Source: Bacteroidaceae bacterium
Lineage (GTDB): Bacteria; Bacteroidota; Bacteroidia; Bacteroidales; Bacteroidaceae
Reading direction: 5' to 3'
DNA length: 60,864 nucleotides
Assembly: GCA_017548075.1 (NCBI GenBank)
Contig: JAFYNL010000062.1
Coordinates: 1 to 60,864, forward strand
Positions 1-60,864 of this stretch are shown here, piece after piece. The first letter of the stretch is position 1, and every line of letters starts with the position of its first letter. The notes below the pieces were generated by a model that had not been told where the DNA came from, made no database searches, and was given only the letters and a program-made list of their open reading frames with translations. Made by a program: the position numbers and the translations under genes.

Positions 1-299
1 CGGCAGAAGTCGCGGAACGTGTAGAACCTCGTGTAGTGGGGCTGGCGGAAAGTCGGGTAGATAGTCCCGTCGTCCCTGCGGTGCACATTGATAGAATAGC
101 CTTTGTAGACATACGGATTGTGCTTCGTGGTCTTCCTCTCCAGAGCCTCCTCCAGGAAAGTGAAGTGTTCTCGGCCGTCGCGTGTGAGCACGCCCCTGTA
201 ATCCTTAAATTGTTTTGCTTTGCGGTCGCTTGTCAGAATGGTTTTTAAGTCGACACAAAGCTCCGTGTTGCGGTTAAAAATTGAATTTTTTGTAAACAT
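1..299 (-). CDS. Unknown protein, 3' part outside the window
   Basis: An open reading frame starts with ATG at 299 and runs leftward off the window edge without a stop, giving the first 99 residues. The protein begins MFTKNSIFNRNTELCVDLKT and is basic, with many Lys, Arg and aromatic residues; no signal peptide or known motif was recognised. It is preceded by a leader of about 120 bases and a candidate promoter element (TACCTTTG, minus strand, 422-429). Codon use is like the neighbouring genes. Function unknown; the reading frame itself is well supported by the start, promoter and uninterrupted length. Confidence 0.6.
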   Translation of the reverse strand, partial: MFTKNSIFNRNTELCVDLKTILTSDRKAKQFKDYRGVLTRDGREHFTFLEEALERKTTKHNPYVYKGYSINVHRRDDGTIYPTFRQPHYTRFYTFRDFC

Positions 300-441
300 T
301 TTTTCTTGTCTTTCCGGAATACCCTCGGTCTCACACAAGGGGCCCTCCCAGACAACCAGGGGAAGTGAGACAGGCCTACGGTCCAACGCTTGACCATTTT
401 CCCCTTGGTCGTTTGGTGATGCAAAGGTACGGCAAAGGCAC
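300..441 (-). promoter_or_regulatory. Candidate promoter and structured leader of the left-edge gene
   Basis: On the minus strand TACCTTTG at 429-422 fits the Bacteroidetes -7 element TAnnTTTG. The leader of about 120 bases carries a 7-base inverted repeat (GTCTCAC at 328-334, GTGAGAC at 365-371) around a G/C-rich loop. Whether this hairpin has a role is not known. Confidence 0.45.
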
Positions 442-476
442 AAAAAAAAGGTCTTATATAAGACTTATATAAGACC
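442..476 (-). terminator. Rho-independent terminator of the coiled-coil gene
   Basis: Read on the minus strand, a near-perfect inverted repeat (450-476) is followed by eight T residues (449-442). The stem is AT-rich and built from two copies of GTCTTATATAA. It lies 24 bases after the stop codon at 500, so it fits termination of that gene. Confidence 0.75.
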
Positions 477-499
477 GTTACTACTTGATAATCAACGAG

Positions 500-1156
500 T
501 TAAATTATCTCGTCAATCTCGTCGGTTCTGGGTGGGAGCTTGCCTGTTTCCTTCCAGGCGCCAGCCAGTTGAGCCATGTTCTTGATGCCCCAGAGCCCCT
601 GAAACACCTTCCATTTGTGCGTGATGTTCAGGCTCTCCGCCATGCGGTCGGCAATATATGTGGCCAGATTGGCCGACACGCCTTTCGCCAGCCCGTAGCC
701 GTTCTTCGCTATAAAGCCCGCCTCGCGCAGGTTCGCCCAGATCTCCTCAGCCTCAGCCGTCTGGAGTTCCTCAGGCATCTCGCCAGCCTCCTCGGCCGAC
801 TCCAGCTCCTTCACCTTCAGGCGGATGTCGCGACGCAACTGCCTCACCTGCTCCTTCTTCAGGAGCGGCTCCAACAGCTTACGAGCCTCTTCGCGCTGGG
901 AAGCGTCCTCGTACGACGCAATCAGCTCCACCACATTCTCGTAAGTCACGCGGCTCGACCACAAATCTTGCCTCATTTGCTCACCCCGCAGGCGTTCGTT
1001 CTCCTGCTCCAACGCCTTGTTGCGCAGCTCGGCTTGTTGCAAGCGGCAGGCCATATCTTCGTAGTCAACTATCAGAGACTGAGCACTTTGCGTCATTAGT
1101 TTCATTACATTTAGAGGGCATTCTCCCTCAAGGTTTGTTAAATAGTTGTTATCCAT
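500..1156 (-). CDS. Hypothetical protein with central coiled coil
   Basis: This gene encodes 218 residues with no signal peptide. Residues about 25-60 and 85-140 are rich in Glu, Lys, Arg and Leu with heptad spacing (for example LRNKALEQENERLRGEQMRQ), which suggests a coiled coil. The C-terminal third, ending TGKLPPRTDEIDEII, is compact and not recognised. It has its own terminator downstream and lies divergent from the large surface protein at 1426. A weak promoter element (TAACTTCG on the minus strand near 1236) lies upstream. Function unknown; no family is claimed. Confidence 0.65.
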   Translation of the reverse strand: MDNNYLTNLEGECPLNVMKLMTQSAQSLIVDYEDMACRLQQAELRNKALEQENERLRGEQMRQDLWSSRVTYENVVELIASYEDASQREEARKLLEPLLKKEQVRQLRRDIRLKVKELESAEEAGEMPEELQTAEAEEIWANLREAGFIAKNGYGLAKGVSANLATYIADRMAESLNITHKWKVFQGLWGIKNMAQLAGAWKETGKLPPRTDEIDEII

Positions 1157-1328
1157 TTCGTTAGATATTAGATTGTGAATACTTAGGTGTCTTTCTTTTC
1201 CACGCAGCCATGAAACATGGAAGCAAAAGCGGTTGCGAAGTTACGCCGACTTTCGAAAACCGCCAAACAATTTAACAGAAAGTTTTCAACAATCGCAAAA
1301 ATAAATGTTGATAATTTTGGGGCATGGC
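1157..1328. other. Divergent intergenic region
   Basis: This is the gap between the leftward coiled-coil gene and the rightward surface-protein gene. It holds a 13-base hairpin (CCATG-AAA-CATGG at 1208-1220) and a weak minus-strand -7-like element. No small gene with a credible start was seen. Confidence 0.4.
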
Positions 1329-1360
1329 TTTGCAATTTCCACAAATAATCAATAATTTTG
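1329..1360 (+). promoter_or_regulatory. Bacteroidetes sigma-type promoter of the 1426 gene
   Basis: TTTG at 1329-1332 and TAATTTTG at 1353-1360 are separated by 20 bases, matching the -33/-7 consensus exactly. Transcription would start near 1366 and give a 60-base leader containing the 40-base shared element. Confidence 0.8.
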
Positions 1361-1370
1361 CACTCAGATT

Positions 1371-1410
1371 GTTACAAATCGCATACTCGGGCGTTATATA
1401 GATAAAGGGC
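1371..1410 (+). repeat. 40-base shared leader element, copy 1
   Basis: This leader segment is identical to 6051-6090 except for one base (A at 1385, T at 6065). Both copies lie in the same orientation just before secreted-protein genes (15 and 5 bases before the start codon). It ends in ATAAAGGGC, which could act in translation initiation. It is either a shared regulatory element or the trace of a duplication. Confidence 0.7.
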
Positions 1411-1425
1411 ATAAATACAACCATT

Positions 1426-4400
1426 ATGAAACGACTTATATTCCTTATCCTTGTGACTTTGCTGCCGATGGTGGCAAGTCTTGCTGCCAATGCTCAGGAA
1501 CTGACGGTATCTGATGTTCAAAACAGCGGCTGTCTGAGCGAGACTCGGGCAAATGCACGGGCTGGTGAATACGGAGAAAAAAGAACGATTATCCTGACCA
1601 AAGAAGGCGACGCCCTACATGTGCAACTGCTCAATTACGTGGAAAACTGTGGCACATCAGGCTTTGATGTAACACCAAGCATGAGCGGGACCAGCGACGG
1701 CACACCCTGTTCGGTGGCCGTAAGTGTGGAACCCGTCATTTTTGCAGATATGGATTGCGTTTGTCCTTACAATGTGTCGTTCACTGTCCATGGCCTGGAG
1801 GCTAACAGCTTTCTCTTCTCATGCTGGTGGTGCGAGGGAATGGTTACGCTGACAGATGGGGAGCCTTTGGTGCTGGAGGATGTCTGGGAAGATGTCAGCA
1901 TAGAGGGTTTGGGTTACAAGATACACGAGGTGATGCATTCTGCCCAGCTAACTGGCGGAAAATCGTGGGAGGGTGAGCTGAATATCCCTTCGGAAGTGAA
2001 TTATGAGGGACAGAAATACGTTGTGACGAACATTGGCTACAATGCTTTTGTAGACAACACGGCTCTGACCTCCGTCACCATTCCGAACACTGTGCTCAGT
2101 ATTGGTTCAGGAGCATTCGCTCGTTGCACTGGTCTGACATCTATCGTTATTCCAGAGGGCGTAAAATCCCTTGGTCACAATGTCTTCTCTGGTTGTACCA
2201 ACTTGGCCAGCATCACCATTCCTAACAGTGTAATCCAGATAGGTGGCAGTGTTTTCAACGGTACTGCGTGGTACGACAACCAGCCCGACGGCGTGATTTA
2301 TGCCGGCAGAATGGCCTACACCTATAAAGGCACCATGCCCGAGGAAACGCAGATTGACATCAAGGAAGGGACGATTGCGATAGCCGACAATGCTTTCTGC
2401 AGATGCGACAACCTGACCTCTGTCACTATTCCGGGCAGTGTCTCCACAATCGGCTATGATGCCTTCTGGCGGTGCAACAATCTGAAAACCGTTATTATCT
2501 CCGAGGGTGTAAAGAGAATCGAACACGCGGCTTTCTCGAATTGCACCAGTCTGAAATCCATCGTCATCCCCGAAAGCGTCACGCACATCGGTGAGTATGC
2601 CTTTATGGAATGCACAGCCCTTACTTCTGCCACAATTAACGGAGCCATTACGCGAATGGGACGTTGGGCCTTCGGCGGATGCACTGCTCTGTATAGTCTC
2701 AGCATTTCCCAGAATGTAAAAGACATTGGCAACGAGACTTTCTCCAATTGCACAAGCCTTTATCGCGTCAAAATACCTGGCAGCGTGACCCGCTTAGGCG
2801 ATGGTTTGTTCTATCGTTGCAGCAACTTGTATTCCGTCCAAATCTTCGAGGGCGTAGAGGCCATTGGATATAGTGCCTTTGGAGAATGCAACAATATGTC
2901 CTATGTCATCCTGCCAAATAGCCTGACAAAGATTGACGACTATGCTTTCTATAATTGCAGCAAGCTGAATAAGGTGATTTGCTTTGCGGACAATGTTCCC
3001 ACCACAGGAGGCAACGTGTTTTATAATTCCCCTATTGCTTCCGCAACACTCAATGTTCCGTCAGCTTCAGTCGATTTGTACAAAGCTGTCTCGCCCTGGA
3101 AAGATTTTGCCCGCATCACGCCGCCCCATGTCAATGGGTGGAATGTGAGCATCGATGGTTTTAATTATTTCCTCTATCCTGAGAGCCACACAGCTGAACT
3201 GAATAACAAAAACTCACGCTCTGGCGAACTGGACATCCCGACCGAAGTTAGTTACAAAGGGCAGACCTATACCGTGAACGGCATGATTATAAACGCATTC
3301 AGCGGTTGTACGCAGTTGACAAAGGTAAGGATCCCCAAAACGATAGACCATGTCGTACATCATGTTCTCAGTGAAGACCCGAATATTGGAGGCGCTTTCT
3401 CTTCCTATTACATGAATCCATTTACGGGATGCACCGCCCTTGAGTCAATTGAGGTGGACGAGGAGAATCCCATTTTCAGCTCGGATGGCGGCGTACTCTT
3501 CAACAAGGACAAGACACGACTCTATGGCTATCCCGCCGGAGCACGACAAACGTCCTACACAGTTCCAGAGTCCATCACTTGGGTTGGTGATGATGCTTTC
3601 GCCAATAATCAGTATCTCACTACTCTGACCATTCCCAATAGTGTGACACGCTTGGGCTCCGGTGTTTGCAGTGGTTGTGCGAACCTGAAGTCGGTTAGGC
3701 TTCCGGAGAATATCACTCTTATTGGTGCATATTCTTTTCAATACTGCCCGAAATTAAAGTTCCTGGATATTCCCGAGAGCGTGCAGAGTTTCGGAGAATA
3801 CGTCTTCCGCTCAACTCCGTTTGAAGCAATAGTTTTTAGGGGAACATTCCCCCAAGGATTGCGTAATGATACATTCTACAGCATGGATGACTCGACTATT
3901 CTCTATGTCCAAAGGTCTGAAATAAACAAATTCAAGGCCGTCTTTTCCGGTCAAGTTCTGCCCTTGGATTCATATACGCCCCCTGTCACCTTTACCGCAG
4001 GCCAAGTAGCAACGATTATATTGCCCGTAAACCCTGATGCAAGCAAAGGGAAATACTACAGGCTCGACAGATACGAGGAGGGCCAGATTATCTTCGAAGA
4101 AGAGACTCATCCCCAAGCTCGGACACCTTATGTCATTGTGCCGAACGAAGATTTTAACATTGACCTTAGCACTTTAGATTTGGATGGATTACGTTTTGAT
4201 ACGCTTAGAATAGAAGCAGCATCACCTTTTAATCCGTCTCGTATGCGGGAAATCCGTTTTGTGGGGACATACGCAAAAAAAGATATCGGAGGGAGAGATA
4301 ACGGCTTCCGCTTCTATATTCTTGACACAACCTCAGATTGCATCTACCATCCAGAAGGAACGTCTTCAATTATCATGGGTCCTCTGCGTGCCCATTTTGA

Positions 4401-4605
4401 AGTCAGCTTAGATTTTTGTTATGACAGAGAAACAATGGAATATTGGGATGAATTGAAATATGTCCTTCACGACTACGGAACTGGCATCGCCTCTCCCTTC
4501 CGGAAGACAGAAGAAGGCAACATCTTCGACCTCCAAGGACGCAGAGTTTCCAATCCGAAGAAGGGAATCTACATAAAGGAAGGTAGAAAAGTTTTGATTA
4601 AATGA
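1426..4605 (+). CDS. BspA-type leucine-rich-repeat surface protein
   Basis: A 1059-residue secreted protein. Residues 1-23 form a signal peptide ending in ANAQ. Two blocks of LRR_5 repeats (about 195-555 and 600-810) follow the pattern LTSVTIPNxVxxIGxxAFxxC with a period near 23 residues. The last 35 residues (NIFDLQGRRV...GIYIKEGRKVLIK) form a tail resembling type IX secretion C-terminal domains, so the protein is probably exported and anchored at the cell surface. BspA proteins are known for adhesion to host proteins or other bacteria; the partner here is unknown. Start chosen at ATG 1426 because it opens the signal peptide and follows a perfect promoter. The neighbour at 4667 shares the tail. 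Confidence 0.9.
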   Translation: MKRLIFLILVTLLPMVASLAANAQELTVSDVQNSGCLSETRANARAGEYGEKRTIILTKEGDALHVQLLNYVENCGTSGFDVTPSMSGTSDGTPCSVAVSVEPVIFADMDCVCPYNVSFTVHGLEANSFLFSCWWCEGMVTLTDGEPLVLEDVWEDVSIEGLGYKIHEVMHSAQLTGGKSWEGELNIPSEVNYEGQKYVVTNIGYNAFVDNTALTSVTIPNTVLSIGSGAFARCTGLTSIVIPEGVKSLGHNVFSGCTNLASITIPNSVIQIGGSVFNGTAWYDNQPDGVIYAGRMAYTYKGTMPEETQIDIKEGTIAIADNAFCRCDNLTSVTIPGSVSTIGYDAFWRCNNLKTVIISEGVKRIEHAAFSNCTSLKSIVIPESVTHIGEYAFMECTALTSATINGAITRMGRWAFGGCTALYSLSISQNVKDIGNETFSNCTSLYRVKIPGSVTRLGDGLFYRCSNLYSVQIFEGVEAIGYSAFGECNNMSYVILPNSLTKIDDYAFYNCSKLNKVICFADNVPTTGGNVFYNSPIASATLNVPSASVDLYKAVSPWKDFARITPPHVNGWNVSIDGFNYFLYPESHTAELNNKNSRSGELDIPTEVSYKGQTYTVNGMIINAFSGCTQLTKVRIPKTIDHVVHHVLSEDPNIGGAFSSYYMNPFTGCTALESIEVDEENPIFSSDGGVLFNKDKTRLYGYPAGARQTSYTVPESITWVGDDAFANNQYLTTLTIPNSVTRLGSGVCSGCANLKSVRLPENITLIGAYSFQYCPKLKFLDIPESVQSFGEYVFRSTPFEAIVFRGTFPQGLRNDTFYSMDDSTILYVQRSEINKFKAVFSGQVLPLDSYTPPVTFTAGQVATIILPVNPDASKGKYYRLDRYEEGQIIFEEETHPQARTPYVIVPNEDFNIDLSTLDLDGLRFDTLRIEAASPFNPSRMREIRFVGTYAKKDIGGRDNGFRFYILDTTSDCIYHPEGTSSIIMGPLRAHFEVSLDFCYDRETMEYWDELKYVLHDYGTGIASPFRKTEEGNIFDLQGRRVSNPKKGIYIKEGRKVLIK

Positions 4606-4636
4606 GGGGCAAAGCAATTTATATGAGAAATAATTG

Positions 4637-4644
4637 TAACTTTG
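4637..4644 (+). promoter_or_regulatory. Candidate -7 element for the 4667 gene
   Basis: TAACTTTG fits TAnnTTTG, 22 bases before the start codon. No clear TTTG is found at the proper upstream distance, so only the -7 element is claimed. Confidence 0.55.
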
Positions 4645-4666
4645 CCAGCAGAAAAAATAATTAATT

Positions 4667-6019
4667 ATGAAAAGAAAACTTTTGCTTGTTTTCGCAGCCC
4701 TTCTTATGATCACGACTGCCCTGGCAGATGTTGAGATTAACGAGACGACCTTTCCGGACGAGAATTTCCGCAATTGGGTGCTTGCGAACTCTTTTGGTAG
4801 GGATGGGGTGTTGACAGATGCCGAGATTGCCAGCGTCACGAAATTGAGTATAGGTTCCAGAAGAATCCAGAGTCTAAAAGGAATAGAGTTCTTTACAGAA
4901 ACGAGTTGGCTGGATGTTGGAGGCAATGGCATTACGGAGATTGACTTATCCCCATTTCCCAAGATGACACATTTAGACATCGGATGGTGTAAAATAAAAG
5001 AGCTTGACTTGTCAAAGAATACGGCACTGACTTATTTGGATTGCAGAGGCAATGGACTGACAACAATTGATTTATCGAAAAACACCGCCCTGACAAACCT
5101 ATTATGTTTTTCCAACCAGCTGACGGAACTTGATGTGTCGCAGAATACCCTGCTTACAGAAATTGAGTGTCAGAACAATCTTCTGACAGAGCTTGATTTA
5201 TCTAAGAATCTGGCATTGGAAGAGCTGGAGTGCATGGAAAATCAACTGACTGCACTTGACGTTTCGCAGCATACAGCATTGAAATACCTCACATGCTACA
5301 ACAACCTACTGAACTCTCTCGACGTGTCAGGATGTGCTGCGATGATATCTCTGAACTGCAATAACAATCAATTGTTGGAGCTTGATTTGACAGATTGTAC
5401 CGGGCTTTTATCTCTTTACTGCTCGAACAATCAACTGACCGCACTTGATGTGTCAACGAACACTCGTTTGGATCAATTATACTGCCAGCAGAATAACCTG
5501 ACAAAGCTAAATGTATCAAATAATAAAGAGATATGGTGTCTAGTTTGCTACGACAACCAACTGACGGAGCTTGATGTGTCGGGGGTTACCAAGTTATATC
5601 ATTTGCACTGCTATCGTAACCAATTGACCTCACTCAATATGTCAGGGAACCCCTCGCTAATAAACTTGAATTGTTATAGTAACCAGATAAAAGGCGAGGC
5701 AATGGATGCGCTGTTGGAGAGCATGCATACGATAGGAGGTGGGGACATCTACGGTTTCCGCGTCATCAACAATGAGGACGAGCAGAATGTGATAACCAAA
5801 GCGCAAGTAGCAGCAGCAAGGGCCAAAGGCTGGAAACCACTACACCATGTTGGTGGCAACAGCTGGCAGGAATATGAAGGCAGCGACGACCCAACAGGAA
5901 TTACTTCTCCCCTCAGGAAGACGGGAGAGGGTGCTATCTTCGACCTCCAAGGCCGAAAGGTAAGCAATCCGAAGAAAGGAATCTACATCAAGGACGGACG
6001 AAAGGTTCTAATAAAATAG
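4667..6019 (+). CDS. Secreted leucine-rich-repeat protein (internalin-like repeats)
   Basis: A 450-residue protein with signal peptide 1-20 (cut after TALA). Residues about 55-345 contain roughly 13 repeats of about 21 residues following LxxLxCxxNQLTxLDVSxNT, the common bacterial LRR type and different from the BspA repeats of the preceding gene. The last 30 residues (IFDLQGRKV to KVLIK) nearly duplicate the tail of the 1426 protein, so both probably use the same export and anchoring route. Likely a surface adhesin or recognition protein; the ligand is not predictable. Separated by 61 bases from the preceding gene and carrying its own -7 element. Confidence 0.87.
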   Translation: MKRKLLLVFAALLMITTALADVEINETTFPDENFRNWVLANSFGRDGVLTDAEIASVTKLSIGSRRIQSLKGIEFFTETSWLDVGGNGITEIDLSPFPKMTHLDIGWCKIKELDLSKNTALTYLDCRGNGLTTIDLSKNTALTNLLCFSNQLTELDVSQNTLLTEIECQNNLLTELDLSKNLALEELECMENQLTALDVSQHTALKYLTCYNNLLNSLDVSGCAAMISLNCNNNQLLELDLTDCTGLLSLYCSNNQLTALDVSTNTRLDQLYCQQNNLTKLNVSNNKEIWCLVCYDNQLTELDVSGVTKLYHLHCYRNQLTSLNMSGNPSLINLNCYSNQIKGEAMDALLESMHTIGGGDIYGFRVINNEDEQNVITKAQVAAARAKGWKPLHHVGGNSWQEYEGSDDPTGITSPLRKTGEGAIFDLQGRKVSNPKKGIYIKDGRKVLIK

Positions 6020-6050
6020 AAGAGTTTAAGAAAAAAAATAACACTTTTGT

Positions 6051-6090
6051 GTTACAAATCGCATTCTCGGGCGTTATATAGATAAAGGGC
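6051..6090 (+). repeat. 40-base shared leader element, copy 2
   Basis: Second copy of the element at 1371-1410, with 39 of 40 bases identical. It ends five bases before the start codon at 6096. A plausible but off-consensus promoter (TAACACTTTTG, 6039-6049) lies directly before it. Confidence 0.7.
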
Positions 6091-6095
6091 TAAAT

Positions 6096-6968
6096 ATGAA
6101 ACACTTCTTTTCCATATTCCTTTTGCTCTGGGCGATTCAAGCCTTCGGACAAGAGATTCCTGATTCCTCATATTGGGAAGCAGAGATGGAGGACTCCGTG
6201 AGCGCAATGGCTATTAAACCTCTTGATCCGCTGCAAACCAAGACGCTGCTGAAACAAATCATTAAACGTTTTAAGCAGGACTTGAAGCAAAAGCATGAGG
6301 TATGCAAATATCGGACAGATGCAACTTTCATTAGGGAAACGTTAGCTCCGTTTTCCGTCAGCCGCATAACATATGGAAAACCAGGCATTGCTCTTCATTA
6401 TCCAGATGACGATTTTAAGTTATTTCTGTTTCCTAAGTTTAGTTATGAGGGACCATACGAACTGACTAATCGGGATAGCCTTTATATAGGTCATTATCTA
6501 AATACCTTCCCCAAAATATGTCCCAATTATCTACCTTGGGTGTTACACCTGTATTATACTGTTCATGGTCACATAGACAAAGAAGCTCTTCTTCCATTTG
6601 AGGATTACAACGAGACGCTGCAATATTATAAAGTTACCGCCTACAGCATATTCGATGCGGCAGGCAGAAGTGTGTACCGCTTTATCTTTGCCCGAAACGG
6701 AGTGAAAAGGTATGGTAAAGATGTGGTTTACGGGAAGAAATATGATGTGGGCGAACTGGTGGGGACGGCATATTTCGACAGTCAATCTTTACGCATATTG
6801 CAATTCAATGGAAAAGGCCGTGTGCCGACAGAAGATCATGTCATCAATATTCGTTTTCAAAACGACTACGACGAAGACAATGGTTCTCCTGCCCTTCGAC
6901 AAACAAAATTAGTATGGGAAGCGAAGGGTACTAAGATAAAGGCTACAGTACAAATAATGCCCGAATAA
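6096..6968 (+). CDS. Secreted protein of unknown function
   Basis: A 290-residue protein with a clear signal peptide (MKHFFSIFLLLWAIQAFGQ). It is rich in aromatic residues; the segment YFDSQSLRILQFNGKG and the alternating pattern after it look like a beta-rich domain similar to the C-terminal half of Bacteroidetes carboxypeptidase-regulatory-like proteins. That likeness is an impression, not a firm family call. Unlike its two upstream neighbours it lacks the LQGR...KVLIK tail. It shares the 40-base leader with the 1426 gene, which suggests common control. A terminator follows at 7033. Confidence 0.7.
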   Translation: MKHFFSIFLLLWAIQAFGQEIPDSSYWEAEMEDSVSAMAIKPLDPLQTKTLLKQIIKRFKQDLKQKHEVCKYRTDATFIRETLAPFSVSRITYGKPGIALHYPDDDFKLFLFPKFSYEGPYELTNRDSLYIGHYLNTFPKICPNYLPWVLHLYYTVHGHIDKEALLPFEDYNETLQYYKVTAYSIFDAAGRSVYRFIFARNGVKRYGKDVVYGKKYDVGELVGTAYFDSQSLRILQFNGKGRVPTEDHVINIRFQNDYDEDNGSPALRQTKLVWEAKGTKIKATVQIMPE

Positions 6969-7032
6969 TATGAAACACTTGCTCCCTAAAGTCGAAAGGT
7001 CTTGAATAAGTAAACTTTCCTATAACCTAGAG

Positions 7033-7064
7033 AGCCTCGAATTAACTTTCGGGGCTTTCTTTTT
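7033..7064 (+). terminator. Rho-independent terminator after the 6096 gene
   Basis: AGCCTCGAA and TTCGGGGCT form a 9-pair stem (one G-T pair) with a 5-base loop, followed by TTTCTTTTT. The T tract overlaps the -33 element of the next promoter. Confidence 0.8.
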
Positions 7065-7092
7065 GTGGTTTGGAAAATAATTCGTAAATTTG
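7062..7092 (+). promoter_or_regulatory. Promoter of the polyvalent-kinase gene
   Basis: TTTG at 7062-7065 and TAAATTTG at 7085-7092 are spaced by 19 bases. The promoter overlaps the preceding terminator and leaves a leader of about 15 bases before ATG 7114. Confidence 0.75.
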
Positions 7093-7113
7093 CAGTCGAA
7101 AACAAATTTGACG

Positions 7114-7752
7114 ATGGCTCATGATATATTTCAATTTGTTCCACAAGGAAGTGACAGAGCGCAAGAAGCAGAAAATAGCCGCATCGCAGCAATCGCCGAT
7201 GAACTCCAGCGACTTTGCGCAGTATATGAAGCACAACTTGGAACTGGCCAAGCAAATGTAACTCCGCTCGAAACCGAACTCCGAGCCGCCGAACAATTAG
7301 CAAAGTCTCAAGGCTTCTGGATGCCAATGTCGGAGGTCTTCAGTCTGGGTGTACCAGGACCAAGCGGTAACGAAAACGATACTTTTGTCGCAGAAAAGGT
7401 CGTTTACAAAGTGAACAATCTGTTCAATAGTGGTAGCATTGTAGGCTTGCTCCGCAAAATCCTGATGCACAACATCATCTTTCCTGATACTGCCTATTCG
7501 TTTCATGCTTTTGCGGGGTTCGATGGCCGTAATGTGCAGCCCGTCATTGCACAACCTCGAGTGGCCAATGCTCAGCCTGCAACGCAAATCATGATTGATA
7601 CATATATGGCCGCTCTAGGCTTTGAAAAGTCTGCTACAGAAGGTCGTTTCTCGAATGGCACATATGAAGTGTGGGATCTTGTGCCCCGTAATGTTTTGGT
7701 GGACAGCGAGGGCGACATATATGTGGTTGATGCCGAAATCAAACAAGTTTAA
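7114..7752 (+). CDS. Polyvalent-protein-type Ser/Thr/Tyr kinase domain, stand-alone
   Basis: A 212-residue cytosolic protein. Its core resembles the kinase domain found in phage and mobile-element polyvalent proteins: a basic residue in VVYKVNN, the segment LMHNIIFPDTAYSFHAFAGF, the QPRV strand, and a catalytic-loop-like block DLVPRNVLVDSEGDIYVVDAE containing the Asp-x(4)-Asn and distal Asp expected for kinases. In polyvalent proteins this domain is part of a much larger chain; here it stands alone. Start set at ATG 7114, since a TTG start at 7090 would lie inside the promoter. The stop at 7750 is followed in the same frame by a fossil surface-protein tail. Activity has to be inferred from family likeness. 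Confidence 0.65.
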   Translation: MAHDIFQFVPQGSDRAQEAENSRIAAIADELQRLCAVYEAQLGTGQANVTPLETELRAAEQLAKSQGFWMPMSEVFSLGVPGPSGNENDTFVAEKVVYKVNNLFNSGSIVGLLRKILMHNIIFPDTAYSFHAFAGFDGRNVQPVIAQPRVANAQPATQIMIDTYMAALGFEKSATEGRFSNGTYEVWDLVPRNVLVDSEGDIYVVDAEIKQV

Positions 7753-7821
7753 TGGTTCGGCGTCGCCAATCCGCGAAAGGGCATCTACATCAAGGACGGA
7801 CGAAAAGTCCTGGTGAAGTAA
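7753..7821 (+). pseudogene. Orphan C-terminal sorting tail behind the kinase gene
   Basis: Directly after the TAA of the kinase, in the same frame, the DNA reads WFG, VANPRKGIYIKDGRKVLVK and stop. This is the tail carried by the proteins at 1426 and 4667; a stretch of 23 bases is identical to the 4667 gene tail. It has no start codon of its own. It is the leftover of a lost surface-protein gene, or a tail that would be added only by reading through the stop codon. Confidence 0.7.
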
Positions 7822-7830
7822 TAGAATAAG

Positions 7831-7868
7831 AAAAAGCCCTGCTCGAAATGAGCGGGGCTTACTTTTTC
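7831..7868. terminator. Bidirectional terminator between convergent genes
   Basis: AAGCCCTGCTC and GAGCGGGGCTT form an 11-base stem with one G-T pair and a GAAAT loop, with A-rich and T-rich flanks, so it can serve the rightward kinase gene and the leftward ABC operon. Confidence 0.85.
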
Positions 7869-7884
7869 TGCTTTATTTTCTGCT

Positions 7885-8622
7885 TTATTTTGCCTGGCTG
7901 TAGTTGGCGGCTTCGTCGCCGAGGAACTGACGGAGGATGCCGTTTTCGGTGAGGGAAGCTGTCGTGCCTGTCTGTATCTTGCCGTCCTGAACTATCCAAA
8001 GCAAGTCGCTAAGGCGGAGCGCCATCTCGACGTCGTGGGTGCTCATGAGGATGGTCTTGCCTGTCTCGTGAGCGAGGCGGAGCATCAGCTTGAGCGTGCT
8101 TATCTTGGCGTGGAAGTCGAGGAAGGCTGTGGGCTCGTCGAGCAGAATGACGGGTGTCTGCTGGGCAAGGGCTTTGGCGAGCATGGCTTTCTGCCGCTCT
8201 CCGTCGCTCAGGGTGTCGATAGTGCGTTCTGCAAGGTCTGCAATCCCCACCATTTCGATGGCTTCGCCGACAATCTGCTTGTCCTCTTTCGTAAGCGTTC
8301 CGAAGAAGCCTGTGTAGGGCGAACGCCCCATCCCGACGAGGTCGCGGACTTTCATGTACGGCACTTCCACGCGTTCCGTCAGCACCACAGAAACGGCTTT
8401 GCTGCGCTCGGAAAGGGGGAGGGTAGAGATGTCCTTGTCCCCGAGCAAAACCTTGCCTGAGAGCGGCTGCAGGAAGCCTGCAAGGGTGCGCAGGAGTGTG
8501 CTCTTGCCCACGCCATTCGAGCCAAGCAGACAAACCAAGCGGCCTGCCTCGAGCGTCTGGCAGATGTCGGACAGAACGGCTTTCTCGCCGTAGCCTATGG
8601 TTAGATGACGGAGTTCAATCAT
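7885..8622 (-). CDS. ABC transporter ATP-binding subunit (iron-chelate/corrinoid type)
   Basis: A 245-residue cytoplasmic ATPase that would power import through the permease encoded at 10211-11221. Walker A (GSNGVGKST), signature LSDGERQK, Walker B VILLDEPTAFLD and the switch His in STHDVE are all present, and the length fits the FecE/BtuD/HmuV family. Start set at ATG 8622 (MIELRHLTIGYG) because its ATG overlaps the TGA of the upstream GH20 gene by four bases, indicating translational coupling. It is the last gene of the six-gene operon; a terminator follows. Substrate not determined by sequence: siderophore, haem or corrinoid are all possible. Confidence 0.9.
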   Translation of the reverse strand: MIELRHLTIGYGEKAVLSDICQTLEAGRLVCLLGSNGVGKSTLLRTLAGFLQPLSGKVLLGDKDISTLPLSERSKAVSVVLTERVEVPYMKVRDLVGMGRSPYTGFFGTLTKEDKQIVGEAIEMVGIADLAERTIDTLSDGERQKAMLAKALAQQTPVILLDEPTAFLDFHAKISTLKLMLRLAHETGKTILMSTHDVEMALRLSDLLWIVQDGKIQTGTTASLTENGILRQFLGDEAANYSQAK

Positions 8623-10208
8623 TCGTAGGTTGGGCAATACTTGTAGCCGAGCTTTCTGTACGCCTTCAGCAAGGGTTCGAGACGGGTGAGGAACTGTTCG
8701 TAGTTCTTGGCATCGGGTTGCATCCATTGTACTTCGCTCATGGCTGCCAAGCGGGGTAGGAGCATGAACTCGGCGTGGTCGGGGCTGACAACATACTCTG
8801 TCCAGAGGTTACATTGTGCGCCGATGATGTACTTGCCCTCCTCGGGAGTCAGGTCTGCGGGAACAGGCTCCATGGCATACACCTTGCTCAGTGGCAGATA
8901 ACCTCCGATGGCCAAGGGCTGCTTGTCGTGATTCTTGAGCTGATAGTAGTCGATGTAACAATTGTCGGTGGGCGTCATAACGACCTGATGATGGAGCTTT
9001 GCGGCAGCTTTTCCGCCGTTGTATCCGCGCCAGCTCATCACGGCAGCATTCTCGCTCAGTCCACCTTCAAGCGTCTCGTCCCAACCGATAATCTTGCGGC
9101 CACGCTGTGCAAGGAACGCCTCCATCTCCTTATTGATATAGGTCTGCAGCTCTGCCTCTTTGGTCAGTCCGAGTTCTTTCATCTTAGCCTGGCACTTGGG
9201 ACAAGTCTTCCAACGGGTTCGAGGGCTCTCGTCGCCGCCGATGTGAATCAACGTGCTGGGGAAGATGTCGCAAAGCTCGCCATAGACAGTCTTGAGGAAC
9301 TCCAGCGTTTTGGGGTTGCCGGCACAGAGCACATCGTCCGATATTCCCCATTTCTCCCATACCTTGTAAGGGCCGCCAGTGCAGCCAAGTTCAGGATAGA
9401 CACTCAGGGCAGCAATCATGTGACCGGGGAGGTCAATTTCTGGCACTATTGTGATGTATCGCTCTGCTGCGTAGCGAACCACCTCGCGCAACTCTTCCTG
9501 AGTGTAGTAGCCCGTCTCGGGAGTGTCGTCATAAAGCGCTACGGCTGGGTCGTTCACGTAGAGATTCTTTCCGATAACGGTTCTGGGGCGCATGCTAGCT
9601 TTCTGCGCAAGTTCGGGCAAGGCTTTCACCTCGAAACGCCAGCCCTGGTCTTCCGTCAGGTGCCAATGGAAGCGATTGATGCCGTGCAGGGCGAGGATGT
9701 CGATGAACTTCTTGATGAAGGGAACGGGGAAGAAGTGACGGGCGCAATCGAGCATTGTGCCGCGATAGCCGAAGCGTGGCGAACCGCATACCCAGGCATA
9801 GGGGAGGCGAATCTCGCCTGTCTCGTTCATGATGCTCTTACGCAACGTCTGGATGCCGTAAAAGACACCACTCTCGCTGGCACCCTGAATGGTGATGCCT
9901 TTCTTGCCGACCGAGATGGCGTAGTCGTCGGGATTGCTGCTCTTCAAGCCGATTGCGAGCGTGATGTCGGCACTCTTTTTCTCTGTTGTTGTGGTAAGTC
10001 CGAAGTATTCTGCAGCAAACTCGGCATTGCGTTTCATCTGCGCATTATCGGCAGGATAGCCAACCTTCATGCCTTCGGAAAGAGTGAAAAACTGTCCGCT
10101 CTTGTCAAGACTGATTTGCTGGGGCAGGGGAATAACTTGGTAATTGACTTCAGCAGCTGCACTCAGGCAGAACGCTGCGCATAGTAGAAGGGAAAGACAC
10201 TTTTTCAT
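8619..10208 (-). CDS. Beta-N-acetylhexosaminidase, glycoside hydrolase family 20
   Basis: A 529-residue exported enzyme. Signal peptide 1-19, a GH20b-like N-terminal domain to about residue 140, then the catalytic barrel. The catalytic Asp-Glu pair is seen in HIGGDES (about residues 320-327); FHWHLTEDQGWR and IGWDETLEGG are other typical blocks. It removes terminal N-acetylglucosamine or N-acetylgalactosamine from glycans, probably in the periplasm. Unusually it lies between the permease and ATPase genes of an ABC importer (2-base gap upstream, 4-base overlap downstream), so it is made together with them and with murF-alr. Confidence 0.93.
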   Translation of the reverse strand: MKKCLSLLLCAAFCLSAAAEVNYQVIPLPQQISLDKSGQFFTLSEGMKVGYPADNAQMKRNAEFAAEYFGLTTTTEKKSADITLAIGLKSSNPDDYAISVGKKGITIQGASESGVFYGIQTLRKSIMNETGEIRLPYAWVCGSPRFGYRGTMLDCARHFFPVPFIKKFIDILALHGINRFHWHLTEDQGWRFEVKALPELAQKASMRPRTVIGKNLYVNDPAVALYDDTPETGYYTQEELREVVRYAAERYITIVPEIDLPGHMIAALSVYPELGCTGGPYKVWEKWGISDDVLCAGNPKTLEFLKTVYGELCDIFPSTLIHIGGDESPRTRWKTCPKCQAKMKELGLTKEAELQTYINKEMEAFLAQRGRKIIGWDETLEGGLSENAAVMSWRGYNGGKAAAKLHHQVVMTPTDNCYIDYYQLKNHDKQPLAIGGYLPLSKVYAMEPVPADLTPEEGKYIIGAQCNLWTEYVVSPDHAEFMLLPRLAAMSEVQWMQPDAKNYEQFLTRLEPLLKAYRKLGYKYCPTYE

Positions 10209-10210
10209 AA

Positions 10211-11221
10211 TTATTTGTTCTTTTGTTTTAGTATAACGTGTAAAACGACAGGCGCTCCGATGAGTGGCGTGATGACGCTAATCGGGATGATGCTTCCGTC
10301 GCGAGGCAGGGTGCTCAAGAGGTTGCAGACGAGTGCCAGGTTTGCTCCGATAAGCATCGTGGCAGGCATCAAGGTCTTGTGCCAAGCCGTTCCGAGGGTA
10401 AGTCGAGCCAAATGCGGCACGGCAAGTCCGATGAAGGCTATCGGTCCGCAGAAGGCTGTGGTAGTGGCTGTGAGCAGGCCTGTGACGAGCAAGAGCATCT
10501 GTCTGACTCTTCCTATCCTGATGCCCAGGTTCTCGGCATATTTGTCGCCCAAAAGCAAGGCGTCGAGGGGTTTGATGAGCAGGAGTGCCAAAACAAGTCC
10601 GATGACGGAGAGTACGAGGAAGACGGGCAGACATTCTATGCCGACGGAAGCGAAGTTGCCCATGCCCCAAATCACGAAGCTGTGGACGCCCTGTTCCGTT
10701 GCCGAATAATTGAGGAGCTGGATGATGCTGCTCGTCACATAACTGATGATAACGCCTGTTATGAGAAGCATTACCTGACTGCGCAACAGCTTGCTCAGTA
10801 GCATCAGCAAAGCCATTATGGCAAGGGCTCCTATCATGGCAGCAGTCACGACAAGCAGGTGTCCGCCGATAGTAAGGCTGCCGATGGTGGCAGTTCCGCT
10901 GAGGAGCAGGAGAACGATAGCCACGCCGAGGTTTGCGCCTGCATCAATACCGAGGATGGAAGGACCAGCCAGAGGATTGCGGAAAGCCGTTTGCAGGAGC
11001 AAGCCACAAGTGCCCAGAGCTGTTCCCGTAAAGAGAGCCGTAAGCATCTGAGGCACGCGCCCTTGCAGCACGATTATGCTCCAGGCAGGATGCCCCTCAA
11101 TCTCCTTTCCACAAAGGATTTGCCAAACATCCTTCACGGGAATGTCGAGCGAGCCCCAAAGCACATTCGCGATGGAAAGCAAGACGAGGGCAAGAGCCAG
11201 GAACTTAAGTTTGTACTTCAT
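10211..11221 (-). CDS. FecCD/BtuC-type ABC transporter permease
   Basis: A 336-residue inner-membrane protein with about ten hydrophobic segments. Family blocks include the GCLLQTAFRNPLA-like segment (GLLLQTAFRNPLAGPSILGI), the loop GDKYAENLGIRIGRVR, and FCGPIAFIGLAVPHLAR. It forms the import channel for iron-chelate or corrinoid compounds together with the lipoprotein at 11218 and the ATPase at 7885. Its start codon overlaps the stop of the binding-protein gene by four bases. Confidence 0.92.
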   Translation of the reverse strand: MKYKLKFLALALVLLSIANVLWGSLDIPVKDVWQILCGKEIEGHPAWSIIVLQGRVPQMLTALFTGTALGTCGLLLQTAFRNPLAGPSILGIDAGANLGVAIVLLLLSGTATIGSLTIGGHLLVVTAAMIGALAIMALLMLLSKLLRSQVMLLITGVIISYVTSSIIQLLNYSATEQGVHSFVIWGMGNFASVGIECLPVFLVLSVIGLVLALLLIKPLDALLLGDKYAENLGIRIGRVRQMLLLVTGLLTATTTAFCGPIAFIGLAVPHLARLTLGTAWHKTLMPATMLIGANLALVCNLLSTLPRDGSIIPISVITPLIGAPVVLHVILKQKNK

Positions 11222-12273
11222 TCGTTTAGCGGCTTAAAGTAGGTGTATTCTGCTTTTATCTCCAGTTCGGGATGCAGGATTGCTATAAGGTTTTCGAGCA
11301 GGCGTTCCGGATGGAAAGGCGTCTCCTCGTAGAGAAGGGTAGTAGATGTGTCGCACCACCAAATGGGAGCCTTGATGCTTGCCAGCAGGGGAGTGTCGGA
11401 AATCATCTGCTTGCGGTCGAGGTTGCCGTGATGCTTGATTATCCAGATGTCAGCCTCTACGCCTTTATCCACCACCTTCTCCGTGCTGAGAGGAACGCCC
11501 CCGTTGCCTTCGAGATTCGCAAAGAGATACTCCGCTCCGGCGTCCTGATAAAGCTTCGTGGAGGAACTTCCGGAGCCAGGAAGCGTCCATTGTCCGCTCC
11601 AAGGCATCTCGGGCAGGAGCTTGGGCTTGTTCTTCGCATTTTGAGCCTTTGCGCAAAGTTCTTGGTAACGCTTTTCCACCGTAGAGAAGATGCTGTCAGC
11701 CTCCTTTGCCTTACCCACGAGACGTCCGTAGAAACGTATCCATTCGGCTCTTCCCAAGGGCGTATTCTCCATATAATCGGCACACCAAATGATGGGAATT
11801 CCAAGCCTCTCCACACGTCCAAGGCCTCCACTATTCTCGAAAGGACTGGGCATCAAGGCATCGGGATTGAGGTTCACAATCTCCTCTAAGTTAGGTTGCA
11901 TGCTGTTGCCAAGATTGGCGATGCGTCCCTCTGCCACTCCTTGTTTGATGTCTGGCTGATTGATGTACTCCAAATCGCAAACGCCTCCAACTACATCGTC
12001 TGCCCCAAGCTCGTGAAGCAGAGCAACATGCACGCTTCCGAAGACTGCAATATTCTTGAGAGGCTCCTTCAGTTCGTACTTCCCCAACACTTTCGTCGAG
12101 TCCCAAGGATTGCGAAGCGTCGCTTCCATTCTGTTCTCAAAGGTCACGACAGTCAGGTTCTTCGCATAACGGAATTGCAGCGTGTCGCCAGTTTCGGATG
12201 ACTTGTTCGTCTTGTTCCCGACGCAAGCCACCAGGGTGATGAGGAAGAGGAAAAGCGGAAGGGACTTCTTCAT
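11218..12273 (-). CDS. ABC transporter substrate-binding lipoprotein (FecB/BtuF type)
   Basis: A 351-residue lipoprotein. The signal peptide ends in the lipobox LVAC with Cys17. The core has the two-lobed binding-protein pattern (NIAVFGSVHVALLHELGADDVVG, NLEEIVNLNPDALM, GIPIIWCADYME). It delivers a chelated metal or corrinoid to the permease encoded next. The ATG overlaps the stop of murF-alr by four bases and its own stop overlaps the permease start, so transport and cell-wall synthesis are coupled in one transcript. Ligand unknown. Confidence 0.9.
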   Translation of the reverse strand: MKKSLPLFLFLITLVACVGNKTNKSSETGDTLQFRYAKNLTVVTFENRMEATLRNPWDSTKVLGKYELKEPLKNIAVFGSVHVALLHELGADDVVGGVCDLEYINQPDIKQGVAEGRIANLGNSMQPNLEEIVNLNPDALMPSPFENSGGLGRVERLGIPIIWCADYMENTPLGRAEWIRFYGRLVGKAKEADSIFSTVEKRYQELCAKAQNAKNKPKLLPEMPWSGQWTLPGSGSSSTKLYQDAGAEYLFANLEGNGGVPLSTEKVVDKGVEADIWIIKHHGNLDRKQMISDTPLLASIKAPIWWCDTSTTLLYEETPFHPERLLENLIAILHPELEIKAEYTYFKPLNE

Positions 12274-14633
12274 TTGTCTTCGAAATAGATGCGTTTCACT
12301 CGAGGAGCAATGCCTGTAAGGATTTCGTAGGGTATTGTGCCGCAGCGAGAAGCGAGTTCTGCCGGCGGAAGTTCGTCGCCGAAAATGGTGGCGAGGTCAC
12401 CTTCTTCGCAAGGAATGTCGGTAACGTCTATCATGCAGACGTCCATGCAGATATTGCCTACGTAATCGGCTTTCTGCCCATTAACTAGGCAATAGCCTTT
12501 CCTGTTACCGAGCAGTCTGTTCAGACCATCTGCATACCCGATTGGAAGGCTTGCAATACGGCTGTCTCTCTCCAAAATAGTCTTTCGACTATAACCCACG
12601 CTTTCGCCTGCTTTTACGTCGTGAATCTGCAGAATGGTGGTACGAAGCGTACTGACATTATTAATAGTCTGATTGTTGCGACTATTGATGCCGTAAAGCC
12701 CAAGTCCGAGGCGAACCATTTCGAGGTGTCTGTCGGGGAAATGCTCAATGGCTGCGCTATTGCAGATGTGCCTGAGAATGGGGTACGGGAAGGCATCCTG
12801 AAGTTGCTTTGCGCCCTTCAGGAAGAGTTCGTATTGTTGGGCAGAGAAGGTGTCGAAGTCATCTGAATCGCTCCCCACAAAGTGCGAGAAGACGGAACGC
12901 GGAATGAGGGCAGTCTGTCTCTTCAAGCGTTCGATGAGCTGCGGCATATCTTTCTCTGGGTCGAAGCCCAAGCGATGCATTCCTGTGTCGAGCTTGATGT
13001 GGACAGGGAAGTTCGTAATGCCTTCATGTTCGGCTGCATAGATGAGTGCGTCGAGCAGTCGGAAACTATATATTTCAGGCTCGAGGTTGTATTGGAAGAG
13101 CGTACTGAAGCTGCTCATCTCGGGGTTCATGACCATTATGCCTTGCGTAATGCCCTTTTCGCGAAGTGTCACGCCTTCATCCGCAACGGCGACTGCGAGG
13201 TAATCCACATTATGGTCTTGTAAGGTCTTTGCCACCTCTACTGCCCCAGCTCCATAGCCGTCGGCTTTCACCATGCAGACCATCTTTGTTTCGGGCTTCA
13301 TGAAGGAGCGATAGTAGTTGAGATTCTGCACGAGTGCGCTGAGGTTGACTTCGAGTATGGTCTCGTGTACTTTCTTTTCCAGTCGGTCGGTTATGCGCTC
13401 AAAGTGGAACTTTCTTGCACCCTTAATAAGGATGAGCTGGTGTTCGAGTTTAGAGATGATTTCGTCTTGCAAGAGAGCGTCTGTGTTGGCAAAGAACCGA
13501 CAACGGATGGGCAGTCCGGCAAAGCAATTCATGTGGGCGGAAATAACGCCTCCAACTGCCAGCAGATTGTTTATGCCGCGTTGTTCGAGCAGGTCGGCAA
13601 GCTGGGTGTAGAGTGCATGAGGTTCGACTCCGCTCTGCAGAATATCGCTCAAGATGAGTGTGCGTTGACGACCTTCCTTCTCGGGTCTGCGATTCATGAA
13701 ATCGAGTGCAATGTCCAGGCTGCTAATGTCGCTGTTATAGGAGTCGTTGATGAGCGTGCAGTCGTTTTGTCCTTCCTTCACCTCGAGTCGCATAGCAACG
13801 GGTTCGAGAGCACGAAGACGCTCCTCGATAGTGTCGTCATCGAGTCCCATTTCGCGGCAAGCAGCTCGACACAAAGCCTCGTTATCCTCATAGGCATTTC
13901 CTGTGGTTGGACAAGCCACGAGTCGGCCTTTCAACCGAGCCTGACGAATACAATCCTTTATCACAGAATCGCCTGCAGGATAGATGACAACCTTCGCGTT
14001 CTTCATGAGCAAGAGCTTCTCCATACACTTCTGTTCGAAGGTCGAGAAGTTTTCTTGATGCGCGCCACCCAAGCAAGTGAAGATGCCGATTGTGGGCTTG
14101 ATGATGCGTTCCAAAGCCAGCATTTCGTTGGGTTGCGAAACGGCGGCTTCGAAGATGCCAATCTCAGTACTTTCCGAGAGTTGCCATACAGAAAGAGGAA
14201 CGCCTGTTTGTGAGTTATAGCTGCGAGGGCTGCGGGTAATCGTGAAGTTGGGTGCCAGGAGTTGGTAGAGCCATTCTTTGACCACAGTCTTGCCGTTGCT
14301 TCCCGTAATTCCGATGATAGGAATATCGAAGCGGGAACGATGCTGAGCAGCAAGGGATTGGAGTGCGAAGAGCGTGTTCTGAACGAAGAGAAAGTCTGCT
14401 TCTGGGAAGTCGCCTTCCACCTTCTCGCTTACCACAAATGCTCGAACGCCACGCTGATAGAGGTCGGCAACATAGAGGTGACCATTACCTACATCAGTCT
14501 TGATGGCGAAGAAGAGCGTCGATTCCGGGTAACAAAGGCTGCGGCTGTCGGTCAGCAACCAATCAATCTCACGACCTTTCAGGCCTTCTGTTGACGCTCC
14601 GATAAATGATGCTATTTCGAGAGTACTATACAT
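12270..14633 (-). CDS. murF-alr: Bifunctional MurF ligase / alanine racemase
   Basis: A 787-residue cytoplasmic fusion typical of Bacteroidetes. The MurF half (about 1-420) adds D-Ala-D-Ala to the UDP-MurNAc tripeptide and shows the ATP loop GSNGKT at 111-116. The racemase half (about 425-787) converts L-Ala to D-Ala with PLP bound at the Lys of MVKADGYGAG; IDVTDIPCEEGD and the HVGLP-like LYGINSR region fit the fold. It sits 14 bases after the GSCFA gene and overlaps the following binding-protein gene by four bases. Essential for peptidoglycan synthesis. Confidence 0.95.
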   Translation of the reverse strand: MYSTLEIASFIGASTEGLKGREIDWLLTDSRSLCYPESTLFFAIKTDVGNGHLYVADLYQRGVRAFVVSEKVEGDFPEADFLFVQNTLFALQSLAAQHRSRFDIPIIGITGSNGKTVVKEWLYQLLAPNFTITRSPRSYNSQTGVPLSVWQLSESTEIGIFEAAVSQPNEMLALERIIKPTIGIFTCLGGAHQENFSTFEQKCMEKLLLMKNAKVVIYPAGDSVIKDCIRQARLKGRLVACPTTGNAYEDNEALCRAACREMGLDDDTIEERLRALEPVAMRLEVKEGQNDCTLINDSYNSDISSLDIALDFMNRRPEKEGRQRTLILSDILQSGVEPHALYTQLADLLEQRGINNLLAVGGVISAHMNCFAGLPIRCRFFANTDALLQDEIISKLEHQLILIKGARKFHFERITDRLEKKVHETILEVNLSALVQNLNYYRSFMKPETKMVCMVKADGYGAGAVEVAKTLQDHNVDYLAVAVADEGVTLREKGITQGIMVMNPEMSSFSTLFQYNLEPEIYSFRLLDALIYAAEHEGITNFPVHIKLDTGMHRLGFDPEKDMPQLIERLKRQTALIPRSVFSHFVGSDSDDFDTFSAQQYELFLKGAKQLQDAFPYPILRHICNSAAIEHFPDRHLEMVRLGLGLYGINSRNNQTINNVSTLRTTILQIHDVKAGESVGYSRKTILERDSRIASLPIGYADGLNRLLGNRKGYCLVNGQKADYVGNICMDVCMIDVTDIPCEEGDLATIFGDELPPAELASRCGTIPYEILTGIAPRVKRIYFEDK

Positions 14634-14647
14634 TTATAGTTTTATGT

Positions 14648-15529
14648 TTAGAGTTGATAGTTTAGAGGTTTGTGTTCTTTTGCCTTACGAATGGGTTCGT
14701 ATTCTTCCAGGTATTTTTGCATTTCCTTATCCATGCAATTCCCTACCATCTTATGCCAGATATAGTTGACTGCAACGGGATTTGGATGAATCATGTCTTC
14801 AGCATAGAAGCGATAGTCGCGAAGGTCGTCGAGCAGGAGTTCGTAGGCAGGGAAGTAGCTTGCCTTCTCTGGATAGAGTTCGCAAACCTTATCGACTGCG
14901 AGGAGCAAGGTTGCTTTTGCCAACTGACTACCATGAAAGCCATACTTCTTATAACGATACGGACTTATGGTAAAGATAACGTGTGTAGTAGGGCAACTTA
15001 ACGTGAGTAAATCCAAAAGTTCACACGTGATGTTGACGCACTCTTCTGTAGTTAATGTCACTTCCTCGAAGAGTTTGCCTGGCGCTTTATGGCAATTCGC
15101 TACTATCATGCCGCTTTCTTTCAGGCGATAGCAGACGTTTGTGCCAAGAGTGAGGAAGAGGTAGTCGGCTTTCCTGATGGCTTCTCCCAGCTCGGAAAAT
15201 GTGCCATGAATGGTCTTTCGAAATCGCTCTTCATCTGTATCGTTTAGGAGTGTGCTTGCCCACCAGCAACGCCAACTTCCGTCAATTTCAAAGACAGGCA
15301 ACTCAGCTTTTGGAGCTAATGCTTCTTTCACTTGAATGGCGATACTTTCGGGATTGTAGGTTACGCCAAGAGGATTGCAAACGGCGTTGAGACCATAGCT
15401 TTGGAAACGCTCTCCCATGTTCTGAGCAAAGCACGAACCAAGCAACACAAATTGCTGGTCTTTGCGCATGGGATTTGCCCATTTCGGCACATCCACAAGG
15501 GTTCGGAAAGGCGTCTCTTCAACCTTCAT
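14648..15529 (-). CDS. GSCFA-domain protein (SGNH-like hydrolase)
   Basis: A 293-residue protein named for the motif seen at VLLGSCFAQNMGER near the N-terminus. The GSCFA family is related to SGNH/GDSL hydrolases; other typical parts are FLTLGTN, NCHKAPGKLFEE, FTISPYRY and the C-terminal Asp-x-x-His-like DMIHPNPVAVNYIW. Its substrate is not established. Start placed at ATG 15529 (MKVEETPF), since longer forms would run through the promoter. First gene of the six-gene operon ending at 7885; this order next to dxs is common in Bacteroidales. Confidence 0.87.
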   Translation of the reverse strand: MKVEETPFRTLVDVPKWANPMRKDQQFVLLGSCFAQNMGERFQSYGLNAVCNPLGVTYNPESIAIQVKEALAPKAELPVFEIDGSWRCWWASTLLNDTDEERFRKTIHGTFSELGEAIRKADYLFLTLGTNVCYRLKESGMIVANCHKAPGKLFEEVTLTTEECVNITCELLDLLTLSCPTTHVIFTISPYRYKKYGFHGSQLAKATLLLAVDKVCELYPEKASYFPAYELLLDDLRDYRFYAEDMIHPNPVAVNYIWHKMVGNCMDKEMQKYLEEYEPIRKAKEHKPLNYQL

Positions 15530-15555
15530 TTTCTTCTTTCGCTGATTTTGTTGCA

Positions 15556-15563
15556 CAAAATTA
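15556..15563 (-). promoter_or_regulatory. -7 element of the GSCFA-murF-alr-ABC operon
   Basis: TAATTTTG on the minus strand, 27 bases before ATG 15529, fits TAnnTTTG. A -33 element is not clear. Confidence 0.6.
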
Positions 15564-15585
15564 CATAAAACTCCGCAAAAATGTT

Positions 15586-15593
15586 TAACTTTG
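15586..15593 (+). promoter_or_regulatory. -7 element of dxs-trkA
   Basis: TAACTTTG lies 22 bases before the GTG start of dxs. The two divergent -7 elements are only 22 bases apart, so the two operons may compete for polymerase. Confidence 0.6.
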
Positions 15594-15615
15594 CGCACAA
15601 AAATAATAGTAAAGC

Positions 15616-17502
15616 GTGAAAAAAGAGCCTCAAGAGCTATTATCAAAGATACATTTCCCTGCCGACCTTCGTACTTTGCCTCTCGAATCATTGCCTCAGG
15701 TTTGTAACGAGCTTCGGCAAGAAATCATTCAGGAGATGGCCAGCAACCCTGGTCATTTCGCCAGCGGATTAGGCGTTGTGGAGCTGACGGTTGCCCTTCA
15801 TTATGTCTTTAATACGCCTTATGACCGCATTGTATGGGATGTTGGGCATCAGGCTGCAGGACATAAGATTCTGACTGGTCGCCGCGAAGCCTTCCACACT
15901 TATCGTCATCTTGGCGGCCTTCGTCCTTTCCCTTCGCCAGAAGAGAGCGAGTACGATACCTTTGCCTGCGGCCATGCGTCAAATAGTGTCTCAGCCGCTT
16001 TGGGAATGGCTGTCGCAGCTCATCAGAACGGCGAAGACGAGCGAAAAGTGGTGGCTGTGATTGGTGACGGAAGCATGAGTGGCGGACTTGCGTTCGAAGG
16101 CATCAATAATGCAAGCAGTACGCCCAACAATTTGCTTATCATCCTGAACGACAACAACATGAGCATAGACAGAAGTGTTGGAGGCATGAAGCAATATCTG
16201 CATCATCTCCATACTTCCACTCTATATAATAATGTGCGTTTCCGTTTGTCAAACGGGCTTGTGCGTTTGGGCGTTTTGAGTGAAAAGAGACGACAGAGGA
16301 TACTTCGTTTCAACAACTCTCTGAAGTCGCTTCTCAACAATCAGCAGAACGTTTTCGAGGGTTTCAACATCCGTTACTTTGGTCCCATCGACGGGCATGA
16401 TGTAATTGAGCTGGTGAATACTCTTCGTTCCATCAAGGATATGAAAGGCCCGAAGATGCTGCATTTGCACACGATTAAGGGCAAGGGCTTCAAGGTTGCC
16501 GAGAAGAATCCGACTGTCTATCATGCTCCAGGCAAATACGACCCGGAGACTGGCGAACGTCTTGAAGACAATTGCGAGAACAAGCCTCCAAGATATCAGG
16601 ACGTTTTTGGCGAGACTTTGCTCGAACTTGCGAAGCAGAACGAGAAGATTGTCGGCATCACTCCTGCGATGGCAACGGGTTGCAGCCTTACTATCATGAT
16701 GAAGGAATTGCCCGAGCGTACGTTCGATGTCGGCATAGCAGAAGGTCATGCGGTTACTTTTGCAGGAGGTCTTGCAAAAGAGGGCTTGATTCCTTTCTGC
16801 AACATCTATTCTTCCTTTGCGCAAAGAGCTTTCGACAATATCATTCATGATGTGGCGCTTTGCAATCTGCATGTTGTCTTCTGTTTCGACAGAGCTGGAC
16901 TTGTGGGGCAAGATGGAGCCACTCACCATGGAGTTTTCGACCTCGCAGCACTTCGTCCCGTTCCAAATCTTACGATAAGCTCTCCGATGAACGAGCACGA
17001 ACTTCGCAACCTCATGTTTACCGCTCAGTTGCCAGACAAAGGACCTTTCGTGATTCGTTATCCGAGAGGAAGAGGCGTTCTGGTGGATTGGAAAAACCAA
17101 TTCGAGGAAGTTCCTGTTGGCAAAGGTCGCAAGCTCTCCGATGGAAAGGATGTGGCTGTGCTGAGTCTTGGACCTCTTGGAAATACGGTTCAAAAAGTGG
17201 TTCAAGAACTTCAGGAGGGAGGAACGCAAGTCGCTCATTATGATATGCGCTTCCTTAAGCCTATTGATGAGGATATCTTGCAGGAAGTTGGCACAAAGTT
17301 TCATCGTATAGTAACTGTTGAAGACGGAGTTATTCAAGGCGGATTAGGTTCCGCTGTCATCGAATATATGGCCGACCACAACCTCCATCCAGAGGTGATT
17401 CGTCTCGGCCTTCCCGACCATTTCGTAGAACACGGCACACCCGAAGAGCTCTATCATCTTGTTGGGCTCGATGCGGAAGCCATAAAGAAAGCAATCGTAT
17501 GA
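15616..17502 (+). CDS. dxs: 1-deoxy-D-xylulose-5-phosphate synthase
   Basis: A 628-residue thiamine-diphosphate enzyme that condenses pyruvate and glyceraldehyde 3-phosphate, the first step of the MEP isoprenoid pathway. Visible motifs are [17 protein letters not shown], the cofactor-binding [13 protein letters not shown] followed by NDNNMSI, RFDGHD-like YFGPIDGHD, the transketolase block [11 protein letters not shown], and [16 protein letters not shown]. Length is normal. The start is GTG at 15616, which matches the usual N-terminus; no in-frame ATG nearby would keep it. trkA overlaps its end by four bases (ATGA). Confidence 0.97.
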
Positions 17503-18875
17503 AAATCGTCATAGCTGGTGCAGGAGCAGTCGGTTCACATCTTGCCGCTCTCCTTTCGCGAGAAGATCAGGACATTATTCTCATCGATGAGAGTCCCGAG
17601 AAGACCGCTCGCTTGCTTAATTCTAGCGACCTCGACTTGATGACGCTCAATGTTTCGCCAACATCAATCAGAGGTCTTCGTGAAGGTGGCGTCCATCAAT
17701 GCGACCTCTTCATTGCCGTAACGCCTGAAGAAACGCGAAACATCACTTGTTGCATGCTGGCTCATACCCTTGGTGCTCGCAAGACCATTGCTAGAGTGGA
17801 TACTGCCGAATACACAATGCCTCAGTATAGCGACCTTTTCCAGCAGATGGGAGTCGATTCCATCATCTATCCAGAAGGCCTTGCTGCAAAGGAAATCCTC
17901 GATGGTATCAAGCGTTCTTGGGTGCGTCAGTATTGGGAGGTTGCAGGCGGAGCGCTCGTTATGCTCGGCATTAAACTTCGCGAGAAAGCTCGTATTACAG
18001 GCGTTGCACTTCGTGACCTTTGTGATGCTCAGTCGCCTTATCGAATTGTGGCCATCAAGAGAGGTGATGATACGATTATTCCTTCTGGTAATGATGAGCT
18101 GCGAAACGGCGATATTGCCTACTTTATGACCACCAAGCGCCACATTCAATACATTCGAGAGATTGTTGGTAAAGAGGACTATGCAGACGTAAGGAACGTA
18201 ATGATAATGGGCGGCGGACGTACTTCTGTCCACGTTTGCGAGGGCAAGCCCGACTTCTATAACATCAAGATTATTGAGCAGAATGAAGAGCGTTGCCATA
18301 AACTCAACGAAATCCTCGATGATAGCGACGTTCGCATCATTCAGGGCGACGGAAGAGACACGAGTCTGCTTCTCGACGAAGGACTCTCTGATATGCAAGC
18401 TTTCTGTGCCCTTACTCCTGAAACAGAGACAAACATTCTTGCCTGTCTTGCTGCAAAGCGAATGGGCGTTCGCAAGACTGTTGCCCTCGTTGACAATATG
18501 GATTATATCTCGATGGCAGAGAAACTCGATATAGGCACCATTATCAATAAGAAGATGATTGCGGCAGGTCGCATCTATCAGATGATGCTCGATACCGACG
18601 CTCAGAATGTGAAGTGCCTGACTATTGCGAGTGCCGATGTGGCGGAAATGGTTGTGGGAGAGGGAAGCCCGGCCAGCGAGAAGCCCGTTTACGAGTTGCG
18701 TTTGCCTAAAGGCATCACTCTTGGTGGCTACGTTCGCGGAGAAAATCAGGGAGCCCTTATTTATGGTAATACTCAGCTCCAGCCTGGCGACAGAGTCGTG
18801 GTTTTCTGTAAGAGCGGACTCATCAAGCAGATGGACCACTTCTTCAGCAAGAAAAGCGGATTACATCTGTTCTAA
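17499..18875 (+). CDS. trkA: Trk potassium uptake regulator TrkA
   Basis: A 458-residue peripheral membrane protein that binds NAD(H) and gates the TrkH potassium channel. It has two RCK halves: [17 protein letters not shown] with Asp/Glu at the end of the second strand (IILIDE) near the N-terminus, and a second nucleotide fold starting [12 protein letters not shown]; each is followed by a TrkA_C domain. Overlap with dxs (ATGA) shows translational coupling. trkH, often found next to it in relatives, is not present here; a repeat cluster and convergent genes follow. Confidence 0.93.
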
Positions 18876-18898
18876 GAAAACAAACTAAACAGGCGACA

Positions 18899-18979
18899 AT
18901 TCCAAACGTAACACGTTAACTTTGCCAACGTAACACGTTAAGTTTACAAACGACACACGTTAAGTTTGGATTTTAACTA
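18899..18979. repeat. Intergenic 22-base repeat cluster, copy at 18.9 kb
   Basis: Three degenerate units with core AACACGTTA (reverse of TAACGTGTT) spaced by about 22 bases lie between convergent trkA and the HerA-like gene. The part 18949-18979 is a perfect 31-base reverse complement of 39647-39677. It has no coding potential. Confidence 0.8.
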
Positions 18980-19009
18980 CGCTTCGTTTTCTGGACACAT
19001 ATTTATAAT

Positions 19010-19042
19010 AAAATAGGGCACAATGTTGCGCCCTATCTTTTT
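19010..19042. terminator. Terminator between trkA and the HerA-like gene
   Basis: ATAGGGC and GCCCTAT form a 7-base stem with a 10-base loop, flanked by A-rich and T-rich tracts, so it can work in both directions. Confidence 0.75.
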
Positions 19043-19061
19043 GCTTTTTATGAGTTAAATC

Positions 19062-20654
19062 TTACTTAATCAGGTTGCCAAGAATGCTGCGAGTGATTTC
19101 GCGACTTGCAGTTCTGGTGGCAGTTCCTACTGCACTCTTCGTCACTTTTTTGCCGAGTCCATCCTTTGAACGGCTCTTCGTACCTGTCACAGTATTAGCA
19201 ACATAGGTGCCAAGTGCTGCAGTAACACTTGTAATGACTGCTGAGATGATTTTCGAGAAGAAACCTTTCTTTTTGCTCTTCGACTTGCCGGCTTCCTTCT
19301 CTTCCTTTTGAGCCTGCTTTTCTTGTTCTGCTGCTTCAGCCGCTTCGGCTTTTGCTTTTTCGGCAGCTTCACTTTCTGCAAGAAGAACTTCGAAGGCACT
19401 CTCGCGGTCAATCATGGTGTCGTAACGGCCAAACATGCGAGAGGTCTTGATGATTTGCTCGCGTTGGCTTTCTGTAATCGCGCCAATTTGGCTGAGCGGG
19501 AAGAGCACTTTTGCGCGTTCCACAATGCCTGGAGTTCCCTTCTCATCGAGGAAAGAAACGAGGGCTTCACCTGTGCCGAGTTCCATGATGGCGTCTTCCG
19601 TCTTGAAGTCGGGATTAGCTCGGAAGGTCTCTGCAGCTGCTTTCACATTCTTCTGTTCCTTAGGCGTGAAGGCACGAAGAGCATGCTGAACTCTGTTACC
19701 AAGTTGAGCGAGGACAGAATCGGGAATGTCTGTGGGATTCTGCGTCACAAAGTAAACGCCTACGCCCTTGCTTCGAATGAGACGAACCACCTGCTCAATC
19801 TTATCTACCAAACTCTTTGAAGTGTCCGTGAAGAGCGTGTGAGCTTCGTCGAAGAAGAACACGAGTCTGGGCAATTCCTGGTCGCCTACTTCGGGCAAAC
19901 GAGCGTAAAGGTCGGAGAGAAGCCAAAGGAGGAAAGTGGAGTAGAGCTTGGGTTGATGCATGAGTTTGTCAGCTGCGAGGACATTCATGATGCCTTTTCC
20001 GTCGGCACTTACTTGAAGGAGGTCCATGATGTCGAAAGCTGGCTCGCCAAAGAACTTGTCAGCACCTTGATTCTCAAGGGCGAGAAGAGCACGCTGAATG
20101 GCTCCCACACTAGCGGTAGAAACGTTTCCGTAGGTCTTTGTCAACTCGTTCGCGTGGTCGGCAATGTAGGTCAGCATAGAGCGTAAGTCCTTGAGGTCGA
20201 GCAAGAGCAAACCTCTTTCGTCGGCCACTTTGAAGAGAATTGTCATCACGCCAGCCTGCACTTCGTTCAGCTCCATGAGTCGCGACATAAGGTCTGGTCC
20301 CATGTTCGAGATGGTGGTTCGCATGGGGTGTCCTTGCTCGCCGAATACATCATAGAAACATACGGGAGCGCCCTGGAACTCGGGATTCTCGATGCCGAAC
20401 TCTGCACAACGCTTCTCGATGAAGCCGGACATCTGTCCTGTTTGGCTGATACCCGAAAGGTCGCCCTTCATGTCGGCCATGAAGCAGGGAACTCCGGCTT
20501 GAGAGAATGTCTCGGCTAAAACTTGCAGGGTAACGGTTTTACCTGTACCTGTGGCTCCGGCAATCAGTCCATGTCGGTTGGCCATCTTTCCATTAAGGCA
20601 TATCGGTCCTTCCTGACCGTGTGCCACGTATAAACGTCTGTCTGAGGTTAACAT
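19062..20654 (-). CDS. HerA-like ATPase of the DUF853 family
   Basis: A 530-residue P-loop ATPase. Walker A is GATGTGKT at residues 33-40, Walker B is LPRLVFFFDEAHTLF, and an Arg/Gln-rich FVTQNPTDIPDSVL block follows, as in HerA/FtsK-like translocases. Residues about 430-470 are a highly charged Ala/Glu/Lys stretch, then a basic tail. Family members (YjgR) have no firmly known role. It starts two bases after the GH76 gene, so it is probably transcribed from the GH76 promoter, an odd pairing with no evident functional link. Confidence 0.85.
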   Translation of the reverse strand: MLTSDRRLYVAHGQEGPICLNGKMANRHGLIAGATGTGKTVTLQVLAETFSQAGVPCFMADMKGDLSGISQTGQMSGFIEKRCAEFGIENPEFQGAPVCFYDVFGEQGHPMRTTISNMGPDLMSRLMELNEVQAGVMTILFKVADERGLLLLDLKDLRSMLTYIADHANELTKTYGNVSTASVGAIQRALLALENQGADKFFGEPAFDIMDLLQVSADGKGIMNVLAADKLMHQPKLYSTFLLWLLSDLYARLPEVGDQELPRLVFFFDEAHTLFTDTSKSLVDKIEQVVRLIRSKGVGVYFVTQNPTDIPDSVLAQLGNRVQHALRAFTPKEQKNVKAAAETFRANPDFKTEDAIMELGTGEALVSFLDEKGTPGIVERAKVLFPLSQIGAITESQREQIIKTSRMFGRYDTMIDRESAFEVLLAESEAAEKAKAEAAEAAEQEKQAQKEEKEAGKSKSKKKGFFSKIISAVITSVTAALGTYVANTVTGTKSRSKDGLGKKVTKSAVGTATRTASREITRSILGNLIK

Positions 20655-20656
20655 AG

Positions 20657-23600
20657 TTATTTAATTAAAAGTTTCTTTCCGTTGATGATATTGATGCCTC
20701 TTTGTGGCTTGCTCAAGCGTTGTCCAGAGAGGTTATAGATGGTTTGTCTGTTGTCTGTGGTCTGTTGTCTGTGGTCTATTCCAGTTGGGTCGACAGGTTG
20801 AATGTTAAGCAATTGCAATTCGCCTATCTGCAGTTGGTTTCCGCCATTTGTCTTATTGATTGTGAGGCGATACTGTTGGAAGGATTCCATACTCTCAACA
20901 AAGTAGAACTGAGTGGCATAGCGATGGGAGAAGGTCTCGTTTGAACGAGTGTCGAGCAAAGTCCAAGTTGCGCCATCATTGCTTCCTTCGAGAGTCCAGG
21001 ATGCAGGGTCTCGCGTCAGTTCGTTCTTGCTTGCAGTAATGCTATAAGCGTTGATGCTCACACCTGTTGTATCCGCATAAGTGTAGGTGATGCTTATCGG
21101 CTCGTTGAAGTCGGCTCGATAAAGCGTGAGATATTTCCCGTCGTAAATGCGATTGATGAGTTCTGTGCTGGAAAACCCTTCTGCAGAGGCTTCGACAACG
21201 TCTGGAGCCAAGAGATTCGGGTCGCCAGTCTCGGCAATGGTTGCTCCGTAAAGTTCGAAATCGGCAAGGCGAACGGAAGAGCCTGAAGCCTCAGTTACTT
21301 GGAGTCGGAAGTGCTTGAGGAGTTTCGTGGTCGAAGTGGTGTAAGTGAGTCTGGAGCCTCGAGCCGGGAAGGTCATGGTCTTCAATGCGAGTTGAGATTC
21401 CGTTCCATCGTCGTCAAGACCTATGAGCTTGATGCCTTGCGGATCGAGTTCGGCATTATCGGCACAAACAAGAGATAAGCCAACTGCCTTGACTGGAATG
21501 GGAACATAAATGTCCCAATATGGCGTCTCTCCGCTGATTGTGGCATAGGTTGTTCCATCGTCATCAATGAGAGCTTCTGTGTCGCTTCCGTCACTCGAAA
21601 GTATTGTGGCGATAGTCGTCACATCTGCATAATAAGTTCCATAATCGAGTTTGCCGAAGAGTTGCCATTGAGTGAGCTGAGCCTCTTCTCCAGAAACCGT
21701 CAAACGATAGTAGAGATAAGAGGTCTCGGGGTTAACGCGATAGACATTTGTGCAGTTATCATAGGGGAAATCGGCCTCTGTTTGTTGGTCGATTAGCTTC
21801 CATGAAGAGGTTCCGTTTGCCGAACCCTCGAGTTTCCAAGAGACAGGAGCTTGCTCGTTTGCTACTGCCGTAATACTATAGGCTGTGAGCTTGTAATTGC
21901 CTGCAGAACGATAGATGGCTGTAATAGGAGTTGTGAAGACGGTTGTTCCCACGTGGTCGATAAGGGCTTCTGTGCCTTCTGTAATGGTGCCTCCGTCGGC
22001 AGTCAAGTCGAATTCGTCAATGCATCGGCCAAGCAATTGCCAATCGGAGATTGAGAACTTGCTTTGTGTCTCAGCCATATCGAAGAGCAGACGATAATAA
22101 GTATAAGGTTTCGTGGGCGAAACATCTGAACTGATGCGCTGGGCCTGGACGCTAAAGGTTGTGTCGGCAACACTATGTAGTGTCTCCCAATTCTCCCCGT
22201 CTTCAGAGCCTTGCAAAGCCCATCCCGTTGGGTCTCCAGCTCTGTCGCTTCCAGAGAAGAATTGGTAGCCGTAGAGTTGCATAGGCGAAGGACTTTGATA
22301 TTGTATCCAGGTTTGAGAGCCTGTCTCGATAGGAGCAACGATAGAGGTCGTGAGGTCGCCATCCACAATTGCCTGCGCCTCGTCTGTCTCGAAGGATGTG
22401 GTGAGCGTTCCGTTTCCATTTGTGAGGTCGGCAAAGACTGGATTGAGGCTATAGAATTGCCACCAGTTCACATTCGTCTGGCCTGAACCTGAAGAAACGA
22501 AATAGACATCATGAACGCCTGTAACGGGCACATTTATCATCTTTCGGATTGTGTCCCAAGTCTTGAGGGCCGAGAGTTCGTTGCCCTTGATGTTGCAAAG
22601 GAGCGTGCCTTTTGTGGCGTTGGGGTAGTCAAGGAAGACATTTATGCCCGTACTTGCGATGGAGATGTTGGTTCGAAGTTCAATATGAGAGGCTGGCTTG
22701 CTGCCGAAGTCAACTCGTCGATACCCAATATAGTAAGTGTTCTTCATTGGTCCAACCTTTCCTCCATTATCTTCATCGCCATTTCCTTCATAAGTCACGG
22801 GAGCATTTCGAACAAAGTTGAAGTCCTCAGCCTCGTTCTTTTCGTAAGCATTATGGGCATCGACTGCGCCAAGATGGCAATTGAATGCCGCCGAAACGCA
22901 TGTCATGTTTCCATCATGACTGAAGTCCTTGTATTCGTCTCCTTCTTTATGTTTGAAGTTTTCTTCCGATTTCGTGAGCCAAGCCGAAGAGGTTATGCCG
23001 GCAGAGTTCCTGTTATTCCAGGCATGATAGGCATTCTTGGCCATCCAAGCATAATGCGACGGGGCGTTGAAGCTTTCCGCATACATTCTCAGATAACGCA
23101 GCATAATGCCCTTGAAGCCCGTCAGGTCGCCTTTAACCGTCTGGCAGACATGAATGATGCCATTCGAGTTGGCAAGATTCTTTTCCGACCAGCTGATGAT
23201 GGCATCTGCGTCGTCCTTGAATATCTTTTCTCCGTAGTGGTTGTAGAGCATGATGGCAGCTCCGAGATTTGTGCCCTGATTGTAGGTCGAGGCCCAGGTG
23301 TTGTAGTTGCCTGTGGCTTGGTCGTAGCTGTCATAAATCTTGCCCGTAGGCTTTCCGTTCGACATCTCGAAGAGCTTGCCTCGCTCGGCCATATAGGTCT
23401 TGCGGGCTTTCTGATAGTAAGTTGTATCTGCTTGAGCGATAGCGAGATAGCAGGCGCAAACGGCTGCCGGACCATTGATGCAAGAGTTTGTGCCTTGACC
23501 GCTATTGTGTTTCCATTGCAGGAGGTCGTTCCCATAGCAATCGGCACGCTTGAACATACCATCGAAGTTCTTCTTGGCCGTAGTCTTATATTTTGTGACA

Positions 23601-24433
23601 CCCGTAAGCAGATAGGCTCGGATGCAAGCAATGCACATCCAGGCAATATCGTCGTTATACTCGTTGTAGCCATCCACGCCTTTCTGATACCAAGTATCTT
23701 TCTTGCGATAAATGAAATTGGTATAGAGGTTCTCGAACATGGTGGCATACTGCTGGTCGCCAGTCGTCTCGAGAGCATCCAGAACAATCTCGAACATCTC
23801 TGCGTCGCCCCACCAGCCGCCGTTTCCAATAATCCAACCTGTGGAGGCTTGCTTATAGGCACGCGCCTTCCACTTGTTCATCATATCGTCGCGCTTGTCC
23901 TTTGTGAAAGCCTTCTCCATCGGATCTACAACTTCTACGGTCCAAGTGATGCGAGTGGTATCGACAGTATTTGTGGTGGAAGCCGTATTGACAATGGTCA
24001 GGCCGCTTCCGTCCGTAGGATCTGCTGCGGCTGCGAGAGCATATTTCTGCGTGGTGCCTTGGAAGATGAAGTACTGATTTGTGGTACCTTCCACGGGGAC
24101 GAACTCCCACGAGCCCTTACTGCTGGCATTCGATTTCTTCACCTGCCCAACATTGCCCGAAGAGCCTGAAGTGAGGCCACTCAGATAGTATCCTGTGTAA
24201 TCGTTCGAGAGCAGGAAAGTTCCGTTGGTTCTGCCTTCGAGCGTCCATCTCTGGGCATTGACATTTGTCTCTGTCCAAAGGACTGCGTTCTTGTTTTCGT
24301 CGAGCGAAGAGTTCTCTACAAAGACAGACTTCCCGTTGTGAACCAAACGGATGGTTTGCCCAGTCTCGAAGGCCCAAGCACAAAGGCTTGCAGCCAATAA
24401 AGCAAAAGTGAAAAGGGGGCGAAACGACTTCAT
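20657..24433 (-). CDS. GH76 alpha-1,6-mannanase with lectin, CBM6-like and discoidin-like domains
   Basis: A 1258-residue exported enzyme. Order: signal peptide 1-21; ricin-type lectin-like fold about 22-165; GH76 catalytic domain about 185-530 with the Asp-Asp pair at 261-262 (YNEYNDDIAWM); a CBM6-like domain starting at EAEDF; then about four F5/8 (discoidin)-like beta domains marked by SWKLEG and WTLEGS strands; last, a sorting tail (IYNLSGQRLSKPQRGINI, then KKLLIK). It cleaves alpha-1,6-mannan such as yeast or fungal cell-wall mannan; the extra domains bind glycans. A short tandem repeat (20739-20775) has entered the frame just before the tail. Its own promoter lies at 24464. Confidence 0.9.
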   Translation of the reverse strand: MKSFRPLFTFALLAASLCAWAFETGQTIRLVHNGKSVFVENSSLDENKNAVLWTETNVNAQRWTLEGRTNGTFLLSNDYTGYYLSGLTSGSSGNVGQVKKSNASSKGSWEFVPVEGTTNQYFIFQGTTQKYALAAAADPTDGSGLTIVNTASTTNTVDTTRITWTVEVVDPMEKAFTKDKRDDMMNKWKARAYKQASTGWIIGNGGWWGDAEMFEIVLDALETTGDQQYATMFENLYTNFIYRKKDTWYQKGVDGYNEYNDDIAWMCIACIRAYLLTGVTKYKTTAKKNFDGMFKRADCYGNDLLQWKHNSGQGTNSCINGPAAVCACYLAIAQADTTYYQKARKTYMAERGKLFEMSNGKPTGKIYDSYDQATGNYNTWASTYNQGTNLGAAIMLYNHYGEKIFKDDADAIISWSEKNLANSNGIIHVCQTVKGDLTGFKGIMLRYLRMYAESFNAPSHYAWMAKNAYHAWNNRNSAGITSSAWLTKSEENFKHKEGDEYKDFSHDGNMTCVSAAFNCHLGAVDAHNAYEKNEAEDFNFVRNAPVTYEGNGDEDNGGKVGPMKNTYYIGYRRVDFGSKPASHIELRTNISIASTGINVFLDYPNATKGTLLCNIKGNELSALKTWDTIRKMINVPVTGVHDVYFVSSGSGQTNVNWWQFYSLNPVFADLTNGNGTLTTSFETDEAQAIVDGDLTTSIVAPIETGSQTWIQYQSPSPMQLYGYQFFSGSDRAGDPTGWALQGSEDGENWETLHSVADTTFSVQAQRISSDVSPTKPYTYYRLLFDMAETQSKFSISDWQLLGRCIDEFDLTADGGTITEGTEALIDHVGTTVFTTPITAIYRSAGNYKLTAYSITAVANEQAPVSWKLEGSANGTSSWKLIDQQTEADFPYDNCTNVYRVNPETSYLYYRLTVSGEEAQLTQWQLFGKLDYGTYYADVTTIATILSSDGSDTEALIDDDGTTYATISGETPYWDIYVPIPVKAVGLSLVCADNAELDPQGIKLIGLDDDGTESQLALKTMTFPARGSRLTYTTSTTKLLKHFRLQVTEASGSSVRLADFELYGATIAETGDPNLLAPDVVEASAEGFSSTELINRIYDGKYLTLYRADFNEPISITYTYADTTGVSINAYSITASKNELTRDPASWTLEGSNDGATWTLLDTRSNETFSHRYATQFYFVESMESFQQYRLTINKTNGGNQLQIGELQLLNIQPVDPTGIDHRQQTTDNRQTIYNLSGQRLSKPQRGINIINGKKLLIK
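20739..20775 (-). repeat. Short tandem repeat inside the GH76 gene
   Basis: Alternating TGTCTG and TGGTCTGT units encode HRQQTTDNRQT between the last beta domain and the sorting tail. The repeat keeps the frame and is unlike neighbouring coding sequence. Confidence 0.6.
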
Positions 24434-24463
24434 TTTATCTTAATTTTACTTACTTTTTGTGCA

Positions 24464-24494
24464 CAAAGATAGTACTTTTTTGACAAAAAGCAAA
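24464..24494 (-). promoter_or_regulatory. Promoter of the GH76-HerA transcription unit
   Basis: On the minus strand TTTG (24494-24491) and TATCTTTG (24471-24464) are separated by 19 bases, 30 bases before the start codon. Confidence 0.75.
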
Positions 24495-24508
24495 GAAAAA
24501 CCAAGAAA

Positions 24509-25435
24509 TTATCGATTTTCTGCTCCGCAATGAGGGCATTTTCCCAATTGCTTCAGTCTCTTGCCACAAGAACCGCAGAAGTAGCGAGGCTTAGAAAAGC
24601 GGTTGTAACGCAGCATTAGAACGAGGATGAAGAGGGCAAAGAGAATGTAGCTCACGCCAGGACTGAGGGCTGCCAAGGTGAAGAGGAGGTAGCAAAGAAT
24701 GCAACACCCGAGCAGGGAAAGCAGATAGAGCATGGCTTCTCCAGTGGGGAGCAAACGGAAAACTTCCTCAATTGTGGCGAGCGTCAGCACAAGAAGCACC
24801 CAAACGGAGCACAGGAAAAGGCTTAAAATGAGCGGAAGTCCGAAAGGATTGAGCGTTGGATGGTAGTAGTATAGCACCCAAGTCTCGGGCACATAATGCT
24901 GAATTCCCGCATACAAGAGGGCAGAAAGCGCCAGGATGATGAGCAGGAAAGTGGGGTAGGGCGAAAGGATGTCTCGAAGAAAGAAAACATGAGGCTTCTT
25001 TCTGCTGAAAATCTGATAAAACAGTGCAAGCAGAGAGACGGCGAAGAGGATGCCGAAAAGCCCGAGATGACGGATGCTGAAGAGGTGGATGAATTGCGAG
25101 ATGGGGTCGTCGGGCACCACGCTCTCCACAAAGTCGCGCTGATGAACCCAACCCATTGTAAACTGGTCGCGAGCCAACTTCACCCAAACGCTATCCACAG
25201 AATCCTCAGGAATCACAAGTGTCTCAGCCACAACAAGTTGGTCGTTGTAATAGACGCTCAGCTGCTCGCAAACGGTATCGACTGGAAGGTTGTGAAGGGG
25301 CTGATTGCTTTGCAAATGAAGACTGTCGGCAGAGACCAGAAAATTGTCCCCAGCCTCATAAAGCGTCGCATCCTCCTCCTGATAATAACAAGAGGAAAGA
25401 AGGAGTGTAAGAAGAAGCACCAAGAAAGCCTTCAT
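24509..25435 (-). CDS. Membrane lipoprotein with C-terminal zinc ribbon
   Basis: A 308-residue protein. The signal peptide ends at the lipobox LSSC (Cys16). Residues about 20-105 form an outer-facing domain resembling a bacterial SH3 fold (QLSVYYNDQLVVAETLVI, MGWVHQRDFV). Five or so hydrophobic segments follow between 115 and 280, and the C-terminus carries CGSCGKRLKQLGKCPHCG, a zinc ribbon. No known function. It follows the U32 peptidase gene by 16 bases and is the last gene of that operon. Confidence 0.75.
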   Translation of the reverse strand: MKAFLVLLLTLLLSSCYYQEEDATLYEAGDNFLVSADSLHLQSNQPLHNLPVDTVCEQLSVYYNDQLVVAETLVIPEDSVDSVWVKLARDQFTMGWVHQRDFVESVVPDDPISQFIHLFSIRHLGLFGILFAVSLLALFYQIFSRKKPHVFFLRDILSPYPTFLLIILALSALLYAGIQHYVPETWVLYYYHPTLNPFGLPLILSLFLCSVWVLLVLTLATIEEVFRLLPTGEAMLYLLSLLGCCILCYLLFTLAALSPGVSYILFALFILVLMLRYNRFSKPRYFCGSCGKRLKQLGKCPHCGAENR

Positions 25436-25451
25436 TTAGTTTTGAATTTAT

Positions 25452-27251
25452 TTATTTTGAATTGGGCTGGGCCAGCACCATCATTTCGCATTTCTTGCAG
25501 TCGAATTCCAAGCGGAACTTGCGCCCATCACCAAGCACGAGGAAGAGCGGGTCGCGAGGAGCATTGGGGTTCTCCTTCTTGCACCAGCCCCAAGCATGCC
25601 TGAGGCAAAAGCGGCAAGTCATGAGGGGAGTTAAGAGTGAAGAGTGAAGAGTGAAGAATGCTTCGCCTGCGCCTGAACTTTGCGAAGAATCGGGGTTAAC
25701 TTTTTGAGTTTGGGATAATTTCGATTCTTCACTCTTCATTCTTAACTTTTCACTTTCTATGGTTTTCCTTCTCCACTCTGCAAGTTGGCTTCTTGGGATG
25801 AACCAGGGCTGTGAGAAGTGGATTTCCACATCTTTGCAGAGGTAGGGTGTGTCGCCCAGTTTGCTGAGCACATCGCGGATTGAGGCCGTTTGGTCGGTTC
25901 GGGCTGGCTGATGTTCTGCGGCAAATTCCTCGCTCCTGTTTGTGCCGTCTTCTGCCGTAAAAGTCAAGCGGAAACCTTCTTCTGTCTTTTCGAGGAGGAA
26001 ACGGGCATCTATGCGGCGTTCAGCCGTCTTTCCGCTCATCTGGTCCTCCCATTGCTTGTCGAAGCTCCGCCAAAGCAGGTCGCCCTTTTTGAGTGAAGAG
26101 TGAAGAGTGAAGAGTGTTCCGCCTGCGCCTGAGCTTTGCGAAGAAGAATTGTAATAGAGATGATTCCCTTCGGCTCTGTTTACTCGGAAGCCTTGCAGTT
26201 TGCCATCCTGATCGAGGAAGCAAAGCCCGTCGCCGTTGCTGAAGGCCTCTGTCGAGCTGACGATAATGCAGCCGTTCCTCACCTCCTTCACTCGCCCCAC
26301 CTCGCGGCCACGGCTCTTTGGCGTATCGGGCGAAGCGAGGTCGTTTGTGCGGCCTTTCAGGAAGTAGTCTGTGTAGCCCCTCGAGAAGCTGCGAGAGAGG
26401 TCGGGCTGGAAAGTGTAGGTGCTTGTGCCGAAGGAAGAGCGGACGAACTCAGGACGGCGTTTTATGATGGCGTCGAGGGCCCCGCGATAGCTTGCCGTCA
26501 CATTCTTCACATAGGCAATATCCTTCAGTCTGCCCTCAATTTTGAAGCTTCGCACCCCTGCGTCAATCATGGCTTCGAGGTACTTCTGGCGGTTCATATC
26601 CTTGAGCGAGAGCAGGAATTTCTCCTTGATGAGCGTGTTTCCTTCGCCATCCTCGAGTGAGAAAGGCAAACGGCAGAACTGAGCACACTCGCCCCTGTTT
26701 GCAGAGCGACCAAAACAGTACTCCGAAGCATAGCATCTGCCACTATAGGAGACGCAAAGGGCACCATGAACAAAGGCTTCCAGACGCACCTCCGGCACGG
26801 CCTCGTGTATCTCTTTTATCTGTTCAAGTGAAAGTTCACGAGCAAGGACTATCTGGTTGAATCCTAATTCTTTAAGCCTTGCCACTTTTTCCTTTGTCCG
26901 ATTGTCCATCTGGGTGCTTGCGTGCAGAGGAACGGGAGGCATCTTTAGCTTCAGGAAGACCTCGTCTTGAGTGATGAAAGCATCCACTCCAGCGTGGTAG
27001 AGATCCCATGCAATTTGCCTTGCTTGCTCCAGTTCTTCAGGGCGCAGCAGGGTGTTCAGAGTGGCATAAATCTTCACCCCAAACTGATGGGCGTAGTCGC
27101 AAAGTTTCTGAATGTCCTCAACGGAATTGCCCGCAGCCACCCTTGCTCCAAAGCGCGGCGCCCCTATATAGACAGCGTCTGCCCCGTGGTCGACGGCTGC
27201 AATGCCGCATTCAAGGTTCCGAGCAGGGGAGAGAAGTTCAAGTGAGGACAT
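25452..27251 (-). CDS. Peptidase U32 family protein
   Basis: A 599-residue protein of the U32 (collagenase-like / RlhA, TrhP) family, whose better-studied members act in hydroxylation of rRNA or tRNA. Typical blocks: ELLSPARNLECGIAAVDHGADAVYIG at the N-terminus, HASTQMDNRTKEKVARLKELG, EAFVHGALCVSYSGRCYAS, four Cys in CYASEYCFGRSANRGECAQFCR, and SFKIEGRLKDIAYV. Two low-complexity segments (SSQSSGAGGTLFTLHSSL and a near copy) are encoded by a repeat element inserted in frame at 26091-26149 and 25628-25760. It overlaps metA by 14 bases. Confidence 0.9.
   Translation of the reverse strand: MSSLELLSPARNLECGIAAVDHGADAVYIGAPRFGARVAAGNSVEDIQKLCDYAHQFGVKIYATLNTLLRPEELEQARQIAWDLYHAGVDAFITQDEVFLKLKMPPVPLHASTQMDNRTKEKVARLKELGFNQIVLARELSLEQIKEIHEAVPEVRLEAFVHGALCVSYSGRCYASEYCFGRSANRGECAQFCRLPFSLEDGEGNTLIKEKFLLSLKDMNRQKYLEAMIDAGVRSFKIEGRLKDIAYVKNVTASYRGALDAIIKRRPEFVRSSFGTSTYTFQPDLSRSFSRGYTDYFLKGRTNDLASPDTPKSRGREVGRVKEVRNGCIIVSSTEAFSNGDGLCFLDQDGKLQGFRVNRAEGNHLYYNSSSQSSGAGGTLFTLHSSLKKGDLLWRSFDKQWEDQMSGKTAERRIDARFLLEKTEEGFRLTFTAEDGTNRSEEFAAEHQPARTDQTASIRDVLSKLGDTPYLCKDVEIHFSQPWFIPRSQLAEWRRKTIESEKLRMKSEESKLSQTQKVNPDSSQSSGAGEAFFTLHSSLLTPLMTCRFCLRHAWGWCKKENPNAPRDPLFLVLGDGRKFRLEFDCKKCEMMVLAQPNSK
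25628..25760 (-). repeat. Palindromic repeat element inserted in frame in the U32 gene, copy B
   Basis: The segment starts with three to four AGTGAAG units, then a block shared with copy A (CTTCGCCTGCGCCTGA and following to TTTGCGAAGAA). It ends with the reverse complement of the AGTGAAG units (CTTCACTCTTCATTC), so it is bounded by inverted repeats. It encodes about 40 extra residues without breaking the frame. Confidence 0.75.
26091..26149 (-). repeat. Repeat element inserted in frame in the U32 gene, copy A
   Basis: Three AGTGAAG units followed by the same block as copy B, encoding SSSQSSGAGGTLFTLHSSL. It differs from copy B at only a few bases over about 57 bases. Confidence 0.75.
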
Positions 27252-28113
27252 AATATTTTATCCAGTTCTGGAAGAGCAGATTGCCGTGGGCGCGCCAGGT
27301 TACCAGCGGACCTTTCTCCGGGTTGTTGTCGCGATAATAATTGAGTGGCATCTTTATGGGCAATCCTTTGCCAAGATCGCGCTTATATTCCGTATCGAGC
27401 CGCCAGGGAGAGTATTCCGAGTGCCCTGTGATGTAGAACTCCTTTCCCTCTCGTGCCATCACCATCGAGACGCCGCTCTGCTCGCTTTCAACGAGGAGCG
27501 TCAACTCGGGCACACGGAGGATGTCTTCCTTGCGGATTTCCGTATGTCGGCTGTGAGGCATGGGGAAGACGTCGTCGAAGCCGCGGAAGATGGGCAGCTT
27601 TGGCAGGAGAGGCGTTTGCTGGAAGATGCCGAACATCTTCTCTGGCAGCGGATATTTCCTGATGCCGTAGTGGTAGTAGAGTCCCGCCTGCGCAGCCCAA
27701 CATATAAATAATGTACTCGTTACGTGCGTGCGCGCCCAATCGAAAATGTCGCTCAGCTCGGGCCAGTAGTTCACCTGCTCAAATTCCAGATGCTCCACAG
27801 GCGCTCCAGTGATGATAAAGCCGTCGAACTGTTCCGCATGCATGTCCTCGAAGTTGCGGTAGAAGGCCTCCATGTGCTCGGCTGGCGTGTTCTTGCAGAC
27901 GTGCGACCTCAGCTTCATCAGGTGCAATTCCAGCGAGAGCGGACTGGCGGAGAGCAGTCGGATGAGGTCGGTTTCCGTCTCAATCTTCTTGGGCATGAGG
28001 TTGAGGACGGCAATTCGCAGCACCTTGCTATCTGGGGCAGGGGGAGGCAGCAGAATGCCCTCCTCCTTCAGGAGTTCTATTGCAGGCAACTTTTCGGGGA
28101 CTCTAATCGGCAT
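27238..28113 (-). CDS. metA: Homoserine O-acyltransferase, probably acetyl-CoA dependent
   Basis: A 291-residue enzyme that acylates homoserine in methionine synthesis. The catalytic Cys lies in FICWAAQAGLY (Cys138) and the His-Glu pair in ITGHSEYSPWRL. Glu107 in IITGAPVEHLEF lines up with the residue (Glu111 in Bacillus cereus, Gly in E. coli) that sets acyl choice, so acetyl-CoA is predicted rather than succinyl-CoA; this is inference from the published rule. ATG 28113 (MPIRVPEKLP) matches the family N-terminus. First gene of an operon with the U32 peptidase and the membrane lipoprotein. Confidence 0.92.
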   Translation of the reverse strand: MPIRVPEKLPAIELLKEEGILLPPPAPDSKVLRIAVLNLMPKKIETETDLIRLLSASPLSLELHLMKLRSHVCKNTPAEHMEAFYRNFEDMHAEQFDGFIITGAPVEHLEFEQVNYWPELSDIFDWARTHVTSTLFICWAAQAGLYYHYGIRKYPLPEKMFGIFQQTPLLPKLPIFRGFDDVFPMPHSRHTEIRKEDILRVPELTLLVESEQSGVSMVMAREGKEFYITGHSEYSPWRLDTEYKRDLGKGLPIKMPLNYYRDNNPEKGPLVTWRAHGNLLFQNWIKYYVLT

Positions 28114-28134
28114 AATCGTTTGCTTTTCCGACTG

Positions 28135-28166
28135 CAAAGGTACGAATAAGTGTGCAAAAAGCAAAA
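28135..28166 (-). promoter_or_regulatory. Promoter of the metA operon
   Basis: On the minus strand TTTTG (28166-28162) and TACCTTTG (28142-28135) are separated by 19 bases, 21 bases before the metA start. Confidence 0.75.
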
Positions 28167-28215
28167 TTTATTGTCTTTTTTATGGCAGGAAGGTGTTTTC
28201 ACTCGAAAATAATAT

Positions 28216-28223
28216 TAACTTTG
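28216..28223 (+). promoter_or_regulatory. -7 element of the ferritin-like gene
   Basis: TAACTTTG, 50 bases before the start codon at 28274. A -33 element is not evident. Confidence 0.5.
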
Positions 28224-28273
28224 CCCTCAAGAAAACAAATCTAATATCGTTTAACAACTAAAACTAAAGCATT

Positions 28274-28729
28274 ATGGACAAGAAGAAAACAATCGAGACT
28301 TTACAGTTTTTCGTAACTCATCTGGCAGAAGGCGCCATCGTTCACAAGCAGCAGGGCATGATTTTCAAGGCTCAGGGCTTTACGAAGCTTGGCGAGAAGT
28401 ACATCGGCCACTTCAACGAGGAGATGGGCTGGGTAGAGAAGTTTACGGAGCGCATCCTCGACCTTGGCGGAGACGTTAAGTTCGAAGGCATGAAGAGCCG
28501 CGACCTTATCTGCGACCCCGTTGAGTATGTCAAGGCCGACCTCGCCATTCAGGAGCCAGGCGTTGAGCTGCTGATGAAGTGCATGGAAGGCGTGAAGGAC
28601 GACCCCATCACCTACGACCTGCTGAAGGATTACCTGAAGGACGAGGAGGAAGACCTCTTCTGGAGCCAAGGCGCAATCGAACTCATCGAGAAGATTGACG
28701 CAAAGCACTGGCTGTTGGTGCAACTTTGA
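28274..28729 (+). CDS. Ferritin-like (bacterioferritin-type) four-helix protein
   Basis: A 151-residue, all-helical acidic protein. Its pattern (HKQQGMIFKAQGFTKLGEKY, HFNEEMGWVEKFTERILDLGG, then DEEEDLFWSQGAIELIEKI) fits the ferritin-like family, with Glu and His residues that could bind a di-iron centre; LGGDVKFEG is the turn found in bacterioferritins. Probably iron storage or stress protection. It has its own -7 element and is followed 69 bases later by a small winged-helix gene. Confidence 0.75.
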   Translation: MDKKKTIETLQFFVTHLAEGAIVHKQQGMIFKAQGFTKLGEKYIGHFNEEMGWVEKFTERILDLGGDVKFEGMKSRDLICDPVEYVKADLAIQEPGVELLMKCMEGVKDDPITYDLLKDYLKDEEEDLFWSQGAIELIEKIDAKHWLLVQL

Positions 28730-28798
28730 AAGCGAAGAGTGAAGGCTGCGAAAGCAGTCTCGACGAAGTCAAGAGTGAAAAATAAAATATAGATAACT

Positions 28799-28972
28799 AT
28801 GAAAGAGAAGGTATTAAAGGCCATGCGCGAGTTTGGTGCTCCCGTCAACGCTGGCAAGATTGCAGAAATCACAGGTATCGACCGCAAGGAAGTGGATAAG
28901 GCTTTTGCCGAACTGAAGAAGGAGGGTGCCATTGTGTCGCCCGTCCGCTGCAAGTGGGAACCTGCTAAATAA
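28799..28972 (+). CDS. Small winged-helix-like protein
   Basis: A 57-residue protein. The sequence VLKAMREFGAPVNAGKIAEITGIDRKEVDKAFAELKKEGAIVSP is a classic winged-helix arrangement (helix, helix-turn-helix, strand with wing), as in small MarR- or ArsR-like proteins. It is probably a DNA-binding protein or adaptor. Preceded by AGTGAA-type repeat sequence and followed by a strong terminator; likely cotranscribed with the ferritin-like gene. Confidence 0.75.
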   Translation: MKEKVLKAMREFGAPVNAGKIAEITGIDRKEVDKAFAELKKEGAIVSPVRCKWEPAK

Positions 28973-29022
28973 GATTAGAGATTTTTTTGCTTAATCCATT
29001 GTTCTAGCGTCGGAACACAGAA

Positions 29023-29055
29023 AAGCCGCCCTGAAAATCAGAGCGGCTTCTTGTT
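29023..29055. terminator. Terminator between convergent genes
   Basis: AAGCCGC and GCGGCTT plus the inner pair CTGA/TCAG form one hairpin followed by TTCTTGTTT; the A-rich left flank lets it serve the leftward hydrolase gene as well. Confidence 0.8.
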
Positions 29056-29061
29056 TCATTT

Positions 29062-30147
29062 CTACTTCAACGCTGGGAGGATATGGTCCCAGACGAGGTT
29101 CAGCTCGGCCTGCATATTGCCCAGATTGGCTGTGTTGACAACCACGGCATCTTTCTCTGGAATGACGATGATGAACTGACCTCCGGCACCATCAGCCCGG
29201 AAGGCATTGTGTCGGCAACGCCACACCTGATAGCCGTAGCCCTGTACCCAGTCGCTGTTCTCTTTGGTCAATCCTCTTTCAGCCACTTTGTCTGGACTGG
29301 TTCCTGCAGGCTGGCAAGGCACCTGAGCCTTCGTAGCCTCTGCGACGTAGCTTTTGGGCAGCACTTGTTTGCCTTTCCACTTTCCTTTTTGCAGGAGCAG
29401 CTGCCCCATCTTAGCCAAATCCTCAGTCTTCAGATAGAGTCCCCAACCTCCACAGTTGATGCCTTGCGGACTCTCTTCCCATCGCGGAGCCTCTATGCCG
29501 AGTGGGTCGAAGAGGCGCGGCTGCAGATAGTCCACAACCTTCTGTCCCGTCACCTTCTGCACAATAGCCGAGAGCATATAGGTTCCCATGCTGTTGTAGC
29601 AGTACCACGAGCCCGGCTCATGTTCTACAGGCCAGTTCAGGAAAATCTTCACCCAAGTGTCGCCGTCTCTTCTGCGCGAAGGCTCGGAGTCGTGTCCGCA
29701 ATTCATCGTCAGCAGATTGTGGATGGTCACCTTCTTCAGGTTCTCCGAAAGAGTAGGGGGCAAGTCGTCTGGGAAGAAGGAAATCATTTTGTCGTCGAGC
29801 TTCAGCAGTCCTTCCTCTATGGCCAGCCCCACCGCAGCCGAAGTGAACGTCTTGCTCACGCTGTTCAGGACATGAGGCGTCTGAGGTTCGCCCCCATTCA
29901 TCCACTTCTCGTACAACACTTTCCCATGTTGCAACACCATTACGCTCTGGATGTTAAGGTCCTTATCCTTAGCCTCTTGCAGGTATTTCTCCATGGCAAG
30001 CTCAAGCTTACCATTGGCTTTTGCGCGCTTCAAGGTAATCGCCTTCTTTTGAGCCGACTTCGGAGCACTGGGAGCCAAAGCATAACAACACAAACCTGCG
30101 AGACAGAAAAGCAGGACAAGCCCGCTGCGATTAAAGAAATGTTTCAT
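29062..30147 (-). CDS. Serine hydrolase of the class C beta-lactamase / PBP family
   Basis: A 361-residue exported protein (signal peptide in the first 25 residues). The active-site Ser-x-x-Lys is SVSK in HVLNSVSKTFTSA; the Tyr-x-Asn motif appears as YCYNSMGTYMLS; the third motif region reads DGAGGQFI. Such proteins act as esterases, peptidases or carboxypeptidases rather than true lactamases. Start taken at ATG 30147, which opens the signal peptide, rather than an upstream alternative inside the promoter. The gene stands alone with its own promoter and a shared terminator. Confidence 0.87.
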   Translation of the reverse strand: MKHFFNRSGLVLLFCLAGLCCYALAPSAPKSAQKKAITLKRAKANGKLELAMEKYLQEAKDKDLNIQSVMVLQHGKVLYEKWMNGGEPQTPHVLNSVSKTFTSAAVGLAIEEGLLKLDDKMISFFPDDLPPTLSENLKKVTIHNLLTMNCGHDSEPSRRRDGDTWVKIFLNWPVEHEPGSWYCYNSMGTYMLSAIVQKVTGQKVVDYLQPRLFDPLGIEAPRWEESPQGINCGGWGLYLKTEDLAKMGQLLLQKGKWKGKQVLPKSYVAEATKAQVPCQPAGTSPDKVAERGLTKENSDWVQGYGYQVWRCRHNAFRADGAGGQFIIVIPEKDAVVVNTANLGNMQAELNLVWDHILPALK

Positions 30148-30194
30148 AGTCTTCTGAATTATAGTACAACCTGAGAAAGTAATTGTTTGTGGGA

Positions 30195-30227
30195 CAAAAT
30201 TACGAAAAAACTCCCTTACTCGCAAAA
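30195..30227 (-). promoter_or_regulatory. Promoter of the serine hydrolase gene
   Basis: On the minus strand TTTTG (30227-30223) and TAATTTTG (30202-30195) are 20 bases apart. Confidence 0.75.
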
Positions 30228-30247
30228 GTTAAGGGAGAATTTTCTTT

Positions 30248-30358
30248 TCAGAATGGGCCTCTGCCCATACAGCTTGTGGTTGTGATGGCGGTCAGAGCTG
30301 CAGTTACGGCTGCCACAATGACCTTCAGGATAAGTTCCCAAATGTTGTTCTTTTTCAT
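30248..30358 (-). CDS. Smalltalk-type micro-protein
   Basis: A 36-residue peptide, MKKNNIWELILKVIVAAVTA followed by ALTAITTTSC and MGRGPF. It fits the Bacteroidetes 'smalltalk' family: basic start, one hydrophobic helix, short polar end. In many relatives it lies next to an N-acetylmuramoyl-L-alanine amidase, an HU-like protein and a VirE/DUF3987 gene; here it is separated from such genes by about 19 kb. The function of the family is unknown; a membrane role is likely. Confidence 0.8.
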   Translation of the reverse strand: MKKNNIWELILKVIVAAVTAALTAITTTSCMGRGPF

Positions 30359-30368
30359 GGCTGGTTAG

Positions 30369-30392
30369 TTTACGGTTTACGGTTTACGGTTT
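30369..30392. repeat. Heptamer tandem repeat TTTACGG x3
   Basis: Three exact copies of TTTACGG plus a partial one, directly upstream of the smalltalk gene start. Related heptamers (TTTAGAG, AGTGAAG) occur at other places in the window. Confidence 0.7.
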
Positions 30393-30411
30393 AAGTGTTT
30401 GTTCTCTCTCT

Positions 30412-30480
30412 TGCAGTTACGATTGCAATTGTAACGTGTTACGTGGCCACTTGTAACGTGTTATGTTTGGCATCATAACT
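30412..30480. repeat. Intergenic 22-base repeat cluster, copy at 30.4 kb
   Basis: Two and a half units with core GTAACGTGTTA. The run at 30452-30472 is identical to 42392-42412. It lies between two divergent small genes. Confidence 0.75.
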
Positions 30481-30586
30481 GGCTGTGTCATCCGGTTTGA
30501 CGATACAAAGTTACGACAGCTGGAAAGAGCGTTGTCCGCTTCTGTCCGCTTGCGTCCGTTTTTCTTCCGAAAAAAGAGTGTTTCTC

Positions 30587-30617
30587 TTGCAAATGTCAAG
30601 ATTTTTTCGTAACTTTG
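30587..30617 (+). promoter_or_regulatory. Promoter of the DUF4248-like gene
   Basis: TTG at 30587-30589 and TAACTTTG at 30610-30617 are 20 bases apart, 16 bases before the start codon. Confidence 0.75.
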
Positions 30618-30633
30618 TAGAAAAATAAAAGCT

Positions 30634-30813
30634 ATGAAAAGTGTATATAAATATGAACTTGCTGAGGCTGCTGGGGTGAGTAGCAGAACTTTCCGTCGAT
30701 GGCTTTCCAGCAACCGCGATGCTCTGGCAAGTTTCGGAGTGAATGCAACCACAAAGATTTTGCCTCCAAGGGCGGTGGAATGGATTTGTAAGCAATATGG
30801 GATTGATTTCTGA
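30634..30813 (+). CDS. Small helix-turn-helix protein, DUF4248-like
   Basis: A 59-residue protein. YELAEAAGVSSRTFRRWLSS is a helix-turn-helix; the rest (NRDALASFGVNATTKILPPR, then AVEWICKQYGIDF) fits the short DUF4248 proteins of Bacteroidetes, which are often found beside VirE/DUF3987 genes. Probably binds DNA. It has a textbook promoter, and a 154-base inverted-repeat element starts four bases after its stop codon. Confidence 0.75.
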   Translation: MKSVYKYELAEAAGVSSRTFRRWLSSNRDALASFGVNATTKILPPRAVEWICKQYGIDF

Positions 30814-30816
30814 GGC

Positions 30817-30970
30817 TGTGACAGAATGACACTTGTGACAAGCGAAAAAAAGAGAGAGCCCCGATTTGCTATATATAATAAATTAATAATTACATTACTT
30901 AATATAATATATAATATAATGCAACTTCCTCTCTCTCGAAATTGACTGTCATTTTTGTCATTTTGTCACA
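30817..30970. repeat. 154-base element with imperfect 43-base inverted ends
   Basis: The left arm (30817-30860) contains TGTGACAGAATGACA and ends GAGAGAGCC. The right arm (30928-30970) is its reverse with CCTCTCTCTCG and ending TTGTCATTTTGTCACA. The 67-base interior is nearly pure A+T. The right arm also supplies the -33 element of the thioredoxin gene promoter. It could be a miniature mobile element, a large operator or a strong terminator hairpin. Confidence 0.7.
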
Positions 30971-30987
30971 AACTTTTTGTAACTTTG
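30954..30987 (+). promoter_or_regulatory. Promoter of the thioredoxin-like gene
   Basis: TTTG at 30954-30957 and TAACTTTG at 30980-30987 are spaced by 22 bases, 25 bases before the start codon. Confidence 0.7.
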
Positions 30988-31011
30988 CAAGCAGAAACAT
31001 AATCTATAGAT

Positions 31012-31512
31012 ATGAAAAGTACAATCAATGCATTATTCTTTTTTCTGCTGGCCTTCTCTGCCCAAGCGCAGATGGAGCTGAAGAAAGTTTATAATGAGGA
31101 CATTAATCCAATCGAACAGATAGATCAGGCACTTGTCAAGGCAAATGCAGAAGGAAAGTTCGTAATCTGTCAAGTTGGAGGCAACTGGTGCCCCTGGTGC
31201 CTGCGTTTTGCAGACTTCATCACGAACGATACCACCATCAGCAAAGTCATCCGCGAGAACTTTGAGTATATCCATGTGAACTACAATCCCCGAAAGTCGG
31301 AGAGTGAAGGAAAGCAAGAGCAGGCAAAAGCCTTGATGAAAAGGCTGAATAATTGTGGCCGCTTTGGATTCCCCGTATTCGTTATTCTTGACGAAAAGGG
31401 AAAGGTGATGCATATTCAGGATTCGAGTTTCTTGGAAGAAGGTCAGGGCTACAATCAAGAGAAAGTGTTGCGCTTCTTCAAAGGATGGACTCCCCAAGCT
31501 GTGAAAGATTGA
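31012..31512 (+). CDS. Periplasmic thioredoxin-fold protein
   Basis: A 166-residue exported protein: signal peptide 1-19 (SAQAQ), then a thioredoxin domain with the redox pair CPWC at residues 60-63 (GGNWCPWCLRF). The cis-Pro region is FGFPVFVILDEKGKV. The CPWC centre and the 'NWCPWC' context resemble thiol reductases of the thioredoxin_7 type. Probably reduces or isomerises disulphides in the periplasm. It is a single gene followed by a terminator. Confidence 0.85.
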   Translation: MKSTINALFFFLLAFSAQAQMELKKVYNEDINPIEQIDQALVKANAEGKFVICQVGGNWCPWCLRFADFITNDTTISKVIRENFEYIHVNYNPRKSESEGKQEQAKALMKRLNNCGRFGFPVFVILDEKGKVMHIQDSSFLEEGQGYNQEKVLRFFKGWTPQAVKD

Positions 31513-31624
31513 GATAAAAAGGAAAAGTCCAACGACTGGAGAAGGGCGTGTACCGTAATCTCACTAAGAATGATAATGCATTGTTGCATGTATCTGATGC
31601 TTAAAACACAGACCCTCCCCAACT

Positions 31625-31659
31625 GCGGCAGTTCTCATTTTTGGGGCTGCTGCTTTTTT
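31625..31659 (+). terminator. Terminator before gyrA
   Basis: GCGGCAG and CTGCTGC form a 7-base stem (one G-T pair), followed by TTTTTT. Confidence 0.65.
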
Positions 31660-31680
31660 ATGATTTTTTTACTCTCAGGA

Positions 31681-31712
31681 TTTGCATAAATGGAAAATTC
31701 TTCGTAATTTTG
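31681..31712 (+). promoter_or_regulatory. Promoter of gyrA
   Basis: TTTG at 31681-31684 and TAATTTTG at 31705-31712 are exactly 20 bases apart. The leader that follows contains a 6-base hairpin, CAAACC-TAAA-GGTTTG, at 31732-31747. Confidence 0.85.
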
Positions 31713-31770
31713 TACCCGAAATATAAATAACCAAACCTAAAGGTTTGAGAAATAGATAACTTAATCCCAA

Positions 31771-34296
31771 ATGGAAGATCAAGAAAGAATAATCAAAGTT
31801 GACATTCAGCAGGAGATGAAGAAGAGCTATATCGACTATTCGATGTCGGTGATTGTGGCTCGTGCCCTGCCTGATGTGAGAGATGGTTTCAAGCCGGTTC
31901 ACCGCCGTATTCTCTACGGTATGCGTGAGCTGAGGAATTTCCATAGTAGTCCTTATAAGAAATGCGCCCGTATCGTGGGTGAGGTGCTGGGTAAGTACCA
32001 CCCCCACGGCGACAGCTCGGTCTATATGGCCCTGGTGCGTATGGCTCAGGAATGGGCGATGCGCTACACGCTGGTCGATGGACAAGGTAACTTCGGTAGC
32101 GTGGATGGTGACTCTCCAGCCGCCATGCGTTATACGGAGGCTCGCCTCAGCCTGATGGGCGAGGCTATGATGGACGACCTGGAGAAGGAAACCGTCGATA
32201 TGACCAACAACTTCGACGATACCCTGCAAGAACCAACCGTCATGCCTACGAAGATTCCCAACCTGCTCGTGAACGGAGCTACGGGTATTGCAGTCGGCAT
32301 GGCTACGAATATTCCTACTCACAACCTCAGCGAGGTGATTGACGCCTGCGTGGCTTATGTGGACGACAACAGCCTGGAGGTGGAGGATTTGATGCAGTAT
32401 GTGAAAGGTCCTGACTTCCCCACTGGTGCTTACATCATGGGCATGCAGGGCATCCGCGATGCTTACGAGACTGGCCGTGGCCGCATCATCATCCGCGCTA
32501 AGGCTGAGATTGAGAATGGCGAGACGCACGACAAGATTATCGTCAGCGAGATTCCCTATGGCGTCAACAAGCAGCAGCTCATCGAGTACATCGCTCAGCT
32601 GGTTGGCGACAAGAAGATTGAGGGCATCAGCAATGTGAACGACGAGAGCGACAGCGAAGGTATGCGCATCGTAGTCGACCTGAAGCGCGATGCAAACGCA
32701 AGAGTCGTCCTGAACAAGCTCTTCAAGATGACGCCGTTGCAGACCAGCTTCAGCGTGAACAGTATCGCCCTGGTGAAGGGACGTCCGCAGCTCCTCACCC
32801 TGAAGGACTTCATCAGCAACTTCGTAGCCCATCGCCACGAGGTAACCATCCGCCGCACCAAGTACGACCTGCGCAAGGCAGAGGAGAGGGCTCACGTCTT
32901 GAAGGGCCTCATCATCGCCAGCGACAACATCGACGAGGTGGTGCAGATCATCAAGAAGAGCAAGACGCCTCAGGATGCTCAGCGCGCTCTGGAGGCTCGC
33001 TTCTCCCTCGATGAGATTCAGAGCAAGGCCATCGTGGAGATGCGACTGGCTCAGCTGACTGGCCTGAACCAGGAGAAGCTGCATGCCGAGTACGACGACC
33101 TGATGGAGAAGATTAAGTACTACAACCAGATCCTGACGGACGACGAGCTTTGCCGCAAGGTGATGAAGGACGACTTGCTGGAAATCAAGGAACAATTTGG
33201 CGATGCCCGCAGAACGGAAATCATGCCAAGCGCAGAAGAGTTCAACGCAGAAGACTTCTATGCCGACGACGAGGTGGTCATCACCATGAGTCACATGGGC
33301 TACATCAAGCGTATTGCCCTGGACGAGTTCAAGGCACAAGGTCGTGGCGGCATTGGCGTGAAGGCAAGCTCCACTCGCGACAACGACTTCATAGAGAAGA
33401 TTTATCCTGCCACCATGCACAACACGATGCTCTTCTTCACAGATCGTGGCCGTTGCTACTGGCTGAAGGTTTACGACATTCCAGACGGCACCAAGCAGGG
33501 CAAGGGTAGGGCAATCCAGAATATGCTCATGATTGAGCCAGGCGATGCAGTTCGCGCTTGCCTCTGCATCCGCAAGCTTGGCGACCCAGAGTTCTGCCAG
33601 AGCCACTACGTAGTCTTCTGCACCAAGAACGGTATCATCAAGAAGACCGAGCTGACCAACTACAGCCGAGTTCGTTCGAATGGTGTGAACGCCATCAACA
33701 TCCGCGAAGACGACCAGGTGATTGGCGTAGAACTGACCAACGGCAAGAACGAAATCATCATCGCTAGCTCAGCTGGTCTGGCAGTCCGTTTCGACGAAGA
33801 AAAGGTTCGTTCAATGGGCCGCACGGCAACTGGTGTGCACGGCATAGACCTTGGGCAGGACAAGAATCCCGAAAATCATGTGGTTGGCATGTGCGTCATC
33901 AACGATGTGGAAACGGAAAGCATCATGGCGCTCAGCGCAAATGGCTTCGGCAAACGTACGGATGTAGAGGCTTATCGCAAGACCAACCGCGCTGCGAAGG
34001 GCGTCAAGACCCTCGATGTCACAGAGAAGACTGGCGAACTGGTGGCCATTACCGTTGTGAAGGACGAAGACGACCTGATGATTATCAACAAGAGCGGTAC
34101 AACCATCCGCATCCATGCCGATAAGATTACGGAAACGAAGGGCCGCGCAACTCAAGGCACAAAGGTTATCGACATCAAGAAGCGCAATGACGTCATCAGC
34201 CACCTGAGCGTTGTTCCTCGTGCCGAAGACGAGCCCGAAGTCCTGGAAGGCGAAGCAGAGGCTCCAGCCGAAGAGACAGAAACAAGTGAACAATAA
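31771..34296 (+). CDS. gyrA: DNA gyrase subunit A
   Basis: An 841-residue type II topoisomerase subunit that cuts and rejoins DNA to introduce negative supercoils. The active-site Tyr is Tyr121 in [10 protein letters not shown]; the quinolone region reads [19 protein letters not shown], with Ser82 present and Met86 at the position of E. coli Asp87. The C-terminal half has the six-bladed GyrA beta-propeller, with [10 protein letters not shown] as the GyrA box. The acidic tail ([19 protein letters not shown]) is common. ATG 31771 matches the family start. Codon bias is strong, which creates a long meaningless frame on the other strand. Confidence 0.97.
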
Positions 34297-34329
34297 TTCC
34301 AAGTTTTATACATCTTAATTTTATAAGAC

Positions 34330-35640
34330 ATGAAAAAGATTTTGATTTCGATGGCGCTGTTCCTGAGTGTCGGCTCCATCATGGGACAAGTTGATAAGGC
34401 TGCCCTCAAAGCTCTTCAGAAGGAAGCTAAGGCACAAGTGGCAGAGGCTCAGAAGATAAACGATGCCATTACTGCCAAGATAAACGAGAAGACGGCTACG
34501 GAACAGGAAATCATGACTGAGTGCAAGAAGGCTCAGGCTCTCATCCGCAAGGCTCTCAAGGGTGGTGGTATCGATGCAGGCAAGCTTGGCGAAGCATACA
34601 AGATTTATGCGGAAACAACTTTCCAGCCCCATAACCTTATGTTGCATCATGCAGTCAACAAGGAGCCCTTCGATACGGCTTTCTTCTACTCGAATCTGAA
34701 GAACATGACAGACGCTCTGCAGGGCGAAGTCAAGAATACCAAGATTACGAAAGGCGAGGCTGGTAACGAAAATCAGATAAAGAACCGTAAAGACCTTCTG
34801 GCTCAATGCGGCGATTACTACATCTATGCAGCTCAGTTCAATAGCGATATGGGTAAGTACGACAAGGCTCTCGAGTCGTTCGACATTGCCATGAACTATG
34901 CTCAGAAGTATCCCGAAGTGGCCGACAAGGCTCAGCTCCGTATCCCCAACGAGCAGATTGCCTACTACGCTTTCCATGCTGCTCATGAAGGCAAGTTGTA
35001 CGACAAGATGGATGCTCTCTACGACCAGGCTGTTCAGTTTGCAGAAGGTGCTCTGGGAACAAAGCAGGTTAGGGCTTCTTCATTCCTGGAACGCGGCGAT
35101 TCAACCGCTTGGGCAAACTACCTGCGCGACTTGACCCTCAGCGAACCCAAGGCAAACGAGGACTTCGTACAGATGCTGATTTCTTATTATCTCAAGAAAG
35201 ATAAGGATTTAGGTCCTGATAGCAACCTGATGATGCCTTATGTGGAAGAACTTCTTGCAAAAGAGCCCAACATCCTCATTGCTCAATATGGTAAGGCTTA
35301 TAAGCTGTTCGACAGCGAGAAGTACGACGAGGCATTCGATGCTTATCTCAAGTGCACGGAAATCAAGGACGACTATTATGACGCTTGGTACCAGTGCGGA
35401 CTTTGCAAGTATCGTAAGGCTCTTGCCCTGAATGCAACGGTAAGCTCAATCAAGAATCAGACAGAAGCAAAGAAGGCTCTCGAGAAGACAAAAGCTCTCT
35501 TTGGCGAGGCAATTCCTTACTTCGAGAAGGCTCGCGAGTGTGCTCCAGATGAACCCATGAAGTGGGCATTCGAGCTTCGTCAGTGCTACTCTGTAACTGG
35601 TCAGGCTGCAAAGGCTGCCGAAATGGATAAGTTGCTCTAA
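34330..35640 (+). CDS. Exported TPR-like protein
   Basis: A 436-residue protein with a signal peptide (first 19 residues, ending GSIMG). Much of it is helical with TPR-like units (AQFNSDMGKYDKALESFDIA, GKAYKLFDSEKYDEAFDAYL, YDAWYQCGLCKYRKALAL). Likely a periplasmic scaffold for protein contacts. It lies 33 bases after gyrA and one base before the next gene, which encodes a related protein, so the three may share a transcript. No specific function known. Confidence 0.8.
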   Translation: MKKILISMALFLSVGSIMGQVDKAALKALQKEAKAQVAEAQKINDAITAKINEKTATEQEIMTECKKAQALIRKALKGGGIDAGKLGEAYKIYAETTFQPHNLMLHHAVNKEPFDTAFFYSNLKNMTDALQGEVKNTKITKGEAGNENQIKNRKDLLAQCGDYYIYAAQFNSDMGKYDKALESFDIAMNYAQKYPEVADKAQLRIPNEQIAYYAFHAAHEGKLYDKMDALYDQAVQFAEGALGTKQVRASSFLERGDSTAWANYLRDLTLSEPKANEDFVQMLISYYLKKDKDLGPDSNLMMPYVEELLAKEPNILIAQYGKAYKLFDSEKYDEAFDAYLKCTEIKDDYYDAWYQCGLCKYRKALALNATVSSIKNQTEAKKALEKTKALFGEAIPYFEKARECAPDEPMKWAFELRQCYSVTGQAAKAAEMDKLL

Positions 35641-35641
35641 G

Positions 35642-36901
35642 ATGAAGAAAGTCTTTCTGATAATTCTCATACTTCTTGCTCCTCTGGGGCTTAATGCAGC
35701 CGACAAGAAGGCCAAGCAACCCAAGCAAGAGAAGCCAAAGCAGGAGAAGCTAGCTACACTCTACAAGAACGCAAGGAACGCCATCAAGAACTTTAGCGGT
35801 CAGGATGCTGCCAAGAATGCGTTGCTTGGTGCTCTTGCGCGCCCAGAGCTGAACAACAAGCAGAAAGCAAAAATCTACTATTCCGCAGCCCAGCTCGAAG
35901 AGTCGCTCAATGCTGTAGAGAACAGAAAGGCTTTCCTGAAACAAGCCTACGATACTGCGGCTTTCTTCAACAAACTCTGCGATATGTATGGGCAGTTGCG
36001 CCTCTGCGATAGTGTGGACCTTGCTCCAGATGCACAGGGAAACATCCGTCCTCGCATGCAGAAGAAGACCAATTCGCTCAGGAACAAGCATCGTCGCAAC
36101 ATTCTGGGTGGCGGAAAGTACTTCCTCTCCAAGAAGAACTATGCCGCAGCCTATCCCTTCTTCGACAACTATTGCTCCTACACAGGCAAGGAACAAATTG
36201 ATACAATTGTCCATCAGGCCGAACTTTGGGCAACCCTCTCTGCTTTCCAAGTCGAGAATTACAACGGGACTATTAAGCATGTGGACAAGGCCATTGATTT
36301 TGCCGATGCTGAAACGGCTCCCATTTTGCAGGAGTACAAGGCGCGTTCCTATTCGAAACTAGGGAACGATAGTGCCTGGGTTGCTTCTCTTAAACAAGGA
36401 ATCCAGAATTATCCTAAGCACGATTGGTTCTTTGTTCAATTGTCGGACTGGTATCAGGCTCATCGGAACTTCGCTGAGGAGCGAAACCTTGCAGACGAGC
36501 TTACGAAGCGAATGGGCGATAAGGCTATCTATATGTATGCCAAGTCGAAGAGCTATCTTTCACAAGGCGACTACTCGGCTTGCATAGCTTATGCAGACAG
36601 TACAATCCAGTTGGACGAGAACTTTGCAGATGCCTATTATAACAAAGGTATAAGTTATCTCAATTTGGCCGTCATTTCGCAGGAGATGAGTACAAAGGAT
36701 GTGAACGATCCGAAGTATGCCGAGGACAAGCAACGGACGCAAGAACTCTACAGGCAAGCACAACCTTGCATGGAAATGGTTCGCAAGCTGCAGCCTGACA
36801 GGCAGGACCGTTGGGCTTCGCCGCTCTATCGCATCTACCTCAACCTCAACCTTGGGGACGAGTTCAACGAGATAGACCGTTTGCTCAATCCAAAGCAATA
36901 A
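35642..36901 (+). CDS. Exported TPR-like protein, relative of the preceding gene product
   Basis: A 419-residue protein with a signal peptide (first 19 residues, ending LNAA) and a Lys-rich stretch (DKKAKQPKQEKPKQEKLATL). Helical repeats such as AKSYLSQGDYSACIAYADS and NFADAYYNKGISYLNLA are TPR-like. Its end (REAPL-like DRWASPLYRIYLNLNLGDEF) resembles the end of the neighbour, suggesting an old duplication. Start ATG 35642 is one base after the upstream stop, implying coupled translation. Followed by a bidirectional terminator. Confidence 0.8.
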   Translation: MKKVFLIILILLAPLGLNAADKKAKQPKQEKPKQEKLATLYKNARNAIKNFSGQDAAKNALLGALARPELNNKQKAKIYYSAAQLEESLNAVENRKAFLKQAYDTAAFFNKLCDMYGQLRLCDSVDLAPDAQGNIRPRMQKKTNSLRNKHRRNILGGGKYFLSKKNYAAAYPFFDNYCSYTGKEQIDTIVHQAELWATLSAFQVENYNGTIKHVDKAIDFADAETAPILQEYKARSYSKLGNDSAWVASLKQGIQNYPKHDWFFVQLSDWYQAHRNFAEERNLADELTKRMGDKAIYMYAKSKSYLSQGDYSACIAYADSTIQLDENFADAYYNKGISYLNLAVISQEMSTKDVNDPKYAEDKQRTQELYRQAQPCMEMVRKLQPDRQDRWASPLYRIYLNLNLGDEFNEIDRLLNPKQ

Positions 36902-36918
36902 GCTAGAAAGACGCAACA

Positions 36919-36950
36919 AAAAAGGAAGCTTCAAAACGAGGCTTCCTTTT
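36919..36950. terminator. Bidirectional terminator
   Basis: AAAAGGAAGC and GCTTCCTTTT form a 10-base perfect stem around an 11-base loop, between the TPR gene and gldE. Confidence 0.85.
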
Positions 36951-36957
36951 CTTTTTC

Positions 36958-38280
36958 CTATTCGTCGTTGTGAACGATGACCTTAACTTTCACGATTCTT
37001 CGCTGGTCAACCTCAAGCACATCGAAGGTGAAACGCTTGTACTCGATGCGTTCTCCTTGCACAGGGAACTCGCCCTTAATCTCGAGCAAAAGTCCCGCTA
37101 AGGTTTCTGCCTCGCCTTCAACCGTCTCGAAGTACTCGTCATCAAGCCCAAGAATCTTGGTGAAGTCGGACATTAGCGTCTTTGCCTCGAAGATATAAGT
37201 ATTCTGATTGAGGCGCTGGTAGGGCTTTTCCTCATCATCGTACTCATCATTTATCTCGCCCACAATCTCTTCCAAAATGTCCTCCATAGTGACGATTCCG
37301 CTCGTTCCTCCAAACTCATCCACCACAATGGCAATGTGCACTTTGTTTGCTTGGAAGTCTCGAAGCAGGTCGTCCACCATTTTTGTCTCAGGCACAAAGT
37401 AGGCTGGGCGAATGAGAGTCTGCCAGCGGAAGCCCTGAGGCTTGCCGAGATGGGGCAGGAGGTCCTTGATGTAGAGCACGCCCTTGATGTTGTCTTGTGT
37501 GTCCTTATAGACGGGAATTCGGCTGTAATTGTTCGCCACAATGCAGGCAAGCACGTCCTTGAAGGAAGCCTTCATGTCGAGGTCCACAATATCCACGCGG
37601 CTCGTCATAATCTCCTTCACCATCTCTCCGCCGAAACGGATAATGCCCTTCAGCATATTGCTCTCTTCCGCAATGTCCTTCTTGTCAGTTAGCTCCATTG
37701 CTTTCTCCAAGTCGTCCACAGTCAGCAAGTCTTCCTCGTAGTTTGCAAACCGCTTTGTAATGACTTTGCTTCGGATGAGGAGTTTGCTCATGGGCCAGAA
37801 GATTTTGCTCAGAACCTGCAGCTTTGGAGCTGCGAATCGGCAGAAAGCGAGGGCATGCTGGGCACTATAAATCTTAGGAATGATTTCGCCAAAGAGCAAG
37901 AGCAGGAAGGTGAGCAGAACCGTCATCACAATGAACTCGAGCCATACGGCCTGCCCGAAGTCGATTGTTTTGTCGAAGCAGAAGTAGAGGATGATGATGA
38001 CGGCCACATTCACTAGGTTGTTACTGATGAGAATGGTGGCGAGAAGTCGTTCGCTATCATTAAGCAAGGAGGCCACTTTCTCGTCGGCTGGGTGCTTTTC
38101 TTCCTCTATTGCACTCCTGTCGCTTGGTGTTAGACTGAAGAACGCAATCTCGCTTGCCGAGACGAAACCCGAGCAAAGAAGCAGAATGAAGACAATTCCG
38201 AAAGCAATCCAGACACCCAAAGTGGGCATTTGGAAGCTGACGGTACAGATGGAATCGATAATCTCTTGCCAGTTGAACAT
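36958..38280 (-). CDS. gldE: GldE-like CNNM/CBS-domain membrane protein
   Basis: A 440-residue inner-membrane protein. An N-terminal CNNM (DUF21) domain with four hydrophobic segments (SGFVSASEIAFFSL is typical) is followed by a CBS pair (about 215-335, TSRVDIVDLD and VVDEFGGTSGIVTMEDILEE) and a CorC/HlyC C-terminal domain. Position directly after ssb is the usual place of gldE, a gene first linked to gliding and type IX secretion; related proteins move magnesium or other divalent ions. The precise role is not certain. Confidence 0.87.
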   Translation of the reverse strand: MFNWQEIIDSICTVSFQMPTLGVWIAFGIVFILLLCSGFVSASEIAFFSLTPSDRSAIEEEKHPADEKVASLLNDSERLLATILISNNLVNVAVIIILYFCFDKTIDFGQAVWLEFIVMTVLLTFLLLLFGEIIPKIYSAQHALAFCRFAAPKLQVLSKIFWPMSKLLIRSKVITKRFANYEEDLLTVDDLEKAMELTDKKDIAEESNMLKGIIRFGGEMVKEIMTSRVDIVDLDMKASFKDVLACIVANNYSRIPVYKDTQDNIKGVLYIKDLLPHLGKPQGFRWQTLIRPAYFVPETKMVDDLLRDFQANKVHIAIVVDEFGGTSGIVTMEDILEEIVGEINDEYDDEEKPYQRLNQNTYIFEAKTLMSDFTKILGLDDEYFETVEGEAETLAGLLLEIKGEFPVQGERIEYKRFTFDVLEVDQRRIVKVKVIVHNDE

Positions 38281-38292
38281 GATGAGTATCGT

Positions 38293-38652
38293 TTATGAAA
38301 TCTGCTCAGGTTCAGCCGTTTGTGCCTTTGGAGTGAGCATCTCCATTGAGTCTGCCCAAATCTCCGTCACATAACGCTTCATGCCGTTTCTGTCGTCGTA
38401 GCTTCTTGTGCGAATCTGTCCTTCTATGAAGAGCTTGTCGCCCTTGTGGACGTACTTCTCTATGACCTCGGCCAAACCTCGCCAAAGTATGATATTGTGC
38501 CATTCTGTCCGCTCTGGCACCTCAGTTCCGTCTTTCAGTTTGTAGGCTCGTTCTGTGGTTGCAAGCAAGACGCTAGCCACGCAAACCCCTCTGTCGACGT
38601 ACTTCACCTCGGGTTCCTTGCCGACGTTTCCTATAAGCATTACCTTATTCAT
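38293..38652 (-). CDS. ssb: Single-stranded DNA-binding protein
   Basis: A 119-residue OB-fold protein that coats single-stranded DNA in replication and repair. It begins MNKVMLIGNVGKEPEVKY and has TEWHNIILWRGLAEVIEKYV, KGDKLFIEGQIRTRSY and YVTEIWADSMEML. It is short, and its end (AEPEQIS) lacks the acidic DDDxPF tip that recruits partner proteins, as in several secondary SSBs. It lies 12 bases before gldE in one transcript. A -7 element (TAATTTTG, minus strand) lies near 38682. Confidence 0.92.
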   Translation of the reverse strand: MNKVMLIGNVGKEPEVKYVDRGVCVASVLLATTERAYKLKDGTEVPERTEWHNIILWRGLAEVIEKYVHKGDKLFIEGQIRTRSYDDRNGMKRYVTEIWADSMEMLTPKAQTAEPEQIS

Positions 38653-38732
38653 AGTCTAGTCTTTTTGTGTTTTACCTGCACAAAATTATAAAAAAGTTTT
38701 GGATTAGGGGGCAGAGATTCAAGATTATTTTG

Positions 38733-38740
38733 TATTTTTG
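38733..38740 (+). promoter_or_regulatory. -7 element of the nuclease/phosphatase-fold gene
   Basis: TATTTTTG fits TAnnTTTG and lies 21 bases before ATG 38762. Confidence 0.5.
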
Positions 38741-38761
38741 TGCAAACAAACCAGTAGAATC

Positions 38762-39622
38762 ATGAAGAAATATCTGCTTTTTTTACTTGTGGCTTTAATG
38801 CCGATGATGTCTCTCTCTGCCAAGAAACACGAGCCTGCCAAGCTTCGTTGGTGTACCTTCAACATTCGTTTGCAAAACGATGGAGACGAGAATGCTGGCG
38901 TGGGTTGGAGCGTTCGAAAGGACAGAGTGGCCAACTACATTAAGAAGAACAAAATCCAAATTGTGGGAATGCAGGAAGTCCTCCATGCTCAGCTCGAGGA
39001 TTTGCTTGCCCGTTTGCCTGAATACGACTACGTTGGAGTGGGGCGGACAGATGGAGCTACGAAGGGAGAATATACGCCCATCTTCTTCCTGAAGGACAAG
39101 TTTCAGGTTCTTGAGAAAGGCAATTTCTGGTTGAGCGAAACGCCTGAGGTTCCTGGCTCAAAGGGTTGGGATGCGGCTCTGGAACGAGTGGCCAGCTATG
39201 CTAAGCTCAAGGACAAGCAGACGGGAAAGGTCTTCATGGCCGTCAATACGCATTTCGACCATGTGGGAGTTACGGCTCGCCGAGAGAGTGCAAAGCTCAT
39301 CATGAAGAAGATAAAGAAGATTGTCGGCAAGAAGCCTGCGGTTGTGACGGGAGATTTCAACGTTACGGAGGCTGACGAAGCTTATACCACCATGACGACA
39401 AGCAAGTTCCGCATGAACGATGCCTACCACATGACCACCAACCACACAGGCGCCACATACACTTGGCACCAGTTCTGCCAACTCCCGCCAAACAGACGCG
39501 AGAAGATTGACTTCATCTTCATCACCCCAACCATCAAGGTCAGTCATACCCACATCGAGGAGCCGAATCCCCAAGCTCTGCTTACTGACCACAACCCTCA
39601 TTGGGCAGACCTTGAGTTCTAA
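38762..39622 (+). CDS. Exported endonuclease/exonuclease/phosphatase-family protein
   Basis: A 286-residue protein with a signal peptide (first 21 residues, ending SLSA). Family residues are all visible: Asn in TFNIRLQND, Glu in GMQEVL, His in NTHFDHVG, Asp-x-Asn in VTGDFNVTE, and the final Asp-His in LLTDHNPHWADL. Members hydrolyse phosphodiester or phosphomonoester bonds of nucleic acids, lipids or inositols; the substrate cannot be told. Start set at ATG 38762 to open the signal peptide. Confidence 0.88.
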   Translation: MKKYLLFLLVALMPMMSLSAKKHEPAKLRWCTFNIRLQNDGDENAGVGWSVRKDRVANYIKKNKIQIVGMQEVLHAQLEDLLARLPEYDYVGVGRTDGATKGEYTPIFFLKDKFQVLEKGNFWLSETPEVPGSKGWDAALERVASYAKLKDKQTGKVFMAVNTHFDHVGVTARRESAKLIMKKIKKIVGKKPAVVTGDFNVTEADEAYTTMTTSKFRMNDAYHMTTNHTGATYTWHQFCQLPPNRREKIDFIFITPTIKVSHTHIEEPNPQALLTDHNPHWADLEF

Positions 39623-39631
39623 CGTGGGTTG

Positions 39632-39723
39632 ATTCCAAACGTAACGTAGTTAAAATCCAAACTTAACGTGTGTCGTTGGCAAACTTAACGTGTTACGTTG
39701 ACCAACTTCACGTGTGATGTTTT
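39632..39723. repeat. Intergenic 22-base repeat cluster, copy at 39.6 kb
   Basis: Four degenerate units with core TTAACGTGT spaced about 22 bases apart, placed between convergent genes. The part 39647-39677 is the perfect reverse complement of 18949-18979. Confidence 0.8.
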
Positions 39724-39737
39724 GAAACGCTCCACAA

Positions 39738-39780
39738 ATAAAAAGGGCAAGTCTCGATTTGAGTCCTGCCCTTTATTGTT
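39738..39780. terminator. Bidirectional terminator
   Basis: AAAGGGCA and TGCCCTTT form an 8-base stem with an inner CTC/GAG pair, between convergent genes. Confidence 0.8.
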
Positions 39781-42212
39781 TACTTCCAACTGAGGAGCCT
39801 TCCTATCTGGTCGTAGAGGCTTGCCCAATGTGCTCGGCTTTCCGCATCTGGAGCACTCTGGCTGGCAGCCTTTGTCTTCTTCTCCAACTGTTGAAGGGTA
39901 TAGAGGACTGCGGGACGAACTGCCTGATTGCCGTTTCCATAAGCTCTGGTCAAGTGCATGAGCATGGTGTTCTGCAGGGCAACTCTATAGGGAGAGACTT
40001 TCTTGTTGGTATCAAGCTCTGTGAAAATCATCTTGGTCAGGTCGGCAAGATAAGCCTGAGGCTTGTAGAGGTCGTTCAGGTCCTCGAGCCTATTCATCAG
40101 GTTTGTCACTACGGAACTGCCTACGCTATTGGTCAACTGTTGCGGGTCACTTGAGAGTCGACGAGCATAAATCATGTCGCGAAGCCAAATGGGCTCAGTC
40201 AAAACCTGCTCGTTGATGAAGTTGAGGGCTGCTTTCTGCTTTTCGAGAGGCTGGGGAACATAAACATCTGCAGTCGAACCCTTTGGCTGATAGTTAATCC
40301 GATAGCCGCCAATATTGCGAGTTACATGCCCCATATAACGAAGGAATTGCGTGCGTATGTGGCTGTACATCACTTCGATATCGTCCCAATAAAGGTCCTT
40401 CTCGTTGTCTTGAGTCCATTCAGGAAGCTTTTTAATCTCGCGCTTCAGGTTCAGGATGCCATAATAACTTGCCTTAACTGCATCGTCTCCAAGGTCTTCT
40501 GTCTGCCTTCTTGGGTCAAAACGACCTTCGAAACTCTCTCCATCGCCCCACCAAAGACGCTTGTTCTTCTGGGCTTGGAGCACCATAGGCTCAAGCATTT
40601 TGTGGTCCTCATCCTCGTCTTTTGCATCGAGCATAGGGGTATAGCCCCACTTGATTGCCCATTTGTCGTAGTCGTTAATACGGGGGAAGATGCCGATTCG
40701 CGAGATGCCGTCCTCTGGTTGAGCAACATAATTGAATCGAGCATAGTCCATAATAGAGGGAGTATGGCCGTTAGCCTCCACCCAAGCCTTATCCCTGAGA
40801 GAGTCCACAGGCACAGTAGAACTGCTTCCAAAGTTGTGACGAAGGCCAAGAGTATGTCCTACCTCATGACTTGAAACAAAGCGAATCAACTGGCCCATCA
40901 GTTCCTCGTCGTAGTTCATCTTCTGTGCGGCTTCGTCTATACTGCTGCATTGAACCATATACCAGTTGTGAACGAGGCTCATCACATTGTGGTACCAACA
41001 GATATGACTCTCGAGAATCTCACCACTTCTTGGGTCGTGAACATTCGGTCCATAAGCATTTTCGATGGGACTTGCCAGGTATCGGATGCAACTGTAGCGA
41101 GCGTCTTCCATGCTCATGGTTGAGTCATTCTCAGGCCACTCCTCAGCTCGAATGGCGTTCTTGAAGCCCGCTTTCTCGAAAGCTTTCTGCCAATCGTTCA
41201 CACCCATAATGAGATACTTCCTCCATTGCTTGGGAGTAGCGGGGTCTATATAATAGATGATGGGCTTGATAGGCTCCACGAGTTCGCCTCTCTTCATCTT
41301 TTCCACATCTTCTGGACGAGGTTCGAGTCTCCATCTTGTTACGAAAGTCTTGCCCTCAACCCTTTGCTGGTCGTCGGTATAGCTTGTGTAACTGTCTGTG
41401 AAGTAGCCGACTCTGGGGTCGTAATAACGCTTCATCATGGGCTTCTCAGGCAGGAGGACGAAGCTGATATTCAGGCCGAAAGTTGCCTTCCCAGTTCTGC
41501 TTGTTGCAGCCATTCTGCTTGTTCCGCCACCATTATACGTTTTAATCGTGCGAACCTCAGTATTCATGGGGAACGACTTGATGTCCTCAATGTAGCTCAT
41601 CTCGCCAACGAGTCCTTGCAGAGAGAAGCCGTCCTTAACCGCTTTGGGCAGTCCCATAGCAGGATTGTCGCCGTTGAAGAACTGAGAGACCTTAATCTTG
41701 TAGAGTTTGTTGTTGTGGCTCTCCACCTTGAACGAACCGATGATGGGGTTCTCGTTGCTGATTGTGATGGCGCGATTGATGTTCTCTGCAGTATCTGCCA
41801 CATTGACGAAGAGGCGCGAACGAAGCAGAAGCTGGTCGTCTGGAGCCACCTGGAAATAGACGGTTTGCTGGTTAACTTGCTCGCCACCGAACTTTCCGAT
41901 GCCTGCAGGAGTTGAGGTATAGCGGACAGTTGTCAGGAATTCCCTACCAATCAGACTGTCGGGAATCTCGAAGAACCACTCGTTCTTCAGCTTGGTTACG
42001 TTGAAGAGACCTTTTCTGTCAACACTTGGCTTCTCCACTTTAGCCGAGTCTTTCGGGGCAGGTTGATTGCCCTTGTTCTTCTTTCCGAAGAGTTTCTTTT
42101 TGCCCTTCTTCGTTTGTTCTGTCTTAGGTTTTTCCTGTTTGTTCTTTGCCAAAGCTGGCGTTCCTACTGTCAGAGATGCTGCGAGAAGTAGGCAGAGATA
42201 AGTTGATTTCAT
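39780..42212 (-). CDS. Zinc-dependent metalloprotease (HExGHxxGxRH type, DUF5117/DUF5118-like)
   Basis: An 810-residue exported protein. Signal peptide to about residue 22, then a Lys-rich linker, a beta-rich N-terminal domain, and the catalytic domain with HEVGHTLGLRHN at about residues 447-458 (three zinc ligands, with the Glu as base). SIMDYARFNYVAQPEDG contains the Met-turn. This matches large Bacteroidetes metzincin-like proteases of unknown target. It is a single leftward gene ending in a bidirectional terminator; no clear promoter consensus was found upstream. Confidence 0.9.
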   Translation of the reverse strand: MKSTYLCLLLAASLTVGTPALAKNKQEKPKTEQTKKGKKKLFGKKNKGNQPAPKDSAKVEKPSVDRKGLFNVTKLKNEWFFEIPDSLIGREFLTTVRYTSTPAGIGKFGGEQVNQQTVYFQVAPDDQLLLRSRLFVNVADTAENINRAITISNENPIIGSFKVESHNNKLYKIKVSQFFNGDNPAMGLPKAVKDGFSLQGLVGEMSYIEDIKSFPMNTEVRTIKTYNGGGTSRMAATSRTGKATFGLNISFVLLPEKPMMKRYYDPRVGYFTDSYTSYTDDQQRVEGKTFVTRWRLEPRPEDVEKMKRGELVEPIKPIIYYIDPATPKQWRKYLIMGVNDWQKAFEKAGFKNAIRAEEWPENDSTMSMEDARYSCIRYLASPIENAYGPNVHDPRSGEILESHICWYHNVMSLVHNWYMVQCSSIDEAAQKMNYDEELMGQLIRFVSSHEVGHTLGLRHNFGSSSTVPVDSLRDKAWVEANGHTPSIMDYARFNYVAQPEDGISRIGIFPRINDYDKWAIKWGYTPMLDAKDEDEDHKMLEPMVLQAQKNKRLWWGDGESFEGRFDPRRQTEDLGDDAVKASYYGILNLKREIKKLPEWTQDNEKDLYWDDIEVMYSHIRTQFLRYMGHVTRNIGGYRINYQPKGSTADVYVPQPLEKQKAALNFINEQVLTEPIWLRDMIYARRLSSDPQQLTNSVGSSVVTNLMNRLEDLNDLYKPQAYLADLTKMIFTELDTNKKVSPYRVALQNTMLMHLTRAYGNGNQAVRPAVLYTLQQLEKKTKAASQSAPDAESRAHWASLYDQIGRLLSWK

Positions 42213-42481
42213 TTACTAGGTTTTTTGTGAAAATTTCTGCAAATTTACGAATTAGCGAGCGAACCACCAAATTTCGGATGTCTTTTTAAAGTTCTTTTGC
42301 AAACGAGGCTAAGGTCGTGGGCAAATTAGGTTAAGGTAGTTGGCAAACTTAACGTGTTAAGTTGGCGAAGTTAACGTGTTAAGATTGCAATCGTAACGTG
42401 TTATGTTTGGCATCGTAACTGAGGTCTCCCCAAAACTTCGGAAGTGACATAATATAATAATGTGTAAAATTTTGCTTCTTC
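42213..42481. other. Divergent intergenic region with repeat cluster
   Basis: The gap between the protease and aldolase genes. The repeat at 42311-42420 fills its middle. No small gene was found. Confidence 0.5.
42311..42420. repeat. Intergenic 22-base repeat cluster, copy at 42.3 kb
   Basis: The most regular copy: three to four 22-base units, each with the core TAACGTGTTA. The run 42392-42412 is identical to 30452-30472. Confidence 0.8.
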
Positions 42482-42515
42482 TTGCACCATACATGAATAA
42501 AAAATGCTATATTTG
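42482..42515 (+). promoter_or_regulatory. Candidate promoter of the sugar operon
   Basis: TATATTTG at 42508-42515 fits the -7 element; TTG at 42482-42484 is 23 bases upstream, one more than usual. It lies 24 bases before the aldolase start. Confidence 0.55.
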
Positions 42516-42539
42516 TAGTCAGAAAAAGCCTAATCTATC

Positions 42540-43373
42540 ATGTTAGTTACACTAAGTGAAATACTGAAAGACGCTAATGAGCGGCATTATGCGGTTGGTG
42601 CCTTCAACTGCCTGAGCCTTGAGAATGTAATGGGAGCACTCGAGGCTGCAGAAGAGTTACGCTCCCCAATCATCCTGCAACTTGCTGAGGTTCAGTTCCC
42701 TGAGGCTCCTATGGAACTGATGGCTCCGCTTTATCTGGAGGCTGCAAAAAGGGCGTCTGTCCCAGTTTGTGTGCATTTAGACCACGGACAAAGCCTTGAA
42801 ACTTGCGTGCGAGCCATTCGTCTTGGCTTCACTTCAGTCATGTTCGATGGAGCAACTCTGCCTTTCGAGGAGAATGTAGCCGTTACAAAAGAGGTGACGC
42901 GAATTGCCAAAGCTGCTGGAGTTGATGTGGAAGCCGAGCTGGGAAAGGTGGGCAACTCAGGCGTTGATATTGCAGATGTCTTTACGGATGTTGAGGAATC
43001 AGTCCGCTTTGTCCAAGCCACGGGAATTGATGCGCTTGCGGTTGCGATAGGTAATCTGCATGGGCATTATGTTCACACGCCACAGCTGAACATCCAGAGA
43101 CTTATCGAGATTCATGAAGCGAACCGTTTGCCTCTTGTCCTTCATGGAGGTAGCGGAACGAGTGTTGAAGACTTCAAGGCTTGCATCCATAATGGTATCT
43201 GCAAGATAAATGTTGCGACAGCCATTCAGCGAGGCATTATGAAGCGCATCAAGGAGCGTCTCAATCAGAAGCCCGACGAAGAATATGTGCCCCTCAAACA
43301 AGTGATGATAGACGCTTCGAAGGAAGTCGTGAAGGAACACATCCTACTTTTTGAAAGCAATAACAGAATCTAA
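42540..43373 (+). CDS. Class II ketose-bisphosphate aldolase
   Basis: A 277-residue zinc-dependent aldolase of the fructose/tagatose-bisphosphate type. Zinc-ligand and active-site blocks: VHLDHGQSLETC, GFTSVMFDGATLPFEEN, DVEAELGKVG, IGNLHGHY, LHGGSGT and KINVATAIQRG. It would split a ketose phosphate into dihydroxyacetone phosphate and an aldehyde. It starts an operon with a lyxose/mannose-type isomerase (11-base gap) and a PfkB kinase, so the three could form one catabolic route. Confidence 0.92.
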   Translation: MLVTLSEILKDANERHYAVGAFNCLSLENVMGALEAAEELRSPIILQLAEVQFPEAPMELMAPLYLEAAKRASVPVCVHLDHGQSLETCVRAIRLGFTSVMFDGATLPFEENVAVTKEVTRIAKAAGVDVEAELGKVGNSGVDIADVFTDVEESVRFVQATGIDALAVAIGNLHGHYVHTPQLNIQRLIEIHEANRLPLVLHGGSGTSVEDFKACIHNGICKINVATAIQRGIMKRIKERLNQKPDEEYVPLKQVMIDASKEVVKEHILLFESNNRI

Positions 43374-43384
43374 AACTATACAAC

Positions 43385-44062
43385 ATGAAAAGGAGTGAGA
43401 TTAATCAAATCATTCGTGAGGCTAAGGAATTCCTGGCTTCGCGACAGTTTATTTTGCCTGAATGGTCGGAATGGAGCGTAGCAGATTGGAAGGCAAATCG
43501 TGACAAAGTGGATTACATCATAGAGCGTATGCTCGGATGGGACATAACTGACTTTGGCTCAGGGGATTTCAAGACTTGCGGTCTCTTCCTCTTTACCATC
43601 AGAAACGGCAAGTATGGCGTCGATAAGAAGCCTTATGCGGAGAAGATTATGATTGTGGAGGAGAATCAGGAAACGCCGATGCATTTCCATTGGAGCAAGA
43701 TGGAGGACATTATCAATCGTGGTGGCGGAAACCTTGTTATCGAGCTTTATAATGCTGACAAGAATGAAGGGTTTGCCGATACGCCTGTTCATTATCGCGT
43801 AGATGGTATTGAGCATACGATGGAGCCTGGTGGTAAGGTTATCCTGAAGCCTGGTCAGAGCATCTGCATGGAGCAGTATCTCTACCATCGTTTCTATGGT
43901 GAGCCAGGCAAGGGCAAAGTGATGGTGGGCGAAGTCAGCCAGTGTAATGATGATACGACGGACAATCGCTTCTATGCTCCTGTTGGCCGCTTCCCAGAAA
44001 TTGAAGAGGATGAGCAGCCCTTACATCTGCTTTGCTCGGACTATCCGAAGTTCCTTGTTTAG
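43385..44062 (+). CDS. D-lyxose/D-mannose ketol-isomerase family protein
   Basis: A 225-residue cupin-fold enzyme. The metal-binding block MHFHWSKMEDIINRGGGNLV, the preceding PYAEKIMIVEE, the His of YLYHRFYGEP and PVGRFPEIEEDE are typical of the D-lyxose isomerase family (DUF1498-like), which interconverts D-lyxose and D-xylulose and often D-mannose and D-fructose. In the operon it would make the ketose for the kinase encoded next. Likely homodimer with Mn or Zn. Confidence 0.85.
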   Translation: MKRSEINQIIREAKEFLASRQFILPEWSEWSVADWKANRDKVDYIIERMLGWDITDFGSGDFKTCGLFLFTIRNGKYGVDKKPYAEKIMIVEENQETPMHFHWSKMEDIINRGGGNLVIELYNADKNEGFADTPVHYRVDGIEHTMEPGGKVILKPGQSICMEQYLYHRFYGEPGKGKVMVGEVSQCNDDTTDNRFYAPVGRFPEIEEDEQPLHLLCSDYPKFLV

Positions 44063-44067
44063 TTCAT

Positions 44068-44092
44068 AGTTCATAATTCAGAGTTCATAGTT
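44068..44092. repeat. AGTTCATA-type short tandem repeat between operon genes
   Basis: Degenerate repeats of AGTTCATA / AATTCAGAG fill the space between the isomerase stop and the kinase start. Confidence 0.55.
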
Positions 44093-45286
44093 ATGGCTGT
44101 TCGAATATCAGGCGTTGGTTGTTGCCTGCTTGACCGCATTTATGATAACATAGATTTTCAGTCTGAGGCCTTTCGCAAATACTGGAGCAAGAAGGCTGGT
44201 GACGGAGGTTTGGAGCCAGGCAAACTGACCTTCGAGGAAGAGTTGGAACGCTTCTCTGGGCAATCATTTGCGAAGGAGATACTTCCCTTGCTCACCAAAG
44301 GACAAGAGCCTCAGAAGGAAAATGTGGGAGGTCCCTGCATTGTGGCGCTCATCAATGCAAGCCAGTTGGCCTACAAGGAGAGCGAAGTCAGCTTCTATGG
44401 CTGCAGAGGTGAGGACGAAGTGGCTGACAAACTCCTGCAGAAGCTTCAGCAAACAAGGCTCGACCTCAGCCATTATCGTGTGGAGAAAGGTGCTGAGACG
44501 GCTTCCACAAGTGTCCTCTCAGACCCGAACTACGATAATGGGCATGGGGAAAGGACTTTCGTGAATACCATCGGAGCCTCTTGGAATTACCTTCCTGAAG
44601 AGGTTGATGAGAGCTTCTATGATGCCGATATTTGCGTCTTTGGCTCAACTGCTCTTGTGCCTCGCATTCATCAGGGACTTGTGCCAATGCTCAAGAAGGC
44701 TAAGGCAAAAGGCAAGATTACTGTTGTCAATACGGTTTATGACTTCCTGAACGAGAAAGAGCATCCTGAGAGGCGCTGGCCTATGGGTGAGAGCGACGAG
44801 AGTTACAAGTTCATAGACCTGCTTCTTGTGGACCATGAAGAAGCCCTTCGCCTAAGTGGCACTGAGGATATTCCCTCGGCAATTGCTTTCTTCCGTGAGA
44901 AAGGAACTGGTGCTGTGCTCGTTACAAACGGCGCTCAGAACATCTGGCTTTGGGCAGACAGTCCGCTCTTTGGCAAGGTTGAAGAGCAGACAATGCCAGT
45001 TTCCAAAGCCGTTGGAGAAGCTCTGAAGGCAGGAAGGAAAGGCGATAGCACAGGTTGTGGCGATAACTTTGCAGGAGGAGTGATTGGCTCTCTCGCAAGG
45101 CAAATCTTCAATGGAAAATGGAAAATGGTTAATGGACAATGTCTCGACCTGAAGGATGCCACGCGTTGGGGAATTGTGTCAGGAGGTTTTGCGTGCTTCT
45201 ACTATGGAGGCACATACCTTGAGGAGAAAGAAGGCGAGAAGTTTGCCCAGTTGCAAGAGCTTTACAACCAGTATCTCAAGCAATAA
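44093..45286 (+). CDS. PfkB-family sugar kinase
   Basis: A 397-residue ribokinase-type kinase. The ATP/anion-hole motif GDSTGCGDNFAGGVIGS holds the catalytic Asp; the N-terminus ISGVGCCLLDRIY and NVGGPCIVALINASQL provide sugar-binding glycines. It phosphorylates a sugar, plausibly the ketose made by the isomerase upstream, before cleavage by the aldolase. A tandem repeat at 45108-45140 inserts NGKWKMVNGQ in frame near the C-terminus. Its end overlaps the convergent DUF4435 gene by 11 bases. Confidence 0.88.
   Translation: MAVRISGVGCCLLDRIYDNIDFQSEAFRKYWSKKAGDGGLEPGKLTFEEELERFSGQSFAKEILPLLTKGQEPQKENVGGPCIVALINASQLAYKESEVSFYGCRGEDEVADKLLQKLQQTRLDLSHYRVEKGAETASTSVLSDPNYDNGHGERTFVNTIGASWNYLPEEVDESFYDADICVFGSTALVPRIHQGLVPMLKKAKAKGKITVVNTVYDFLNEKEHPERRWPMGESDESYKFIDLLLVDHEEALRLSGTEDIPSAIAFFREKGTGAVLVTNGAQNIWLWADSPLFGKVEEQTMPVSKAVGEALKAGRKGDSTGCGDNFAGGVIGSLARQIFNGKWKMVNGQCLDLKDATRWGIVSGGFACFYYGGTYLEEKEGEKFAQLQELYNQYLKQ
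45108..45140 (+). repeat. Short tandem repeat inside the kinase gene
   Basis: Units of AATGGAAA / AATGGTTA / AATGGACA are in frame with the kinase and encode FNGKWKMVNGQC after the ATP motif. Such units are otherwise typical of intergenic DNA here. Confidence 0.6.
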
Positions 45287-46292
45287 GTCGTTTATTGATA
45301 CGTGATATAAGGCGCTCTATATCAGCAATTAAGAGTTGGTATGGAGCGCTTTGTTTGAACTCCACACTCTTGCGAAGCATCAGTTCTATGGGCGATTGAC
45401 TGTGCCTGTAGCCAGAAAGTTCGTTCTGTTTCTGCTGGCTGTGAGCCGCAAGCTGTGAAATTTCCTTTTCTCTTTCCCTGCGAAGAATGTTGCAAACGGG
45501 CTGGAGCAAAGGCAGCACAACGCCTTCCATAAGCGCATGCCCTTGAATGTAAAGATAGGTTTCTGAAGGCTTTATGCCGAGGTCTTCCTGCAGACTTCTT
45601 CGCAAATTCAGGTAAGAGTCCTTTGCCTTCGGATATCTCCTTTGCAGCCATGCAATCTGTTTGTTTACGCGGTCCTTGAGATGTTCAAGAGACTTCTCAG
45701 GAGAGTAGGGATTGATGTCGTGGAAGGTGATGGTTTGTGCAAAGTTAGTGAGGCTGTAATTGCTTGCTTGTCCGTTCTTGTGAGCCCAAATGCTCCACAC
45801 AAAAAGCGGCCAAATAATCTTGCTGTATTCCTCCATGAAAGCCTCCAGGGAAAGAATGTTGCGGTCATTGAGCGTGCTCATCACACAAGCCGTATGCAGA
45901 GCAGGAGCATAGCATTGATAGTTCTCTATGGCATAGGCGTAGGTGTGCAGAATGAAAGGCGAGGAGAGAAGTTGCTGGCTGATTGGTGTGGCACCTTGCA
46001 CGAGGTAGTCATAGTCGGCATCCACACAGGCTATCATGTATTCGCCAAGCGATTGTCCCAGCCTGTTCATCAGGGCTGCCTTCTTGCCTTTGCTGAGTGT
46101 GTAGCGCGAAGGAAGCATCACCTGGAACTTGATGCGGTCCGTTTCAAAGTCCTGCAGGACAGAGCGCCAGAAGAACACATCATCATAGCTCTCCACATAG
46201 GCCACAATCTTCTTTACAGCATTCCTGGGCCGAAGCTTTTGAGCCAACTCTATATAAGCGGAGTTGAGATGTTCCTGCAGTCGTTTTGCCAT
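45276..46292 (-). CDS. DUF4435 TOPRIM-like protein, AriB-like partner of the ATPase
   Basis: A 338-residue protein with no signal peptide. The N-terminal domain matches DUF4435: Glu34 in VAYVESYDDVFFWR and the Asp-x-Asp at 91/93 in MIACVDADYDYL are the metal-binding residues of a TOPRIM-like nuclease fold; AYAIENYQCY resembles the 'diE' segment. AriB of the PARIS phage-defence system has this domain and works with an AAA/ABC ATPase, as here (gene two bases upstream). A helical C-terminal half follows. Likely an effector nuclease, released or activated by the ATPase; this is inference from the pair. Confidence 0.75.
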   Translation of the reverse strand: MAKRLQEHLNSAYIELAQKLRPRNAVKKIVAYVESYDDVFFWRSVLQDFETDRIKFQVMLPSRYTLSKGKKAALMNRLGQSLGEYMIACVDADYDYLVQGATPISQQLLSSPFILHTYAYAIENYQCYAPALHTACVMSTLNDRNILSLEAFMEEYSKIIWPLFVWSIWAHKNGQASNYSLTNFAQTITFHDINPYSPEKSLEHLKDRVNKQIAWLQRRYPKAKDSYLNLRRSLQEDLGIKPSETYLYIQGHALMEGVVLPLLQPVCNILRREREKEISQLAAHSQQKQNELSGYRHSQSPIELMLRKSVEFKQSAPYQLLIADIERLISRINKRLIA

Positions 46293-46294
46293 TG

Positions 46295-47113
46295 TTATTT
46301 CTTCCTTACAACAATATCATCCACATCTGTCACTCTGTCGCTCCAGCCATGCATGATGACGGCAGGACTGTGGGTTGTGAGGATGACTTGAACATTAGGA
46401 TTGAGGTCTGTCACAAGCTCGAGCAGGCGTTCCTGCCACTCTACATGGAGGCTGACTTCTGGCTCATCCATGAAGAGGACGAAAGGCTTCTTGTTCTGCA
46501 CCAGAACGGTGAGCAGGATGATGAGCATCTGCTTCTCGCCACTTGAGAGTTTGTAGGCAGAGATGGTCTCTCCGTAGCTGTCAAAGTAAAGCTCGTTTTG
46601 GTCACGCTTGATGGTCTTTCCAGTTTCAAGGAAGAGGTCGTCCACAATGTCCTGGAAGTGAGTCTTCTCGTTAGCCAGCTCCTGAACTTTTGCAGCAGCA
46701 TCGGGGTCTTTACTTGCAAAGAGTTCCACCATGCGGTTGGAGAGGTTCACCTGATAGTCCAGCCATTTGCGCCCAAGGTGATAGATGTGCAGGTCCAGTT
46801 CCGTCTGCATCTGAGTGTCTGTCAGCTTGTTCATGAATTCGCTGGAAAGGATGGGCCTGTCGAAGGAGCGGATGACTTCAAAGTCCACAGACTTGGCATC
46901 GTTTGGGAAGAATTTGATGTGCACGCCATCGTTCTTGCGCGTGTCTCTGTCTATGTCCAAGAGGTGCATGATGCAACGATTCAGGATAGTGCTCTTGCCC
47001 ACACCATTCACGCCGCTCAGGATGTTCACACCTGGCTTCAGGTCCCACTGGATGTGCTTATGCCCGTTCCACAGGGATTCTATCTCAATGCGTTCAATAT
47101 ATTGTCCGTTCAT
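46295..47113 (-). CDS. AAA/ABC-type ATPase, AriA-like
   Basis: A 272-residue ATPase of the AAA_15/AAA_21 type. Walker A is GVNGVGKST (34-42), the ABC signature LSSGEKQM (189-196), Walker B FVLFMDEPEVSLH (211-223) and the switch His in TTHSP. It has a short helical insertion between the halves, so it is smaller than SMC or OLD proteins. Together with the DUF4435 gene downstream it has the composition of PARIS AriA-AriB. A TIR-like gene lies 77 bases upstream; an 8-base tandem repeat (GAAGAAAT) fills part of that gap. Confidence 0.85.
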   Translation of the reverse strand: MNGQYIERIEIESLWNGHKHIQWDLKPGVNILSGVNGVGKSTILNRCIMHLLDIDRDTRKNDGVHIKFFPNDAKSVDFEVIRSFDRPILSSEFMNKLTDTQMQTELDLHIYHLGRKWLDYQVNLSNRMVELFASKDPDAAAKVQELANEKTHFQDIVDDLFLETGKTIKRDQNELYFDSYGETISAYKLSSGEKQMLIILLTVLVQNKKPFVLFMDEPEVSLHVEWQERLLELVTDLNPNVQVILTTHSPAVIMHGWSDRVTDVDDIVVRKK

Positions 47114-47190
47114 GATTGGAAAATTAGAAATGAAGAAATGAAGAAATGAAGAAAAACTATCTTATTATCTTATTTTCACAATTTCTTATT

Positions 47191-47718
47191 TTAAAATATC
47201 GTCGTTGAGTTCCATGGATATGTCTGAGCGCCTACAGAGAAGGTTCCCAAGGCGCGTTCCAGTTTATCTTGAGTGAGGGGGATGTGGCACATGCGGGCTG
47301 AGTCGCGGCCTATGTACTTCCGAATCTTGTTGGGCAGGCAAGTCCAGTTCTCCTCCACAGCATTGTCCTCCAAGTGATTTCTGCCCACATAGGCAATGAT
47401 GACAGGCAGGTGGAAACGGTTCACAGCCCTGCTTATCTGCCAATTCAGCATGGGAGACTCCACATTTGTGACGGGAGAGACCAGCACAAGCAAGTTGTCA
47501 GCCTGAGCCATCAGAGCAATCAGACGCGTCTTCACAGTGCTGTCCACCAAGTCATCATGCTCGCTCGAGAAGTAGATTTCATCTATGTTCAGGAAGCGGA
47601 AGCGGTCTGGATGCATTCGCTGCCAGGCATGGAGTTGCTGGAAGGTCTTCAGGTTGCTGTTCACATGGTCCAGAACGCCTGTTGCATCATAAGCGACGTA
47701 TGTTTTATGCGTGTTCAT
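47191..47718 (-). CDS. TIR-like domain protein, ThsB-type
   Basis: A 175-residue protein whose pattern fits the Thoeris ThsB TIR-like domain: first strand KTYVAYDA, second strand FRFLNID, then DDLVDSTVKTRLIALMAQADNLLVLVSPVTNVESPMLNWQ and a strand LPVIIAYVG. Gln94 in LNWQIS falls where active TIR enzymes of this class usually have the catalytic Glu, so it may not cleave NAD or may act as a sensor. The start is ATG 47718; a TTG 18 bases upstream lies inside the promoter. First gene of the unit with the ATPase and DUF4435 genes. Confidence 0.7.
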   Translation of the reverse strand: MNTHKTYVAYDATGVLDHVNSNLKTFQQLHAWQRMHPDRFRFLNIDEIYFSSEHDDLVDSTVKTRLIALMAQADNLLVLVSPVTNVESPMLNWQISRAVNRFHLPVIIAYVGRNHLEDNAVEENWTCLPNKIRKYIGRDSARMCHIPLTQDKLERALGTFSVGAQTYPWNSTTIF

Positions 47719-47733
47719 AGCCTTCTTTTTGTG

Positions 47734-47741
47734 CAAAGATA
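47734..47741 (-). promoter_or_regulatory. -7 element of the TIR-ATPase-DUF4435 unit
   Basis: TATCTTTG on the minus strand, 15 bases before ATG 47718; a short leader with AAGAAGG as a possible ribosome site follows. Repeats of TTTAGAG lie on its upstream side. Confidence 0.6.
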
Positions 47742-47746
47742 CAAAA

Positions 47747-47792
47747 AAGTTTAGAGTTTAGAGTTTAAAGTTTAGATTTTTTTATAATTTTG
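47747..47792 (+). promoter_or_regulatory. Heptamer repeats overlapping the promoter of the 47822 gene
   Basis: Three to four copies of TTTAGAG/TTTAAAG (47750-47776) are followed by the -7 element TAATTTTG at 47785-47792. The -33 position falls inside the repeats, so a change in repeat number would shift promoter spacing. Confidence 0.6.
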
Positions 47793-47821
47793 TGAACAAT
47801 AACCACAAAACATTCAAAAAG

Positions 47822-48715
47822 ATGAAACGCAGAACATTCCTTCGCAGCAGTCTTGCAAGTGCAGCACTACTGGCAGCCCCATCAGAACTCTTAAGTCACG
47901 CGCCCTCGGAGAAGGCCGAGTCCTCCAACTCCACCATCAAGCCTTCGGTTTCAGAGGGAGATGGCTTCCACATTGGCATGGCGGGCTACACCTTCAACAA
48001 GTTCGACATTGACAAGACACTGGCCTTCATGAAGAAGATTGACGTCCACTACCTCTGCATCAAGGACTTCCATCTGCCCCTCAATGCTGATACAGAGCAG
48101 ATTGCCAAGTTCAAGGAGAAACTGGCTGCTCACGACGTGATAGGCTATGGCGTAGGCCCTATATATATGAAAGATGTGGCGGCAGTGGATACGGCTTTTG
48201 CCTATGCTCAGCGCGTTGGAGTGAACATTGTGGTGGGTGTTCCTGGCACATGGGGTGAAACTGTTCCCAACAAGGAAGTGCTGGACCGTGTAGAGCAGAA
48301 AGTCAAGGAGACAGGCATCCGCTATGCCATCCACCTGCATGGACCAGACATGCCCCTGTATCCCGATGCCACCTCCATCTGGAATGATGTAAAAGACCGT
48401 GACCCACGCATGGGAATGTGCTTGGATATTGGGCACAACCTCCGCTATGGAGCAGACTCCATCAAGGACCTGAAACGCTATGCAAAGCGCGTGTTTGACA
48501 TCCATCTGAAGGACGTCACAGCCCCCACCAAGGCAGGCCATGCCATAGAGTTGGGTAGGGGAATCATCGACTTCCCCAAGTTTGTCAAGATGCTCCGCAA
48601 GGTTGGTTACAAAGGCTCTTTGAGTCTAGAATATGAGAAGGATATGAGCGACCCCTTCATCGGCATAGCAGAAAGCATAGGATACTTTAAAGCAGTCATG
48701 CAGAACACAAAATAA
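47822..48715 (+). CDS. Tat-exported sugar phosphate isomerase/epimerase-like TIM barrel
   Basis: A 297-residue protein. The N-terminus MKRRTFLRSSLASAALLAAP is a twin-arginine signal. The mature part has the xylose-isomerase-like (AP endonuclease 2) barrel: GMAGYTFNKFDIDKTLAFMK, YAIHLHGPDMP, GMCLDIGHNLRYGAD, VFDIHLKDV and SLSLEYEKD, with His, Asp and Glu metal ligands. Close relatives are secreted sugar epimerases/isomerases or polysaccharide-linked enzymes in Bacteroidetes. Start set at ATG 47822 by the Tat signal. A terminator follows. Confidence 0.87.
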   Translation: MKRRTFLRSSLASAALLAAPSELLSHAPSEKAESSNSTIKPSVSEGDGFHIGMAGYTFNKFDIDKTLAFMKKIDVHYLCIKDFHLPLNADTEQIAKFKEKLAAHDVIGYGVGPIYMKDVAAVDTAFAYAQRVGVNIVVGVPGTWGETVPNKEVLDRVEQKVKETGIRYAIHLHGPDMPLYPDATSIWNDVKDRDPRMGMCLDIGHNLRYGADSIKDLKRYAKRVFDIHLKDVTAPTKAGHAIELGRGIIDFPKFVKMLRKVGYKGSLSLEYEKDMSDPFIGIAESIGYFKAVMQNTK

Positions 48716-48758
48716 GAAAAGCGTAAACTGTAACCCGTAAACAGGGCAAAAACAAATA

Positions 48759-48788
48759 AGGGAGTACCAGAGTGTACTCCCTTTTTTT
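48759..48788 (+). terminator. Terminator after the isomerase-like gene
   Basis: GGGAGTAC and GTACTCCC form an 8-base perfect stem with a 6-base loop, followed by seven T residues. Confidence 0.9.
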
Positions 48789-48827
48789 GTGATCTGTGAC
48801 AAGTTGAACCGAGGGGCATAACAACCC

Positions 48828-48858
48828 TTGACCAGTTCAGCCTTTTGTTGTATCTTTG
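48828..48858 (+). promoter_or_regulatory. Promoter of the HU-like gene
   Basis: TTG at 48828-48830 and TATCTTTG at 48851-48858 are exactly 20 bases apart. Confidence 0.8.
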
Positions 48859-48868
48859 TATTGTGAAA

Positions 48869-48925
48869 ATAGCCTAGGCTATATTTGCAACTAGACACGG
48901 CTAAGTGCGCAATTAGACACGCCTA
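48869..48925 (+). promoter_or_regulatory. Palindrome and paired repeats in the HU-gene leader
   Basis: A perfect 14-base palindrome ATAGCCTAGGCTAT (48869-48882) lies at the predicted transcript start. Two near copies of GCAACTAGACACGGCTA follow at 48887-48903 and 48909-48925, 22 bases apart, i.e. on the same DNA face. This looks like an operator array, possibly for autoregulation. Confidence 0.6.
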
Positions 48926-48965
48926 GTTTAACCTTATTACTAACCAATTTATAAATTTTAAAACC

Positions 48966-49427
48966 ATGATTAACTACAGTATTTGTATTATGGGCACGAA
49001 GCCCGGAACTAAGAAGGCTGACATCACTGAAACCAAAGCCTATGGAACCTCGCAATGCACCGAAGTGATCGACATTCACAAATTTGCCAAGCACATCTCA
49101 GACCATGGCTCTGTTTATAGCCGAGGTGATGTGGTAGGTTTGCTCACTCAGGCTGTTGACTGCCTTCGTGAGATGATGTTGGATGGAAAAAAGGTAAGGC
49201 TTGGAGATTTGGGTGACTTTTATCCTGAGCTTGCCACCGAAGGAGCTGACACCACTGATGAGTTCAACGCTCAGAAGATTAAAGAGGTAAATGTTATCTG
49301 GATTCCAGGTAAGAGTTTCAAGAACCTCAGAGCTGAAGCAGAGTTCCAACTCGTTCCAAGCAGAAAGGCTCAGGCTGATGCCATTGAAGTTATCAGGAAC
49401 GAAGAGACCATTCAAGGACTTGAATAA
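48966..49427 (+). CDS. HU-like DNA-binding protein
   Basis: A 153-residue protein of the Bacteroidetes HU-related family (HU domain fused to other parts). YSRGDVVGLLTQAVDCLREMMLDGKKVRLGDLGDFYPEL matches the helix-turn and base of the HU fold, and NVIWIPGKSFKNLRAEAEFQLV the end; in this family the DNA-binding arm is altered. Commonly encoded beside VirE/DUF3987 genes and amidases, as here (DUF3987 gene 1 kb downstream). It may compact DNA or act as a local regulator. A terminator follows, so it is a single-gene unit. Confidence 0.85.
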   Translation: MINYSICIMGTKPGTKKADITETKAYGTSQCTEVIDIHKFAKHISDHGSVYSRGDVVGLLTQAVDCLREMMLDGKKVRLGDLGDFYPELATEGADTTDEFNAQKIKEVNVIWIPGKSFKNLRAEAEFQLVPSRKAQADAIEVIRNEETIQGLE

Positions 49428-49498
49428 CAGCCCCCTCTCAGCCTCCCCCAAAAGGGGAGGAGATAGGAGATGCTAAACCTTAAACTCTAAACTGAAAG

Positions 49499-49530
49499 AA
49501 GTGGCTGCTCGTATGAGTAGCCACTTTTTT
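49499..49530 (+). terminator. Terminator after the HU-like gene
   Basis: AAGTGGCTGCTC and GAGTAGCCACTT form a 12-base stem with a GTAT loop, followed by TTTTT. Confidence 0.9.
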
Positions 49531-49898
49531 GTGCAGTTTACAGGTGACAGGTGACGCATTGGGGAGAATGTTCATTCCTGTGATATCAAATTATTTTTAT
49601 TTTCTAAAAGAAAATAAAGGATTTTGTAATTAACAATTAGTAAATCGCTAATTCGTTTTGCAGATAAATTTCCTTGCCGTAACTTTGCTCAAAAAAAAGA
49701 TGAACATGATATACATTATATATAGTCATGGAACAGGAAGAGAGAGGAAGGAGGAGGGAAGTCTTAATGAAGCGGTTAGAAATGCTTAGGATTCCCCTGA
49801 GACTCTTTTTTAATAGAACGGGTGGTTGTAATTTTGTGGCAGAATCGAGCATAGAGAGCTCGAAAATTATATGTTGAACTGCCTAAATAAATAAAGAA
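49531..49898 (+). other. Long leader region of the DUF3987 gene cluster
   Basis: The region holds a promoter at 49657-49687, a purine-rich tract (about 49728-49765, GAAGAGAGAGGAAGGAGG-like) and a second -7-like element TAATTTTG at 49829-49836. A short frame from 49729 (MEQEERGRRREVLMKRLEML and on) is open for 49 codons but its base use and position make it doubtful. Otherwise nothing was recognised. Confidence 0.45.
49657..49687 (+). promoter_or_regulatory. Promoter of the micro-protein/DUF3987 operon
   Basis: TTTG at 49657-49660 and TAACTTTG at 49680-49687 are 19 bases apart. Confidence 0.75.
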
Positions 49899-50063
49899 AT
49901 GGCAAAATCAAAAAGAAAAGTCCCTTCGGGGCAAGATTATTTCAGGGTAACTGCCAGGCAAGTGCCCGCAGAAGAGCTGCTAAAGCTTTTCGACGCAGCC
50001 TTCAACACAAAGAAGGCAACAGAGAATGGTAACTTAAAGTTTAACGATCAAATTCCTTATTAA
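49899..50063 (+). CDS. Small basic protein ahead of the DUF3987 operon
   Basis: A 54-residue protein starting MAKSKRKVPSGQDYFRVTAR and ending KFNDQIPY. It is basic at the start, then has an amphipathic helix (EELLKLFDAAFNTKK). It is preceded by an A-rich ribosome site and followed after two bases by the next gene. No family recognised; likely cotranscribed with the genes to 52241. Confidence 0.65.
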   Translation: MAKSKRKVPSGQDYFRVTARQVPAEELLKLFDAAFNTKKATENGNLKFNDQIPY

Positions 50064-50065
50064 TT

Positions 50066-50329
50066 ATGGTATTAACAGGTATTTTTATTTACAAAGGCTT
50101 CAAGCCTGGTTGTGAAATTGATGGAAAGCTGGAAGGTATAATTCTTCTTCAGTTGGGTGCCGGAACACTTAAAGTGATGGGCTACCATCATCAAATCAGG
50201 GGTCTTAGAGAAGGTGATTATATCAGATGTACAGTTACATGTGATAATTATGGCTACATCTATCTTGAATCTGCCAAACTTGATGCTGACCAGACATTAC
50301 TTAACAGAATAGTTAACGAAAGTGAATGA
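50066..50329 (+). CDS. Small protein of unknown function
   Basis: An 87-residue protein with a beta-rich look (LEGIILLQLGAGTLKVMGYH, YIRCTVTCDNYGYIYLESAK). The pattern could be an OB-like or small barrel fold, which would suit nucleic-acid binding next to a DUF3987 ATPase, but this is a guess. It starts two bases after the previous stop; the next gene starts two bases after its own stop. Confidence 0.7.
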   Translation: MVLTGIFIYKGFKPGCEIDGKLEGIILLQLGAGTLKVMGYHHQIRGLREGDYIRCTVTCDNYGYIYLESAKLDADQTLLNRIVNESE

Positions 50330-50331
50330 TT

Positions 50332-50496
50332 ATGAGTGATTTTAAAACACAAACCTCTGAGGGCATCGGAGGTCTTACAGGGAAGTATTTTTGCTTCCTT
50401 CCTTATGGCGGTAAGGGCTTCGAGCCCTTCCGCCTCAAAGGTTATGCAGAACTAAGTGAAAGTGGAATGTTTAGATTTGAACCGATTAAAAAGTAA
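50332..50496 (+). CDS. Small protein of unknown function
   Basis: A 54-residue protein starting MSDFKTQTSEGIGGLTGKYF and ending GMFRFEPIKK. It is rich in Gly and aromatic residues. Tight spacing on both sides (2 and 5 bases) and the good start support it as a real gene of the operon. No family recognised. Confidence 0.65.
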   Translation: MSDFKTQTSEGIGGLTGKYFCFLPYGGKGFEPFRLKGYAELSESGMFRFEPIKK

Positions 50497-50501
50497 AATT
50501 C

Positions 50502-51821
50502 ATGTTGTATGATGTAAAAGTAAGTAATTTAACAGCAGAGGACTGGGCTCCTTCTGTTCGAGTTTTTTTTGAGAATCTTGAGGACAATCCTCCTCTTCGA
50601 TTGGCTCTATCTCTCACAGCCACAGTGTGTTACTGCGCTCTAAGCCCTCGGCTCAGAGTAAGGTACACTTATGATAGTGACCTGTCCATGCTCTTGATTA
50701 ATCTCTTGATTATTGGTTTCAGCGGGGCTGGAAAAAGCTCTATCAGGAAGGTTGTCTTCATAATTATGAAACGGCTTATAGAGCGGGAAATGGAGGAGAG
50801 ACGTATCTACCGTGAGGCACTTGAAGCTAACAAGAGGAAGAATGCAAACAAGGACAAAGACAATGAACCTTTGGTAGCAATTCGTTTCCTCCAAAGCTTC
50901 ACGCTGCCAGTTGTCGTAAAGTATTGTGACCACATTCATCGCAGGTATGGGGATTGGCTTTCCTTCTTCCTGTTTGGTGACGAATTAGGTTCTTTCATCG
51001 AGAATAAGCGTAATAAAGCCGATTTTCAGGCTGTCAGCAGATGTGCCTACAACTTGGGAGAAATGTACAGTCGTGACACACTTTACCAAGAAGGATACAA
51101 TGCAATGGTCGATATACTGTGGAACTCCGTCATCTGCGGCCAGGAGCAAAGTCTTCATGAATATATAGATAAGAAAGGAGTTGTTGTTGGTGATGCTGGC
51201 AGACAGATTATAATAAAGCTTAGAGACAGTCTCGGGGAAAAGCCTCCAATCTTCCATCCTCTCACAGAAGAGCAGGAGAAAATAGTTGATGATACTGTCA
51301 AGAAACTGATGGAAGAGACGTTCACAGGTGACGACAAACTCCAGCCTATCCACGAGGTGGACATGAGTTGGTTGGATGAGAATGTTGAAGATTGGTGCTC
51401 TTGGCAGAGATTCGATGTGATAAAGACAGGCTCGCGTGCTCAGAACAGCTTCTATGTCCGTGCCAGTGTCTCTGCTTTTCGTCTCTGCACAACACTCTAC
51501 CATCTATGGGGAGAAACTGAGGAATCCAAAGAGCATGTGCGCCGTTGCTACTATGCTTTTGCACAGTATATTCTTGACAAACTCATGCAGGAATTTGGAC
51601 AAATCTATGAGTCTGCAATGCCAAAAGAAAAGGAGTGTACAGCTAAAATATATCTGTATGACCAAATGCCTCGTAAATTCACAAGGAAGCAACTCGCAGA
51701 AAAGATTTCCGAGTTGGGACTCGGTACTGCTGCTCGTCAGTTTATATATAAGTGGCAGAAAGGCAACCTAATATGGAAAGTTGAGGAAGAAGAGGATACC
51801 TATGAGAAGATTTTTAGCTAA
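50502..51821 (+). CDS. DUF3987-type P-loop ATPase (primase-helicase-like)
   Basis: A 439-residue protein. The Walker A motif GFSGAGKSS is at 72-80; a likely Walker B is FFLFGDELGSF; ICGQEQSLHEYI and the later NSFYVRASVSAFRLCTTLYHLW fit DUF3987 proteins, which are encoded on Bacteroidetes mobile regions, often after VirE-N and primase-like domains. Here the VirE-N/primase part is missing and three micro-proteins stand in front. The C-terminal KFTRKQLAEKISELGLGTAARQFI looks like a winged helix. Probably acts in replication or mobility of an integrated element. Confidence 0.78.
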   Translation: MLYDVKVSNLTAEDWAPSVRVFFENLEDNPPLRLALSLTATVCYCALSPRLRVRYTYDSDLSMLLINLLIIGFSGAGKSSIRKVVFIIMKRLIEREMEERRIYREALEANKRKNANKDKDNEPLVAIRFLQSFTLPVVVKYCDHIHRRYGDWLSFFLFGDELGSFIENKRNKADFQAVSRCAYNLGEMYSRDTLYQEGYNAMVDILWNSVICGQEQSLHEYIDKKGVVVGDAGRQIIIKLRDSLGEKPPIFHPLTEEQEKIVDDTVKKLMEETFTGDDKLQPIHEVDMSWLDENVEDWCSWQRFDVIKTGSRAQNSFYVRASVSAFRLCTTLYHLWGETEESKEHVRRCYYAFAQYILDKLMQEFGQIYESAMPKEKECTAKIYLYDQMPRKFTRKQLAEKISELGLGTAARQFIYKWQKGNLIWKVEEEEDTYEKIFS

Positions 51822-51860
51822 TTGTAACCTGTAACCGTATTCTTCACTAAAAATAATACC

Positions 51861-52241
51861 ATGAAAATCACTTTGCATCGCTACCATATTGGGGAGTTTG
51901 CCTGTGACGGCAGGCTCACCATAGGTGGTGAATATGTTTGCGACACAGCAGAGCACAGTCGGTACAGGCCACCTGTTGGCACTTATAGCATAGTTCTCAA
52001 ATATAGTAAAACTCATAGGCGCAAGATGCCTTTCCTTGTGGAATCACCAAATGTTTGTCTTGCCATTGGCAACGGCGTCTTCAATTGCACAGATGGCAGA
52101 ATACTGCTCGGTACACACATCTGCCCAGGCTGCCTGAAGCATAGCCGCGAGCCCTTCATGAAACTCTATAATAGGATAAATACCTCCCTCAGAAGACGAC
52201 ACGAAGTAACTCTCAGAATCACGGAAGGCATTCCTCCGTGA
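51861..52241 (+). CDS. DUF5675-like protein
   Basis: A 126-residue protein starting MKITLHRYHIGEFACDGRLT. The pattern YVCDTAEHSRYRPPVGTYSIVLKYSK, then AIGNGVFNCTDGRILLGTHI, resembles DUF5675 (a small barrel with a His/Asn-Cys-like pocket, found near phage-type lysis and DUF3987 genes), although the usual 'IHxGN...GC' residues are partly changed. It takes the place that an amidase gene has in related clusters, so a cell-wall role is possible. A terminator overlaps its end. Confidence 0.6.
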   Translation: MKITLHRYHIGEFACDGRLTIGGEYVCDTAEHSRYRPPVGTYSIVLKYSKTHRRKMPFLVESPNVCLAIGNGVFNCTDGRILLGTHICPGCLKHSREPFMKLYNRINTSLRRRHEVTLRITEGIPP

Positions 52242-52249
52242 TTTTTTTT
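52217..52249 (+). terminator. Terminator overlapping the end of the DUF5675-like gene
   Basis: AATCACGGA and TCCGTGATT form a 9-base perfect stem with a 9-base loop, followed by TTTTTT. Confidence 0.9.
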
Positions 52250-52258
52250 CTTTATTCC

Positions 52259-52289
52259 TTGCATCATATTATAATAATGTGTATTTTTG
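52259..52289 (+). promoter_or_regulatory. Promoter of structured RNA copy 1
   Basis: TTG at 52259-52261 and TATTTTTG at 52282-52289 are exactly 20 bases apart; the transcript would begin near 52296, at the 5' end of the folded RNA. Confidence 0.8.
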
Positions 52290-52295
52290 CAGAGC

Positions 52296-52470
52296 ATTCT
52301 GAAAGAATGTAAGCTATATTGCTCCACATCTCTGCCGAACTAGCACCTCGCAAGAGAGTATAAGAGCAAAATCAAATACCTGTTGGAGTGTACGCATAGA
52401 GCGTAGACTTCTCCGTATGGTATTTGTGGCTGTGCTAGGCCTGGCAGAGAGTATGGTGGGTCTGCGCTTT
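52296..52470 (+). ncRNA. Rod-shaped structured RNA, copy 1
   Basis: About 175 bases fold into one long rod: TCTCTGCC (52329-52336) with GGCAGAGA (52443-52450), CTAGCAC (52340-52346) with GTGCTAG (52432-52438), CAAATACC (52373-52380) with GGTATTTG (52419-52426), GGAG with CTCC, and a tip TACGC-ATAGA-GCGTA (52391-52405). A purine-rich 26-base bulge (52347-52372) faces a 5-base strand. A small hairpin CATTC/GAATG lies at the 5' end. A homologous RNA lies at 59481-59645 (-). A central one-sided bubble recalls 6S RNA, but no identity is claimed. The next gene (52535) is 65 bases downstream, so a cis-acting leader is the alternative. Confidence 0.75.
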
Positions 52471-52534
52471 TCTTATGCCTATAAGTTAGTACAGACTTGA
52501 TTAAAGAGATATATTAACTTTAAAACATAAGGAT

Positions 52535-53056
52535 ATGAAGAAATTATTACTTACTTTAGTACTTATGCTTCCGATGATGGCAAATGCCTACGATGCCAAG
52601 ATTGACGGCATCTATTACAACTTTGCTGGAAATGAAGCAGAGGTGACGAGACAAGTTGGACTACATGGAGGTATTGTAAGTTATACTGGTTTTGTTGACA
52701 TTCCTGAAACTGTCACATGGAACAGCAAGACTTATACTGTAACGAGTGTTGGATCGTATGCTTTCAATCAATGCACGGGACTGACATCCGTCACTATCCC
52801 AAACAGCGTGACCTCGATTGGCAATTATGCGTTCGCTTATTGCTATAGCTTGACCTCCGTCACCATCCCTAACAGCGTGACCTTGATTGGCAATTCTGCG
52901 TTCCAGAGTTGCTATGCACTGACCTCTGTCACCATCCCCAACAGCGTGACCTCGATTGCTGGTGGTGCGTTCAATGGCTGTAGCGGTTTGACTTCCATCA
53001 CCATCCCCAACAGCGTGACCTCAATTGGCCCTCATGCGTTCAGTAGTTGTATTTAG
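52535..53056 (+). CDS. Short BspA-type LRR protein, probably truncated
   Basis: A 173-residue exported protein: signal peptide 1-18 (MMANA), a short N-terminal domain, then four to five LRR_5 repeats (CTGLTSVTIPNSVTSIG and copies) encoded by nearly identical 69-base units. It stops right after a repeat (HAFSSCI) and lacks the linker and the sorting tail seen in the 1426 protein, so it is probably the 5' remnant of a longer surface-protein gene. The structured RNA lies in front of it. Sequence typical of mobile regions follows. Confidence 0.78.
   Translation: MKKLLLTLVLMLPMMANAYDAKIDGIYYNFAGNEAEVTRQVGLHGGIVSYTGFVDIPETVTWNSKTYTVTSVGSYAFNQCTGLTSVTIPNSVTSIGNYAFAYCYSLTSVTIPNSVTLIGNSAFQSCYALTSVTIPNSVTSIAGGAFNGCSGLTSITIPNSVTSIGPHAFSSCI
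52779..53050 (+). repeat. 69-base tandem repeat coding for LRR units
   Basis: Four units with nearly the same DNA sequence (ACCATCCCCAACAGCGTGAC recurring every 69 bases). Such identity allows gain or loss of units by recombination. Confidence 0.8.
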
Positions 53057-53148
53057 AGACCTCTAAACAACCATAAATAATGAAAAACATAGAGAGGTAA
53101 ACCTCTGTATATCAACTACTTTTATATTTTAACACTTCGAACTTGCTT

Positions 53149-53180
53149 TTTGGTGGTTCTCAAAAATCCGCTTACCTTTG
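53149..53180 (+). promoter_or_regulatory. Promoter of the excisionase-like gene
   Basis: TTTG ending at 53152 and TACCTTTG at 53173-53180 are 20 bases apart, leaving a leader of about 240 bases. Confidence 0.7.
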
Positions 53181-53237
53181 CAACGCATTTCTACCGCGGA
53201 GAATTTTGAGGGCTTTTATTTTGCCATCTCATGGACA

Positions 53238-53358
53238 GGGTTGACAAAGGTTGACAAGAGTGTACAACGGTTGACTGAAAAACGTGAGGAAAAGGAGCAA
53301 GGAAATGACCTCATTTGAAGAACGTGACATTGTGGAATGAGTTGACAATGGGTGTCAA
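53238..53358 (+). promoter_or_regulatory. Iteron-like TTGACA repeats in the leader
   Basis: GGTTGACAA occurs at 53239 and 53249, with variants at about 53260 and 53269 (period 10-11), and TTGACA-ATGGG-TGTCAA at 53342-53358. This is a likely binding-site array for the HTH protein encoded downstream or for a recombinase/replication protein. Confidence 0.5.
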
Positions 53359-53428
53359 TGATTGACGAAAGTTCACTCCGTGGCGGTTTGTATGAAAATG
53401 ATTGTAAAACCACATAAAAAGGAGTCAA

Positions 53429-54418
53429 ATGAGAAAGACAAGAAAATGTGCCTTCTGCGGCAAGGAATTCATTTGCAACAGCGGTTCGCAGAGGTATTGC
53501 TCAGAACATTGTGCCGAGGTGGCAAAGGCTCAGCGCAAGAAGAAACAGCAGGACTTTTTGAAGGCAGTCCAGCCAGTCATAGACATCGCAAGTCAGGAGT
53601 ATCTTACATTCTCCAAAGCAGCCATCCTCATGGGATGCTCTCGCCAGTACGTTTACAAGTTGGTAAACGAGGGGAAACTACTTGCTTCACGAATCAGCAG
53701 CCGAATGTCATTCATCCGCAAGGCAGACATCGAGAAGATGCTTGCTGGCAATCCTTATCATAGAGTATTGCCTGGTGCTTCATCAAACAAACCAAGCAAG
53801 AAGTCATCCCATTCATCATCTTCTTCCCTTTCATCGAAAAAAGGCAAGAATCATATTGGCGAATCACCAATGAGATTTGCCGAGCCTCTTGATTATATCT
53901 CTGGCGAGGATGTCATGGCTACCTACAAGGTTAAGAAGTCATGGCTCTATGCCTCTGCGAAGAGAAACAACATACCCATGTGCAAGATTGCAGGCAAGAA
54001 CTATTATAGTCGAAAGCACATGGATGCACTCTTCGGAGTTACTGACGAGATTGAAGCTCTGACAGAGTGGCTGACAACGGATGAAGCAGAAACACTCTAT
54101 TCCACAACCAAGGAATCCTTGCGCACCCAAGCCTACCGCCGTCATATCCCCACCAAGCGAGAATATGGCAAGACCTACTATTCGAAGATACATCTTGACG
54201 AGATATATCATCCAGACCTAAAGGCGAGTGATACCTATTACACCACAGCAGAAGCTGCCGAGAAATACGGACTGACCAAGAGCAACATCTGCATAATCGT
54301 CAAAACAAACAACCTCACAAAGGTGAAGGTCGGTGTCCAGAATCTCATTGTCAAAGAGGAATTAGACCGAATAATGGCAAGCAGACTGGCGCAATTCGGG
54401 GCTTACAGGCTCCAATAA
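53429..54418 (+). CDS. Multi-HTH excisionase-like protein with N-terminal zinc finger
   Basis: A 329-residue protein. Residues 7-30 form a zinc finger (CAFCGKEF...YCSEHC). Then come several excisionase/MerR-type helix-turn-helix units: LTFSKAAILMGCSRQYVYKLVNEGKL (about 50-95), ISGEDVMATYKVKKSWLYASAKRNNI, LTTDEAETLYSTTKESLRTQAYRRHI, and TAEAAEKYGLTKSNICIIVKTNNL. A Ser-rich linker joins the first to the rest. Such proteins are encoded before tyrosine recombinases on Bacteroidetes mobile elements and control excision. Here the recombinase gene that follows is broken. Confidence 0.82.
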   Translation: MRKTRKCAFCGKEFICNSGSQRYCSEHCAEVAKAQRKKKQQDFLKAVQPVIDIASQEYLTFSKAAILMGCSRQYVYKLVNEGKLLASRISSRMSFIRKADIEKMLAGNPYHRVLPGASSNKPSKKSSHSSSSSLSSKKGKNHIGESPMRFAEPLDYISGEDVMATYKVKKSWLYASAKRNNIPMCKIAGKNYYSRKHMDALFGVTDEIEALTEWLTTDEAETLYSTTKESLRTQAYRRHIPTKREYGKTYYSKIHLDEIYHPDLKASDTYYTTAEAAEKYGLTKSNICIIVKTNNLTKVKVGVQNLIVKEELDRIMASRLAQFGAYRLQ

Positions 54419-54567
54419 TGCCCAATAATGAGCATCAACTGCGTGAAAGTACAATTATCCACGAATGATGAAAATGTGCTTTGGTCACTCTTTTGTCACG
54501 CAGTTACTTTGCACTCGCTATGAGACGCATAGCCTTCGATTATTAACAAAACAAATTTTATACAAGT

Positions 54568-54840
54568 ATGAGTAACATTTGCAAGACAGTAACCTTGCGT
54601 ACGCGTAAGATAAAGAAAGGTACGCAACTGAGCTTCTACCTTGACTACTACCCTGGCTACAGGGACGAGTCAACCATGAAGGTACAGAGACATGAGTCAC
54701 TTGGCATCTACATCTTTGCCAAGCCGAAGTCACAACGGGAGAAGGACTACAACGACCGTATGCGTGAGAAGGCAGAAGCCCTCCGTTGCCGTCGCTATGA
54801 GTCCATAGTCAATGAACGCTATGATTTCTTTGACATTTGA
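54568..54840 (+). pseudogene. Tyrosine recombinase remnant, N-terminal arm only
   Basis: A 90-residue frame starting at ATG 54568. TVTLRTRKIKKGTQLSFYLD, KVQRHESLGIYIFAKPKSQ and RRYESIVNERYDFFD match the N-terminal arm-binding region of Bacteroidetes phage-type integrases. A complete enzyme has over 350 residues; the core-binding and catalytic domains (Arg-His-Arg-Tyr) are absent and the DNA after 54840 is unrelated. The element can therefore no longer move by its own integrase. Confidence 0.8.
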
Positions 54841-54894
54841 AGTCCCTTGATAAGGGGCTGGCGTAAGCCGGGGATGCCTTATATAAGGAAAACC

Positions 54895-55242
54895 TTAATA
54901 TCCCCACCATTGTGCTCTAAACTCCGTCTTGTCCTCGTTGAAGTAGTACCTCTTATAATTGACTTCCACGTACCCCCTTTCAATATACTCCTTAATGCGG
55001 TTCAGCGAATAGCCCCACTTGGAGTTTTGTTCATTCTCGTTATCGTCATACAAGGTCACGCGAGTTCTGGGAAGGAAACAGCCATTTTGCCGTAACCACG
55101 ACGTGGAGAAGCAGGGATAGAGTTTCGTGAGTTCTCTACCAGTAACCCACTTATCAGAGTAGTATTTCTCTGCCTCCTCTATCATACGCTCCCTTGCATG
55201 AAGCATCTGAAGTTTCAGGAGTTTATCATAGTTGTTCCTCAT
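54895..55242 (-). CDS. Tandem small paralogue 3 of 3, HTH-like
   Basis: A 115-residue protein. Its centre, WVTGRELTKLYPCFSTSWLR then QNGCFLPRTRV, and its end, KWGYSLNRIKEYIERG, align with the two genes upstream. Shared pattern: [SH][WF]L-x2-[NY]-G-x2-[LI]-P-R-x2-[VL], a charged turn, then [KG]-[WF]-x-Y and an isoleucine-rich helix. This resembles the helix-turn-helix plus wing of excisionase-like proteins, but the family is not recognised. It overlaps the preceding gene by 17 bases. Confidence 0.72.
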   Translation of the reverse strand: MRNNYDKLLKLQMLHARERMIEEAEKYYSDKWVTGRELTKLYPCFSTSWLRQNGCFLPRTRVTLYDDNENEQNSKWGYSLNRIKEYIERGYVEVNYKRYYFNEDKTEFRAQWWGY

Positions 55243-55552
55243 TCGTAGTGAATATATATGGTTTTATTCGTCTTAACTCTCCAGAGTTGATTAACTCTAT
55301 TATCAGGTTTCGAGAATAGCCGAACTTACTTTTACATGTCTCATCGTCCCACTTTTCAACACGCTCACGAGGAATACACCAGCCATATCGCTTTAGAAAG
55401 TGTTGGGTAATGAAAGGGAATTCTTCCGAAACCTGAGCCGGAGAAAGAATCACGTCATGCGCCTCGTAATACTTTGGCGTTTTGTACACATCTTCCATTG
55501 CGGCTCTGACAGCCTTCATGATTTCTACGCTTTCTTCATTCGTAACTTTCAT
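55226..55552 (-). CDS. Tandem small paralogue 2 of 3, HTH-like
   Basis: A 108-residue protein. LSPAQVSEEFPFITQHFLKR, YGWCIPRERV and KFGYSRNLIIELINSG line up with the flanking genes. The N-terminal 35 residues are helical and differ from the other two copies. It starts 15 bases after the stop of the first copy and overlaps the third, so all three are translated from one message. A DNA-binding role is likely from the pattern; the target is unknown. Confidence 0.72.
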   Translation of the reverse strand: MKVTNEESVEIMKAVRAAMEDVYKTPKYYEAHDVILSPAQVSEEFPFITQHFLKRYGWCIPRERVEKWDDETCKSKFGYSRNLIIELINSGELRRIKPYIFTTNEEQL

Positions 55553-55567
55553 ATAATATATAATGTG

Positions 55568-55918
55568 TTACGGAGTTTCATCTTTCTTTTCGCCTTTGAG
55601 GCTATCTACATGAAAGTATAACTTGTTCTCATGTATCATCCTTTGTATTCTGTGCAGAGGATAACACCACCCCGACTTATGTTCTACACCTTCTTCATCC
55701 ACATATACCAAATGTTCTCTTGGTAGCAAATGCCCATAATCCTGTAACCATGATTTGCTAAAAAACTGTATCTGCTCTGATAACTTTGCAGCGGTCAGCC
55801 AAACCTCATTCATTACCTCATAGTGATAGCGGACAGACTGGCCAGCAAACTCATTTACTATCGCGTCCTTTAGCCTACTATCTATCTTTATTTTGCGTCC
55901 ATAATAGAAATCTGCCAT
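55568..55918 (-). CDS. Tandem small paralogue 1 of 3, HTH-like
   Basis: A 116-residue protein. LTAAKLSEQIQFFSKSWLQD, YGHLLPREHL and GWCYPLHRIQRMIHEN carry the shared pattern. It starts 11 bases after the HNH nuclease gene. Divergence between the three copies is large (well below half identical), so the duplications are old and the copies may have different roles, for example as a hetero-oligomer. Confidence 0.72.
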   Translation of the reverse strand: MADFYYGRKIKIDSRLKDAIVNEFAGQSVRYHYEVMNEVWLTAAKLSEQIQFFSKSWLQDYGHLLPREHLVYVDEEGVEHKSGWCYPLHRIQRMIHENKLYFHVDSLKGEKKDETP

Positions 55919-55929
55919 ATATAGACTAT

Positions 55930-56862
55930 TTAGAAAGGTAAATCATCTTCTCCCAGCTCACGCAAGTTATCAATATGCTCTTCGTACTCTAACCATTTAT
56001 AGACTTCTTCTTGAGTAGCTGCACGATAACCAGAGAAATCAAATTGGTCAAACATAATCCGTCTTCGATTGTTCTTCTGAGGCTTCTCATAAACGTCTTT
56101 AGCAGGAGCAACATTGAAATAAGCATGTGGAATAGTCCAAGAAGGCCAACTACAACGAGAGCCGAAAACGCGATTGTCATCAAATTCTGCGAAAGAATCA
56201 TCTGATACCAGCAAAAAGTAATCAAATTTTTCTTTCACGAAGTTCTTTTGCTTTTCATAAACTTCCAATGCTTCTTTGAAACGCTTACGAGCCTTAACCC
56301 TAAGTGGGTGATTCTCTGGCAATAGATTTTTCAGATGTGTGCCAAAATCTTCTATGAACATATCAATATTGTCATCATAGTATTTCTCTACCTTAACCCA
56401 AAAGTCTGCTATTTCATTTGGACGAGCTTCTCGTAAATCTTGGCGTGAAGTTTCACCTGCAGAGAATATTCGTCCCTGATGGTTTTCTGTGTAATGTTCA
56501 CATTCTGTCCAGCACACATTGAATGAAACACCCTCAGCAGTTTTCCTTTCAACTATCCCAACTCCTTCTAAAAACTTATCATAAAAATACCATCCAGGAA
56601 CTATTTTTTCATAATCCTGCCCATCATGAATTTCTTCATGGCATTTATGGCAAAGTGTCACCAAATCACCATCATCATAGTCCCATGCTTCACGACCAGA
56701 TATATAGCGAATATGATGCACGTCTAATTGTGTTTTCTTTGCACCACATAGCCGGCACTCATGCTTGTCTCTAATACGTATATTGTCAGACTTTAACTTC
56801 CAACGCTTATCCTCTAATTGTTGGTCATAACGTTCTTTGGGTGCTGTAGATTTCCAATCCAT
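55930..56862 (-). CDS. HNH endonuclease-like protein
   Basis: A 310-residue protein. CRLCGAKKTQLDVHHIRYIS, then LVTLCHKCHEEIH, is a complete HNH zinc-finger nuclease motif (two Cys pairs, His-His catalytic pair, final His). The long C-terminal part (about 85-310), with WYFYDKFLEGVGIVERKTAEG and many aromatic residues, is not recognised and could bind a partner or DNA. Start at ATG 56862 (MDWKSTAPKERY) rather than a TTG 15 bases earlier. It lies in a leftward unit with membrane proteins upstream and three small paralogues downstream. Confidence 0.8.
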   Translation of the reverse strand: MDWKSTAPKERYDQQLEDKRWKLKSDNIRIRDKHECRLCGAKKTQLDVHHIRYISGREAWDYDDGDLVTLCHKCHEEIHDGQDYEKIVPGWYFYDKFLEGVGIVERKTAEGVSFNVCWTECEHYTENHQGRIFSAGETSRQDLREARPNEIADFWVKVEKYYDDNIDMFIEDFGTHLKNLLPENHPLRVKARKRFKEALEVYEKQKNFVKEKFDYFLLVSDDSFAEFDDNRVFGSRCSWPSWTIPHAYFNVAPAKDVYEKPQKNNRRRIMFDQFDFSGYRAATQEEVYKWLEYEEHIDNLRELGEDDLPF

Positions 56863-56907
56863 TGTTGTACAATTCAATGTTTATTAAAATCTTTTTCAAT
56901 CGATTCC

Positions 56908-57453
56908 TCAATATGCCCAGAGATATTCTTGAACTTCAAGAATATGTTTGGTGTGTTCCTCAATAGCTTTCTCCATGTCACGCTCCAACATGCGTGGAGT
57001 TTTGCCGTCAGTATCCATTAATACACGTGGCTCTTTAGTAGTGCCACTTTTCATAGTAACTTTCACAGTATAAACCTTACGCCACAAGCCATCATATTTA
57101 GGTAACTGCTTTAGAGAATCATTCACGACATTGCTAAATCGCCATGAATACTCTACATCGGTAGCTGCCTTTGCAACACTATCAATGGTAGCACTAAGTT
57201 CGTCTTTGCTTATTTCTCCCTTTAAAAATGCAGCACCTTGTTTGGATAATGTTAGATCACCAAAAGTCATTCCTAAATCACATAAAAGAGAATCTTCTGC
57301 AATGACCTCTATATCTTGTATATCATCACGCAGACCTGGCACCTGTTCCTTAACAAACTGGCAGGCATTCTTTCCTCCCTGACCATATTTCATTTGCGTT
57401 TGATTACACCCAGTTAAAACAAATAAGATTGCTATTATAAAATAATACTTCAT
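56908..57453 (-). CDS. Lipoprotein of unknown function
   Basis: A 181-residue protein with signal peptide and lipobox LTGC (Cys16). The mature part has helical segments (AAFLKGEISKDELSATIDSV) and a strand-rich region (WRKVYTVKVTMKSGTTKEPRVLMD). No family recognised. It lies 20 bases after the 412-residue exported protein and 45 bases before the HNH gene in the same direction, so cotranscription is likely. Confidence 0.72.
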   Translation of the reverse strand: MKYYFIIAILFVLTGCNQTQMKYGQGGKNACQFVKEQVPGLRDDIQDIEVIAEDSLLCDLGMTFGDLTLSKQGAAFLKGEISKDELSATIDSVAKAATDVEYSWRFSNVVNDSLKQLPKYDGLWRKVYTVKVTMKSGTTKEPRVLMDTDGKTPRMLERDMEKAIEEHTKHILEVQEYLWAY

Positions 57454-57473
57454 AAGACTTTCAATTTTTGTTA

Positions 57474-58712
57474 TTACTGATTTTCGTATATAATTGAACT
57501 GTTTGGAAGGGTCTTTGTCGTTCCATCCATATAAGTTATTACTAATTTGACGATACGCATTTCTGAAGCATCACCTGAGGTATAATGGGTAGCTCTATCC
57601 CAATTCCACGAACCAGATTCAAAAGGTTCTACGGGACCTACGCCTCTTACGTTACCTATATATGAACGCTCGTATTTCAAGTAGCACTTATCGCCTACTG
57701 CATTAAACACGCTAAAATAAAAGTCCACATATTTGATTGTCTTCTTTGATGAATTGAAAAAGCAGAAATAAGGTTCTATACCCTGTGCGGAATTAAGTTC
57801 CCATCCCCATTTTTGCATAAAACCATAAGGAGCTATAGAATATACTTTATCTTTAAACTCATTGTATTGTATGAGATTAAAGATTGCAGCACTTTGATTG
57901 CTAAAATTGTTGTTGTTGGCAATTGAATCACGCCAAATACTTACATACTCTTTGAATTGATTATCATTTTTGAATTCCCTTGTGAGCGTAGAATAGTGAA
58001 TCCCAACATGGTTAATCCCCAAATAACTTATGTCGGGCTTTTCCAATAGATAATATAATGTGTCCGCGCTTATAAACATGACTCTGTAGTTCTTCATATA
58101 ATGATTTATATCACAGAATTCACATTTTAGTCCATAACTCTTTGACATAGAAAGGTCTCGCCAATCATGAGTTTTACGATATTCTTCTTGTTCTTTTGCT
58201 TTTCTTTGAGCTGTCTCAATTGAATCCTTGACATACTTTTCTCTTGCTATTCTTTTACACTCTGCTATAGAGTCGTTTTTACGTCTAAATCTTTCTTGCA
58301 TTCCTTTTAGAATATTCTCCGTTAAAAGTTTTGCCTCACTATCCTTTACTTTCTTAACATTACCTTGTTTCATGCAATTCTTAATGAATTTAATATATTG
58401 AGGGTGATTGGGATTGTAGAAGCCTATTGTGTTATCTGTATAATAATAGAAAATGTTGTTGCTATTGTCATAGCAATAAAAATGTTCAACACCTTCAACA
58501 GCATGGCTATATTGGGTATGCTCATCGGAAAAGAAATCAAGACCTTTCGTCTCGTAATAATGAAACATCCCATCTACTCCCATACGGTATTGTGCAAGGA
58601 AATTTATAGTTATTTTACCCCTAACATAGTTCTTCGTAGGAGATACATACTCTTGTGCAAATACAAATGTAGAGACAAAAGCACTAATAAAAAGTAATAG
58701 ATATTTTTTCAT
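57474..58712 (-). CDS. Exported protein with charged helix and C-terminal beta domain
   Basis: A 412-residue protein. Signal peptide 1-19 (TFVFAQ), an N-terminal beta-rich domain, a charged helix around 140-185 (RRKNDSIAECKRIAREKYVK, DSIETAQRKAKEQEEYRKTH), a central domain, and a C-terminal beta-sandwich-like domain (VDFYFSVFNAVGDKCYLKYE, VGPVEPFESGSWNWD, VKLVITYMDGTTK) resembling extracellular domains in other Bacteroidetes proteins. Function unknown. It lies 18 bases after the tail-anchored protein gene. Confidence 0.72.
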   Translation of the reverse strand: MKKYLLLFISAFVSTFVFAQEYVSPTKNYVRGKITINFLAQYRMGVDGMFHYYETKGLDFFSDEHTQYSHAVEGVEHFYCYDNSNNIFYYYTDNTIGFYNPNHPQYIKFIKNCMKQGNVKKVKDSEAKLLTENILKGMQERFRRKNDSIAECKRIAREKYVKDSIETAQRKAKEQEEYRKTHDWRDLSMSKSYGLKCEFCDINHYMKNYRVMFISADTLYYLLEKPDISYLGINHVGIHYSTLTREFKNDNQFKEYVSIWRDSIANNNNFSNQSAAIFNLIQYNEFKDKVYSIAPYGFMQKWGWELNSAQGIEPYFCFFNSSKKTIKYVDFYFSVFNAVGDKCYLKYERSYIGNVRGVGPVEPFESGSWNWDRATHYTSGDASEMRIVKLVITYMDGTTKTLPNSSIIYENQ

Positions 58713-58730
58713 GTTGATTACACTTTTGGA

Positions 58731-59450
58731 TTATAGAACTGTGATTATAAAAGAAGAAACAAGTAATAATACTAGCAAGACTCCAAGACATCCGCCCTTG
58801 TTTGGCGTGGAAGTCTCTATGCTTGATTGTTTATTTGGTCTTAACAAATCTGATTCGCTTCTAATAGGATTCCCATTTGCATCGTAGTCATCATTTGTTC
58901 GTTTGTTTTTAGTAAATACGACATCACCATTAGGTTCAGAATAGCAATGGAAAGGTAGGACAAAACCAGAAATCTGGTCTGTGTCATACAAAGCCCTATT
59001 ATTTAGCAAAGTAAAGAACTTCTGAGCAAGTGTTTTATCTTTGTCTGAATATACTTCTTCAAAATATTGCTTTACATCTTCATCTTGATACTCAGGACAT
59101 TCAGACAAATAGATTGTCCTTTCCTGAGCCTCTTTGTATAATCTCTCAATAAAAGGATTCACTTTTGCGATAACCTTGGCGTGCTTACGTTCAGCAATAC
59201 CAAATCGGACAAGTTTTCTTCCTTCAGTCATTTCACGTAGTAAAGCCGTGAATGTTGCATCAGTCAATTCTTCTTGTCTGCGATATAGTTCTTTAACTAT
59301 TTCCATCGCTACCTCAAAATTGTCTTCATACAAATTGGGGTAAATGCCCTCTACTGATGATGCCAAATAGTCATCAGAAAAAGTAGGATGCTCCTCTCGG
59401 AATTTTGCGATTGCGGCTTTTGTCGCTGTAAGTCTTTTCTTCTCGTCCAT
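58731..59450 (-). CDS. Cytoplasmic-domain protein with C-terminal membrane anchor
   Basis: A 239-residue protein. The body is charged and helical (KLVRFGIAERKHAKVIAKVN, PFIERLYKEAQERTIYLSEC); the last 20 residues, CLGVLLVLLLVSSFIITVL, are one hydrophobic helix, so the protein is probably tail-anchored in the inner membrane. No family recognised. Start at ATG 59450 (MDEKKRLTATK). It is the first gene after structured RNA copy 2 and would begin a seven-gene leftward unit. Confidence 0.7.
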   Translation of the reverse strand: MDEKKRLTATKAAIAKFREEHPTFSDDYLASSVEGIYPNLYEDNFEVAMEIVKELYRRQEELTDATFTALLREMTEGRKLVRFGIAERKHAKVIAKVNPFIERLYKEAQERTIYLSECPEYQDEDVKQYFEEVYSDKDKTLAQKFFTLLNNRALYDTDQISGFVLPFHCYSEPNGDVVFTKNKRTNDDYDANGNPIRSESDLLRPNKQSSIETSTPNKGGCLGVLLVLLLVSSFIITVL

Positions 59451-59480
59451 TGTAAGGATTTTATTTAGTAAAACAAGAAA

Positions 59481-59645
59481 TGCGCAGACTATCTCCACGC
59501 ATCTACTAGGTTCACCACAAACCCACTTACACCGCAGAAACGTCTGCGCATAAAGCGCACACGCTCTGTGTAAGTTTGGCTCTCTTATTTCTTCGAGGTG
59601 GTGATTCGTAGATGATGAGCCGTTTTATTGCATTCCTTTCGAAAT
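59481..59645 (-). ncRNA. Rod-shaped structured RNA, copy 2
   Basis: Minus-strand transcript from about 59645. Nested stems: CATCTAC with GTAGATG, CACCAC with GTGGTG, ACTTACAC with GTGTAAGT, tip TGCGC-TTTAT-GCGCA, plus the CGCAG/CTGCG alternative. It shares with copy 1 the 5' sequence (GCAG, ATT, GAAAG, AATG, AA), the CACCTCG-AAGA bulge and the 3' end GTCTGCGC followed by TTTCTT. At the tip, TACGC/GCGTA in copy 1 is TGCGC/GCGCA here, a compensatory change that supports the fold. The next start codon (59450) is 31 bases downstream, so it could be a leader RNA. Confidence 0.75.
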
Positions 59646-59651
59646 ACGCTG

Positions 59652-59686
59652 CAAATATAATCATTTTCCTCCAATAAAACACAAAA
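59652..59686 (-). promoter_or_regulatory. Promoter of structured RNA copy 2
   Basis: On the minus strand TTTTG (59686-59682) and TATATTTG (59659-59652) are 22 bases apart, directly before the RNA. Confidence 0.75.
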
Positions 59687-59985
59687 TCACAAGACTTTTT
59701 GGCTAAAAATATATAAATCGAATGTGATTTTGCAGGAAATCGCGGTATTTTTACATGAGATTCCAGATTTTATTGCTATATTTGCACTTGAATCAACAAT
59801 GAAAGGATGGAGTGAGTTAGAATAACAAGTTATCGCAACTTCTAAAAGAGCCGATTTCGAGTTACCCACTAACTACTTTCGAGTTACCCACTAACTACAA
59901 AGTAGTTACCCACTAACTCAAAAACACCTCCTACGACGACCTTTCGGGCAGTGGTTCAGAGTATGAACTTAAAACAATAGGAATT
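59687..59985 (+). other. Intergenic region before the second HU-like gene
   Basis: The region contains a -7 element TATATTTG at 59777-59784 for the rightward gene, an 8-codon frame (ATG at 59799, MKGWSELE) that could be a leader peptide, and three GAGTTACCCACTAACTAC repeats at 59859-59919. No other gene was seen. Confidence 0.5.
59859..59919. repeat. Triplicate GAGTTACCCACTAACTAC repeat
   Basis: Copies at 59859-59876 and 59881-59898 are identical; a third at 59903-59919 differs at its ends. The spacing of 22 bases from one to the next places them on the same DNA face. Each unit is partly symmetric (GTTA...TAAC). Likely operator sites for the HU-like gene. Confidence 0.65.
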
Positions 59986-60498
59986 ATGGCAAAGGTAAAG
60001 TATTATGCCAAAGAGAACACTAAGTTGGGCACCCACAGCTGGTATGCCGTCCCAGTGCCCAATGGTACGCTGACTTTCGAAGAACTTTGTCAGGAAGCGT
60101 GCGAAAACACGAGCATCGAGCCTTCGATTATGCGGGCTGCGGTGACTGAGTACATGAAGGTGGTGAAGCGGAATGTGCTGAAAGGCTTCCGTGTTCCCGT
60201 TGGTGACCAGTTCATTACGGTCTATCCGAACTTGAACTGCTCGGTGAAGGACACGAAGAACCAGGACGGCACGGTGAAGGAAGCTGCCACGGCCAAGATG
60301 GTGACCGCCTCGAAGGGAAAGAGCCGTCTGGGCGCATCGGTGGCCATCAACTTCAGCAAGCAGTTTGCTATGGAAGTATCTTGGCAGAAGGTTGACGAGA
60401 CGGGCGCTGCTGTAGAAGAAGAGGACATCACCGATGGTGGCTCCGAGTCAGGCGGTGGTGGCGGTGGCACCAATCCTCCCGGAGAACTCGAAGAGTAG
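59986..60498 (+). CDS. HU-like DNA-binding protein with glycine-rich tail
   Basis: A 170-residue protein of the Bacteroidetes HU family with glycine-rich end. The HU-like part is TLTFEELCQEACENTSIEPS, MRAAVTEYMKVVKRNVLKGF, RVPVGDQFITVYPNL; the last 30 residues hold GGSESGGGGGGTNPPGE. It is a different subtype from the one at 48966. Such proteins are abundant in Bacteroidales and may act as nucleoid or locus-specific DNA binders. Three repeats upstream may be its operator; a strong terminator follows. Confidence 0.85.
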   Translation: MAKVKYYAKENTKLGTHSWYAVPVPNGTLTFEELCQEACENTSIEPSIMRAAVTEYMKVVKRNVLKGFRVPVGDQFITVYPNLNCSVKDTKNQDGTVKEAATAKMVTASKGKSRLGASVAINFSKQFAMEVSWQKVDETGAAVEEEDITDGGSESGGGGGGTNPPGELEE

Positions 60499-60523
60499 GT
60501 CTCTTATTACCACATCAATCTTT

Positions 60524-60565
60524 AACGACAAGCAAGGCTTTTGGGCTTTGCTTGTCGTTTTTTTT
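60524..60565 (+). terminator. Terminator after the second HU-like gene
   Basis: AACGACAAGCAA and TTGCTTGTCGTT form a 12-base perfect stem with a GC-rich inner loop, followed by T residues to 60564. Confidence 0.92.
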
Positions 60566-60833
60566 GTGCAAATCCTGTTGAACTATTCGACCGTTTTTGC
60601 AGTACACATCTCAAAATTGCAGACTTTAGCCCCAAAAGTGGCATGATTTTATTTGATTTGGCTGAAATGTATGCAAAATCGGTAGGACTTTCGAGAAATC
60701 CTTTTGTAGTACAAAACAGGTGTCCCTGTTTCTGTCCTCCTAAAAGTTTCTCTGGCTACTCGCAGGCTCGCAGACCGTGTCCTTCTTTCTAACAGTTTTA
60801 TATTCATCCCCTTTCATTAAAAAATTCATAGAC
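60566..60833 (+). other. Intergenic region at the right end
   Basis: It contains a perfect 7-base hairpin (AAACAGG-TGTC-CCTGTTT, 60714-60731). No consensus promoter and no small gene with a credible start were found. Confidence 0.4.
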
Positions 60834-60864
60834 ATGAAGAAAAAGAACATAACTAAGAAACCAC
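60834..60864 (+). CDS. Start of a gene cut by the right edge
   Basis: ATG at 60834 opens a frame of ten codons (MKKKNITKKP) to the window end. A basic start after a 268-base non-coding stretch is typical of a real gene, but nothing more can be said. Confidence 0.4.
   Translation, partial: MKKKNITKKP

Follow-up and report, generated by a model that had tools for sequence, protein, structure and literature searches.

The locus described here raises the question of whether a TIR-like gene, an ATPase gene and a DUF4435 gene that lie side by side in a Bacteroidaceae genome form a new defense system, as a preliminary description had proposed. In the window, i.e., the whole stretch of DNA that was analyzed (60,864 nucleotides), the three genes are present as leftward open reading frames in the order TIR, ATPase, DUF4435, running from 47718 to 45276 (Table 1). 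The gaps between them amount to 77 bases (TIR/ATPase) and 2 bases (ATPase/DUF4435), and the TIR gene is preceded by TATCTTTG, a presumed -7-type element of Bacteroidota. In an overlapping set of 40 loci, 36 have the motif TANNTTTG at most 80 nt upstream of the TIR gene; when these 80 nt of the window itself were shuffled by mononucleotide, 291 of 10,000 shuffles contained it. None of the 40 TIR-ATPase gaps contained it, but these gaps are short and the zero is hence little informative. A -7-type motif before the TIR gene and none in the TIR-ATPase gaps fits one transcription unit, and the single leftward unit postulated earlier is supported.

Table 1. Positions of the three genes and of the presumed promoter element in the window
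Feature	Position	Strand	Remarks
TIR-like (ThsB-type) gene	47191..47718	-	175 aa; Gln94 at the Glu column of ThsB structures
Short AriA-like OLD/ABC-type ATPase gene	46295..47113	-	272 aa
AriB-like DUF4435 (Toprim-type) gene	45276..46292	-	338 aa; Glu34, Asp91, Asp93
TATCTTTG, presumed -7-type promoter element	47734..47741	-	start 23 bases before the TIR ATG

Pfam and PADLOC agree with the gene identities that had been read from the letters. The ATPase matches Pfam AAA_21 (1.6e-23) and PADLOC AriA (5e-60), and a match to AriA in the PDB (5.2e-13) extends over its last third. Its Walker A motif, the signature LSSGEKQ, the DEPE motif and the His of the H-loop are intact in all 83 distinct rows that reach 230 aa or more, a length limit that excludes the two short ATPases L030 and L103. 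The DUF4435 protein matches Pfam DUF4435 (1.5e-46) and PADLOC AriB (4.3e-56), and Glu34, Asp91 and Asp93 are kept in all 85 distinct rows, a count from which the length limit removes 15 loci cut by locus ends. Both the complete set of ATPase motifs and the three acidic residues had been noted beforehand. The DUF4435 protein has four more invariant residues, Cys89, Cys127, Cys267 and His252. Searches of the PDB by phmmer and by profile, starting from the DUF4435 protein of the window, from its profile and from a DUF4435 protein of Klebsiella, did not find an AriB chain on which Glu34 could be placed against Glu26, the residue tested in E. coli AriB. The short ATPases L030 and L103, which come from TIR-less genomes, have the signature LSNGERQ and have lost a helical segment. 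That the short ATPase of the TIR-less genomes G511 and G425 marks a docking site for the TIR protein was considered and rejected, since TIR-less genera conserve the lost segment as well.

The ATPase-DUF4435 pair resembles the PARIS system, in which an ABC/OLD-type ATPase likewise stands beside a DUF4435 Toprim nuclease. According to the survey that gives the detection rule (PMC9122126), PARIS is called where AAA_15 or AAA_21 and DUF4435 matches, each of at least 27 bits, are adjacent; here, the scores are 84.7 bits for AAA_21 and 159.5 bits for DUF4435, at a gap of 2 bases. There are differences: the ATPase has 272 aa versus 464 aa in E. coli AriA, and an extra TIR gene is present in one genus. 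The same source reports PARIS in 5.2% of genomes (PMC9122126). The first-described members of PARIS are sporadic and located on satellites and other mobile elements, which is a property of these members rather than a strict definition, whereas the pair described here follows genera.

Within Bacteroidaceae, the DUF4435 protein was matched in 379 of 399 genomes and in 28 of 30 genera, in most genomes as a single copy. Among good family genomes (at least 90% complete, at most 5% contamination) the proportion is 200/207, the pair having been lost in the other seven. Among genomes outside the family, 23 of 339 in the order Bacteroidales have the protein and 11 of 293 in the phylum have the Pfam domain; one of these 11 matches falls below the Pfam cut-off, and the number 293 presupposes that the three listed family members are all the Bacteroidaceae in that sample. 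A DUF4435 tree of 83 rows required 18 label changes for 19 groups, which is the minimum (shuffled mean, 56.5), and every genus with several rows groups together; the rows were hand-picked from the matches, the tree search was a quick one, and two small genera are weakly supported (71 and 72). In 80/80 family rows of this tree, the ATPase gene immediately precedes the DUF4435 gene on the same strand (79 by the script rule and one with a zero gap). Identity of the DUF4435 proteins between genera is about 47 to 60% over 338 aa. From these comparisons, the pair looks like a near-core, vertically inherited trait of the family. Four near-complete genomes, all from one genus (G508, G522, G550 and G667), lack the pair; it is therefore dispensable, which also suits a role in defense.

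The surroundings of the pair are mostly metabolic or housekeeping genes, with sugar metabolism genes near the unit of the window. Flanks that recur in several genera are GSCFA-dxs-trkA on one side and, opposite, an EamA/DMT transporter with a UPF1-like helicase; the DMT transporter is a neighbor in Bacteroides finegoldii as well. Among 10 neighboring proteins of the window, none had a PADLOC match at 1e-5. No relative of the unit was found in the phage collection, and although TIR and DUF4435 patterns were matched in viral contigs, no relative was confirmed among them. Nine plasmid records carry DUF4435, seven of them from Klebsiella/Acinetobacter (19 to 22% identity) and two from Bacteroidaceae (46 to 49% identity), the latter being probably pieces of chromosomes labeled as plasmids. 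For the TIR protein, the plasmid matches comprise one Vibrio record (23%).

The TIR-like protein matches Pfam ThsB_TIR (6.3e-6, 27 bits; cut-off, 21.2) and PADLOC ThsB (2.7e-25), and its profile recovers from the PDB the ThsB chain 9uv0 (3.6e-5) together with the TIR-like chains 8v6t and 3hyn. The likeness to Thoeris ends at this domain: ThsA is missing beside the TIR gene, the next genes being the AriA/AriB-like pair, and no SIR2_2 match, the type as which ThsA was looked for, was found in the window's genome (88% complete). The active site differs, too. The Glu that is catalytic in TIR enzymes is present in all three ThsB-like structures (9uv0, 8v6t and 3hyn), whereas the corresponding column holds Gln94 here, as had been pointed out in the preliminary description. 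The substitution is nearly fixed: NWQI, which includes Gln94, is kept in 53/54 family rows (28/28 and 25/26 of two overlapping sets). Because Gln replaces the Glu of the structures and holds throughout these rows, the TIR probably lacks catalytic activity. Strong purifying selection acts on all three genes, with dN/dS ratios of about 0.06; the medians are 0.061 for the TIR gene (8/11 pairs computable), 0.065 for the ATPase gene (11/11) and 0.056 for the DUF4435 gene (9/11). Judged by these ratios, the TIR protein appears as constrained as its two partners despite the loss of the active-site Glu. The maintained selection would also suit a TIR that has stayed enzymatic despite Gln94, as would the sole exception, the most divergent relative (G460), which has Glu in this column, but with Gln at the Glu position of three ThsB-like structures in nearly all family rows we consider residual activity very improbable.

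How closely the TIR gene is tied to the pair depends on the genomes that are compared. In loci selected by the TIR gene, a search that extends to close relatives only, the ATPase gene lies directly downstream in 28/28 cases and the DUF4435 gene is visible in 27/28, the remaining contig ending first. In the family sample, which overlaps with these loci in its genomes, 26 of 399 Bacteroidaceae genomes have the gene according to the TIR profile, i.e., 22 of the 34 sampled genomes of the window's genus (the other 12 show no TIR) and 4 of one other genus. It stands beside the pair in 15 of these 26 genomes and elsewhere in 11 (7 of the window's genus and the 4 of the second genus), and most Bacteroidaceae genomes have the pair without the TIR gene. 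Outside the family, no TIR gene was detected next to DUF4435 with the TIR profile (18 loci, about 1.5 kb on each side). Relatives do keep the order of the three genes, which had been named as a check, both in the TIR-selected loci and in the majority of TIR-bearing family genomes. The preliminary description would have fallen back to a two-gene pair if the TIR gene were not conserved next to it; the order is kept in most TIR loci, but most family genomes are TIR-less and in 7 plus 4 genomes the TIR gene lies apart. On the sequence comparisons, the TIR gene is thus a lineage-specific addition to an older ATPase-DUF4435 unit. The seven separated TIRs of the window's genus form one clade (98/97 support) nested among those beside the pair. 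Within the genus, adjacency is thus apparently the older state, and one lineage relocated the gene; the second genus, the outgroup of the TIR tree, has separate TIRs only.

These separated copies, of which five of the seven in the window's genus are directly beside a GH92 gene, raise the possibility that the TIR gene is merely a neighbor that shares its promoter region by descent and functions independently of a pair that works without it elsewhere. The separate TIRs of the second genus point in the same direction, and since a sugar-isomerase-like gene upstream is also retained in many loci, the adjacency is in part inherited synteny. Against this stand the narrow TIR gap, which in most loci measures between a few and some tens of bases, the -7 element that occurs only before the TIR gene, and the retention of the order while the neighbor on the DUF4435 side switches from trkA to a pfkB-type kinase. 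We regard mere neighborhood as a serious possibility, but one that falls short of being probable.

Since the pair is near-universal and vertically inherited, the interpretation shifts from a defense cassette to a probably dead TIR added to an old pair. The three-gene combination on which the claim of a new defense system was based is real and conserved, but this inheritance and the lack of PADLOC matches among the 10 neighbors do not favor the claim itself. In our assessment, the unit is, with somewhat better than even confidence, an AriA-AriB-like module, near-core and vertically inherited in Bacteroidaceae, that has been elaborated at the level of one genus; the TIR protein would be a catalytically dead, non-enzymatic subunit. 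The mechanism can be outlined by analogy with PARIS (PMC12409363 and PMC9122126), whose ATPase holds the Toprim nuclease and releases it on sensing phage proteins, whereupon the nuclease cleaves tRNA (PMC12409363). Here, the ATPase would keep the predicted nuclease inactive until a trigger alters it and frees the DUF4435 nuclease, which would then cleave host RNA (tRNA in PARIS) and stop growth. The TIR protein may serve, without enzymatic activity, as an adaptor or ligand-binding subunit and so tune or broaden sensing by the ATPase, rather than act as an NAD-consuming effector, and as one subclade keeps the TIR gene and the pair at separate sites, it could act in trans. With the parts of PARIS present, a gated RNA nuclease would be the likeliest mechanism. 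Weighing against the module with an added dead TIR are the ATPase, which is far shorter than E. coli AriA, and the TIR distribution, i.e., its separation in 11/26 genomes and its absence from 12/34 genomes of the genus.

Two other readings concern the role of the whole unit. It could be a true anti-phage system, a PARIS with a TIR-like sensor of a phage product that signals to the ATPase, which in turn frees the nuclease. The matches of the TIR protein and the pair to defense-family models in PADLOC, bit scores above the PARIS detection rule of PMC9122126 and the dispensability of the pair would fit, but near-core and vertical inheritance is unlike that of the ThsB_TIR domain, which was detected in 32 of 151 family genomes by a model that misses several TIRs of the window's genus. 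Given also that defense genes are lacking among the 10 neighboring proteins and that no relative occurs in the phage collection or, by the patterns, in viral contigs, we consider this rather unlikely. The same inheritance, together with the mostly single copy and the housekeeping neighbors, suits a domesticated RNA- or DNA-processing pair with the TIR protein as a regulator, serving, e.g., tRNA quality control or cell-cycle control. A precedent is archaeal Cran1, an OLD-family ATPase that is reported to serve (PMC12796447) the cell cycle and not defense, though it comes from another organism and belongs to another sequence class than the present pair. Absence from seven good genomes makes the pair non-essential, and the divergence between genera exceeds the expectation for a core processing enzyme, which leaves housekeeping plausible without making it probable. 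As for the module with an added dead TIR, near-core inheritance argues for a resident function of the pair. Tentatively, this function might be that of a growth switch which cuts RNA, is passed on vertically and has been equipped in one genus with a dead TIR as a sensor or brake, a binding module and not an NADase.

In the literature on DUF4435, PARIS and Thoeris, which was mostly outside subscription papers and preprints and in part available as partial text, we found neither a TIR joined to AriA-AriB nor any statement that the pair belongs to the core of Bacteroidaceae by vertical descent; literature on Thoeris with an inactive TIR or pseudoenzyme was not found. Surveys score ATPase-DUF4435 pairs of gut Bacteroidales as PARIS defense systems (PMC10924106). 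If the pair is a core trait of the family, such counts may reflect a cell function that is inherited or an immune gene that has become fixed, and the pair would provide a testable case of an abortive-infection module that has become permanent. The unit would also be a testable case of a TIR protein acting without enzyme activity. For the Bacteroidaceae, the role of the pair may be that of a built-in stress or immunity switch.

In the ATPases of two PARIS-like loci, L030 (genome G511) and L103 (genome G425), about 40 residues are missing, including the YLDYQVN motif that is otherwise retained across the Bacteroidaceae ATPases, and the ABC-type signature LSSGEKQ is altered to LSNGERQ in both. 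The window's TIR-like gene is absent from both genomes. G511, which belongs to the same genus as the window and lacks TIR at the pair, harbors seven ThsB_TIR matches (Pfam domain search) within about 18 kb of a single contig (G511:C46:48462-66234), carried by open frames of 262 to 867 amino acids.

The codirectional gene run at 48966-52241, whose 439-aa product contains a P-loop-like stretch when read by eye, is perhaps the remnant of a mobile element.

Further proteins encoded in the window
Protein	Position	Direction	Pfam match
HU-HIG	within 48966-52241	shared by these four	
87 aa	within 48966-52241	shared	none
439 aa	within 48966-52241	shared	none
DUF5675	within 48966-52241	shared	
BspA-type leucine-rich repeat	52535-53056		LRR_5 (1.5e-36)

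In the DUF4435 protein (45276-46292), Cys89, Cys127, Cys267, and His252 are unchanged in all 85 distinct sequences aligned, a conservation pattern by which these residues might form a metal or structural site.
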